Below are positions 1-30,120 of a DNA stretch of 30,120 nucleotides, piece by piece. The stretch is from positions 1 through 30,120 of the IMG/VR virus record IMGVR_UViG_3300042523_000876. One strand, 5' to 3'. The notes below the pieces were generated by a model. It was not told the origin of the DNA. It did no database searches and was given only the letters and a program-made list of their open reading frames with translations. A program made the translations under genes and the position numbers. This DNA comes from a virus. Position 1 is the first letter of the stretch, and each line of letters opens with the position of its first letter.

Positions 1-129
1 CGTGCCGCCAGCTACAGTGCTAATGATGCTGCCTGAGTTATTGGCAGCATTATGAGCGCCACCGTTTCCACCGTTAGCGGGTGTAGTAAAGCTGCCTGCA
101 GCACCTGCCCCGCCCCCGCCCCCGGTAGG
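1..129. repeat. Left copy of the 129-bp terminal duplication (circular closure)
   Basis: Bases 1-129 match 29992-30120 apart from position 127 (A here, C at 30118). On the coding strand the mismatch changes a third codon position, CCT versus CCG, both proline. The reading frame of the fibre gene is conserved through the join. The simplest reading is a circular or circularly permuted genome whose assembly ends overlap. A true direct terminal repeat cutting a fibre gene is less likely. Confidence 0.9.
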
Positions 130-1503
130 CAGCAGGTTGTGGTAGGTAATGAAAGTGCCGCCTGATCCTGCACCTGCAGCGCCCGTGCCACCCCCGCCTG
201 CACTAAGCCCGTAAAAAGTCATAACGCTTACGCGCGAGCCACCCCCAGAAGGAAGCAAAGCCCCGCCCCCGCCAGCTGCCTGATAAAGTCCAAAGCTGGA
301 AGTGCCGCCCACAGTGCCAACAGCTCCAATAGTGCTGTCTACGTTTATGGCTGCACCCCCAGCCCCGCCAGCGCCTACGGTTACGGTCTGGGTAGCACCT
401 AGGGCAGCAGCTGCAATCCTGCCAATAAAGACACTGCCCCCGCCCCCGCCACCGTTACCGTTTCTATTAACGGTAGTGCTGCGCTTGTCACCAGAAGACC
501 CGCCCCCGCCACCCCCAATAATGATAACGTCCACTACCTTAGCGCCTGCGGGTTTTGTCCAAGTGAAAGACCCTGAGCTGGTGCTGCTACCGAAAACCTG
601 CAAGTCAACCCCACCCCCGCTGCCGCCTGAAGGGGTAGACCAGACAGCATTATAGCTGGTGCTATCTACTTTGGTTAGCACTTGCCCTGCGCTGCCGCCT
701 GCCGGGACACCCTGCCCGTTAGATCCGGCTGCACCTGTTGCCCCGGTATCCCCAGCAGGAATAGTAAAGTTAAGCACAGCTGCAGAGCTTGTGCCTGCGT
801 TAGTCACAATGGCAGAGCTGCCCGGGCTACCTGTAGTAACCGTGCCTACGCTGACCGTAGCCGCAGCGCCAGCCGCGCCCGTAGCTCCCGTAGACCCAGC
901 CGCCCCGGTCAGACCAGCGGGTATACTAAAGTTAAGGACAGCCGCAGAGCTAGTCCCAGCGTTAGTTACCGTAGCCGCGCTACCCGGGCTACCCGTAGTA
1001 ACTGTGCCTACGCTGATAGTAGCCGCCTGACCGTCAGCCCCGTTGCTGCCGTTGCTGCCAGCCGCGCCAGCCGCCCCGGTCTGACCAGCAGGAATAGTAA
1101 AGTTAAGGACAGCCGCAGAGCTAGTGCCAACATTAGCCACAGCTGCAGAGCTGCCGGGGCTTCCCGTTGTAACCGTGCCTACGGTGACGCTGGCTGCAGA
1201 TCCTGCCGCCCCGGTATCCCCTGTGTCTCCCTTGTCACCCTTGCTGCCCGTAGCCCCCACCTGCCCAGCTGGGATAACAAAGTTAAGCAGCGCGGCAGAA
1301 GCGTTGCCTGCGTTAGTGACGCTGGCTGAGCTGCCCGGGCTGCCTGTAGTAACCGTGCCTACGGTTATGCTAGCCGCTGCACCGGGTGTGTTAACCGTGC
1401 CGCTGTAGCTGACGCTAGGGGAAGGGATAGCGGCAACATTAGGCAGGCTAGGGGTGAATGACCCCACGGCAGCAAACTTGTTTTGTGTTACCGTAAAGCC
1501 CAT
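1..1503 (-). CDS. Tail fibre with collagen-like and glycine-rich repeats (N-terminal 501 codons; continues across the contig join)
   Basis: The open frame starts at the ATG complementary to 1501-1503, overlapping the previous stop as TAATG, and runs off the left edge. Because base 1 equals base 29992, it continues in frame from 29991 to a stop at 29743, giving about 583 residues. After a unique 43-residue head there are four tandem modules whose VGTVTTGSPGS strands begin near residues 49, 109, 166 and 220; each ends in a short Gly-X-Y run such as GDKGDTGDTG. From about residue 290 comes a SFTWTKPAG strand and a very glycine-rich region typical of phage fibre tips. Such proteins form trimeric distal fibres that bind the host. 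The role is inferred from composition and from being last in the tail module. Confidence 0.85.
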   Translation of the reverse strand, partial: MGFTVTQNKFAAVGSFTPSLPNVAAIPSPSVSYSGTVNTPGAAASITVGTVTTGSPGSSASVTNAGNASAALLNFVIPAGQVGATGSKGDKGDTGDTGAAGSAASVTVGTVTTGSPGSSAAVANVGTSSAAVLNFTIPAGQTGAAGAAGSNGSNGADGQAATISVGTVTTGSPGSAATVTNAGTSSAAVLNFSIPAGLTGAAGSTGATGAAGAAATVSVGTVTTGSPGSSAIVTNAGTSSAAVLNFTIPAGDTGATGAAGSNGQGVPAGGSAGQVLTKVDSTSYNAVWSTPSGGSGGGVDLQVFGSSTSSGSFTWTKPAGAKVVDVIIIGGGGGGSSGDKRSTTVNRNGNGGGGGGSVFIGRIAAAALGATQTVTVGAGGAGGAAINVDSTIGAVGTVGGTSSFGLYQAAGGGGALLPSGGGSRVSVMTFYGLSAGGGGTGAAGAGSGGTFITYHNLLPTGGGGGAGAAGSFTTPANGGNGGAHNAANNSGSIISTVAGGT

Positions 1504-1808
1504 TAGCTTTGAGTAATAGGGGTAGTGACAAAAACGGGGGCTTTAGGGAAAAACCAGACTACCCCATTAGTGCTAACCTTTACGTCATAGATGCCCTTAC
1601 CTACAGCCCAGCCGCTAGTATCAGCGGTAAGGGTAAAGCTCAGGTTATCCTCAGCAACGGTCACAGTAAGGGGGTGATAAGCCTCAGCTGCGTCCAGAAG
1701 CCCGGAAGTAATGACGCTGTTAGACAGATCCGTTTCCCCGCCAGCGTCAGGGGTATAGTCATAGGTTAGGCTAAAGGTAGCGCCCTTAGCTAGAGTTACG
1801 TCAGCCAT
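1503..1808 (-). CDS. Small tail-fibre-region protein, beta-rich
   Basis: A 101-residue protein between fibre genes, starting at an ATG in the context GACCTATG and ending in a TAA that overlaps the next start (TAATG), so the pair is probably translationally coupled. The sequence alternates hydrophobic and polar residues (LTVTVAEDNLSFTLTADTSG), with a central AVGKGIYDVKVS segment, like a single immunoglobulin-like or BppU-type N-terminal domain of baseplate and fibre proteins. No catalytic motif is visible. A role as fibre base or connector is inferred from position only. Confidence 0.7.
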   Translation of the reverse strand: MADVTLAKGATFSLTYDYTPDAGGETDLSNSVITSGLLDAAEAYHPLTVTVAEDNLSFTLTADTSGWAVGKGIYDVKVSTNGVVWFFPKAPVFVTTPITQS

Positions 1809-1811
1809 AGG

Positions 1812-2000
1812 TCAGTTAAGAATAGTGTAACCCTTAGCCTGCAGATCAGCGCGCAGACCCTCTAGGGTAGCGTTAAAGACTACGGAAACTGAGCTAGCCA
1901 CAGCGTAGCGCTCACCAGCTTTGACCGCCCCAATAATGTAAGCTTTACCCTTTTGGACAAAGGCAGCAAAGCCCGGGGCTGTATAGGTGTTAGGGGTCAT
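1812..2000 (-). CDS. Small tail-fibre-region protein, 62 aa
   Basis: A 62-residue open frame between two fibre genes, 3 bases from both neighbours, with an ATG in the context TAACCTATG. Residues 14-35 (FVQKGKAYIIGAVKAGERYAV) look like beta strands and the C-terminal third (LEGLRADLQAKGYTIL) looks helical. It belongs to no family I recognise. Tight packing and shared start context support a real gene, probably a small virion or fibre-assembly protein. Confidence 0.65.
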   Translation of the reverse strand: MTPNTYTAPGFAAFVQKGKAYIIGAVKAGERYAVASSVSVVFNATLEGLRADLQAKGYTILN

Positions 2001-2003
2001 AGG

Positions 2004-3758
2004 TTAAGTGATTAGGAAAGGATAGGGCGCGGTTTCACCGTCATAGTGTAAATACAGCGTCTCACCCGTCCCGGTCAGTGTAACGGTAGCAGTATCGTCA
2101 GTAGCATTAAGATACTGAGAGCCAGACGAAACATAGCTGAAGCTAAACAGGTAGCCGCCTACGCTGACTTTATACTTACCTGCAGTCCAATCTGCAGCGG
2201 TTGTGCCGCCCGTCCAGCCAAAGCCCGTAGCATAATAGCCCATACTCCAATAGCCCTGACCAGAGACTACAGACAAAGCCTGCGCCATAGTCTGCTTATA
2301 GGTAAGCCCGGTAGCCGGAGCAGTGCTGAGGGTAGTAGAGTCTGGGAAGGTAATCCCCGCTGGGGTAATGGACGTGCCGCCAGCTGAATTGTAAGCCCTG
2401 ACCTGATTATACTCCACAGTAGCACCCTGCGTAGTGTCGCTAGTGAGCTGCACCCCAAAACCCCAGCCGCCTACCTCAGAGTCATTAGTGCCGTCAGCTA
2501 GGGTAATGATAGCGCTGCTATTCATAGCCCCGCCAGACAAGGGAAGCTTGCTGCCCGTCATACCGTCTACCTCAGTCTTAGAGTAGACGCTAAGGTTAGT
2601 GCGCGCGGTAGTAGCGTTTACTTCACTGAGGTCGTTTGCGATCTGCAAATAAAGCCCGTTTGCAATCCCTTCCGTAAGCACCGGGTCAAGGGTCACAGGG
2701 TTTACCGCAGCCTCATCAATAACCGCGCTACGCAGGGTGCAGGGGATTTGCAGGGCAGTCAGGGTATCACCCCCGCTGCTTATCTCCACCTCTAGGGTAG
2801 TCTCAATAGACTCAGCCCCGTCCAGCAGGCTGATAGCGCTGCTAGTGTTAATGTCCAAGCTGCCAGCGTAGCCGCTAAAGGAAAGCAGACCAGACCCGTC
2901 AGCGGTCAGTCCGGCAGTGTCAGGCTGGACAGCGCAGCTAATGTCATAGGCATAAGCGCCCACCTGCTGAACAGTCACCTTATCAGCCAGCGCGCCAGCA
3001 TTAAGGAAGCTCTGAACCTCAGCTGCAGTAGCCCCCAAGGGGATACCGCCCGTGCTTACGTCAGTCCCGGTAAGCGCGTCAAAGCTCAGGCTGAATGTGC
3101 CGCCCTTAGGGGCAGGGCTAATGTTCAGGCGGTAGGCAACCTTAGTGCCGTCCCAAGCCTGCAGCGTAGTAACCGTAGGGGTGCTAGCGCTGGTGGGGGT
3201 AAAGCTGGTAGCCAGCGCAGCTACGGTCTGCTGCAGGTGGATCAGGACAATCTCAGGCAGCAGGCTAGTCCCTTCCTGCAGGACAGAAACCCCCACAGTG
3301 CTGAGGGGAATAAGGTTGCCAGAGTCAGCAGTGAAAGCTGCCCGGTCACCGTTATTGTTAAACTTAATAGCGTAGTTATCACCTACCTTGCTAACGGTAA
3401 CGTCCCCAGCGCTGCCAATAGAAGCCAGCTGATTTAGCCGGGTCTGCAGCATAGAAGCTGTAATGTTATAGTCTAGGGGCTGGGTAGTATCCCCGCCAAA
3501 GGTAAGGGTAAAGTGACCAGCTGTAGGGCTGCTATCAATTTGACCCACGGCAACCTTGATACCCAGACCAGCAGGGCTAGGGACTTCCTGCCGGGGGAAG
3601 CTAGCTAGCCCGGTATCCTCTACCAGATAGAGCTCTAGGTTGCACTGATCCCCAAGGTAAAAGCTAGGGTTAGTGATAGGGCTGGTGCTGCTAAAGGTAG
3701 GGAAAGCGCGCCCAGCTTTGGCATCAATAAACAGCTTAAGGGAGGTAGGCAGTGCCAT
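2004..3758 (-). CDS. Large tail fibre or baseplate protein with an internal duplication
   Basis: 584 residues. Two related beta-rich segments, at roughly residues 78-180 and 216-335, each open with a G-x-F-x-L-x-F strand (GHFTLTFGG and GTFSLSFDA), then a helix with a VTV strand, and close with a Leu/Ile-rich segment before an LHL or LEVEI strand, suggesting a duplicated domain. Around residue 395 is YSKTEVDGMTGSKLPLSGG, a pattern common in the neck of phage tail fibres. The C-terminal third is rich in Gly, Tyr, Ser and Thr. It lies behind a copy of the repeated junction motif (3763-3784). The fibre role is inferred from composition and place; the enzymatic or receptor details are unknown. Confidence 0.75.
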   Translation of the reverse strand: MALPTSLKLFIDAKAGRAFPTFSSTSPITNPSFYLGDQCNLELYLVEDTGLASFPRQEVPSPAGLGIKVAVGQIDSSPTAGHFTLTFGGDTTQPLDYNITASMLQTRLNQLASIGSAGDVTVSKVGDNYAIKFNNNGDRAAFTADSGNLIPLSTVGVSVLQEGTSLLPEIVLIHLQQTVAALATSFTPTSASTPTVTTLQAWDGTKVAYRLNISPAPKGGTFSLSFDALTGTDVSTGGIPLGATAAEVQSFLNAGALADKVTVQQVGAYAYDISCAVQPDTAGLTADGSGLLSFSGYAGSLDINTSSAISLLDGAESIETTLEVEISSGGDTLTALQIPCTLRSAVIDEAAVNPVTLDPVLTEGIANGLYLQIANDLSEVNATTARTNLSVYSKTEVDGMTGSKLPLSGGAMNSSAIITLADGTNDSEVGGWGFGVQLTSDTTQGATVEYNQVRAYNSAGGTSITPAGITFPDSTTLSTAPATGLTYKQTMAQALSVVSGQGYWSMGYYATGFGWTGGTTAADWTAGKYKVSVGGYLFSFSYVSSGSQYLNATDDTATVTLTGTGETLYLHYDGETAPYPFLIT

Positions 3759-3762
3759 AGTC

Positions 3763-3784
3763 TTTATTATGCCAGCAGGTCAAA
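3763..3784 (-). promoter_or_regulatory. Repeated gene-junction motif, copy E
   Basis: The minus strand reads TTTGACCTGCTGGCATAATA, starting right after the stop codon of the 302-aa tail gene and ending about 5 bases before the ATG of the 584-aa fibre gene. Four relatives sit at 7299-7320, 8453-8475, 11791-11810 and 14461-14480. TTGACC resembles a sigma70 -35 box, but a -10 box at normal spacing would fall in the start codon, so its nature is open. Confidence 0.6.
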
Positions 3785-3785
3785 G

Positions 3786-4694
3786 CTAGCTAGTGGCATC
3801 AGGGCTGACAGTGGTTAAGACAACCTGCCCCCAGCCTACCCATTTGTCTTCCCCACCTGTGACGCTATAGGTAGCGGTAGGGTAAGGGTAGGGGTATGTC
3901 CCCTCTACATAGTCTATGTAGTTTTGCTGGGTCACCGTATAGGTAATAGGCACTTGGGTAACGGTAGGCGCAGCTACTACATAGTCATAGCCTGTGCCGT
4001 TAAAGACCCAGCTAGCTGTAGCTTCCAGCTTCTCTATAAAGCCCGTATAAGTCCTGCCTACAAATAGGGGCAAGGGGCAGGTAATGTAGTTATTAATCAC
4101 CAGATCTACCGGGGACAGTGTGGGCGGGGGTGTAGGTGGGCTAGTCCCGGGAGGGTCAGAGCTATAACCGTTCAGCCCGTAGATAGTAGAAAGGTAGCTG
4201 GTAGGTGTATACAGCTGACCCCATACGGTGAAAATGCCGCCAGCTGAGCTGGGGGTGTTATCTAAGTAGGGTGACGGTATGGCTATGCAGTGCGCGCTTG
4301 TCATAGGGCTAGCCGGAAAAGCGTTGTATGATGCAGGATAAGCAAAACTGCCGTGAATAAAATAATCACTTACCCAGCTATAGGTATCCTGATCAAAAAC
4401 AATGGCAGTGCTGTTATACCCTATCACACTGTGAAGGGGCATAATAAACATACGGTTTCCGTATGCGCCATTAGCTGCAGAGCCTCCCTGAAAGCTGCTA
4501 GAGTAGAGTCCCCAAGTCCTTAGACCGCTACCGTCTACTTCCTCATTAGGCTTACCCGTGCCGCCTGTATGTCTGTTAGTCTTAACATAGACTAGCCCCC
4601 TATACTGAACCACCGTAGTAGCTATACCAGCTTCCCAAGGTTCAGGAAAAGTAGAGCTATAAGGGTAGAAACCGTAAGGGTATACCTCAGACAT
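3786..4694 (-). CDS. Minor tail / tip protein, tyrosine-rich
   Basis: 302 residues, unusually rich in Tyr, Pro, Ser and Thr, starting with a YPYGFYPYSSTFPEPW segment. A proline linker (GTSPPTPPPTLSP, near residue 188) splits the protein into an N-terminal domain with many short strands and a C-terminal domain ending in a Tyr/Pro-rich stretch (GTYPYPYPTATYSV). The start overlaps the stop of the gene before by 8 bases (ATGTCTGA). I do not recognise the family. The place between tip genes and fibre genes suggests a virion tip or fibre-anchoring protein. Confidence 0.7.
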   Translation of the reverse strand: MSEVYPYGFYPYSSTFPEPWEAGIATTVVQYRGLVYVKTNRHTGGTGKPNEEVDGSGLRTWGLYSSSFQGGSAANGAYGNRMFIMPLHSVIGYNSTAIVFDQDTYSWVSDYFIHGSFAYPASYNAFPASPMTSAHCIAIPSPYLDNTPSSAGGIFTVWGQLYTPTSYLSTIYGLNGYSSDPPGTSPPTPPPTLSPVDLVINNYITCPLPLFVGRTYTGFIEKLEATASWVFNGTGYDYVVAAPTVTQVPITYTVTQQNYIDYVEGTYPYPYPTATYSVTGGEDKWVGWGQVVLTTVSPDATS

Positions 4695-5160
4695 TTAGCC
4701 AATAGAATAGAGCGCCTGAAGATCCATAGGCTACCCGGGAAACAATAAGGGAACGGTTAACCGCCTGATAGATCTGCAGGCTGTTGCCCGTCTTAGTGAC
4801 CGTAGCTAGGGTAATGTGACCCGTAGTAGAAGTGTCAGCAGGCAGACTAGCTGCAAACTCCACAGCGGCAGTAGCCGGGAACACCTGACCTGTAGCGCGG
4901 GTAACCTTAATGTAGACTACCCCTGAGCTAGTAACCGTCAGGTGTGGAGCTGTGTTAGCGTCTAGGTCTGTCCCTGAGATTTTAGGCACTCTACCGTTAA
5001 CCGTCCCGGGGAACACCTTAACCGCAGGGCTTCCGTTAACTACCGTGCTATAAACCTCTAGGGGTGTGCGCCTGCGCCCGGGGGTATCCACTACAAAGGA
5101 CATACCCCTATTGTCTGAGCTAAACGTATACCCCACCCCCTGATTAATTTTCTGACTCAT
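4687..5160 (-). CDS. Tail tip / fibre adaptor candidate, 157 aa
   Basis: 157 residues with a beta-rich pattern: a basic patch near the start (TPGRRRTPLEV), then strands such as HLTVTSSGVVYIKVTRA and HITLATVTK. The start overlaps the preceding stop as TAATG and the end overlaps the next start, so it is in a translationally coupled string 5897-3786. No recognised domain. Such short beta proteins between tape measure and fibres often serve as tip subunits or fibre adaptors; this is inference from location. Confidence 0.65.
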   Translation of the reverse strand: MSQKINQGVGYTFSSDNRGMSFVVDTPGRRRTPLEVYSTVVNGSPAVKVFPGTVNGRVPKISGTDLDANTAPHLTVTSSGVVYIKVTRATGQVFPATAAVEFAASLPADTSTTGHITLATVTKTGNSLQIYQAVNRSLIVSRVAYGSSGALFYWLNV

Positions 5161-5897
5161 TAGTTGTGAGCCTCATAAACAAGCCCGTGCCAGCCAGCCT
5201 GACTAACCCTGATAGTGAAACGGACTTTATAAATGTTAGCGTATTGTTCGTAGGCGCAGCCCGTCATAAGGGCAGCGCGCGTATGGTATTTGCTCAGGGC
5301 AGTCATAATGGTTGGCACTATCATAGACTCAGCTCCCACGATCTTAGCAAAAGTCTTCCCTACCATTTTCTGATTATCCCTAAGATACTCAGCGCTGCTA
5401 GTGTAGTAAGTCCCGGTTACCTGAATGTCAGGGGCTAGGAAGGAAGTAATCCCTACCAGCGCCTTGTCTACAGCCTCAGCGTCAGTCTCAGGGAATGACT
5501 TAGTAGAAGCGTCCCAGCCCAGATCCTTAAGCGCCTTGCCCGTATCCCCGGCAGTCCCCTTGTAAAACTTGGGGTGCGCTTGGATAGGCGCGGTATTCAG
5601 CGCCACGTCACCTGTAATTTCAAGTTTAGTAATTTGCCCCGTCTCTATTCCAACATAGTCAGCGTTAATGATGGCTACCCCATTGTCATTAACCGTATAG
5701 CTGGACTTATGGCAGAGCAGCTTCCCGTTTTTGGGGTGAGCTTCATTCTCCTTAGGCTTCTTAGCTTCCACTACTTCTGCGTCACAGACAAAGGTTAGCC
5801 GGGAAGTCAGCAACCCCCGCCCGTCATTCTCAATAGTCCACCCGGGCTGAAGCTCGAGCGTCTTAGATGCGTTACCCTTAATGATGATTTTACCCAT
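5160..5897 (-). CDS. Distal tail / baseplate-type protein, 245 aa
   Basis: First gene after the tape measure, 245 residues, separated by 5 bases. The N-terminus (GKIIIKGNASKTLELQPGW) and the middle show alternating strands; the C-terminal part (residues 150-245) has MVGKTFAKIVGAESMIVP and ends RFTIRVSQAGWHGLVYEAHN. By position it corresponds to the distal tail protein of siphoviruses, the hub linking tube to tip. There is no motif that proves this. The overlap with the next gene suggests coupled expression of tip components. Confidence 0.65.
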   Translation of the reverse strand: MGKIIIKGNASKTLELQPGWTIENDGRGLLTSRLTFVCDAEVVEAKKPKENEAHPKNGKLLCHKSSYTVNDNGVAIINADYVGIETGQITKLEITGDVALNTAPIQAHPKFYKGTAGDTGKALKDLGWDASTKSFPETDAEAVDKALVGITSFLAPDIQVTGTYYTSSAEYLRDNQKMVGKTFAKIVGAESMIVPTIMTALSKYHTRAALMTGCAYEQYANIYKVRFTIRVSQAGWHGLVYEAHN

Positions 5898-5902
5898 AAA
5901 GT

Positions 5903-7285
5903 TTAAGCCATAAAGCTGTTACCCGCCAGCACACTAGGTTTAGTGAAGTCCACCTGCGGCACTTCCGGCAGCGTCTTAGTGTTAAGCTTTTCCAGCTCAA
6001 TCAGCATACGCTTGTTAATGTCCAGAGTCTCCTGAGGAATGTTGCTGCCTAGGCTGGTAAGGCTCTCGCCCATCAGCGCGCCCCCGATCTCCCTCAGGCT
6101 GGATACGGTCAGCTTCTCAGGCTTCTTAGCCATAGCTGTAGCCTCAGCTTCAATAGCGTCCCCTAGCTCCTTACGGCGCTTTTCATCAGCCTTAGCAGCT
6201 TCCTTGGCTGCATCATCCTTAGCTTTCTCAGAGTCCTTTAGACCGTCTTCCACCTGCTTAGCGTCATCCTTTGCAATTTGCTCCCGTTCCTTTTCAACGC
6301 GCTTAGCCTCATCAGCAGCAGCTTTGCTGGAAGCGTCAGCCGCCCTGACCGCAGCAGCCCGGGCTTCATTAGCTGCCCGTTCCTCAGCTTTTTTCTTAGC
6401 TGCGCGCTCAGCCAGCAGCTTACCTACAGCTTCCTGCACAGCTACGTCAGAAGACATAAACCCTGCTTTAGATTTCATAGTTTCCCTAGTCCCCGGGTCA
6501 TTTTCAAAGCCTGCTCTGATTTGCCCAAACTGCACACCTATCTTACCGGCTTCTGCGTCAGTCTCTAGAAACCTTTTAGTGGCTGCTTCCCTAGCGTCAT
6601 TATACTCCTTACGCGCTGCAGCTTTTCTTTCTTCCGCTTTAGCCGCGCGTAAAACTGCAGCTTCCTCTTCCGTAAGCCCCTCAGTATTAACAAAGCCTTT
6701 CTTAAGCTCAATACCCTCCTTAAGAGCAGGCAGCAGCTCCTTAGCCAAGGTGTCACCTAGCAGCGCGCTAGCCATTTGCAGGGAGTCAGTCTCACCGTTA
6801 GCACCCTTCAGCGCCTTTGCCATAGCTTCGATAGCATCAATAGCTTTAACGCTGCCCTTAGCCAGATCCTCAGAAGCAAAACCCAGAGCCTCTAGCACAG
6901 CGCGCTGCGGACTCCCGGCTGACCGGGCAGCTTCTAATACCTTAGTCATTTCAACGTAGAGCTTAGAGACTTTGGAGATACCTACCCCAGACTCATCAGC
7001 TGCACCCTTAAGGCGCTGAAACTCATCAACGCTAACCCCAATGTCAGCGGCTGCGTCTTTCAACCCGGCAGCGTTGTCTACCGCTTCCTTTACCCTAGCC
7101 TTGTATTCCTCAATAGCTGTGCCAATGGCGCTAATACCCGTCTGCAGCAGGGCAAGCGGGGCGGCTACGGAAAGGAAGCTTTTAGCTATGTCGCTGCCAA
7201 AGCTCTTAACTTTCTTTTGCACGGTTTCTACCGCCTTGCTCGCCTGATCCTTAGCGAAAATAGAAAACTCTAGGCTGTCGCTCAT
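5903..7285 (-). CDS. Tape measure protein (short)
   Basis: 460 residues. The N-terminus (residues 1-60) has a SLEFSIFAKDQASKAVETVQ amphipathic helix and a hydrophobic stretch (AKSFLSVAAPLALLQTGI), followed by GLKDAAADIGVSVDEFQRLK, a pattern typical of phage tape measure proteins. Residues 235-385 are an Ala/Lys/Glu/Asp-rich, almost continuous coiled coil. The C-terminus has DVTFTKPSVL-like sequence for hub contact. It lies between the tail assembly gene and the tip genes, as expected. The family's rule of about 0.15 nm per residue would predict a tail near 70 nm, if all of it spans the tube. A tRNA-Ser gene and a copy of the junction motif precede it. Confidence 0.82.
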   Translation of the reverse strand: MSDSLEFSIFAKDQASKAVETVQKKVKSFGSDIAKSFLSVAAPLALLQTGISAIGTAIEEYKARVKEAVDNAAGLKDAAADIGVSVDEFQRLKGAADESGVGISKVSKLYVEMTKVLEAARSAGSPQRAVLEALGFASEDLAKGSVKAIDAIEAMAKALKGANGETDSLQMASALLGDTLAKELLPALKEGIELKKGFVNTEGLTEEEAAVLRAAKAEERKAAARKEYNDAREAATKRFLETDAEAGKIGVQFGQIRAGFENDPGTRETMKSKAGFMSSDVAVQEAVGKLLAERAAKKKAEERAANEARAAAVRAADASSKAAADEAKRVEKEREQIAKDDAKQVEDGLKDSEKAKDDAAKEAAKADEKRRKELGDAIEAEATAMAKKPEKLTVSSLREIGGALMGESLTSLGSNIPQETLDINKRMLIELEKLNTKTLPEVPQVDFTKPSVLAGNSFMA

Positions 7286-7298
7286 TTGGGTTAATTCC

Positions 7299-7320
7299 TT
7301 AACTGTGCCAGCAGGTCAAT
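7299..7320 (-). promoter_or_regulatory. Repeated gene-junction motif, copy D
   Basis: The minus strand reads ATTGACCTGCTGGCACAGTT, about 14-35 bases before the tape measure ATG and directly downstream of tRNA-Ser. It matches copy E (3763-3784) most closely in its CTGCTGGCA core. Confidence 0.55.
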
Positions 7321-7338
7321 TAGCTGGGCAGGATAGGG

Positions 7339-7423
7339 TAGAGGGGAGGGGATTTGAACCCCTGAGGGTGTTACCCCTACCCGCCTAGCAAACGGGCGCA
7401 TTAAGCCACTCTGCCACCCCTCT
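7339..7423 (-). tRNA. tRNA-Ser (anticodon GCU, reads AGC/AGU)
   Basis: A full class II cloverleaf on the minus strand: acceptor AGAGGGG (7417-7423) pairs with CCCCTCT (7340-7346); the anticodon stem CCCGT/GCGGG closes the loop TTGCTAG; the long variable arm folds as GGGT-AAC-ACCC; the T arm is AGGGG-TTCAAAT-CCCCT. The discriminator is A and no CCA is encoded. It starts 14 bases after the tail-assembly stop codon, inside the late operon. AGC is a common serine codon in these genes, so a boost to AGC/AGU decoding is plausible. Confidence 0.95.
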
Positions 7424-7436
7424 ATTATCCCTATCC

Positions 7437-8036
7437 TTACCGGGCTGTCTTCCTGCCCTGCCTAGCCTGTTCCAGCTCTGCTACTGTTGGCAAGGTCTGG
7501 TTTTTGATCTGCTCCATCAATTCCTCATCATCAGTAGTAAGCAGCTCAATCTTAGCCCCAGCCTGTATACTAAAGACGGTGGACAGCCAGACTGCCTTAG
7601 CCTCAGGCATAGTCATAGCCTCAGTGTAGGTTATACCGTTCCTGACTAGGTTACAAATCACTGACAGCTGCCAAGGGACATTTGAGCTGCCGCTGCTCTG
7701 TCTGTCCTTACGCTCATAAAATTGGGGGAATGTATCTGCCGTGCTAGTGTATCTGACAAAGGCTAAGCAGGCGCGCTGCAGGTAATCCCTAGACAGCTGC
7801 AGCCTTAGGCTAAGCCATTTGTCCTGCCAGCTGGGGCGGTCTATAGTTTCGTCAGCGCAGATCTTAAGGGCTATAATTAGGTCTGCCGGGGCTATCTCCC
7901 GGTCAGGCTTCATAAAGGGGGAGTCTATAGCTTCTAAGAAAATCCTATGTTTAAGGCTAAAGGGCTTAAGTAATTTGCCCGCTACCCTAGTCCTGCCCGG
8001 TATCAGGTAAGCATTAAAAAAGCGCTGGTCTGCCAT
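7437..8036 (-). CDS. Tail assembly chaperone candidate
   Basis: 199 residues, mostly alpha-helical and charged, between the tail tube and the tape measure where lambda has G/GT. The central part (residues 60-165) has LWLSTVFSIQ and EAMTMPEAKAV segments like the helical chaperones that coat tape measure proteins. I see no second overlapping frame for a G/GT-type frameshift product, since a tRNA gene follows 14 bases after the stop. The ATG sits 5 bases after a TTATCT that lies 17 bases from TTGACC (8042-8070), so this transcript could be nearly leaderless. Confidence 0.6.
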   Translation of the reverse strand: MADQRFFNAYLIPGRTRVAGKLLKPFSLKHRIFLEAIDSPFMKPDREIAPADLIIALKICADETIDRPSWQDKWLSLRLQLSRDYLQRACLAFVRYTSTADTFPQFYERKDRQSSGSSNVPWQLSVICNLVRNGITYTEAMTMPEAKAVWLSTVFSIQAGAKIELLTTDDEELMEQIKNQTLPTVAELEQARQGRKTAR

Positions 8037-8041
8037 ACCGC

Positions 8042-8070
8042 AGATAACCAGCGCCTTTATAGCGGGTCAA
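8042..8070 (-). promoter_or_regulatory. Candidate promoter of the tail assembly gene
   Basis: The minus strand has TTGACC (8065-8070), a 17-base spacer and TTATCT (8042-8047). The spacing is ideal for a sigma70-type promoter; the ATG at 8036 is only 5 bases downstream, so an initiation about 7 bases after the -10 would give a leaderless or nearly leaderless mRNA. Confidence 0.35.
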
Positions 8071-8083
8071 TTATTGAACGGGC

Positions 8084-8434
8084 TTAGCTGGTAATGTTTT
8101 CGTAGTCCACAGCGCTAAGGCTGATACGCATAAAACCCTTAGCCTCCCCCCGTTCCTCTACGCTAACAATGTGTCCGGCTGTAAAGGCAATACCGTTACC
8201 CGTAAAACTAAGGGTGTCAGTGGGGTTAGCAGTGTAGCTAGTAGGCACTAGACCCTCAAGGGTGAGGTTAACGCGCAGGTCAGAGTAGCGGACTCCAATA
8301 ACCTCGCCCTGCTGGTTCAGGATCTCATCAGCATTAGCATAGGTCTTAGTCACCGTATAGCTGGTGACGGTAAGCCCGGTGACTGTGCCTGCAATACCCC
8401 AAATGTGGGCAGTGCCTTTGGTTACGGAAGCCAT
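8084..8434 (-). CDS. Major tail tube protein candidate
   Basis: 116 residues, almost entirely alternating beta strands (for example TVTGLTVTSYTVTKTYANAD and SDLRVNLTLEG), with an EILNQQGEVIG loop, consistent with the small tube-fold proteins of siphovirus tails. It sits after the tail terminator candidate and before the assembly chaperone, the usual place for the tube gene. The leader is 36 bases long and carries copy C of the junction motif. Length is short for a tube subunit but within range for the minimal fold. Confidence 0.65.
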   Translation of the reverse strand: MASVTKGTAHIWGIAGTVTGLTVTSYTVTKTYANADEILNQQGEVIGVRYSDLRVNLTLEGLVPTSYTANPTDTLSFTGNGIAFTAGHIVSVEERGEAKGFMRISLSAVDYENITS

Positions 8435-8452
8435 AGAAGTATTAGGTTAGAT

Positions 8453-8475
8453 TTAACTATGCAGCTCAGGTCAAA
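8453..8475 (-). promoter_or_regulatory. Repeated gene-junction motif, copy C
   Basis: The minus strand reads TTTGACCTGAGCTGCATAGT. Its TGA also forms the stop codon of the upstream tail terminator gene (8471-8473). The tube gene ATG is about 19 bases beyond the motif. Confidence 0.55.
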
Positions 8476-8905
8476 CGGGGGGCAGGACGATTAAGCAGTC
8501 ATAGGTCAGGCTGGTCATAAAAGCGCGCTCTGCGGTTTCCTCATTTAGCCCGGTCATAGTATTATCATAGCAGCTGGCATCACCTATGGAGTTAAAGCTA
8601 GCCTTTACCTGAGCTACATCGTCCAGCGTCCCCATAGCTTCCTGCACAGCGTCCCGGTGATTAGTCTGGGTCTGATCGTCTATCTGAGTAAAGACCCCCA
8701 CCTTAACCCGGCAGACGTAGTTACCCAGACCCTGCGGAAGCTCAGGGGGGAAGCTGGCAGACTCACAGCTAACAATAATGCTGGGCAAGGTGAGCTTGGC
8801 AGAGTCACAGCCCTTAAAGACCGTATAGGCGCTAAGGCTGGTATTGGCAGAAAGCACGGCAGTTAGCGCGTCTTCCACAATGTTAAGAGGGGATTTAGAA
8901 GCCAT
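8471..8905 (-). CDS. Tail terminator / completion protein candidate (lambda U position)
   Basis: 144 residues with an N-terminal helix (LNIVEDALTAVLSAN), a short LPSIIVSCES strand, then CRVKVGVFTQ, a helix (HRDAVQEAMGTLDD), and a C-terminal strand TSLTYDCLIVLPPV. This alpha/beta arrangement is that of small tail terminator proteins. The gene lies just before the tube gene. It begins with ATG in the context TAACCTATG. Confidence 0.6.
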   Translation of the reverse strand: MASKSPLNIVEDALTAVLSANTSLSAYTVFKGCDSAKLTLPSIIVSCESASFPPELPQGLGNYVCRVKVGVFTQIDDQTQTNHRDAVQEAMGTLDDVAQVKASFNSIGDASCYDNTMTGLNEETAERAFMTSLTYDCLIVLPPV

Positions 8906-8908
8906 AGG

Positions 8909-9874
8909 TTAGGTAGGTGTTTGACCAGCGTTAAACTTTTTAAGGGCAGCGCGCATCAAATGATTAAGGCGCTTCTGGGACTTACCGCGCCTAGCCATAA
9001 GGACATAGTTTTTAGTCCCGGCTGCGTAGCCCCTTCCAAAGATGTTACCAACAAGGTTGCGGACTACTAGGGTCTGCTCCCCGGTAGCTGGGTTTTGCCC
9101 GGTCATTTCAACCTGACCGTTAGTAGTCTTGTGCCTGCTGATCCATTCAGGGACTCTACGCAGTCCAAACTGTTTAGGGACTCCATTGACTACAGGCACG
9201 GGCAGCTTGCTGATACAGTCCAGCCAGCCAGCCTTAAGCCAGCCTACGCGCTGCTGCCGTTTCTTAATGTAGGCTTTAAGGTCAGACTCAGAAGCAAAGG
9301 TATAGCCAGCCTCACCCTTAACCTTACCGTCTTTACCAATAGCCCCGTTTTTGCGTATACGCCCCTTATAGAGCTTACGCAGCCTATTGTGCCGCGCTTC
9401 CAGCTGAGCAGCGTTAACGGTCTGGTAGTCCCGGCTGCCGTTCCATTTCCTCAGCAGGGACTTAGCCCGTTCAAAGGCGCGGTCACCGTTAGTGTCTGCC
9501 CAGATCTTCTGAATAATGCCGGAGCTGCTGGGCGGTTTGCCCTGCCGCCACTTATCAAACTTAGCCCTATCCTGCCGCTTAGAGTTAACGGCAGCAGCCA
9601 GCTGCTTACTGTCTAGCTGGACAATGCTGAGAATGTCTAGGGCTACGGCAAAGTTACCCCAAGTCTGGGCAATCTTCTTATCACCCTTACCGCCTGCTGC
9701 CCCGTCTAGGGGTGGGCTGTAGTTAAGGGCTTCCCGGCAGGTCAGGGCTGCTTCCTCTTTTCCTAGGTCAGCCATCAGCTGCTTTTTGTATTCCTGAAAA
9801 TTAGACATACGCGCCCCTAGTGCTTCAGCTGTGCGCCTGTTCACTTGGACGGTTATACCTGAGCTGCCAAACAT
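8909..9874 (-). CDS. Head-tail junction or minor tail protein, 321 aa, basic
   Basis: 321 residues, strongly basic, with Lys/Arg clusters through the middle (residues 145-205) and a helical, basic C-terminus (RRGKSQKRLNHLMRAALKK). The ATG overlaps the previous stop as TGATG. By order it occupies the place of lambda Z or HK97 gp10-type neck proteins, but it is about twice their length. I see no enzymatic motif. The extra length, mostly a basic insertion, is unexplained. Confidence 0.6.
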   Translation of the reverse strand: MFGSSGITVQVNRRTAEALGARMSNFQEYKKQLMADLGKEEAALTCREALNYSPPLDGAAGGKGDKKIAQTWGNFAVALDILSIVQLDSKQLAAAVNSKRQDRAKFDKWRQGKPPSSSGIIQKIWADTNGDRAFERAKSLLRKWNGSRDYQTVNAAQLEARHNRLRKLYKGRIRKNGAIGKDGKVKGEAGYTFASESDLKAYIKKRQQRVGWLKAGWLDCISKLPVPVVNGVPKQFGLRRVPEWISRHKTTNGQVEMTGQNPATGEQTLVVRNLVGNIFGRGYAAGTKNYVLMARRGKSQKRLNHLMRAALKKFNAGQTPT

Positions 9875-10203
9875 CAGCGCTGGTCAGCGTCCTGCACCTG
9901 CAGGGTAAGGTAGGGGTCACCCGGGTTATAGCTAATGCTGCTCACCCGGTAAGTCCTGCCGTTATAGGTCAGGGTCTTTCCGATCTGGTAATGAGAGCTA
10001 GCCGCCAGCAGCGCGGTAGTAGCTGGCAGGCTAACGCTAATGCTGACCTGCTCCATAATGCCCCCCGCCTGCAGCTGCTCCTGAAGTGAAGCCTGCCCCA
10101 CGGCAGCGTTATAGCTTACCCCATTAATCACAACGGTCTGCCCAATTTCCGCGCAGTTAAGCACAGCGTCAGCCAGCATCATAGCAGCTAGGTTAGCGTC
10201 CAT
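9874..10203 (-). CDS. Head-tail joining protein candidate (lambda FII position)
   Basis: 109 residues from the ATG at 10201-10203; a TTG 21 bases upstream is in frame but less likely. N-terminal helix DANLAAMMLADAVLN, then a VVINGVSYNAAVG strand pair, then a C-terminal sheet with YQIGKTLTYNGRTYRVSSIS and PYLTLQVQDAD, as in small beta-barrel neck proteins. It is the first gene after the terminator that follows the capsid gene, and it overlaps the next gene as TGATG. Confidence 0.6.
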   Translation of the reverse strand: MDANLAAMMLADAVLNCAEIGQTVVINGVSYNAAVGQASLQEQLQAGGIMEQVSISVSLPATTALLAASSHYQIGKTLTYNGRTYRVSSISYNPGDPYLTLQVQDADQR

Positions 10204-10345
10204 TACTAATGCAGCCCCAGACAAACCCGGGCTGACCGGGCGGCTGGCAGCTCAGCCTTGCCCCCTGCCTTAGCCCTAGGCTGGCTTTGAGGGGTCAGGG
10301 GGTATCAGGGTAGCCCCCAGCCCATACCCCCACCTAGGAACGGCA
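10204..10345 (-). other. Leader region before the neck genes, no gene seen
   Basis: About 140 bases between the capsid terminator and the neck gene, rich in C and G runs (several CCCCC/GGGGG blocks and CCTAGG). I see no open frame worth calling and no clear promoter, though expression of the neck and tail genes after the terminator requires read-through or a promoter here. Confidence 0.4.
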
Positions 10346-10386
10346 GCAAACAAAAGCCCCCGCCTAGGGGTCACCTAGACAGGGGC
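10346..10386 (-). terminator. Intrinsic terminator downstream of the capsid gene
   Basis: The minus-strand RNA reads GCCCC, TGT, CTAGG, a TGACC loop, CCTAG, GCG, GGGGC, then TTTTGTTTG. Two stacked helices (outer GCCCC/GGGGC at 10382-10386 and 10356-10360; inner CTAGG/CCTAG) are followed by a U-rich tail, the classic intrinsic terminator. It sits about 28 bases after the capsid stop, between head and neck genes, and would lower transcription of tail genes relative to capsid. Confidence 0.75.
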
Positions 10387-10395
10387 GTAAGCTTG

Positions 10396-10413
10396 GCTTA
10401 GATCAGGCTAAGC
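10396..10413 (-). other. Hairpin immediately after the capsid stop codon
   Basis: GCTTAG-CCTGAT-CTAAGC begins on the base following the capsid TGA. It lacks a U tract, so it may protect the capsid mRNA 3' end or assist the terminator just downstream. Confidence 0.5.
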
Positions 10414-11292
10414 TCAGGCGGTCTTAATCCGCTTCAAGCTTGTCGTGCGCGCCGGGCTGACCCCGAAACGAACACTCGCGGTAAAGCGCACGATACCGTC
10501 AGTGCCTTGCGAGCGCAGCACCTGAACAGACAGACCAGACTGATCAACAGCCTGCGCAACGTCACCGGGGAACATAGACGCATTAGGCAGCGCGGAGGCA
10601 ATCGCCAGCGCATCAGCGCCACAAGCCCAGCCAGCCAAGTTTTCCGAATTGGTCGGAAGGTCGCTGAACTCAAAGACATTGAAGCCAGCAACCTGACCAA
10701 TTTGACCGGAGCTGATAAGGGAAGACTGACCAGCGCCATTGAACGGGGCGGTAAGCGTAGCGTCCTTACGGAGAGCGCCAGCGTAAGCACCGTTAAGGAT
10801 AAGCGCGCGGGGGTCAGCAGCCTTAGCGTCATTAAGGTCAGTGTTCAGATCCACAACCTGACCGTAGTTGAAGTTAGCAGCGGTAATGACTTCGTTAGCG
10901 CTGAAGTTAGCGTTAACAACGGCAGCACCGATCAGACCGTGAACGGTCTTAGTAAGCTGGTTAATGGCTTCCGGGACGAAAGCGTTAGCCAGATACTGCT
11001 CACCGTATTCCCCGATTTCATCAGGGCTAAAGTCCTTAGTGCTGTGGTAGTGGCGGAGCGTCACCGTGGCAGCCGTCAGAGTGCTGGTGTCGGCTTCGTG
11101 GTAACCGCCATTAGTCTTAGAAAACTCTTTAGCAGAGCCACCAGAGACAAGGGAAACGGTAACCAGCTTGCCCGTGGAGGCAGGCACAAGGTTAGTGGAG
11201 AAAGCGCTGAGGACAGCCAAGCGCCCCTTAAGACCCGCAAGGATCACTTCGGAGAGCGCAGCCGGAGCAGCGACAAGGGAATTAGTAGCCAT
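10414..11292 (-). CDS. Major capsid protein (HK97/P22-type fold inferred)
   Basis: 292 residues. The N-terminus (SEVILAGLKGRLAVLSAFS) is a helix followed by a long beta segment, then TVTLRHYHSTKDFSPDEIGEY and a helix-rich spine (residues 105-130), then RALILNGAYAGALRK and a QIGQVAGFNVFEFSDLP strand, as in P22-like coat proteins. The ATG is in a CTACTATG context without a Shine-Dalgarno. It follows protease and scaffold genes, as in lambda, and is followed by a hairpin and an intrinsic terminator, in line with very high expression. Confidence 0.85.
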   Translation of the reverse strand: MATNSLVAAPAALSEVILAGLKGRLAVLSAFSTNLVPASTGKLVTVSLVSGGSAKEFSKTNGGYHEADTSTLTAATVTLRHYHSTKDFSPDEIGEYGEQYLANAFVPEAINQLTKTVHGLIGAAVVNANFSANEVITAANFNYGQVVDLNTDLNDAKAADPRALILNGAYAGALRKDATLTAPFNGAGQSSLISSGQIGQVAGFNVFEFSDLPTNSENLAGWACGADALAIASALPNASMFPGDVAQAVDQSGLSVQVLRSQGTDGIVRFTASVRFGVSPARTTSLKRIKTA

Positions 11293-11329
11293 AGTAGTAT
11301 TGAGTTAGTTAGAGAAAGGTTAGGTAAAG

Positions 11330-11788
11330 TTACGAAAGGATAGCAGACTTATGAGCCTGAAAGAAAGCAGCGCGCTCAGGGCTGGGCTTCATAGCCAGAA
11401 ACTGCTTTTTGATTTCATCAGCAGACTTCTTTTCATCAGCAGCAGCCTTAGCTTCATCAGCCGGGGAGATAGCCGCAGCTTCAATCCCCACACTGCGGAC
11501 AATCTTAGCAGCTTCCTTAGTGGCGCTGATCTGGTTAGCCAGCGCGTCAGCAAGCTGCTTCTTAAGCTCAGTGGCTTCTGTCTCAGCAGCCAGAAGCTTA
11601 GCGCTAGCGTCAGCCAGCTGGGTCTTAACCTCAGCCAGCTGGGTATCAGCGGCAGAAAGGCTAGCCACCTTTTCAGCAGCCAGCTTCTCAAAGCTAGCCT
11701 GCATTTCCGAAAGCTCAGCCTTAGAAGCGGCAAGCTCCTGAACGGACGCAGCCAGCTTGTCTTCAGTGGTCATAATGTCTTTAGCCAT
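11330..11788 (-). CDS. Scaffold candidate (coiled coil)
   Basis: 152 residues. Residues 8-105 form an almost continuous Ala/Leu/Lys/Glu coiled coil with heptad-like spacing; the C-terminus (EIKKQFLAMKPSPERAAFFQ) looks like a short helical tail that may dock on capsid protein. It lies between the prohead protease and the major capsid gene, where lambda-like phages encode scaffold (Nu3), here as a separate gene and not nested in the protease. The protease would be expected to degrade it on maturation. Confidence 0.75.
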   Translation of the reverse strand: MAKDIMTTEDKLAASVQELAASKAELSEMQASFEKLAAEKVASLSAADTQLAEVKTQLADASAKLLAAETEATELKKQLADALANQISATKEAAKIVRSVGIEAAAISPADEAKAAADEKKSADEIKKQFLAMKPSPERAAFFQAHKSAILS

Positions 11789-11810
11789 TTGTTATGCAGC
11801 TTAGGTCAAA
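11779..11810 (-). repeat. 32-bp direct repeat with junction motif, copy A
   Basis: Identical over 32 bases to 14449-14480. It covers the motif TTTGACCTAAGCTGCATAAC, the AAATG start and the first codons (Met-Ala-Lys) of the scaffold candidate. Copy B does the same for the gpW-like gene. Confidence 0.85.
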
Positions 11811-11830
11811 TAGAGTCTAAACAGGCGCGC

Positions 11831-12679
11831 TCAGGACTCAGCCCGGTTAGTGCCTTTCTTAAGGCTGTTAGCCTGCGCCTTACCCCCCACAGCTTCAGCC
11901 CCTTCCAGCTGGATAAGCAGCGCCTTAATGCTGGGGCTAATGCCCGTAGCCAGACCCTTAGCGGCAGCTTCCCGCCCGGTAAGGCTAATGCCCGTCAGGT
12001 CAGACTCCTTAACCAGCTTGCGCTTCTGCATAACGTCAGCCTTAAAGCGCGCGGCTGTAGCCATAACGGAAGCCTGCAGGTGATTGTGCTGCGCTTCAGT
12101 GATAGGCGCGCCCGGGACTCCAATACCCTTAAGCTCATCAGATCGGTAGACGGTAACGGTCAAACCGTTAGCCTTAGCCTTTTCAGAGCTGTCCACTGAA
12201 ACACCGAAAACGCCCACACTTCCAATACTCCCAGACCCGGGGACAACTACCCGGTCAGCAGCAGAAGCCAGCCAATAGGCAGCGCTATTAATGTTAGACC
12301 CGTAGGCTACGGTTTCAACAGGCAGGCTGCGGATCTGGTCTGCCAATTCCTCCACACCGTCCACCGTCCCCCCGTCACTTTCAATGTGGAAGACAATACG
12401 CGCAGGCTTGCTGGCAAGGGCAGCGTCTATCTGGTCACTAATGGTTTCTACGTCAGCAGCTCCAATAGCCTCAAGGGGACTAAGCCCCTTGCCGATCATA
12501 CCCATAATAGGAATGACCACAGTAGACCCCACCGTATAGGGCTTAGGCTTCTCCCCGAAAATCTGGGTAATGAGATCAGTAAGCCCAGCCTTTTGCTTAA
12601 GGTCAATGTGCTGCTGAGCTAGCTGGTAATCCACCAGAAAGGGCTTTGCCCCGTTAATGGCTTTGAGTAAGTTACGCAT
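11831..12679 (-). CDS. Prohead protease, S49/SppA-like (lambda C type)
   Basis: 282 residues from the ATG at 12677-12679 (context TATCCTATG); an upstream in-frame start would overlap the portal gene and lacks family similarity. Features of S49 peptidases are visible: a VVIPIMGMIGKG strand near residue 57, an ARIVFHIESDGGTVDGVEE segment (residues 99-117), a catalytic-serine segment SNINSAAYWLAS (near 132-143) and ADRVVVPGSGSIGSVGV after it. It would cut scaffold and portal or capsid ends during head maturation. Gene order portal-protease-scaffold-capsid is that of lambda B-C-Nu3-E. Confidence 0.88.
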   Translation of the reverse strand: MRNLLKAINGAKPFLVDYQLAQQHIDLKQKAGLTDLITQIFGEKPKPYTVGSTVVIPIMGMIGKGLSPLEAIGAADVETISDQIDAALASKPARIVFHIESDGGTVDGVEELADQIRSLPVETVAYGSNINSAAYWLASAADRVVVPGSGSIGSVGVFGVSVDSSEKAKANGLTVTVYRSDELKGIGVPGAPITEAQHNHLQASVMATAARFKADVMQKRKLVKESDLTGISLTGREAAAKGLATGISPSIKALLIQLEGAEAVGGKAQANSLKKGTNRAES

Positions 12680-12704
12680 AGGATAAACAGTTTTTTGGTT
12701 TATG

Positions 12705-14195
12705 TTATTCAGTGTCAGGCTGGTTAGCAGGCTGCTGGGTTTCCATACCCTGCATAGCAACCTCAGCAGCGGTAGGCTTACCCTGACCGTCCTGCAGCCA
12801 ATTAAACCCGGGCTTATAAAGCATCCAAACGGGGATGCCCTCAGCCTTAGCCAGATCTACAATAAAGCGGAAGTCCTTAGCGCGCTTGCTCATTTCAGTC
12901 CTAAGATCCAGACCGCGCTGAGCGTAAAGCTCAGACATAGAGAGCAGACCCAGCTCTAGGTCAGCCCGGTCATTAGCCGCTTCCCGTCCAGCGTCTACGG
13001 TGATGCGCTTAGGGGTAGTCCAGCTGACAGCGGTAAAGTCACCGTCAGGCAGCTCCCCGTTGTCAATGGCTGTGCCAATAACGAAAGCCCAGACGGGCAA
13101 GCAAAGCTTCTCTATCAGAATAGCCTGATCCCGGCTAAAGCTGCGGTCAGCTTTGCTGGCAATCAGCCTCAGTCCTGCACCCCCCGCAGACCCGGGCGCG
13201 CTGGTAAACTCATAGGGCAATCCAGACCCGCGCGCTATGTCGCGCTGCACAGCCTCTAGGAAACCCGTAAAGGTAGGGCTGGGACGGTTAGAGGCTAGGC
13301 TGGTCAGGCTCTCGCCCGGTTCAAGCGCCAGCAGCTTACCGCCCATACGGGACGCAGTGGTTTCTAGGCTACCAGATCCAGCGCCCTGCAGCTCAGTCTT
13401 AAGGTTAGTGGGGATGAAACCGCCTGCCTTATTCAGCACCCGGGTTACGTCAGCGTCATTCCTGACAGCCAACATTTCCAGCTTTAGCAGCTCATCCTCT
13501 GATTGAATGTCCCCCCAGCTATGCTGCAGCAGGGGCAAGCCCCGGCTACCGCTGCAATAGTCCTGCTCTAGAATGTGGCAGACAGAGTTAGCCGGGACGG
13601 GCTTGCTGCTATTGTCACCCTGAATGACGTTAACGGAAACTACCCGCCCCTGACGGTCAAAGCTGATACCGTCCAGCATACCGCTAGGCACAGGCGCGTT
13701 AACCGGGTTACCTACCCGGTGGCTTTCCACCATTTGCACCTTAGGCTTACCGTCTTCCAAAACCTTCAAAACGAAAAAGTCCCCGTCCCGCTTCCAGCCC
13801 CGTTCACAAATCCGCAGCACTTCTGTAAAGCTGAAGCGCCCGGTAGAGTCGCAGGTGCGCGCCCAAGCCATAAAGTAAGCTTCATACTGCGCGGCTACAT
13901 CAGTGCGCGCTTCGTGGCTCTGGGGGGTAAACCCGTCCCCGCAGACATAGGTAACGTAGTCGTTAAGGATCTGCCGGACTAGTCCGCAGTTACGCTCCCC
14001 GTGGCGCAGCCGCTTAATCATTTCCACCCGGTCAGTGGGGGTGTAGTCTACGCTAAAGTCAGCGGCTGTCCCGTAGATCCGCGCGCGGTTAGAGCTAAAG
14101 CCTACGCTCTGGAATTGAGCAGACCCAGCTAGCTGCCGCTTCTTATTCCCGGTAGCTTTGATTTCACCAGCCTTAGGGGTTTTGTCTTTAGCCAT
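12705..14195 (-). CDS. Portal protein, lambda family
   Basis: 496 residues. Features of the lambda-type portal family: an N-terminal YTPTDRVEMIKRLRHGERNC segment near residue 50, a CERGWKRDGDFFVLKV stretch near 128-143, VESHRVGNP, a SRGLPLLQH motif near 213, and a RGSGLPYEFTS segment near 318. The C-terminus is flexible (Gln/Pro-rich). The twelve-subunit portal forms the DNA entry vertex and binds terminase. The ATG lies 5 bases from the stop of the gpW-like gene. Confidence 0.92.
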   Translation of the reverse strand: MAKDKTPKAGEIKATGNKKRQLAGSAQFQSVGFSSNRARIYGTAADFSVDYTPTDRVEMIKRLRHGERNCGLVRQILNDYVTYVCGDGFTPQSHEARTDVAAQYEAYFMAWARTCDSTGRFSFTEVLRICERGWKRDGDFFVLKVLEDGKPKVQMVESHRVGNPVNAPVPSGMLDGISFDRQGRVVSVNVIQGDNSSKPVPANSVCHILEQDYCSGSRGLPLLQHSWGDIQSEDELLKLEMLAVRNDADVTRVLNKAGGFIPTNLKTELQGAGSGSLETTASRMGGKLLALEPGESLTSLASNRPSPTFTGFLEAVQRDIARGSGLPYEFTSAPGSAGGAGLRLIASKADRSFSRDQAILIEKLCLPVWAFVIGTAIDNGELPDGDFTAVSWTTPKRITVDAGREAANDRADLELGLLSMSELYAQRGLDLRTEMSKRAKDFRFIVDLAKAEGIPVWMLYKPGFNWLQDGQGKPTAAEVAMQGMETQQPANQPDTE

Positions 14196-14200
14196 AAAGG

Positions 14201-14458
14201 TTAGTCAGCGTAGTTATCCCAATTAGTCCGAATAACCGTAGTGTCTTCAGTCATAGGATAAGCCTCAGGGTCTAGGATGTTAAGACTGTGATTAGCTTCC
14301 TGTAAACGCTCTAGGGCGGGGATAACCTGCTTACCTACGCTAGTGCCTGCAATACTGTAGCTAGTCACTGACGCGCCAGCGGTAACCTCAGCAAGCGCCT
14401 TAGTCCTGATAGCCAGCAGCTCAGGGATACTACACCCGTTGAAAATACCTTTAGCCAT
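14201..14458 (-). CDS. gpW-like head-tail joining protein
   Basis: 85 residues between terL and portal, exactly where lambda has W (68 residues). It has two helical parts (SIPELLAIRTKALAEVTAG and PALERLQEANHSLNIL) flanking a short polar loop with VTSYSIAGTSVGK, matching the small alpha-beta-alpha fold of gpW. It is a little longer than lambda gpW at its acidic C-terminus. gpW stabilises packaged heads and lets the tail attach. Confidence 0.75.
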   Translation of the reverse strand: MAKGIFNGCSIPELLAIRTKALAEVTAGASVTSYSIAGTSVGKQVIPALERLQEANHSLNILDPEAYPMTEDTTVIRTNWDNYAD

Positions 14459-14480
14459 TTGTTATGCAGCTTAGGTCAAA
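14449..14480 (-). repeat. 32-bp direct repeat with junction motif, copy B
   Basis: Identical over 32 bases to 11779-11810, covering the motif TTTGACCTAAGCTGCATAAC and the start of the gpW-like gene. It follows directly on the dyad-closed element at 14486-14561. Confidence 0.85.
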
Positions 14481-14485
14481 GGTGG

Positions 14486-14561
14486 GCGCAGCCTAGCCAT
14501 TACCCCACAACGGGAAACTGCGACCCCACAGCTTCCTTTAAGCATCATAACTAGGCTGCGC
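14486..14561 (-). ncRNA. Candidate structured RNA element between terL and the gpW-like gene
   Basis: A perfect 11-bp helix, GCGCAGCCTAG (14551-14561 as read on the minus strand) with CTAGGCTGCGC (14486-14496), encloses 54 bases. Inside is an 8-bp hairpin, GGAAGCTG and CAGTTTCC with the loop TGGGGTCG; one pair is G-U, which is a mismatch on the opposite strand, so the fold favours a minus-strand RNA. TGTGGGGT occurs twice in the interior. There is no U tract, so it is not a standard terminator. Leader, processing site or DNA site are all possible. Confidence 0.5.
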
Positions 14562-14568
14562 TTAAGAA

Positions 14569-16422
14569 TTAGTTACCCGTTTCCCCGGGGCTGTCAACGG
14601 GCTTCCCCTTGTCTGCCGTAGTCTCAGTGGCTTCCCTGCCTATGATGCCCCAGCGCACAGCCAATACCAGACCCATCAGCGCGCAGTCCCAGCTGTGATT
14701 ACCGCAGGTCTTCCCGGCTGGAAGTATCCACTGACTTTTTCCTGTGCGGCTGTCCCTTACCCTGATCTCAGCGGTAAGCTGTTGGACATACTCAGCGCTA
14801 GTGTTCCGGGCGTAGGTATGCAGCCTGCGCTTCTGCAGACCCGCTAGGAAGTCCTTAGTAGGCAGGTTACCCCATACAATCATTTCAGCCCTGCGCTCTA
14901 CACCGGGAACGAAAATAATTTGTTTATCAGAGTAGAAGCGTTTTGAAGTCCTGCCCCCTACGTCCTGCACCGTAAACTCAGACTGACCGCTACCCCTCAG
15001 AGCTTTCCAGCCGCGCTTAGCGCACTGCTCATAGACTAGCTGGGTCTGGTCACCACAGTCCACCCCTACCAGCGCGCTGTTAATCTGGTGCAGCTTCTGC
15101 AGATCGTCCAGCTGCTCCCAAGTATCCAGCCGCCCAAACCAGCGCAGGCGGCTATGCCCGGTCTTCCCCCAGCTCCTTACTTCTGCCCATAGGTGTCCCC
15201 GCTGAACGTCTGCAGCCAGAGTCCTAAAGGGGACACTGTGCGGGGGTATCCCTGCAGCTGCGTCAGTAATGTTGGCTTCAGGGGTAATGTAAGCTTCCCC
15301 GTCCCAAGCGTCCCCTAGGTCATAATCCCCTGCCTGCGCCTGCGCTACCATTTCACCCCCGTCTTCTGTCCAAGGTTGTGCAAGGCGCTTCTGCTTCCAG
15401 ACCCTGCGCCCTTCTGCATCATTATAGGTTTCGTAACTCTCCTTAGCGCGCAGCAAAGCTACAGCTTCCTTTCCCCAGCTGGTATTACATAGGCAATTCC
15501 AATGCAGCCCCACTGACCCTACGCTGCTGCTCTGGGTTGTGGCTATGAAGCGCGCGCCCCGCTTAGGGTCATTAGCCACAGCCCTAACCCCCGGGCTGTC
15601 CTTTAGCCGGGTGTGGCAGTGGGGACATTCATAGGTTGTTCCAGCCTCTACCCGCTTATAGTCCCAGATCCCATTAACCTTAGCGTCTTCTGGAAACCTC
15701 ACCCCAGACCAATCCCAAGGGCTTAGCTTGTCGCAGCTGGGGCAGGCAAAGTTCCAAGCGCGCTGGTCAGTCCCGTTGTGTATGTTATGAAACTCAGACC
15801 CCTGCCCGTCTAGCGTCCCGCCCTGACTCATCAGGATAACCCGCCCCAGCCAGCTAAAGCTCTGGGTGCGCGCGGCAGCTTCCGCAAGGTGACCCCTAGG
15901 GGCTAGCCAAGCTTCATCTACTAGCACAGTCCGCAGGGTCAGGCGCTGCAGGTTGTTTTCATTCCAGATACCCCTGCAGTAAACCGTAACCCCATTACTG
16001 AAGTCTGCGGTAGTAGACTTGTCATTATCCCCTTCAGCCAGCAGCGCGGCTACCGGGGGGCAGTGCTTCCACAAGGGACGGACATACCGCAGCATAAAGT
16101 CCTTAGCCTCAGGGTCATTAGCCTGCAGGATCATAAACGGGGCAGGCGCGTTAACAATTTGCCAGCAGGAATACAGACGCAGGAACAGGGACTTACCTGA
16201 CTGCGTAGACGCTAGGATAGTCAGCAGCTTAGTCTCAGGATCAGTGGCAATACGCAGAGCCTCAGCTACCCAAGGTGTGCGGCTAAGGTTCAGCTTACCC
16301 CTAATAGGGGAGTCCGGCACTTCCAATACGTTAGCCTCAGCCCAGCTCACAGCGTCCCCGTCATAGCTTGGCTTTAGGATAGCGCGCGCTGCTGCGGTCA
16401 GCTCCCGGTAACGGTCAGTCAC
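14569..16422 (-). CDS. terL: Terminase large subunit, lambda gpA family
   Basis: 617 residues, starting at GTG and overlapping the terS stop by 8 bases. The ATPase domain has a Walker A-like ILASTQSGKS (residues 69-78) and Walker B TVLVDEA (165-171). Two CxxC pairs, CPSC (227-230) and CPHC (266-269), form the zinc-binding insert typical of the gpA family. The nuclease domain shows an RNase H-like TLAADVQRG (401-409), GVDCGD (453-458) and a late Asp in NHSWDCALMG. It cuts concatemers and drives DNA into proheads through the portal. Confidence 0.95.
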   Translation of the reverse strand: MTDRYRELTAAARAILKPSYDGDAVSWAEANVLEVPDSPIRGKLNLSRTPWVAEALRIATDPETKLLTILASTQSGKSLFLRLYSCWQIVNAPAPFMILQANDPEAKDFMLRYVRPLWKHCPPVAALLAEGDNDKSTTADFSNGVTVYCRGIWNENNLQRLTLRTVLVDEAWLAPRGHLAEAAARTQSFSWLGRVILMSQGGTLDGQGSEFHNIHNGTDQRAWNFACPSCDKLSPWDWSGVRFPEDAKVNGIWDYKRVEAGTTYECPHCHTRLKDSPGVRAVANDPKRGARFIATTQSSSVGSVGLHWNCLCNTSWGKEAVALLRAKESYETYNDAEGRRVWKQKRLAQPWTEDGGEMVAQAQAGDYDLGDAWDGEAYITPEANITDAAAGIPPHSVPFRTLAADVQRGHLWAEVRSWGKTGHSRLRWFGRLDTWEQLDDLQKLHQINSALVGVDCGDQTQLVYEQCAKRGWKALRGSGQSEFTVQDVGGRTSKRFYSDKQIIFVPGVERRAEMIVWGNLPTKDFLAGLQKRRLHTYARNTSAEYVQQLTAEIRVRDSRTGKSQWILPAGKTCGNHSWDCALMGLVLAVRWGIIGREATETTADKGKPVDSPGETGN

Positions 16423-17005
16423 TGCTCAGCTCCTTTCTGACCTGCAGCGCCCAGCGGTCTAATACCTTTACCGCTACCTCAGGGCGGTCAGGGTTGCACC
16501 CCTCAGCGCAGTCCAAGCTCAGCTTATCCAGCCGCGCCACAAGCTCAGCAGCCAGCCTGCTGACAATAGCGTTATGTTCCGTAAGCCTAATGTATTCCCG
16601 GGCTTCCAGCGCGCGCCTCTTTTCCTCATCCTCTAGGTAGACTAGGGATTTGAGGCTAGAGTTATAGGCTGACTGAAGCTTACCCTGTGCAGGGTCGTTT
16701 CCTTCAATGGCAGCTAGGTAGACTTCCCGCGCCCGGTTAACTAGCGCCCGGTGCTGCCGTATGGCATCAGTCAGACTGTCAGCTATCAGTGACCTAATCA
16801 CCCCTTGACCCGGCACGGGCTGACCCTCAGCTGCCGGGACTGCTGACGGGCTGGCTACGGGCGGCAGCTTCCTGTGCCTGCCTGCGCGCTTCAGATCCAG
16901 AAAGCTGCGCGCTGCCTCTAGCTCTAATGGCATACCTGCCTTAACTAGTTTGCATACATAGCCCACTGATAGGTTAAGCTCTTTTGCCAGCTGTGCCTGC
17001 GTCAT
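16415..17005 (-). CDS. terS: Terminase small subunit, Nu1-like
   Basis: 196 residues. The N-terminus (TQAQLAKELNLSVGYVCKLV) is a winged helix-turn-helix as in lambda Nu1; a Pro/Arg-rich linker (residues 38-70) leads to a long helical part (72-190) that would oligomerise and bind the large subunit. The ATG follows an A/T-rich leader (AATTAAATG) 27 bases beyond the dyad-closed element 17032-17144, which would be a natural binding site. Its stop is overlapped by the GTG of terL. Confidence 0.88.
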   Translation of the reverse strand: MTQAQLAKELNLSVGYVCKLVKAGMPLELEAARSFLDLKRAGRHRKLPPVASPSAVPAAEGQPVPGQGVIRSLIADSLTDAIRQHRALVNRAREVYLAAIEGNDPAQGKLQSAYNSSLKSLVYLEDEEKRRALEAREYIRLTEHNAIVSRLAAELVARLDKLSLDCAEGCNPDRPEVAVKVLDRWALQVRKELSSD

Positions 17006-17031
17006 TTAATTTGATTGGTTTAGAGTTTTAT

Positions 17032-17144
17032 GACGGCAGCTAGGCGGTCTTAATGCAAATCCCTTGCACCTTAACCTTTCCTAGCCGCGTTTTGGAGGAA
17101 ATCCCCGTTTTTTGTCGGTGGTGGATGAACCACGCGCTGCCGTC
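17032..17144 (-). other. 113-base dyad-closed element upstream of terS (cos site or structured RNA candidate)
   Basis: Perfect 9-bp inverted repeats GACGGCAGC (17136-17144) and GCTGCCGTC (17032-17040), as read on the minus strand, enclose 95 bases. Inside are a GTGGT-TCATCC-ACCAC hairpin (17118-17133), a TGCAA-GGGAT-TTGCA hairpin, and two mutually exclusive long-range pairings (GCGG/CCGC or TAGG/CCTA). No open frame fits. Being directly upstream of a Nu1-like gene, it is where lambda keeps cos, but structured leader RNA is an equal possibility. Confidence 0.5.
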
Positions 17145-17176
17145 CCCCCTCAAATAGATTTCTTTAGCCACCCTGT

Positions 17177-17755
17177 TTAGGATTGGGGGTTATAATTCTC
17201 AGGCGGTTTAGCTTCAGGATCAGCGCGCAGCGGAAACCAATCGATGCGCTGCACCAGCCCGGGGGCTTTCAGGCTAGCCGCCAGCAGCAGCTTCTTAGCT
17301 CTGACTGATACAGCCTGCTTAGTCAGACCCATACGCTTAGCTAGCTCTAGCTGTGTAGGGGCATCAGGGGTTTGCAGTATAATCCTGATTAAATCAAAGT
17401 GAGCCTGCACTGCCTTGTCAGGTGAAGCGCCCAGCATAGTCAGCAGATCACTGACAACCTCTAGCAGTCTCTCCCGGGTAACCCAGCTGTCAGTTTCAGT
17501 CTGAGCTTCCAGCCTGCGGGGGTCTGCCGTGCTAAAAGCGCTGTCATTTTCATACACAGGGAAAATGTTACGCGGCTGGGGCAGCTCCCGGTAGGGCAGC
17601 AACGGTGGATCTAGCGCGCGCAGCTCAGCCTGCTTATCAGCTGGCAGGCTAAAATAATAATTATCAAACGCTTTTTCTTCCTCAGTAAGCTCATTACCCT
17701 CCCTAAGCTGCTGCTGGTGGGCTTTAGTGCGAAAATTAGAGCGTATAGACCCCAC
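17177..17755 (-). CDS. Helix-turn-helix regulator candidate
   Basis: About 192 residues from a GTG at 17753-17755; no ATG is available near the front. A TTG at 17791 is in frame but lies inside the iteron array, so I prefer the GTG. The C-terminal third carries APTQLELAKRMGLTKQAVSV, a clear helix-turn-helix like those of sigma and MarR-type regulators; the first half is charged and lacks a known domain. The gene is the last before terS, so a control of late transcription or of the nearby repeats (17790-17854) is plausible. Not an identifiable sigma factor. Confidence 0.65.
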   Translation of the reverse strand: MGSIRSNFRTKAHQQQLREGNELTEEEKAFDNYYFSLPADKQAELRALDPPLLPYRELPQPRNIFPVYENDSAFSTADPRRLEAQTETDSWVTRERLLEVVSDLLTMLGASPDKAVQAHFDLIRIILQTPDAPTQLELAKRMGLTKQAVSVRAKKLLLAASLKAPGLVQRIDWFPLRADPEAKPPENYNPQS

Positions 17756-17787
17756 TTTAATAGCGTTAATTACTATTAAAGTTAGGG

Positions 17788-17856
17788 TCAATCTAACAAT
17801 TTTACTAAGGTTTAGCCTTAATCTAACAACTTTAGGATTAATCTAACAACTTTACC
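17788..17856 (-). repeat. Three phased direct repeats (iteron-like)
   Basis: TTGTTAGATT(A/G)A, preceded by AA(A/G), occurs three times on the minus strand, with the plus-strand core AATCTAACAA starting at 17790, 17820 and 17840. Spacings of 30 and 20 bases are whole helical turns, so a protein could bind all on one face. The right-hand copy encodes the last codons and stop (Lys-Leu-Leu-Asp-stop) of the 110-aa gene. The array is the leader of the helix-turn-helix gene: operator or part of an origin. Confidence 0.7.
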
Positions 17857-18170
17857 CAGACTTTAGCGCTCTGGTCATACCTTAGCAGCCCATACCTGAC
17901 AGCGTAGACGCGCAGCCTATGCAGGCGGTCAGGTGTGGCAGCTACTCCTGCTAGCTCACAGGCTGCAGTCATTAGCTCCTTAGATCTGCTGGCAGGGAAT
18001 GAGTCAGGCAGGTGCTGCGTTATCAGCTTAGCCTTGCGCCTTTTGCTTTGGCTTAGGCTTTTCCTTTTCTCTATGAGCTTGGCTAGGTTGTCAGCCATAG
18101 CCTCAGGCTTAGTCTTCCACTGCCTAGCCCAATGTCTTAGCGCCCTGTATTGTTTCCCTTTATGACTCAT
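17838..18170 (-). CDS. Small basic protein, DNA-binding candidate
   Basis: 110 residues, very basic in residues 1-60 (for example LIEKRKSLSQSKRRKAKLI) with a C-terminal helical part ELMTAACELAGVAATPDRLH followed by RLRVYAVRYGLLRYD, which resembles a winged-helix end. I do not recognise the family. It lies between two non-coding repeat regions, with the G/C dyads upstream and the iterons overlapping its stop, the typical place of an initiator or repressor. The ATG is in the context AAGTATG, following a leader that contains the dyads. Confidence 0.6.
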   Translation of the reverse strand: MSHKGKQYRALRHWARQWKTKPEAMADNLAKLIEKRKSLSQSKRRKAKLITQHLPDSFPASRSKELMTAACELAGVAATPDRLHRLRVYAVRYGLLRYDQSAKVWVKLLD

Positions 18171-18171
18171 A

Positions 18172-18381
18172 CTTACGCTTTCGGGGGCTACGGGGGAGGG
18201 TATAGGGGGTGACCCCCCTATTAGCGTAAGCGTTAAAATAGGGGGTAAGCCCCCTATACATTACCCCTATAGGGGTAATAGGTCTGTGCCAGACATAGGC
18301 TGAGCTAAAAACAGGGGGGTTAGACCCGGGACGGTTTAGGCTGCTGGAAGCCCCTAGGAAGCCCGTAGAGGCTCTTAGGGG
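18172..18381. other. Dyad cluster between helicase and the 110-aa gene (origin or operator candidate)
   Basis: This 269-base gap (18171-18439) has no convincing gene. It contains TAGGGGG-TGAC-CCCCCTA (18203-18220), TAGGGGG-TAAG-CCCCCTA (18239-18256), the perfect 20-bp palindrome ATTACCCCTATAGGGGTAAT (18260-18279), an inverted pair CTTACGCT/AGCGTAAG (18172-18179 and 18223-18230) and a larger hairpin CCCCTA...TAGGGG (18351-18381). A group of near-identical dyads next to the replicative helicase suggests an origin or regulator-binding sites; no U tract marks them as terminators. Confidence 0.6.
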
Positions 18382-18439
18382 TATCAGGGTAAGGGTAGGC
18401 ACGGGAAAAGGCTGCTAGGCTAACGCTAGGGGGTCAGGT

Positions 18440-19771
18440 TCACAGGTCTGCTTTGTCCTCAGGGGGCGGGGCTAGGTTCAGCTCCCACTTAATCTGTCCC
18501 CTAATCTTACTGTGCCTGATCCGTAGGGACTCAGTAAAGCTCCCGGTAGCGTCCACCATACCTGCCCGGTTACCGCGCTTGCCCAGCTTAAGGACAAAGT
18601 GCGGCAGCTCTGGGTCTTCCCTGCGTAAAATGGCTGTGCTTCTAAACCAATTGGCTAGCTCTGCGCTCCCGGTAAAATCGTAGGTGCTGCTCATACTATT
18701 CTGATCTTCCTTCTTACGGGGGGGCTTATTCTGGTGATGCGCGGCTATCAGGGCTACCCCACAGCGCATTAGGCAGGGCTGCAGGATCTGGCGCAGGAAG
18801 TGACTGCAGAAGTCCTGCTTAGATACGTCCCCACCAGCGAACCCTAGCAACGGGTCAACTACCAGCAGGTCTGCGGTATGGGCTTTGCATAGGTCTTCTA
18901 TGAGCTGCCCAAAGGCTTCCCCGGTCTTAATGGCTTCCCGGTAAATGTATACCTGCTGGTCTAGCTGGTCTATGTCAGCTTGGCTGAGGTTCAGGCTGGC
19001 GGTTACATCCTGCCACTGTTCCGCCAAATCATAAGCGTCATTTTCACTTTGCAGCAGGACTACGCGCAGGGGCTTAACGGGCTTCAGTCCCCAGATCTGC
19101 CGCCCTAGGGCAAAGTGAATAATGAGGGTAGTAAGCAGGCTGCTCTTACCCGTGCCTGCCTGACCTGAGAAAAGCAGGCTACCTCCCCGGCACAGCCAGC
19201 GCCTGCCTATGAGGTTATTAGGGTCAGCGTTTCGGTCTACGCTACGCAGGTCTGCCAGCTCAAACTTTTGGGTGCTAGCGCTGCCGGAGCTGGACAGCTG
19301 CAGGGTCTTAGCCTGCGCGGTAAAGCTAGCTACCAGCTCATCAGGGGTGAAAGCCCCGCTAAGCGCCTTGCCCTGCAGCTCCCGGGCAAACCCGATTAAG
19401 TCCCGGGTCTGCTGGTGCTTCAGGATCAGGTCAGCGGCTGGGCGCAGGTTAGGGGAGGGGGCAAATAGCTGGCTACCTAGCTCATTAATGTAGGCTACTC
19501 CCCCTGCGTATTCCAGCTGCAGGTTAGTCCGCAGGTAGTTAGATACGGTCAGCTCATCAGGCTGCTGCCCCAGCTTGGCTACCTCAGTGCAGGCAGTGTA
19601 GATCAGCTGGTGCTTAGGTTCGTAAAAGGCGCGCGGCTGCAGGTTCAGCTCACTGCAGAGCTTAAGGCTGCGCTGGGCTGGGTCAGAGTCCACCAGCAGG
19701 GAAGCCAGCAGGACACGCTCAGCGTCTAGGTCACAGGGCATAGGTGCGCCCGGTGCGTTGTGTTTTGTCAT
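18440..19771 (-). CDS. Replicative DNA helicase, DnaB N-domain with RepA-like ATPase
   Basis: 443 residues. Residues 14-110 match a DnaB N-terminal domain (DLDAERVLLASLLVDSD...), the part that binds primase. Residues 190-400 form a RecA-like ATPase: Walker A FSGQAGTGKSS (201-211), Walker B DLLVVDPL (301-308) and an AAHHQNKP sensor segment (343-350), closest to the RepA/AAA_25 group. The C-terminal part ends in a basic and Pro-rich tail. It would unwind phage DNA at the fork. No separate primase gene is visible. The ATG follows AACCT; a weak TTGACC-18-TTTACA lies upstream (19787-19816). Confidence 0.87.
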   Translation of the reverse strand: MTKHNAPGAPMPCDLDAERVLLASLLVDSDPAQRSLKLCSELNLQPRAFYEPKHQLIYTACTEVAKLGQQPDELTVSNYLRTNLQLEYAGGVAYINELGSQLFAPSPNLRPAADLILKHQQTRDLIGFARELQGKALSGAFTPDELVASFTAQAKTLQLSSSGSASTQKFELADLRSVDRNADPNNLIGRRWLCRGGSLLFSGQAGTGKSSLLTTLIIHFALGRQIWGLKPVKPLRVVLLQSENDAYDLAEQWQDVTASLNLSQADIDQLDQQVYIYREAIKTGEAFGQLIEDLCKAHTADLLVVDPLLGFAGGDVSKQDFCSHFLRQILQPCLMRCGVALIAAHHQNKPPRKKEDQNSMSSTYDFTGSAELANWFRSTAILRREDPELPHFVLKLGKRGNRAGMVDATGSFTESLRIRHSKIRGQIKWELNLAPPPEDKADL

Positions 19772-19784
19772 AGGTTGTGGGGGG

Positions 19785-19816
19785 GTGTAAATGGACGCTG
19801 CAGGCTGGGGGTCAAT
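19785..19816 (-). promoter_or_regulatory. Weak candidate promoter of the helicase gene
   Basis: The 73-base gap 19772-19844 is the largest in this part of the early region. The minus strand has TTGACC, about 18 bases, then TTTACA, followed by a C-rich leader to the ATG at 19771. The -35 is good and the -10 is poor. Confidence 0.3.
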
Positions 19817-19844
19817 CAGCCTTTGTCTGGGCAGCTAGCGTTTG

Positions 19845-20273
19845 TCAAAAGTTAGGGGTTTCAGGTTCAGGGGCGGGGAGGGGGAAAAACTTAGTTACTT
19901 TGCAAATCAGCTTAGTCTCGCCAGAGCTAAAGGTGACCTGCTCCTGCACAACCTCCACCTGCAGCAGCTTACCCTCAGCCTTAGAGAGAAAAGCCTGCAG
20001 CTGTTCAGCCTGCCTGCCGGGAAGCCCAAGGTTACGCAGCCCGGTAGCAGTGCTGACAAAGGCAGCAGCGCGCTTCAGAGCGCCGTCAGTGCTACCGAAA
20101 AAGGTGTCGTTAACCTTTTGGTTATCCTTAGTGACCAGCAGGACTTTAATCTTAGGGTCACCCTTCTGGGTTTGGCTAATGTCTTCCGCGCGGATCTTAC
20201 AGACGCGCACAATGTATTTACCCGGCTGGCTAATGGCAGTCAGCTTAGGGCGTGGGGTGTTTTCGTGACTCAT
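19845..20273 (-). CDS. DUF669-like DNA replication/recombination protein
   Basis: 142 residues. The pattern PGKYIVRVCKIRAEDISQTQ with KGDPKIKVLLVTKDNQKVND then a helix (ALKRAAAFVSTATG) and a C-terminal strand LICKVTKFFPLPAPEPETP is that of DUF669-type phage proteins, which lie in recombination and replication operons and may bind single-stranded DNA. The role remains unproven in the family. The acidic/proline C-terminal tail is reminiscent of SSB tails. Start in the context TACCTATG. Confidence 0.6.
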   Translation of the reverse strand: MSHENTPRPKLTAISQPGKYIVRVCKIRAEDISQTQKGDPKIKVLLVTKDNQKVNDTFFGSTDGALKRAAAFVSTATGLRNLGLPGRQAEQLQAFLSKAEGKLLQVEVVQEQVTFSSGETKLICKVTKFFPLPAPEPETPNF

Positions 20274-20292
20274 AGGTAGTATGTAGTTAGGG

Positions 20293-20565
20293 TTAGAGGG
20301 TTTCTGGGGTGCGGGGTCTGACAGTCAGCGCGCCGTCATTAAGCAGCTGCTGGATCATAAGAGCCGCCCCCGGGTCTTCCGTGGTAATAAAGTTACCCAG
20401 AGACTGAGAGTAAAGGGCAGTCTCACCTTTGACCAGCTGGCTGCTCTGGTCTTCCGGCTGCTTAGGCTGAATGAAATAATAAACGGTCTTAGACCTGTAG
20501 GGGCTAAGCTTATCCGTAACCAGCCTGCCCTTGCAGAGCCAAACTGTATTAGTCTGCTGGGTCAT
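20293..20565 (-). CDS. Hypothetical protein, 90 aa
   Basis: 90 residues from the ATG at 20563-20565, which overlaps the upstream stop as ATGA. The N-terminal half is beta-rich (TNTVWLCKGRLVTDKLSP and KTVYYFIQP), the C-terminal half helical (ALMIQQLLNDGAL). I do not recognise it. Position between the DUF669-like and RecE-like genes suggests a role in DNA metabolism. Confidence 0.65.
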   Translation of the reverse strand: MTQQTNTVWLCKGRLVTDKLSPYRSKTVYYFIQPKQPEDQSSQLVKGETALYSQSLGNFITTEDPGAALMIQQLLNDGALTVRPRTPETL

Positions 20566-20858
20566 TCGCATACAGCGGTTAGAGTTACCGGGTAAAACTT
20601 GCGGCTATTAAGCTTAGCCTTGCGCCTAGTCCAAGTCTTACGGGATTTAAAGGAGTAGTCAGGCTTAGGGCTTACCTCAATAAGCGTAAGCTGTTTACCC
20701 TTATAGTTAATGCAGTCCCCCTTCTTAGGGTGTGGTTTCGTCTTAAGAATAAAACCGTTTACCTCAATCCTGCTAAGGGCATCAGGATTAAAAAAAGTGT
20801 CTACGTTACAGACCGCTAGACCGTTTACCCCGTAGGGAACATTATACAGGTCTGACAT
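20562..20858 (-). CDS. Hypothetical protein, 98 aa, basic
   Basis: 98 residues from the ATG at 20856-20858, one base after the RecE-like stop; a TTG 9 bases upstream also fits. It is basic in the second half (SRKTWTRRKAKLNSRKFYP), with a small beta core (EVNGFILKTKPHPKKGD, GKQLTLIEVSPK) like an SH3 or OB-type barrel. No match I can name. The stop overlaps the next start as ATGA, so it is part of a coupled string. Confidence 0.65.
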   Translation of the reverse strand: MSDLYNVPYGVNGLAVCNVDTFFNPDALSRIEVNGFILKTKPHPKKGDCINYKGKQLTLIEVSPKPDYSFKSRKTWTRRKAKLNSRKFYPVTLTAVCE

Positions 20859-20859
20859 C

Positions 20860-21741
20860 TCAGGCAAAGCTGATAGCGTTAGAGTCAGTGCCAGCCTTGC
20901 GGGGCTTCAGCAGCTGCACCTGCTTAGGATACAGCGGGTAGCTGTTAAAGGACTTAGCCGCGCTGTAGTTTTCAATAGCCTTAGTGAGCAGCACCCCACC
21001 GTCAGCCAGCAGCTCAGGGGACAGCTCAAAGGTAGCGCTAGCGTAGGGCTTAAACTTTTCTACGCAGACCAGCTTAAAGCCCTTGGGACGCATACCGAAA
21101 ACCTGCCGGAAGACTAGGGAGTAAAACGCCCCCTGCAGGTGATAGCCCCGTTTATAGACTGCGTTAAGGACATTAGAGGGGGTCAGGTAGTCCCCAAACG
21201 TTTTCAGGTCTACGATCCACCCGTCAGCAGTGATCAGGTCAATCTGGCTCTTAAGCTTAATGTCCCCGTAAGGGCAGGTCAGGCTAAGCTCAGTGGCAAG
21301 GGGGGTAATACCTTGGGCTTCCAGCTCAGCCTTAAGCGCAGTGCCGCAGGCTACAGCTTCCGCGTATTCCTCAGGGTCAGCAACGGTCAGCCCTTGGCTG
21401 CGCGCTTCAAAGCTCTGCCACCAGCTCTGCGCTTCCAAGTGTTCCAGCTTAGGCTTCTTAGCGCTCAGCTGTTTCTCAGTGGGCTTCTTAGGCGCGTCTT
21501 CCGGCAGGCAGACAACGCTAGCCTTAAAGGTTTCAGGCTCTAGGCAGAAGCTATGGGTAAGCTTACCGATCCGCAGGGCTGCGGTTTCCTTCTCAGGGTT
21601 TTGCAGCGCGCTCAGGTAATGACCCGGGCTAATCAGGACTTCTTTAGCAAGGGTCTGGTTAAGGTGATCCGTCAGCGCGTCATAGTCAGCGCGCGTATAG
21701 CCAGCGGTAGGCAGGGCTTTAATCATTTCAGGGGTCAGCAT
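20860..21741 (-). CDS. RecE-like 5'-3' exonuclease (PD-(D/E)xK)
   Basis: 293 residues. The active site of RecE-type nucleases is visible: GKLTHSFCLEPE (His63), Glu151 in LATELSL, Asp168 in KSQIDLIT, the core WIVDLKT (Asp178, Lys180) and a YHLQGAFYS motif (Gln203). It would resect double-stranded ends to give 3' tails for the Erf protein encoded about 1.1 kb upstream, forming a two-component recombination system. Ends one base before the next gene. Start in the context CACCTATG. Confidence 0.85.
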   Translation of the reverse strand: MLTPEMIKALPTAGYTRADYDALTDHLNQTLAKEVLISPGHYLSALQNPEKETAALRIGKLTHSFCLEPETFKASVVCLPEDAPKKPTEKQLSAKKPKLEHLEAQSWWQSFEARSQGLTVADPEEYAEAVACGTALKAELEAQGITPLATELSLTCPYGDIKLKSQIDLITADGWIVDLKTFGDYLTPSNVLNAVYKRGYHLQGAFYSLVFRQVFGMRPKGFKLVCVEKFKPYASATFELSPELLADGGVLLTKAIENYSAAKSFNSYPLYPKQVQLLKPRKAGTDSNAISFA

Positions 21742-21749
21742 AGGTGTAG

Positions 21750-21986
21750 TTAGTTTAGGCGGTTTAGGTTATTGGGTTGCGGGTTAAAAGTTTCGGTCAG
21801 GTAGCTGCTATTGAGCAGCTGGCAAAAGGTTTCAGCGTCAGTCTGGGTTTCAAAGCGGACTAGCTTACCGTCAAACTTAAGGAAATTACTAGCTAGGTCA
21901 GCACTGCGCTTGCTCATTATAAACCATAGCGGCTGCTGCTCCTTAAGGGAAAAGCCAAAGCAGATAGTATAGACGGGCAGCGGCAC
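21750..21986 (-). CDS. Hypothetical protein, 78 aa
   Basis: 78 residues if the GTG at 21986, 4 bases after the upstream stop, is used; an ATG at 21917 would give 55 residues beginning SKRSADLASN. Residues 36-62 (KFDGKLVRFETQTDAETFCQLL) look like a strand-turn-helix. Not recognised. Short, tightly packed in the recombination operon. Confidence 0.5.
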   Translation of the reverse strand: MPLPVYTICFGFSLKEQQPLWFIMSKRSADLASNFLKFDGKLVRFETQTDAETFCQLLNSSYLTETFNPQPNNLNRLN

Positions 21987-21989
21987 GGG

Positions 21990-22217
21990 TCAGTTATTGT
22001 GATGCCCGGGCTTACGGATCTGCAGCAGGTGCAGGTTATGGGTATTAACCCGGGCTTCCAGCTGCTCCACCCTCAGACGCAGGGCTGCGTTTTCATAGCC
22101 AAGGTGCTGCAGCTGCTGGGTAAGCTCGCGCTGGGCGGCTAGGGTGTCGCTTACAATGTCCAGCAGCTGACGCATAACCTGCTTAGGCTCTGGCTTAGGA
22201 TTGTCTGGGCTGCTCAT
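21990..22217 (-). CDS. Small coiled-coil protein, 75 aa
   Basis: 75 residues with an ATGA overlap to the gene upstream. Residues 13-60 form an amphipathic coiled coil (LTQQLQHLGYENAALRLRVE, then QLEARV), and the ends are polar with His near the C-terminus. A dimeric accessory factor is likely; its function cannot be told. The next gene (138 aa) also has a long coiled coil, so the two may interact. Confidence 0.6.
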   Translation of the reverse strand: MSSPDNPKPEPKQVMRQLLDIVSDTLAAQRELTQQLQHLGYENAALRLRVEQLEARVNTHNLHLLQIRKPGHHNN

Positions 22218-22630
22218 TTCAGGTGAGGGGTATAGGTCTGCTTTAGGGTGACGTAGAAAGCGTTAAGCAGCTCCCGGTCTTCCTTACTGTAGACCTGAGC
22301 CTTAGCGTCTACTAAAACGGCAAAGCTTTGGGCAGCGGTAGCTAGCCTGCTAAGCTGCTCTGCGCGCTTATTCAGCAGCTGGGTAGCCTCAGTGATCTGG
22401 TTACCAGCTTCATACAGGCGGCTAAGCAGGTAAGCGTTGTGGGCTTCCAGATCTGCAGCAGCCTGTATAGCTCTCTCAGCCTTAGCCTCAGCTTCCCGGG
22501 CGGCTAGCTTAACGGTCTGCAGCTCAGCCCAGCAGTCATTAAAGGTAGCCTTAGAGACATACTGAGTAGCTAGCCCGTAGATAACGGGCTGCGGCTGGTC
22601 AGTTTCAGGCTGGTTACCGGGCGCGTCCAT
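22214..22630 (-). CDS. Coiled-coil protein, 138 aa
   Basis: 138 residues. After a proline-rich start and a YGLATQYVSKATFND segment, residues 38-108 are a long Ala/Glu/Leu coiled coil (KLAAREAEAKAERAIQAAAD). The C-terminus EDRELLNAFYVTLKQTY is helical. No known family. Start in the context ATACTATG, 4 bases after the 67-aa gene stop; it overlaps the 75-aa gene as ATGA. Confidence 0.65.
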   Translation of the reverse strand: MDAPGNQPETDQPQPVIYGLATQYVSKATFNDCWAELQTVKLAAREAEAKAERAIQAAADLEAHNAYLLSRLYEAGNQITEATQLLNKRAEQLSRLATAAQSFAVLVDAKAQVYSKEDRELLNAFYVTLKQTYTPHLK

Positions 22631-22634
22631 AGTA

Positions 22635-22838
22635 TCAGCTTCCCCGCTTGGCTTTACGCAGCTGGCGCGCGGTCATAGTCAGCGCCTTTCTAATGTGGCG
22701 GGGCTTCATACCCTCAGCCAGCAGGTCACGGGCTACAGCCCTGCGGGTAACAGCGCTGAGGGTTTGGGTTTCAGGGTAGCGCGGCACGGGAGCTGTGCCG
22801 TTTACCTGAGCTGAGGAAGGGAGGGGAAGCTTAGCCAT
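22635..22838 (-). CDS. Small basic protein with helix-turn-helix-like end
   Basis: 67 residues; the C-terminal half (RRAVARDLLAEGMKPRHIRK followed by ALTMTARQLRKAKRG) resembles a small DNA-binding helix-turn-helix with a basic tail. The N-terminal half is Pro-rich and likely disordered. The ATG overlaps the Erf stop by 8 bases (ATGGCTAA), indicating coupled translation. Function not known. Confidence 0.6.
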   Translation of the reverse strand: MAKLPLPSSAQVNGTAPVPRYPETQTLSAVTRRAVARDLLAEGMKPRHIRKALTMTARQLRKAKRGS

Positions 22839-23571
22839 TGTCTACGGTGGAGTTAGCTACCATTTGCTTAACCGCTTCAGTGAAAGCCTGCGCGGTAGCC
22901 CGGGCAGACAGCTGCTGCACCTTGTCTGCAGGGAGATCAGCAAGCCCCTGCCCTTCAGTCAGCCAGCCCTTGCGCTTAAGGATAAGACGGGCTGCAGCTA
23001 TGCTATGGGTAGCAGTGATGCCCATAACCTCCCACCAGCCCTGCTGCTCAGGGGCGGCAGGCTGCGCGGCAGGCTTAGGCTGGGGCTTCTGCTGGCTGGC
23101 AACGGGGCTAGGCAGCGCGCTGTTACCGTCAGTGTCCTCATCCTCCCCGGCTACCCCTAGGATCGTGCTAATAGCAAAGCGTTTGGTATAGGTGATACCG
23201 CTACCAATCTGTTGCAGGTTCAGGTTAGCAGAATTAAAACCCAGCTCGCCAAAGCTGAACAGGTGACCCGTCCTGCCGTGCAGGATCTCAGTCTTAATAA
23301 CGATGCGGTCAGCCCCGCTAGTGGGGGTCTGGATAAGGCACAGCCCGTAGCTGTGCAGGATGGGCTTAACCGCGCTAAGCAGGTCAGCCAGAGCATAATA
23401 CTTGCTCTTAAAGTGGCTGTTATAGCGGCTGGTAGCGACATTACCGCAGCTGTTAATGGCAGCGGTCAGGGCTTCCGTAGGGCTGAGGGTGTCAGCACCG
23501 GGAGCTAGCAGGGTCTGGGTTTCATTCAGCAGCTGTTCCGGCTGCGCGGTTTCTTTTTTGGGTCTGCTCAT
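22831..23571 (-). CDS. erf: Erf-family single-strand annealing protein
   Basis: 246 residues. The ERF superfamily pattern is clear: KSKYYALADLLSAVKPILHS (near residues 54-73), YGLCLIQTP, a TEILHGRTGHLFSFGEL segment, and QQIGSGITYTKRFAISTILG (120-139) followed by the acidic GEDEDTDG. The rest is a Pro/Gln-rich linker (155-178) and a helical C-terminal domain (180-240). Erf anneals complementary single strands and circularises or recombines phage DNA with the RecE-like nuclease. Start in the context CGCAAATG. Confidence 0.92.
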   Translation of the reverse strand: MSRPKKETAQPEQLLNETQTLLAPGADTLSPTEALTAAINSCGNVATSRYNSHFKSKYYALADLLSAVKPILHSYGLCLIQTPTSGADRIVIKTEILHGRTGHLFSFGELGFNSANLNLQQIGSGITYTKRFAISTILGVAGEDEDTDGNSALPSPVASQQKPQPKPAAQPAAPEQQGWWEVMGITATHSIAAARLILKRKGWLTEGQGLADLPADKVQQLSARATAQAFTEAVKQMVANSTVDNG

Positions 23572-23583
23572 TTGCGTTGTGGA

Positions 23584-24012
23584 TTAGAAGGGGGCGCGGC
23601 AGTAGCTGCGGGGAGTCTTAGCAACACCCTTAATGGTTATGCTATCAAACCCGTTAGGGTTTTCACAGTGGTCTGAGGAAACAACGCTATAAGCCTTACC
23701 GTTATAGGTAATGGTATTAGCGCTTTCGTTTCGTTTCAGGATCTGGTCAGCCTGAGCTTCCAGCTGGAACAGCACCGGGCGAAGATTAGGGAAAGTAGCC
23801 AGCAAGCTCTGACAGTAATACTTCAGCTGGCGCGCATACTTAATAGCTTCCTCAGCATTAGCCAGCAGGGGAACAGGCAGCGTAACAGTCCTGCCAAACC
23901 CAATAGGCTGAGGGGCAGGGCTGAGTTTACGGGGAGTCAGCTTGCGGGTAGCAGCCTTGCGCGGGGCAGGCTTCTTAGCGGTTTTCTTAGCGGTCTTCTT
24001 TTTTGTTTTCAT
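23584..24012 (-). CDS. Hypothetical protein with a histone-like Lys/Ala/Pro tail
   Basis: 142 residues from the ATG at 24010-24012; a frame extension upstream would translate the tRNA-Thr gene and is rejected. Residues 1-33 are KTKKKTAKKTAKKPAPRK-like, resembling histone H1 C-terminal tails and likely to bind DNA or RNA non-specifically. Residues 35-105 are helical (LLANAEEAIKYARQLKYYCQ), and the C-terminus has NTITYNGKAYSVVSSDHCE. No known family. It lies directly downstream of tRNA-Thr and upstream of erf. Confidence 0.7.
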   Translation of the reverse strand: MKTKKKTAKKTAKKPAPRKAATRKLTPRKLSPAPQPIGFGRTVTLPVPLLANAEEAIKYARQLKYYCQSLLATFPNLRPVLFQLEAQADQILKRNESANTITYNGKAYSVVSSDHCENPNGFDSITIKGVAKTPRSYCRAPF

Positions 24013-24029
24013 AGCGGGTATGGAGAGTA

Positions 24030-24101
24030 AGCCCCCTACAGGACTTGAACCTGCAGCCTCCTGTTTACAAAACAGGCGCACAGCCATTGTGCTAAGGGGG
24101 C
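24030..24101 (-). tRNA. tRNA-Thr (anticodon UGU, reads ACA and ACG)
   Basis: Complete cloverleaf on the minus strand: acceptor GCCCCCT (24095-24101) with AGGGGGC (24031-24037); anticodon stem CCTGT/ACAGG with loop TTTGTAA; T arm GCAGG-TTCAAGT-CCTGT. The discriminator is U and the CCA end is not encoded. It lies between two early genes, 5 bases from the 80-aa gene stop. Together with tRNA-Ser(GCU) it is one of two phage tRNAs. Confidence 0.95.
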
Positions 24102-24106
24102 AGTGA

Positions 24107-24349
24107 TTAGTTAGCCGGGTCAGCGGTAGGGGTGGGCTGGGCAGGCTGCTGCAGCTTGGCAAGGTAGCTGGACAGATCAGCTACAGTGTGCCGGGAAGTC
24201 TTACCAGACACCCCAAGGGAAAGGTTATAAAACACCTTACCAGCTTTGACGTAGGGCTTAAGCCTACGGGCAATAGTCTGGTCAGGCAGGATCAGGTAGG
24301 CAGTCCCCTCAATAGGGACAATAGCGGTAGGCTTCTTAGGGCGGGGCAT
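24107..24349 (-). CDS. Hypothetical protein, 80 aa
   Basis: 80 residues with a short basic start (MPRPKKP), a beta segment (AIVPIEGTAYLILPDQTIAR) and a helical C-terminal part ending in a Pro/Ala tail. KAGKVFYNLSLGVSGKTSRH suggests a compact domain. Not recognised. Five bases separate it from the RuvC-like gene and five from tRNA-Thr. Confidence 0.6.
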   Translation of the reverse strand: MPRPKKPTAIVPIEGTAYLILPDQTIARRLKPYVKAGKVFYNLSLGVSGKTSRHTVADLSSYLAKLQQPAQPTPTADPAN

Positions 24350-24354
24350 AAGTG

Positions 24355-24810
24355 TTAGTCAGGGTTATGGCTTACAAGGTTGTTACGCAGCGCGTAGTCT
24401 AGCAGCAGCAGCGCGTCTGCCGTCTTAAGCGTTATGCGATCTACGGAAGGATAGCGCCTGCTGGCTTCCGTCTTTAGGTTGCCCTTCCAGCTGCCCAGCT
24501 TGCTGACACCTAGCCCAGCCTGCCAAGTCTGCGGGGCTACCAAAAGCACCGGGTGCTGCCGTCCAAAGCAAAACCCCTCTATGAGTCCGCAGGACTTACC
24601 CAGCTTAAAGGAAGCGCTGGAAGGAATTAGCCTGCCCACAAAGGGCGGCACTTTCTCTATGACAACGGCACAGCCAAACGGGAGAATACTGCGCAGCTCA
24701 GCCAAGTCTTCCGGCAGGTTATGCAGCTCAATCTTCCCGTCAGTGTAGACAGCTACGCCCCCGCTTTTACCGGGATCTATTGCAGCAAGGGTCAGCTTAT
24801 TGTCAGACAT
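24355..24810 (-). CDS. RuvC-like Holliday-junction resolvase
   Basis: 151 residues from the ATG at 24808-24810 (earlier starts overlap the endolysin). An RNase H fold is shown by LAAIDPGKSGG (Asp12), VVIEKVPP (Glu52) and KTADALLLLDYA (Asp132), the order and spacing of RuvC family carboxylates. This would cut branched intermediates before packaging. It lacks the extended basic loop region of bacterial RuvC, as in other phage forms. Confidence 0.85.
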   Translation of the reverse strand: MSDNKLTLAAIDPGKSGGVAVYTDGKIELHNLPEDLAELRSILPFGCAVVIEKVPPFVGRLIPSSASFKLGKSCGLIEGFCFGRQHPVLLVAPQTWQAGLGVSKLGSWKGNLKTEASRRYPSVDRITLKTADALLLLDYALRNNLVSHNPD

Positions 24811-24823
24811 TATCAAAGGGGAG

Positions 24824-25255
24824 TTATCTAGAAAGCGCGCGCGTCTTACGCTGGGTAATGGCGGGGCAGCGTTGTATGTCAAATGCCCTTTGCGCGTAGC
24901 CCGTAAAACCCAGCTGGTGCATAGCGTATAGGTCAGCGGTAGTAGGCTGTCTGCCTGTGGCTGCAGTGAAGCGCTTAGCGTTAAGGGTAAGCCAGCTGTG
25001 CAGGTAGCTTACCGCTATCTGCAGATCATAAGCCTTAGCGTATGGGTAGACTGTCAAACCATTTGCCTTACGGAAGCGGCTAGTATCAGACCAGCTAGCC
25101 CGGTGAAACTGTGCAGCGCCTGCCGCAGCTCCATTGTCCCCGGTAGCAGCCGGGTTGCCTGCGGACTCAATCTGAATGACAGCCCAGACCTGCTGCTGAG
25201 TTACCTGAGCTGCGCTGCAGCTGGCGGCTAGGGAGAATAGAGCTAGTAGCTTCAT
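24824..25255 (-). CDS. Secreted endolysin, transglycosylase (SLT) type
   Basis: 143 residues, starting with MKLLALFSLAASCSAA, a likely signal peptide (a lipobox at Cys13 is a weak alternative). The start overlaps the methyltransferase stop as ATGA. The SLT pattern follows: WAVIQIESAGNP (catalytic Glu near 30), GAAAGAAQFH, then a helix-rich fold with DLQIAVSYLHSWL and ADLYAMHQLGFTG. It would cleave murein beta-1,4 bonds. With a signal peptide it can reach the periplasm without a holin, so release may be pinholin-like. It lies about 3 kb from the holin candidate. Confidence 0.82.
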   Translation of the reverse strand: MKLLALFSLAASCSAAQVTQQQVWAVIQIESAGNPAATGDNGAAAGAAQFHRASWSDTSRFRKANGLTVYPYAKAYDLQIAVSYLHSWLTLNAKRFTAATGRQPTTADLYAMHQLGFTGYAQRAFDIQRCPAITQRKTRALSR

Positions 25256-25869
25256 AGCGTCCCCCATTGTTCAGCCATAGCGGTAGCTATGCCCTTAAAG
25301 GTTTTGCTTCTGGCTTTCATCCTTTGAAGGGGTGGCAGCTTCATAGTCTCATAATGCCAAATAGGATCTTTTCTGCCGTCAGCGTAGGTGTGAAACAAAG
25401 GCTGCGCCATTTTAGTAGGCAGCAGAATAGGCAAACCCCTTAACCATAGCCCCGTCTTTTTACTGTGCGGCTCTCCAAACTCATAGGGTTGAACATACTG
25501 CGTAGGCTTTTTAAACATAGTAGAAACAAACCCTACCGGGTTTTCTAGGCAGACCCTAGGGATAGGCGCGTTATACAGGGTAATAAAAAAGTCTAAGGCT
25601 TCCTTACGCTTCTGCTCCCGGTCAGGGAAGCGGTCTTTAAACTCTGGCTTAAACCATTTATTACCCGTGCAAGTAAGGTAAGTGCAGGGGGGGTGTGCTA
25701 TCATTAAGTCCCAGCCATCATTTATAATGTCTAAGACGCTGCCCTGATAATGCCAGCCCGGGGCATCAGAAGGGAGCAGGTCACAGCTAACCGCATAATG
25801 CCCAAGGGAGCTGAAAGCGTCCCTGACAGTCCCTGAGTATTCACAGGCTACCAATACCTTAAGCTTCAT
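25252..25869 (-). CDS. Short phage cytosine-methyltransferase-like protein
   Basis: 205 residues. The fold start KVLVACEYSGTVRDAF (residues 4-19), the SCDLLPSDAPGWHYQG segment, HPPCTYL (Pro-Pro-Cys, Cys62) and CLENPVG (109-111) are the cofactor and catalytic motifs of C5-methyltransferases (FxGxG, PC and ENV positions). The target recognition domain of classical enzymes is missing and the protein is about half their usual size. It could modify phage DNA against restriction, or the family may act in another pathway; not certain. Confidence 0.7.
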   Translation of the reverse strand: MKLKVLVACEYSGTVRDAFSSLGHYAVSCDLLPSDAPGWHYQGSVLDIINDGWDLMIAHPPCTYLTCTGNKWFKPEFKDRFPDREQKRKEALDFFITLYNAPIPRVCLENPVGFVSTMFKKPTQYVQPYEFGEPHSKKTGLWLRGLPILLPTKMAQPLFHTYADGRKDPIWHYETMKLPPLQRMKARSKTFKGIATAMAEQWGTL

Positions 25870-25873
25870 AGCT

Positions 25874-26161
25874 TCAGCCTTTACGCACGGGGGTTAGCGC
25901 TGCCTTACGGACTTCCCCGGTCTGCATAGTTACCTGATAGGTTAAGCAGATCCTGCCACCGTAGGCGCAGTGCGCGTCTACCCAAGCCTCTTTAACCTCA
26001 GGCAGCTCCATAAGCCTAGCCTGCAGGTCTTTAGCCCAGCCCTTAGCTACCTTAGTGGCGCTGCGCTCTGTATGGTCACCCTGTATTAAACGGTCATTCA
26101 GAAAATAAACCTCCTGCAGTAAGCAGTGGATTTGCCAGCAGACCTGATCTAACTCAGCCAT
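25874..26161 (-). CDS. Hypothetical protein, 95 aa
   Basis: 95 residues from the ATG at 26159-26161. Two helical parts (ELDQVCWQIHCLLQEVYFLN and VAKGWAKDLQARLMELP) precede a beta hairpin, GGRICLTYQVTMQTGEVRK. No known match. Part of a run of short genes preceding the methyltransferase; 4 bases from it. Confidence 0.6.
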   Translation of the reverse strand: MAELDQVCWQIHCLLQEVYFLNDRLIQGDHTERSATKVAKGWAKDLQARLMELPEVKEAWVDAHCAYGGRICLTYQVTMQTGEVRKAALTPVRKG

Positions 26162-26165
26162 AGGG

Positions 26166-26354
26166 TCAGCGCTTGCGGCTAGGGGTGAACAGGGCGCACA
26201 GGGCAACCCCTAGCACAAGGGGAATGAGGCAGCTGAGGTAAAACAGCGCCAGCCCGTTAAGCCCCTGCTGGTATTCAGCCGGGGACATAGGGCGGTTAGG
26301 GTCAGCCTTAGTGTAGGCGCTGGTCTGGGTCTGGGTATGCTTAGCGGTTTTCAT
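26166..26354 (-). CDS. Small membrane protein, 62 aa
   Basis: 62 residues with a polar N-terminal 30 residues (Gln/Thr/Lys), one strong transmembrane segment at 34-57 (ALFYLSCLIPLVLGVALC), and a basic C-terminal end (PSRKR). Membrane topology with the C-terminus inside fits the positive-inside rule. The role is unknown; small early membrane proteins may affect superinfection or lysis. Confidence 0.6.
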   Translation of the reverse strand: MKTAKHTQTQTSAYTKADPNRPMSPAEYQQGLNGLALFYLSCLIPLVLGVALCALFTPSRKR

Positions 26355-26373
26355 TATTGGTATGGGTAAAGGG

Positions 26374-26769
26374 TTAGGCGGTAGCCCAAGTAATTCCTAG
26401 GGTGTGGTTTTCCTGATTAATCCAGCAGCCTTTACGGGTGCAGCCCGTCTCATTATGGGAAGCCTTGCGGTAGTAGTAGCGCAGGGAGCGCGGCAGCTTA
26501 CGCTTCTGCCCATCAGCTATAGCCTGCCAATAGACCAGCTTAGCAGAGCGCTTAGCGGTAAGAGCAGCCAGCTGGTTAGCCAGATCCTGCAGCTTAAAGT
26601 CATAGGTGAGCTGCGCCCGGTGGTTAAGCTCAGCAAGCTGCTGCTGGTCTTCCTTAATCCAGCCTGAGAGCTGGCGCACTTTAGTAGGGGCAGCGTGTAG
26701 CAGCTGGGCATAAGTCCAGCTGGTCAGGTCATAGGGGCAGGCGGGGCGGGGAGGGAGCGCGGTTGTCAT
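26374..26769 (-). CDS. Hypothetical protein, 131 aa, helical
   Basis: 131 residues from the ATG at 26767-26769, 10 bases after a promoter-like box; earlier in-frame starts would lie inside it. Residues 20-95 are helical with Leu/Gln/Ala repeats (QLLHAAPTKVRQLSGWIKED), then a basic block KRKLPRSLRYYYRKA and a final NETGCTRKGCWINQE segment with paired Cys, possibly metal binding. Not recognised. Confidence 0.65.
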   Translation of the reverse strand: MTTALPPRPACPYDLTSWTYAQLLHAAPTKVRQLSGWIKEDQQQLAELNHRAQLTYDFKLQDLANQLAALTAKRSAKLVYWQAIADGQKRKLPRSLRYYYRKASHNETGCTRKGCWINQENHTLGITWATA

Positions 26770-26779
26770 AGCGGTTAGG

Positions 26780-26809
26780 ATTAGGGGGGCTAGGGGATGG
26801 TCTGTCAAA
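26780..26809 (-). promoter_or_regulatory. Candidate promoter (twin 1)
   Basis: The minus strand has TTGACA (26803-26808), exactly 17 bases, then CCTAAT (26780-26785) and CCTAACCGCTATG. The ATG lies 10 bases after the -10-like box, so the leader would be only 3-4 bases. The same arrangement recurs at 27658-27687. The -35 is consensus; the -10 lacks the usual A at its second place. Confidence 0.5.
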
Positions 26810-26812
26810 TGA

Positions 26813-27052
26813 TTAGCAGGGGGGTAGGTCTTTCCAATTATCCAGCGTCCAGCGCCCGGAAGGATCTAGGACAGGTAGCCCGTGCTGCAGCCGGGACTCA
26901 GCCCACTGTAGCCACAGGGCAGCGTCATAGCGCCCAGAGTTATAGCCGCCTAGGTCAGCTACCCTGCGCGTCCCTAGGAAGCCATACCAGCCGCCCCAGA
27001 CATTAAGCTTAACCCTAACCTTGGGCAGTTTTTGTTTCTTAGCAGAAGCCAT
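26813..27052 (-). CDS. Hypothetical protein, 79 aa, Trp/Gly-rich
   Basis: 79 residues with a basic start, a VRVKLNVWGGWYGFLGTRRV beta segment and a helical middle (ARYDAALWLQWAESRLQHG). Seven tryptophans in a small protein is notable. No match I can name. It ends immediately after promoter-like sequence and begins with ATG after CCCCT. Confidence 0.6.
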   Translation of the reverse strand: MASAKKQKLPKVRVKLNVWGGWYGFLGTRRVADLGGYNSGRYDAALWLQWAESRLQHGLPVLDPSGRWTLDNWKDLPPC

Positions 27053-27065
27053 AGGGGTATCAGGG

Positions 27066-27647
27066 TTAGTCCTGCTGCCGGGTCAGGTCATAGTAATACC
27101 GAATAAAGGCAGGGTTAGTCTGCCTAAACAGGTCTTCCAGCTTTAGGTGAGCTTCCAGCGCGTCCCAATACTCAGGGCGCTGGGTCAGGATCTGGTCAGC
27201 TTCAGTCAGCTGCAGGCGCAGGGACTTAGCCACAGCCGCCAGCTGCTTATCAGTAAGGCTACCCTTAGCGTAGAGCTGACGCAGCAGGCTAGCGCGGAAG
27301 CTGTCAGAGCTACGGGAATAGGTAGCGTATTCAGGGTAATACTTCTTAAAGCTTTTCAGCAGGGCAATAACTACGGGGCTGGTGCTGAACACCTGCAGCC
27401 GGGGAAAGCAGACGGTTTCCCGCAGCTCCCGTTCCCGTATAAGCCCAGCGCGCACAGCTTCCCGGTCAGCTTCCCGCTTAGCCATAGCCTCAGCGTCTAG
27501 CTTCCCGTCAGCCCTTACGATTAGCTTAGTGCCTAGCAGAGTCTCAGCGCAGCGCCAGCCATACACCTTACCGTTAGTAAACTCTACCGGGTATTTCAGC
27601 GCGCAGCCGCAGCAGGCGCAGTAGCCTTTAATTTGGTCGTTTGTCAT
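27066..27647 (-). CDS. Zinc-finger hypothetical protein, 193 aa
   Basis: 193 residues from the ATG at 27645-27647, 10 bases after a promoter-like box. The N-terminus has a dense Cys cluster (GYCACCGCAL, then GWRCAETL near 31-37), likely a zinc site. Residues 50-85 are charged helix; the C-terminal region (105-190) has repeated helices with Lys/Leu (RASLLRQLYAKGSLTDKQLA), a pattern seen in phage proteins of unknown role. Function not known; a DNA- or RNA-binding accessory role is inferred. Confidence 0.65.
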   Translation of the reverse strand: MTNDQIKGYCACCGCALKYPVEFTNGKVYGWRCAETLLGTKLIVRADGKLDAEAMAKREADREAVRAGLIRERELRETVCFPRLQVFSTSPVVIALLKSFKKYYPEYATYSRSSDSFRASLLRQLYAKGSLTDKQLAAVAKSLRLQLTEADQILTQRPEYWDALEAHLKLEDLFRQTNPAFIRYYYDLTRQQD

Positions 27648-27657
27648 AGCGGCTAGG

Positions 27658-27687
27658 ATTAGGGGGGTCTGCCCCCATACTGTCAAA
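27658..27687 (-). promoter_or_regulatory. Candidate promoter (twin 2)
   Basis: TTGACA (27681-27686), 17 bases, CCTAAT (27658-27663), then CCTAGCCGCTATG. The spacer contains a GGGGG-CAGA-CCCCC hairpin-forming dyad absent in twin 1. It partly overlaps the stop codon of the 52-aa gene upstream. Confidence 0.5.
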
Positions 27688-27846
27688 CTATTTGAGCCTA
27701 GCCCGGTCAGCCCGTCTTTTATCCTGCCGCTTCCGCAGCCAGATCACCTTAGCCAGCCTTTCAGCCTGCCCCTGCAAACCCTGCCGCTTTGCCCTTTTAA
27801 GGGCTTTGGCTAGGTCAGGCAGGGTAGGTCTAGGGGTATGGGTCAT
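27688..27846 (-). CDS. Small basic protein, 52 aa
   Basis: 52 residues, ATG at 27844-27846 to a TAG at 27688-27690. It is strongly basic: KALKRAKRQGLQ, then RLAKVIWLRKRQDKRRADRA, forming one amphipathic basic helix. No gene is visible in this stretch on either strand otherwise. Likely a nucleic-acid binding or membrane-active peptide; no family can be named. Confidence 0.5.
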   Translation of the reverse strand: MTHTPRPTLPDLAKALKRAKRQGLQGQAERLAKVIWLRKRQDKRRADRARLK

Positions 27847-27896
27847 AAGCCAGCCCAGAGCCAAGCCTGACCCCCTAGGCTGGGCAAGCCTAAGCC

Positions 27897-28241
27897 TCAG
27901 CTAGCCAGACCCCCAGCTGCCCTAGCCCTAAGCCCCCGGTAAAGGACTGACCCGGCTATAACTACGCAGCTCAGAGCTAGGGCTAGGCTGATCTCCTTAC
28001 AGGTCTGAAGCGCCAGCTGCGCGCTGTTCAGCTTAGCCTCTAGGTTTTTATCATCAGCTATAATTTTATCAGCGGTAATGAGCAGCACCTGTGCGTTAGT
28101 GTCCTGATAGGATCTAAGGATAAAGTCCGCAGTGAAGTATACTGTGACCGCGCATAAGGCAGCTATGACTGTGCAGCCTATGACCGCCAGCAGCAGGTTA
28201 AAGGTTTGCCCTGCCGGGTCTGCTGGCGGTTTACCTGCCAC
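27897..28241 (-). CDS. Two-TM membrane protein in the lysis region
   Basis: 114 residues from a GTG that overlaps the holin candidate stop by 11 bases. Two transmembrane segments are clear at about 14-42 (LLLAVIGCTVIAALCAVTVY) and 83-100 (ISLALALSCVVIAGSVLY), separated by a charged periplasmic or cytoplasmic loop with a helix, ending in basic residues. An accessory holin, antiholin or i-spanin-like partner is possible; sequence alone does not decide. Confidence 0.65.
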   Translation of the reverse strand: MAGKPPADPAGQTFNLLLAVIGCTVIAALCAVTVYFTADFILRSYQDTNAQVLLITADKIIADDKNLEAKLNSAQLALQTCKEISLALALSCVVIAGSVLYRGLRARAAGGLAS

Positions 28242-28620
28242 GGGCTTTGCCTTTCTTTTTCATTCCCTTGCTAGCTCTCTTAGCGCCTGCCTGAGCTTCC
28301 GCAACCTTACCCTTAAGCTTAGCGTCTATAAAGGCTAGGGTGTGGTTCAGGATCTCAGGGCTAGCAAAGCCTGCAATACCGCAAACGCAGACCCTCATTT
28401 CCTCATTAGGGACATAGGACTTACAGCCTAGGTTAACAAAGTAAGCGGTAATAGCTGCGGCTACCCCTGACCTGATAATGCTAGACCAGCTCTGCTTATC
28501 AGGGCTAATTACCAGCCGCGCCACAACCCCAGCCAGACCCAGCGCTGAGGCTATGATACCCTGTTTAAGAGCAGCCTGCGTAGTTACGCTTTCAAAAGCC
28601 CCAGCGTCACTGCTAGCCAT
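28231..28620 (-). CDS. LydA-like holin candidate
   Basis: 129 residues from the ATG at 28618-28620, overlapping the gene upstream by 8 bases. Hydrophobic segments near 20-38 (IIASALGLAGVVARLVIS) and 50-65 (GVAAAITAYFVNLGC), then GIAGFASPEILNHTLAFIDA and a Lys-rich tail (KRASKGMKKKGKARG), resemble the LydA-type phage holin superfamily (RlvI-s-D then aGxAGf). Holins form the lesion that starts lysis. Confidence is limited by the low sequence constraint of the family. Confidence 0.65.
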   Translation of the reverse strand: MASSDAGAFESVTTQAALKQGIIASALGLAGVVARLVISPDKQSWSSIIRSGVAAAITAYFVNLGCKSYVPNEEMRVCVCGIAGFASPEILNHTLAFIDAKLKGKVAEAQAGAKRASKGMKKKGKARGR

Positions 28621-29362
28621 TGGCAGGGGGCTGCTCAGCTTCAGCAGCTGGCGGCACGGGCTTAGGGTTAATCTTTCGCCAGAGCGCCCACAGGATCTGC
28701 AACCCAGCCCCGGCAAGTGTGCAGCCCATAACCCAAGGGAAATAAGAGCTATCAAAAACCCAAGGAAGGGAAGCGGTCACAATGCCCCCCAGCATAACCA
28801 GCCCAGCGTTAAACTTACTTACCCCAATCCAGCTGCCAAAGGCTAGCAGGGCTACCCCTACCGCCAGCATACCAGCCCCTAGGATACCCAACTGAGCTGC
28901 AGCCTTATCCTTACGCGCAGCCTCTAGCGCTATCTGGCGGTCATTCAGCTGCTGCTTCAGCGCGGCTATCTCCTGAGCAGCCTGCTTCTGCTGGGTTTCC
29001 ATTTTAGTAAACAGGTCTTCCAGCTCAGCCTTAAGCTTTTCCCCGTAGGCTTTGGCTTCAGCGTAGGCTTTCGGATCTGCCTGCTGCGCCCTGAGCGTAG
29101 CAAAGGCTAAGTCCCCGGGCTGGGCAGGGGGCAGGTATGAAGCGGCTACCCCTAGCTCAGCTTCCACAACGGCAGGCTTACCGTCAGCGTTAGCTGTGCG
29201 CGCAACCTGAACGGCAGCGGCTACCCGGCTGTCTGCTTTGTCCTGCTTCTTACCAAAGGTATCAGCGGTAGACTCCCCGGGCTGGGGCGTAGGGTTACCC
29301 TCAGGCGCGTCAGGCTGGCAGGTCTGCAATACTGCCAGCATACCTAGCAGCGCTAACCGCAT
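28613..29362 (-). CDS. Coiled-coil membrane protein, spanin-like candidate
   Basis: 249 residues. The start MRLALLGMLAVLQTC looks like a signal or lipoprotein leader (Cys15; the -1 Thr is unusual for a lipobox). Residues 98-150 form a coiled coil (AEDLFTKMETQQKQAAQEI-like), then three membrane segments at 158-178, 186-203 and 211-229, and a Pro-rich cytoplasmic tail. It lies next to the holin candidate with overlapping codons (ATGGCTAG). A spanin or murein-related role is a guess from place and topology. Confidence 0.6.
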   Translation of the reverse strand: MRLALLGMLAVLQTCQPDAPEGNPTPQPGESTADTFGKKQDKADSRVAAAVQVARTANADGKPAVVEAELGVAASYLPPAQPGDLAFATLRAQQADPKAYAEAKAYGEKLKAELEDLFTKMETQQKQAAQEIAALKQQLNDRQIALEAARKDKAAAQLGILGAGMLAVGVALLAFGSWIGVSKFNAGLVMLGGIVTASLPWVFDSSYFPWVMGCTLAGAGLQILWALWRKINPKPVPPAAEAEQPPANG

Positions 29363-29367
29363 AGGGG

Positions 29368-29520
29368 TTACTTATTGGCAGCAGCCTTAGCAGCGTCTGC
29401 AATAGCGCGCGCTTTAGCTTCAGCTGCGGTCAGCTTGGCAGCGTTGTTACGGTAGATCAGGATACCCGTAACTGCGCCCAGCAGGTAGCAGGTGACTGAG
29501 GAAACGGCTAAAAGAAGCAT
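29368..29520 (-). CDS. Small membrane protein, 50 aa
   Basis: 50 residues, ATG at 29518-29520 (context ACCCTATG) to TAA at 29368. One transmembrane segment (residues 2-25, LLLAVSSVTCYLLGAVTGIL) then a basic Arg-Asn-Asn and an Ala-rich helix with Lys (LTAAEAKARAIADAAKAAAN). Tight spacing to both neighbours supports it. Possibly a lysis accessory such as a pinholin or antiholin. Confidence 0.55.
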   Translation of the reverse strand: MLLLAVSSVTCYLLGAVTGILIYRNNAAKLTAAEAKARAIADAAKAAANK

Positions 29521-29524
29521 AGGG

Positions 29525-29737
29525 TTATTTATTAAGTAGGTTGTTAAGCTTAGCCTCTAGCTGGGCTATGCGCTCAGCGTCTGTTAACTGTGCAGTGCAG
29601 GTCAACTCAGCGCAGCTCAGCAGGTATTCGTTAGTCATTTCAGGGTTACCAATAACCTGCCTGCCGTCAGAGCAGGTAAGCGTTGTGCCGTCAGCTGAGC
29701 GCGTCCAGATCAGCCCGGTAGAGTCAGTGATAGTCAT
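29525..29737 (-). CDS. Small tail-associated protein, 70 aa
   Basis: 70 residues between the big fibre gene and the lysis genes. N-terminal half is beta-rich (GLIWTRSADGTTLTCSDGRQ); the C-terminal half is a short coiled coil, LTDAERIAQLEAKLNNLLNK, likely forming a trimer or dimer. It may be a fibre-assembly chaperone or fibre cap, as small coiled-coil genes after fibre genes often are. Start in the context TACCTATG. Confidence 0.6.
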   Translation of the reverse strand: MTITDSTGLIWTRSADGTTLTCSDGRQVIGNPEMTNEYLLSCAELTCTAQLTDAERIAQLEAKLNNLLNK

Positions 29738-29742
29738 AGGTA

Positions 29743-30120
29743 TTAAAGGTAAGTGATAACGATAACCTGCCCGTTAGCGCCTGTGCCGCCTGTGCCTGAC
29801 GGGAGGTTTGCCCCATTGTCAGAAGCGCCACCCCCGCCACCCCCGCCACCCGGGTAGCCACCAGCGCCACCGTTACCGCCAGCTGTGGCAGTGCGGTAGT
29901 AGCCCCCGCCCCCGCCTGTGCCTGCCTTAAACACTTCATTAGTAGCAGACACCCCAGCTGTAGCTTGCACAAGCGTTGTGCCGTTACCGCCCGTGCCGCC
30001 AGCTACAGTGCTAATGATGCTGCCTGAGTTATTGGCAGCATTATGAGCGCCACCGTTTCCACCGTTAGCGGGTGTAGTAAAGCTGCCTGCAGCACCTGCC
30101 CCGCCCCCGCCCCCGGTCGG
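29743..30120 (-). CDS. Tail fibre, C-terminal part (glycine-rich tip), continuing from the left edge
   Basis: This is the end of the fibre gene that begins at 1503. Bases 29992-30120 duplicate 1-129, so the new coding part is 29743-29991 (82 residues and a TAA stop). It is dominated by Gly runs broken by short Tyr, Arg and Asn segments (for example GGGGGYYRTATAGGNGGAGG) and ends in a hydrophobic strand, QVIVITYL. Glycine-rich tips of this kind resemble the polyglycine sandwich tips known from some phage adhesins and usually carry receptor specificity; that role is inferred. The next gene starts 5 bases downstream. Confidence 0.85.
   Translation of the reverse strand, partial: PTGGGGGAGAAGSFTTPANGGNGGAHNAANNSGSIISTVAGGTGGNGTTLVQATAGVSATNEVFKAGTGGGGGYYRTATAGGNGGAGGYPGGGGGGGGASDNGANLPSGTGGTGANGQVIVITYL
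29992..30120. repeat. Right copy of the 129-bp terminal duplication
   Basis: Second copy of the sequence at 1-129 with a single difference at 30118. When the two are merged the genome is about 29,991 bp. Confidence 0.9.

Follow-up and report, generated by a model that had tools for sequence, protein, structure and literature searches.

What is the function of a short sequence that recurs directly before five virion genes of a phage genome? The window, by which we mean the whole stretch of DNA that was analysed, is 30120 bases long and makes up one virus record, with a 99% match between its first and its last 129 bases. Nearly all of its large genes are located on the minus strand, along which the replication genes come first, followed by terminase, gpW-like gene, portal, protease, scaffold, capsid, tail tube, tape measure and fibre. 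The tape measure label of ORF 5903-7285 is backed by a PHROG match (E 1.3e-12), the fibre ORF 2004-3758 has a weak PHROG match to 'major tail protein' (2.3e-8), the scaffold ORF has weak PHROG matches, and no PHROG match was found for the gpW-like and tail tube ORFs; the names 'gpW-like', 'tail tube' and 'scaffold' were taken from the first-pass annotation and rest on position. A megablast search of a phage collection with the window returned no match and no close isolate. The host is probably a member of Verrucomicrobiota, because the capsid protein has its best match in Verrucomicrobia phage P8625 (29%) and a terminase 56% identical is present on one bacterial contig, from an Opitutales MAG. 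Many ORFs of the window have start codons directly after CCT or ACT (e.g. TAA CCT ATG), without a visible Shine-Dalgarno sequence.

The five recurrent sites reported in the first-pass annotation were all confirmed, each on the minus strand and just before an ORF start:

14459-14480, minus strand: motif copy with N7 spacing, before ORF 14201-14458 (gpW-like by position), kept at 19 of 20 sites in relatives
11789-11810, minus strand: motif copy with N7 spacing, before ORF 11330-11788 (scaffold by position), kept at 24 of 24 sites with a widened search window
8454-8475, minus strand: motif copy with N7 spacing, before ORF 8084-8434 (tail tube by position), kept at 23 of 23 sites
7300-7320, minus strand: motif copy with N6 spacing, before the tape measure ORF 5903-7285, kept at 19 of 20 sites
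3764-3784, minus strand: motif copy with N6 spacing, before ORF 2004-3758 (fibre or tail protein), kept at 16 of 16 sites

The sequences are TTTGACCTAAGCTGCATAA at 14462-14480 and 11792-11810, TTTGACCTGAGCTGCATAG at 8457-8475, ATTGACCTGCTGGCACAGT at 7302-7320 (with 3 mismatches to the variant given previously) and TTTGACCTGCTGGCATAAT at 3766-3784, all read on the minus strand, and their common core is TTGAC, N6 or N7, GCA and N4, usually followed by TA. The copy at 8454-8475 overlaps the stop codon of ORF 8471-8905. TTGAC-N6/7-GCA has 6 matches in the window, all on the minus (coding) strand; in 200 runs of a first-order Markov model of that strand, core matches averaged 0.86 and reached 4 at most. 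The sixth match, from 29605 downwards, is inside ORF 29525-29737, was not found in any of the 3 relatives carrying that gene and is probably due to chance. The possibility that the motif folds into an RNA hairpin with a bulged A was also considered; by eye such a hairpin has at most 3 pairs, and the idea was dropped. A tRNA-Ser (gct) is encoded at 7336-7424 (minus strand), directly before the tape measure motif, and a tRNA-Thr (tgt) at 24030-24101 (minus strand); these tRNAs were the only matches of note in an Rfam scan.

Relatives were collected by searches with the terminase, capsid, fibre and tape measure proteins. The core was present at 101 of 103 homologous junctions with distinct upstream sequences, as against 2 of 294 other gene starts in the same set, where duplicates were removed only if 60 nt were identical and the sites are therefore related rather than independent. 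This count leaves out L021, L068-L129, L066-L067 and a distant group (L011-L019), so that no locus fetched with the motif is included, and the search extended 42 nt past the extrapolated start for the scaffold gene, where misses were start errors, and 6 nt past the start for the other genes. Of the two misses, one at the gpW-like junction (L008) has one base different in the TTGAC box, and the other at the tape measure junction (L040) has a motif copy farther upstream. The downstream proteins of the relatives are 37-79% identical and the flanking bases are mostly unconserved. Absence of the motif at homologous junctions had been named in advance as the outcome that would count against it, and the reverse was found.

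The spacing is fixed by junction, with N7 only at the gpW-like, scaffold and tail tube junctions and N6 only at the tape measure and fibre junctions (one of two tallies of these classes includes loci fetched with the motif itself), which places the box centres 10 or 11 bp apart, on either side of one DNA turn. The sixth base past GCA is A in 89 of 94 sites, and TA is conserved at that place in 70 of 94. The start codon follows at a distance of up to about 42 nt, the ATG being found as little as 5 nt past GCA. In the distant group the form is TTGCC-N7-nCA, as recognised by eye and after the fact. A scan of a viral collection with the strict form yielded 65 stretches, comprising 45 tail tube junctions of these phages, 16 copies of one unrelated coding sequence (judged from context) and 4 singles, and a literature search among open-licence PMC papers found no report of the motif. 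The motif is a real, strongly conserved element.

Known promoter classes were then compared with a set of 92 sites, which includes L021. A sigma70 -10 box was found 15-19 nt after TTGACN in none of the 92 sites, for which the shuffled mean of 12.2 is a rough null, as the motif and start-codon words fill that stretch. A -35 box 15-19 nt before CANNNN after the spacer was found in 18 of 92 sites, with no excess over the shuffled mean of 15.2 (sd 3.3). The sigma54 signature, a GG placed exactly 10 nt ahead of GC, was likewise found in 0 of 92 sites, and the N6 class also breaks the sigma54 spacing. Both the sigma70 and the sigma54 readings were thus ruled out on these sites, which agrees with the earlier remark that the motif is not simply sigma70. 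The accompanying remark that no phage RNA polymerase gene is seen also holds, since the longest ORF in the window (617 aa) is the terminase and no ORF in the list, from which some small ORFs remained unscanned, is long enough for a single-subunit phage RNA polymerase.

Two terminator-like hairpins stand out downstream of the motif-preceded genes:

10356-10386, minus strand: terminator-like hairpin and T run, after the major capsid gene 10414-11292, found in 42 of 42 relatives
8018-8058, minus strand: terminator-like hairpin and T run, after the tail tube gene, found within 160 nt in 42 of 45 relatives

The same 160 nt were searched after every gene, for genes with at least 3 sequences, the distant group being left out and motif-fetched loci included. 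After all other genes such hairpins were found in 51 of 526 cases, the same as in shuffled sequence (51 of 526), and the helicase gene (5 of 9) was the only other gene standing out. The conserved blocks are thus motif-scaffold-capsid-terminator and motif-tail tube-terminator, and it is mainly because of them that a role of the motif in setting 5' ends at the level of transcription is preferred. The hairpin at 8018-8058 overlaps the start codon of ORF 7437-8036, which lies in its loop, and covers that start codon in 31 of 45 relatives; it may also affect translation of this ORF.

A further structure is found at the first of the junctions:

14486-14561, minus strand: long hairpin in the interval that separates terL from the gpW-like gene; 6 nt lie between its end and the motif

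By folding, this hairpin was recovered in nearly all relatives, with arms that differ widely in sequence yet remain paired; helices were chosen by maximal pairing, those of L013, L016, L067 and L106 appearing wrong or doubtful and the register being off in several rows. No such helix was found in L008, L035 and L090, and the hairpin matched no Rfam family. It may serve as an RNase III site or represent a small RNA. The motif lies 3-9 nt past its 3' arm in most rows. In the L040-L051 subgroup, a second motif copy without a start codon is present at the 5' edge of the hairpin in all 8 loci holding the region, and in 11 of 22 distinct rows this edge instead carries TTGAC-N16-(G/A)CA, a sequence that could serve as an ordinary -35 with a weak -10. 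The two arrangements put the start at different distances from GCA.

A candidate for the protein that reads the motif is encoded upstream of these genes:

17177-17791, minus strand: gene for an HTH protein between helicase and terS, conserved in relatives, candidate motif reader, start codon uncertain

Homologues of this ORF were found in 13 loci, including the distant group at 29%, and the C-terminal part of the protein shows similarity to HTH domains of the MarR type and of KorA, which for the window's protein is below the Pfam cut-offs. Late regulators are often located between the helicase and small terminase genes, and this gene is placed at the border of the replication and packaging genes. 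In the distant group both the HTH protein and the motif (TTGCC for TTGAC, by eye) differ. Position and conservation are suggestive, and only suggestive, of a motif reader. A sigma-like nature is not claimed, since a Foldseek search with one model returned only matches with E above 1, sigma factors among them, and Sigma70_r4 was detected in 3 of 13 members (best 0.071); the structure models were poor (pTM 0.36 and 0.38). Upstream of the gene, at 17773-17855, a GTTGTTAGATTAA-like repeat is present in three imperfect copies, possibly an operator or origin. An RG.STT.KK end, as in the relatives' HTH proteins, is encoded in the window in a different frame directly after the stop codon of the HTH gene (17005-17177, minus strand); this could mean that the window has a shortened gene, or that it is the DNA itself that is conserved there.

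Judged from these sequence features, the motif is probably, though by no means certainly, a compact late promoter. TTGAC-N6/7-GCA-N4-TA would be its recognition sequence, bound as double-stranded DNA with the two boxes about one helical turn apart, and RNA would start at the A six bases past GCA or within a very short distance of it. The gpW-like and scaffold messages would be leaderless or have very short leaders, and the leaders of the other genes would be some 6-40 nt long. The scaffold-capsid and tail tube messages would end at the conserved terminators, so that the most abundant virion proteins would get their own short units. Transcription would be carried out by the host RNA polymerase, redirected by a phage factor, perhaps the HTH protein of 17177-17791.

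Points in favour of a late promoter are the distribution of the core (101 of 103 against 2 of 294), the junction-fixed spacing, the A at the sixth base past GCA, the location of the copies on the coding strand and the fact that terminator-like hairpins follow precisely those genes with which motif-started units end. The copy at the hairpin without a start codon is a further one, as a promoter could stand there and a translation signal should not, and to these may be added the HTH gene at the border of replication and packaging and the TTGACA at late starts of P8625. The first-pass annotation had suggested, among other readings, a phage-type promoter or regulator site, and this is the suggestion best supported by the conservation, the terminator-bracketed units and the copy before a non-coding hairpin. 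Against a late promoter, the geometry fits no known holoenzyme and there is no RNA polymerase gene; a host -10 element would need to lie in GC-rich sequence with the ATG 5 nt past GCA; and a leader length from about 0 to 40 nt is permitted and left unexplained by a promoter. That the motif represents a new class of compact late promoter, of about 20 bp, with no usual -10, served by host polymerase and a phage HTH factor and giving leaderless virion messages, is a possible but doubtful extension. If the motif is a promoter, it would be one read by no known sigma factor or phage polymerase. Phages of Verrucomicrobiota are little studied, and such a promoter would offer a testable handle on how virion genes are switched on, with five defined sites, two spacing classes and one candidate protein available for a simple binding and 5'-end experiment.

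Alternatively, a long late transcript might be cut at the U-A that lies six bases beyond GCA, so that the virion genes and the hairpin would have defined 5' ends. TA is a dinucleotide prone to cleavage and is the one conserved in 70 of 94 sites, and the hairpin and the start codons both have the A at their 5' edge; double-stranded DNA is nevertheless the better fit to spacings of 6 and 7, which lie around one DNA turn, promoters are the better fit to terminators placed ahead of reinitiation points, and no nuclease gene was singled out, which leaves RNA processing unlikely. It is quite improbable that the motif is a translational operator, at which a protein bound to mRNA just before the start codons would regulate translation of the virion genes. 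It is near a start codon at all five junctions, like the start-associated sequences of Cluster K described in PMC3203893, but one copy precedes the hairpin without a start codon, the distance to the start reaches about 42 nt, and no conserved pairing of the motif's own was seen by eye.

We consider it very unlikely that the motif is a repressor or roadblock site like the mycobacteriophage stoperators, which are asymmetric, in one direction and at gene junctions. The asymmetry, single orientation and two boxes one turn apart would agree with such a site, and PMC9283540 reports a two-domain monomeric repressor with an asymmetric site; the motif, however, is confined to five virion junctions with none at early genes, and in the ORFs that were scanned neither an integrase nor an immunity repressor was noticed. 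A promoter of the host itself, read by a host sigma factor, is highly improbable: late starts of P8625 do carry TTGACA-type boxes, but none of 52 genomes from the order of the terminase-carrying bacterial contig, a putative host order, contains the strict motif, and a search with one mismatch allowed found it in 0 of 1 such genome. The earlier suggestion of a boundary for gene swapping was rejected, because the same orthologues stand in the same order beside the motif in relatives and the motif goes with the junction.

Compared with known systems, the motif resembles T7-like late promoters in being a contiguous block of about 20 bp before virion genes. T7-like promoters also start transcription just downstream and serve short units ended by terminators, features that are predicted here, and they differ in that no single-subunit RNA polymerase gene is present in the window and the motif sequence is unlike theirs. 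The stoperators of Cluster A mycobacteriophages are asymmetric sites in one orientation at gene junctions, and these three features are shared with the motif, which by contrast occurs only before virion genes, with no immunity system noticed in the ORFs scanned. Start-associated sequences of Cluster K mycobacteriophages, as described in PMC3203893, are asymmetric, repeated, immediately upstream of starts and conserved by gene family, and in these respects they are like the motif. Their sequence is given there as GGGATAGGAGCCC, from which the motif copies of the window differ, and the motif is further distinct in having two boxes, fixed spacing classes and a restriction to five virion junctions. 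In the distant relative P8625, TTGACA stands before several late starts, with a second box about 17 nt away, and 6 of 9 matches to the P8625 pattern are before starts; the pattern was recognised by eye and after the fact. The likeness consists of a box, TTGAC or TTGCC, at a short distance upstream of late gene starts, and the difference is that the box of P8625 is about 36 nt before the ATG and accompanied by a GTAT..ATAC palindrome, rather than by GCA at one turn.

Follow-up and report, generated by a model that had tools for sequence, protein, structure and literature searches.

The stretch of viral DNA analysed here (hereafter the window) is the 30,120-nucleotide IMG/VR record IMGVR_UViG_3300042523_000876. 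Positions 17032-17144 form an intergenic interval between a gene coding for an HTH protein (17177-17791, weak MarR_2/HTH_24 matches just under the curated cut-offs) and terS (16415-17005), which codes for the terminase small subunit (phrog_57, E 5.9e-7). The genes here lie on the - strand, and the interval is thus located directly upstream of terS, as the initial annotation had stated. On the same strand, terL (14569-16422) codes for a gpA-type large subunit with ATPase and nuclease domains (PF05876, E 1.4e-27; PF20454, E 3.7e-13), and the order terS, gpA-type terL, lambda-family portal is that of lambda. A Nu1-like TerS and a gpA-like TerL next to the site (phrog_57; GpA_ATPase and GpA_nuclease) are the neighbours expected of a lambda-type cos. 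TerL is of the gpA type, in line with the initial annotation, whereas the likeness of TerS to lambda Nu1 is weak (profile match by hhalign, E 0.0011, probability 20%). Neither the TerS nor the TerL profile retrieved a credible relative from the PDB. The first and last 129 bp of the window (1-129 and 29992-30120) match one another with a single mismatch; the window is a circularly closing assembly of approximately 29,991 bp with cos internal, a form consistent with reads from intracellular DNA that was circular or concatemeric. It also carries genes for tRNA-Ser(GCT) and tRNA-Thr(TGT), at 7336-7424 and 24030-24101.

Searches of IMG/VR with TerS and TerL recovered more than 60 related loci, and contigs covering the right side were gathered by a search with the upstream HTH protein. 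Approximately 35 contigs of this terminase family have assembled ends at fixed single nucleotides. On the left, 15 contigs from different samples begin at an identical first base, at GCG^TGG (L007, L017, L024/L021, L026, L030, L031, L032, L034, L036, L040, L041, L044, L058, L160 and L162), with AGG in place of TGG in L040 and L041. On the right, 20 contigs stop exactly 11 or 12 nt past the left-end position, after ...CAC. Examples of 12-nt right ends are ...GGGCG TGGGCACTCCAC, ...GCGCG TGGGTCATCCAC and ...GGCG TGGCTTGACCAC, and examples of 11-nt right ends are ...CGCG TGGCTGGACAC and ...GCGCG AGGGGCGACAC; the overhang sequences are common to left and right ends. If ends fell uniformly within ±60 nt (121 positions), the binomial probability of this clustering would be approximately 1e-26 for the left and 1e-36 for the right ends, values to be read as orders of magnitude only given that the ends were sorted manually and that contigs related to one another do not count as independent observations. 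Like PhageTerm and PhageTermVirome, this approach reads physical ends from fixed termini of reads or contigs; it differs in taking them from assembled public contigs of many related phages, with no reads involved.

In two contigs that represent complete linear genomes (31.3 and 30.7 kb), the 12 nt at the start recur at the end. The first (G001, 31,259 bp) starts with TGGGTCATCCACCACC and ends with ...GCGTGGGTCATCCAC, its 12-nt end being TGGGTCATCCAC; the second (G002, 30,743 bp) has TGGGCCACGCAC at its start and end. In a third genome (G004, 28,808 bp), both ends fall within cosN with the tips trimmed. One further contig, L107, still carries an Illumina adapter at its physical end, where ...GCGTGGCGCAGCAC is followed directly by the adapter sequence AGATCGGAAGAGC..., the last 17 bases of the contig, as expected if the library adapter had been joined to a filled-in natural end. 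End repair keeps 5' overhangs, whereas 3' overhangs would be lost; the retention of the overlap at both ends thus points to a 5' polarity.

Unique and fixed ends on both sides of a single site near terS, as found in the relatives and transferred to the window by homology, are typical of a lambda-type cos, and so is a short complementary overhang of 11-12 nt, here presumably single-stranded with 5' polarity. The same contig ends could in principle derive from blunt-ended molecules with an 11-12-bp direct terminal repeat, as assemblies by themselves look alike for a filled-in 5' overhang and a duplex repeat. Duplex terminal repeats in other phages are, however, usually far longer than 11-12 bp, and an overlap of 11-12 nt fits the length made by the gpA-type terminase class. 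The terminase found here is itself of the gpA type, the class of the lambda enzyme with its staggered nicks 12 bases apart (PMC4669245), and we regard blunt ends as very improbable. The interval almost certainly serves as cos in a lambda-type phage whose terminase is of the gpA type, with staggered nicks producing 12-nt 5' cohesive ends. The initial annotation had proposed a packaging start upstream of a Nu1-like terS, a proposal strongly supported by the relatives, whose physical ends fall inside 17032-17144.

The exact ends, the length of the overlap at both ends and the conserved motifs with their spacing are observations made in the relatives, and it is by homology to them that the nicks of the window were placed. 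Its predicted cosN is the 12-nt 5' cohesive end TGGTTCATCCAC (17121-17132, - strand), bounded by a nick of the - strand at 17133|17132 and a nick of the + strand at 17121|17120. An alignment of 14 cos regions revealed that GCGTGG and TCCACCACCG are invariant, and conservation across the interval concerns the DNA sequence of cosN and of the stretch downstream. cosN and its flanks show no variation among the 14 rows, including those in which they are non-coding. No contig end at the site comes from the window's own species or from its nearest relative L002 (TerL identity of 98%); the nearest genome with verified ends is G001, which has TGGGTCATCCAC at the position of the window's cosN and codes for a TerL 70% identical to that of the window.

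Three further elements surround the predicted cosN. A box resembling cosQ by its position (AAGAAATCTATT, 17153-17164, - strand) starts 32 nt before the nick. Across 56 unique sites, the corresponding box AAGRARTCTMYT begins 32-34 nt ahead of the nick, the distance being 33 nt in 42 of them, although the pattern used to collect the sites demanded part of the box and its internal conservation is therefore overstated. The box is also visible in an unfiltered list of sequences upstream of terS, and the window contains 2 matches to it compared to 0.08 expected. In lambda, cosQ is needed together with cosN to end packaging (PMC9026076). On the other side of the nick, an A-tract (CAAAAAAC, 17107-17114, - strand) occupies bp 19-26 of the left end, with AAAAAAC invariant in the 14-row alignment; it may serve in DNA bending. 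Further inward, at bp 52-56 of the left end, GGAAA belongs to a candidate R3-like TerS site (CTAGGAAAGG, 17075-17084, - strand). GAAA lies at a fixed distance from cosN in all 14 aligned rows and is preceded by the first G in 13 of them. Its position is reminiscent of that of lambda R3, located at bp 50-65, whose distance to cosN is critical (PMC9026076).

The initial annotation had also described the 113-nt interval as an element closed by a perfect 9-bp inverted repeat, possibly a riboswitch-like leader of terS or a non-coding RNA in which the 9-bp helix would close alternative internal folds. The repeat is present (GACGGCAGC/GCTGCCGTC at 17032-17040 and 17136-17144), and so are the internal dyads GTGGT-N6-ACCAC and TGCAA-N5-TTGCA; moreover, the predicted fold of the window sequence, taken singly, is more stable than that of shuffled sequences (z of -2.5 on the + strand and -3.9 on the - strand). 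However, perfect inverted repeats of 9 bp or more with spacers up to 130 number 24 in the window, compared to a mean of 11.7 in shuffles, and a 9-bp dyad alone is thus weak evidence. We examined the helix by perfect-repeat counts, comparison of the best complement with shuffles, pair counting and RNAalifold, and found support confined to the window sequence. The upstream arm (17136-17144, - strand), beside cosN, sits in variable columns of the alignment, whereas the downstream arm (17032-17040, - strand) is held in an insert of approximately 39 nt found only in the window and L002 among the 14 aligned rows. In L002 the arms read GCTGGAGGG and CAAACCCTC and have lost their complementarity, and the helix is missing from all 13 aligned relatives, L002 included. 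Pair counts for the helix did not exceed those of shuffles, both arms being present in two sequences only, and RNAalifold retained four pairs, all within the conserved cosN, with zero compensatory changes. The equivalent segment of L002 (z of +0.49) and those of three other relatives (+0.66, -1.12 and -0.08) fold no better than shuffles, and no described RNA family in Rfam matches the element.

Given that neither helix conservation, nor covariation, nor an Rfam match was found, and that one arm lies in an insert restricted to the window and L002, we reject the RNA readings, to which we leave only a minimal probability. Neither arm appears functional as part of a helix; the two would be separated on the mature chromosome, one at each end, and by this comparison of sequences the large folded element appears to be a product of chance that relatives do not keep. 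The initial annotation was therefore right about the location and mistaken about the structural reason given for it.

The HTH gene is the rightmost gene of the mature chromosome, and its homologues flank cos in related contigs. In most relatives with 12-nt overhangs (L023, L027, L047, L081, L082 and others), its reading frame crosses cosN and stops 31-103 nt beyond the nick, so that the two parts of the gene lie at the two chromosome ends and are joined only once the chromosome circularises. The reading frame closes earlier in the window and L002, 46-47 nt short of the nick, and also ahead of the nick in nearly all 11-nt lineages checked. That the frame crosses cosN in so many relatives might suggest that the conserved block is the coding 3' end of this gene and not a signal in the DNA, a reading to which we give next to no credence as cosN is equally conserved where the gene stops before the nick (the window, L002 and nearly all 11-nt lineages checked) and coding does not explain contigs that end at single bases. 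Seven relatives (L036, L044, L048, L049, L051, L058 and L062) carry an additional gene, roughly 500 nt long, between cos and terS; cosN persists in these, either where the contig begins or upstream of the inserted gene.

On a tree of TerL, the distribution of 11- and 12-nt overhangs requires four changes, three of which are forced by well-supported branches, some of the length labels having been read from the CAC motif only. When only lineages with observed right ends are considered, our reading of the tree still gives at least two changes. Length switches are seen among the L030-L047 group, L033/L034, L014-L019, L044-L064 and L029/L040/L041, with the outer half-sites conserved; L033/L034 differ in length from L030 despite very close TerLs, the lengths there being inferred from the CAC motif. 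Taken together, we think it reasonably probable that this is a lambda-type cos with a code of its own, made up of a new cosQ-like box and of GCG^TGG and CAC half-sites, in which the distance between the nicks changed from 11 to 12 nt or back on at least two occasions in a single terminase family and through which, in many relatives, the last gene runs and is made whole only upon circularisation.

The layout invites comparison with lambda, whose cos likewise lies just upstream of terS, has a 12-nt 5' overhang and is served by a gpA-type TerL. Lambda cosQ begins 30 nt before the nick compared to 32 nt for the window box, and lambda R3 lies at bp 50-65 (PMC9026076) compared to bp ~52 for the candidate TerS site. 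In contrast, no subsite matches that of lambda in sequence, whether at cosN (GGGCGGCGACCT in lambda, TGGTTCATCCAC in the window) or at cosQ (GGGTCCT in lambda, AAGAAATCTATT at the corresponding place), and neither R1/R2 repeats nor an IHF site was recognised in the window cos. Lambda-like phages have been defined by the identity of their cohesive ends and share a conserved 7-bp cosQ, GGGTCCT (PMC4669245), which the window lacks; that group has 12-base ends (PMC4669245), whereas the relatives of the window also use 11-nt overhangs. In function, the window cos appears to be of the lambda type, yet its cohesive ends place it outside the group that is called lambda-like on the basis of their identity. 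It also resembles the simple cos of N15, a compact site in which terS follows shortly after the only R-like site, located near bp 50. The start of terS at bp 128 in the window is nearer to that of N15 (bp 89, PMC9026076) than to that of lambda Nu1 (bp 191), and terS starts at bp 76-128 in this family where no gene is inserted. The cohesive-end sequence of N15 is unrelated to that of the window.

Beyond the positions of the ends, the mechanism that we propose follows from what is established for lambda. TerS would bind a cosB-like stretch, with the GGAAA site at bp ~52 as candidate, and position TerL. TerL would then nick cosN twice, on the - strand at GCG^TGG (17133|17132) and 12 nt away on the + strand (17121|17120), leaving 12-nt 5' cohesive ends, TGGTTCATCCAC. 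The terS-side end would presumably enter the prohead first, and packaging would stop at the next cos on the concatemer, which would be cut. The role of lambda cosQ would probably fall to the box that starts 32 nt ahead of the nick.

As for the host, the only terminase relatives recovered from a bacterial genome collection by a scan with the TerL alignment were two loci (L158 and L159) in Opitutales/Opitutae metagenome bins, a single-sequence TerL scan of bacterial genomes having returned nothing. The Verrucomicrobia phage P8625 gave the best E-value among the cultured-phage matches listed. These matches are a hint at Verrucomicrobiota hosts and nothing firmer, as viral contigs can be mis-binned. 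In P8625, a lone copy of the box lies near position 570 and is not accompanied by GCG^TGG; the paper describing this phage does not give its genome ends. The Roseobacter phage CRP-811, a distant TerL match, was set aside, as neither the box, in the stretch searched, nor a cos-like motif upstream of terS was seen. Neither a nucleotide search of 14000-19000 nor a tblastn search with TerS produced a match among phages. We found no prior description of these cos sites in the open-licence literature, although one may have been reported elsewhere.

Public contigs alone were enough to fix the physical termini of the genome in an uncultured phage lineage and to orient its map of approximately 30 kb, and the contig ends held in virus collections can be used as a ready-made map of genome termini. 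The lineage provides a lambda-type cos whose sequence is unrelated to that of lambda, and the occurrence of 11- and 12-nt overhangs between conserved half-sites makes the way in which a terminase measures the spacing of its nicks testable by comparing relatives.
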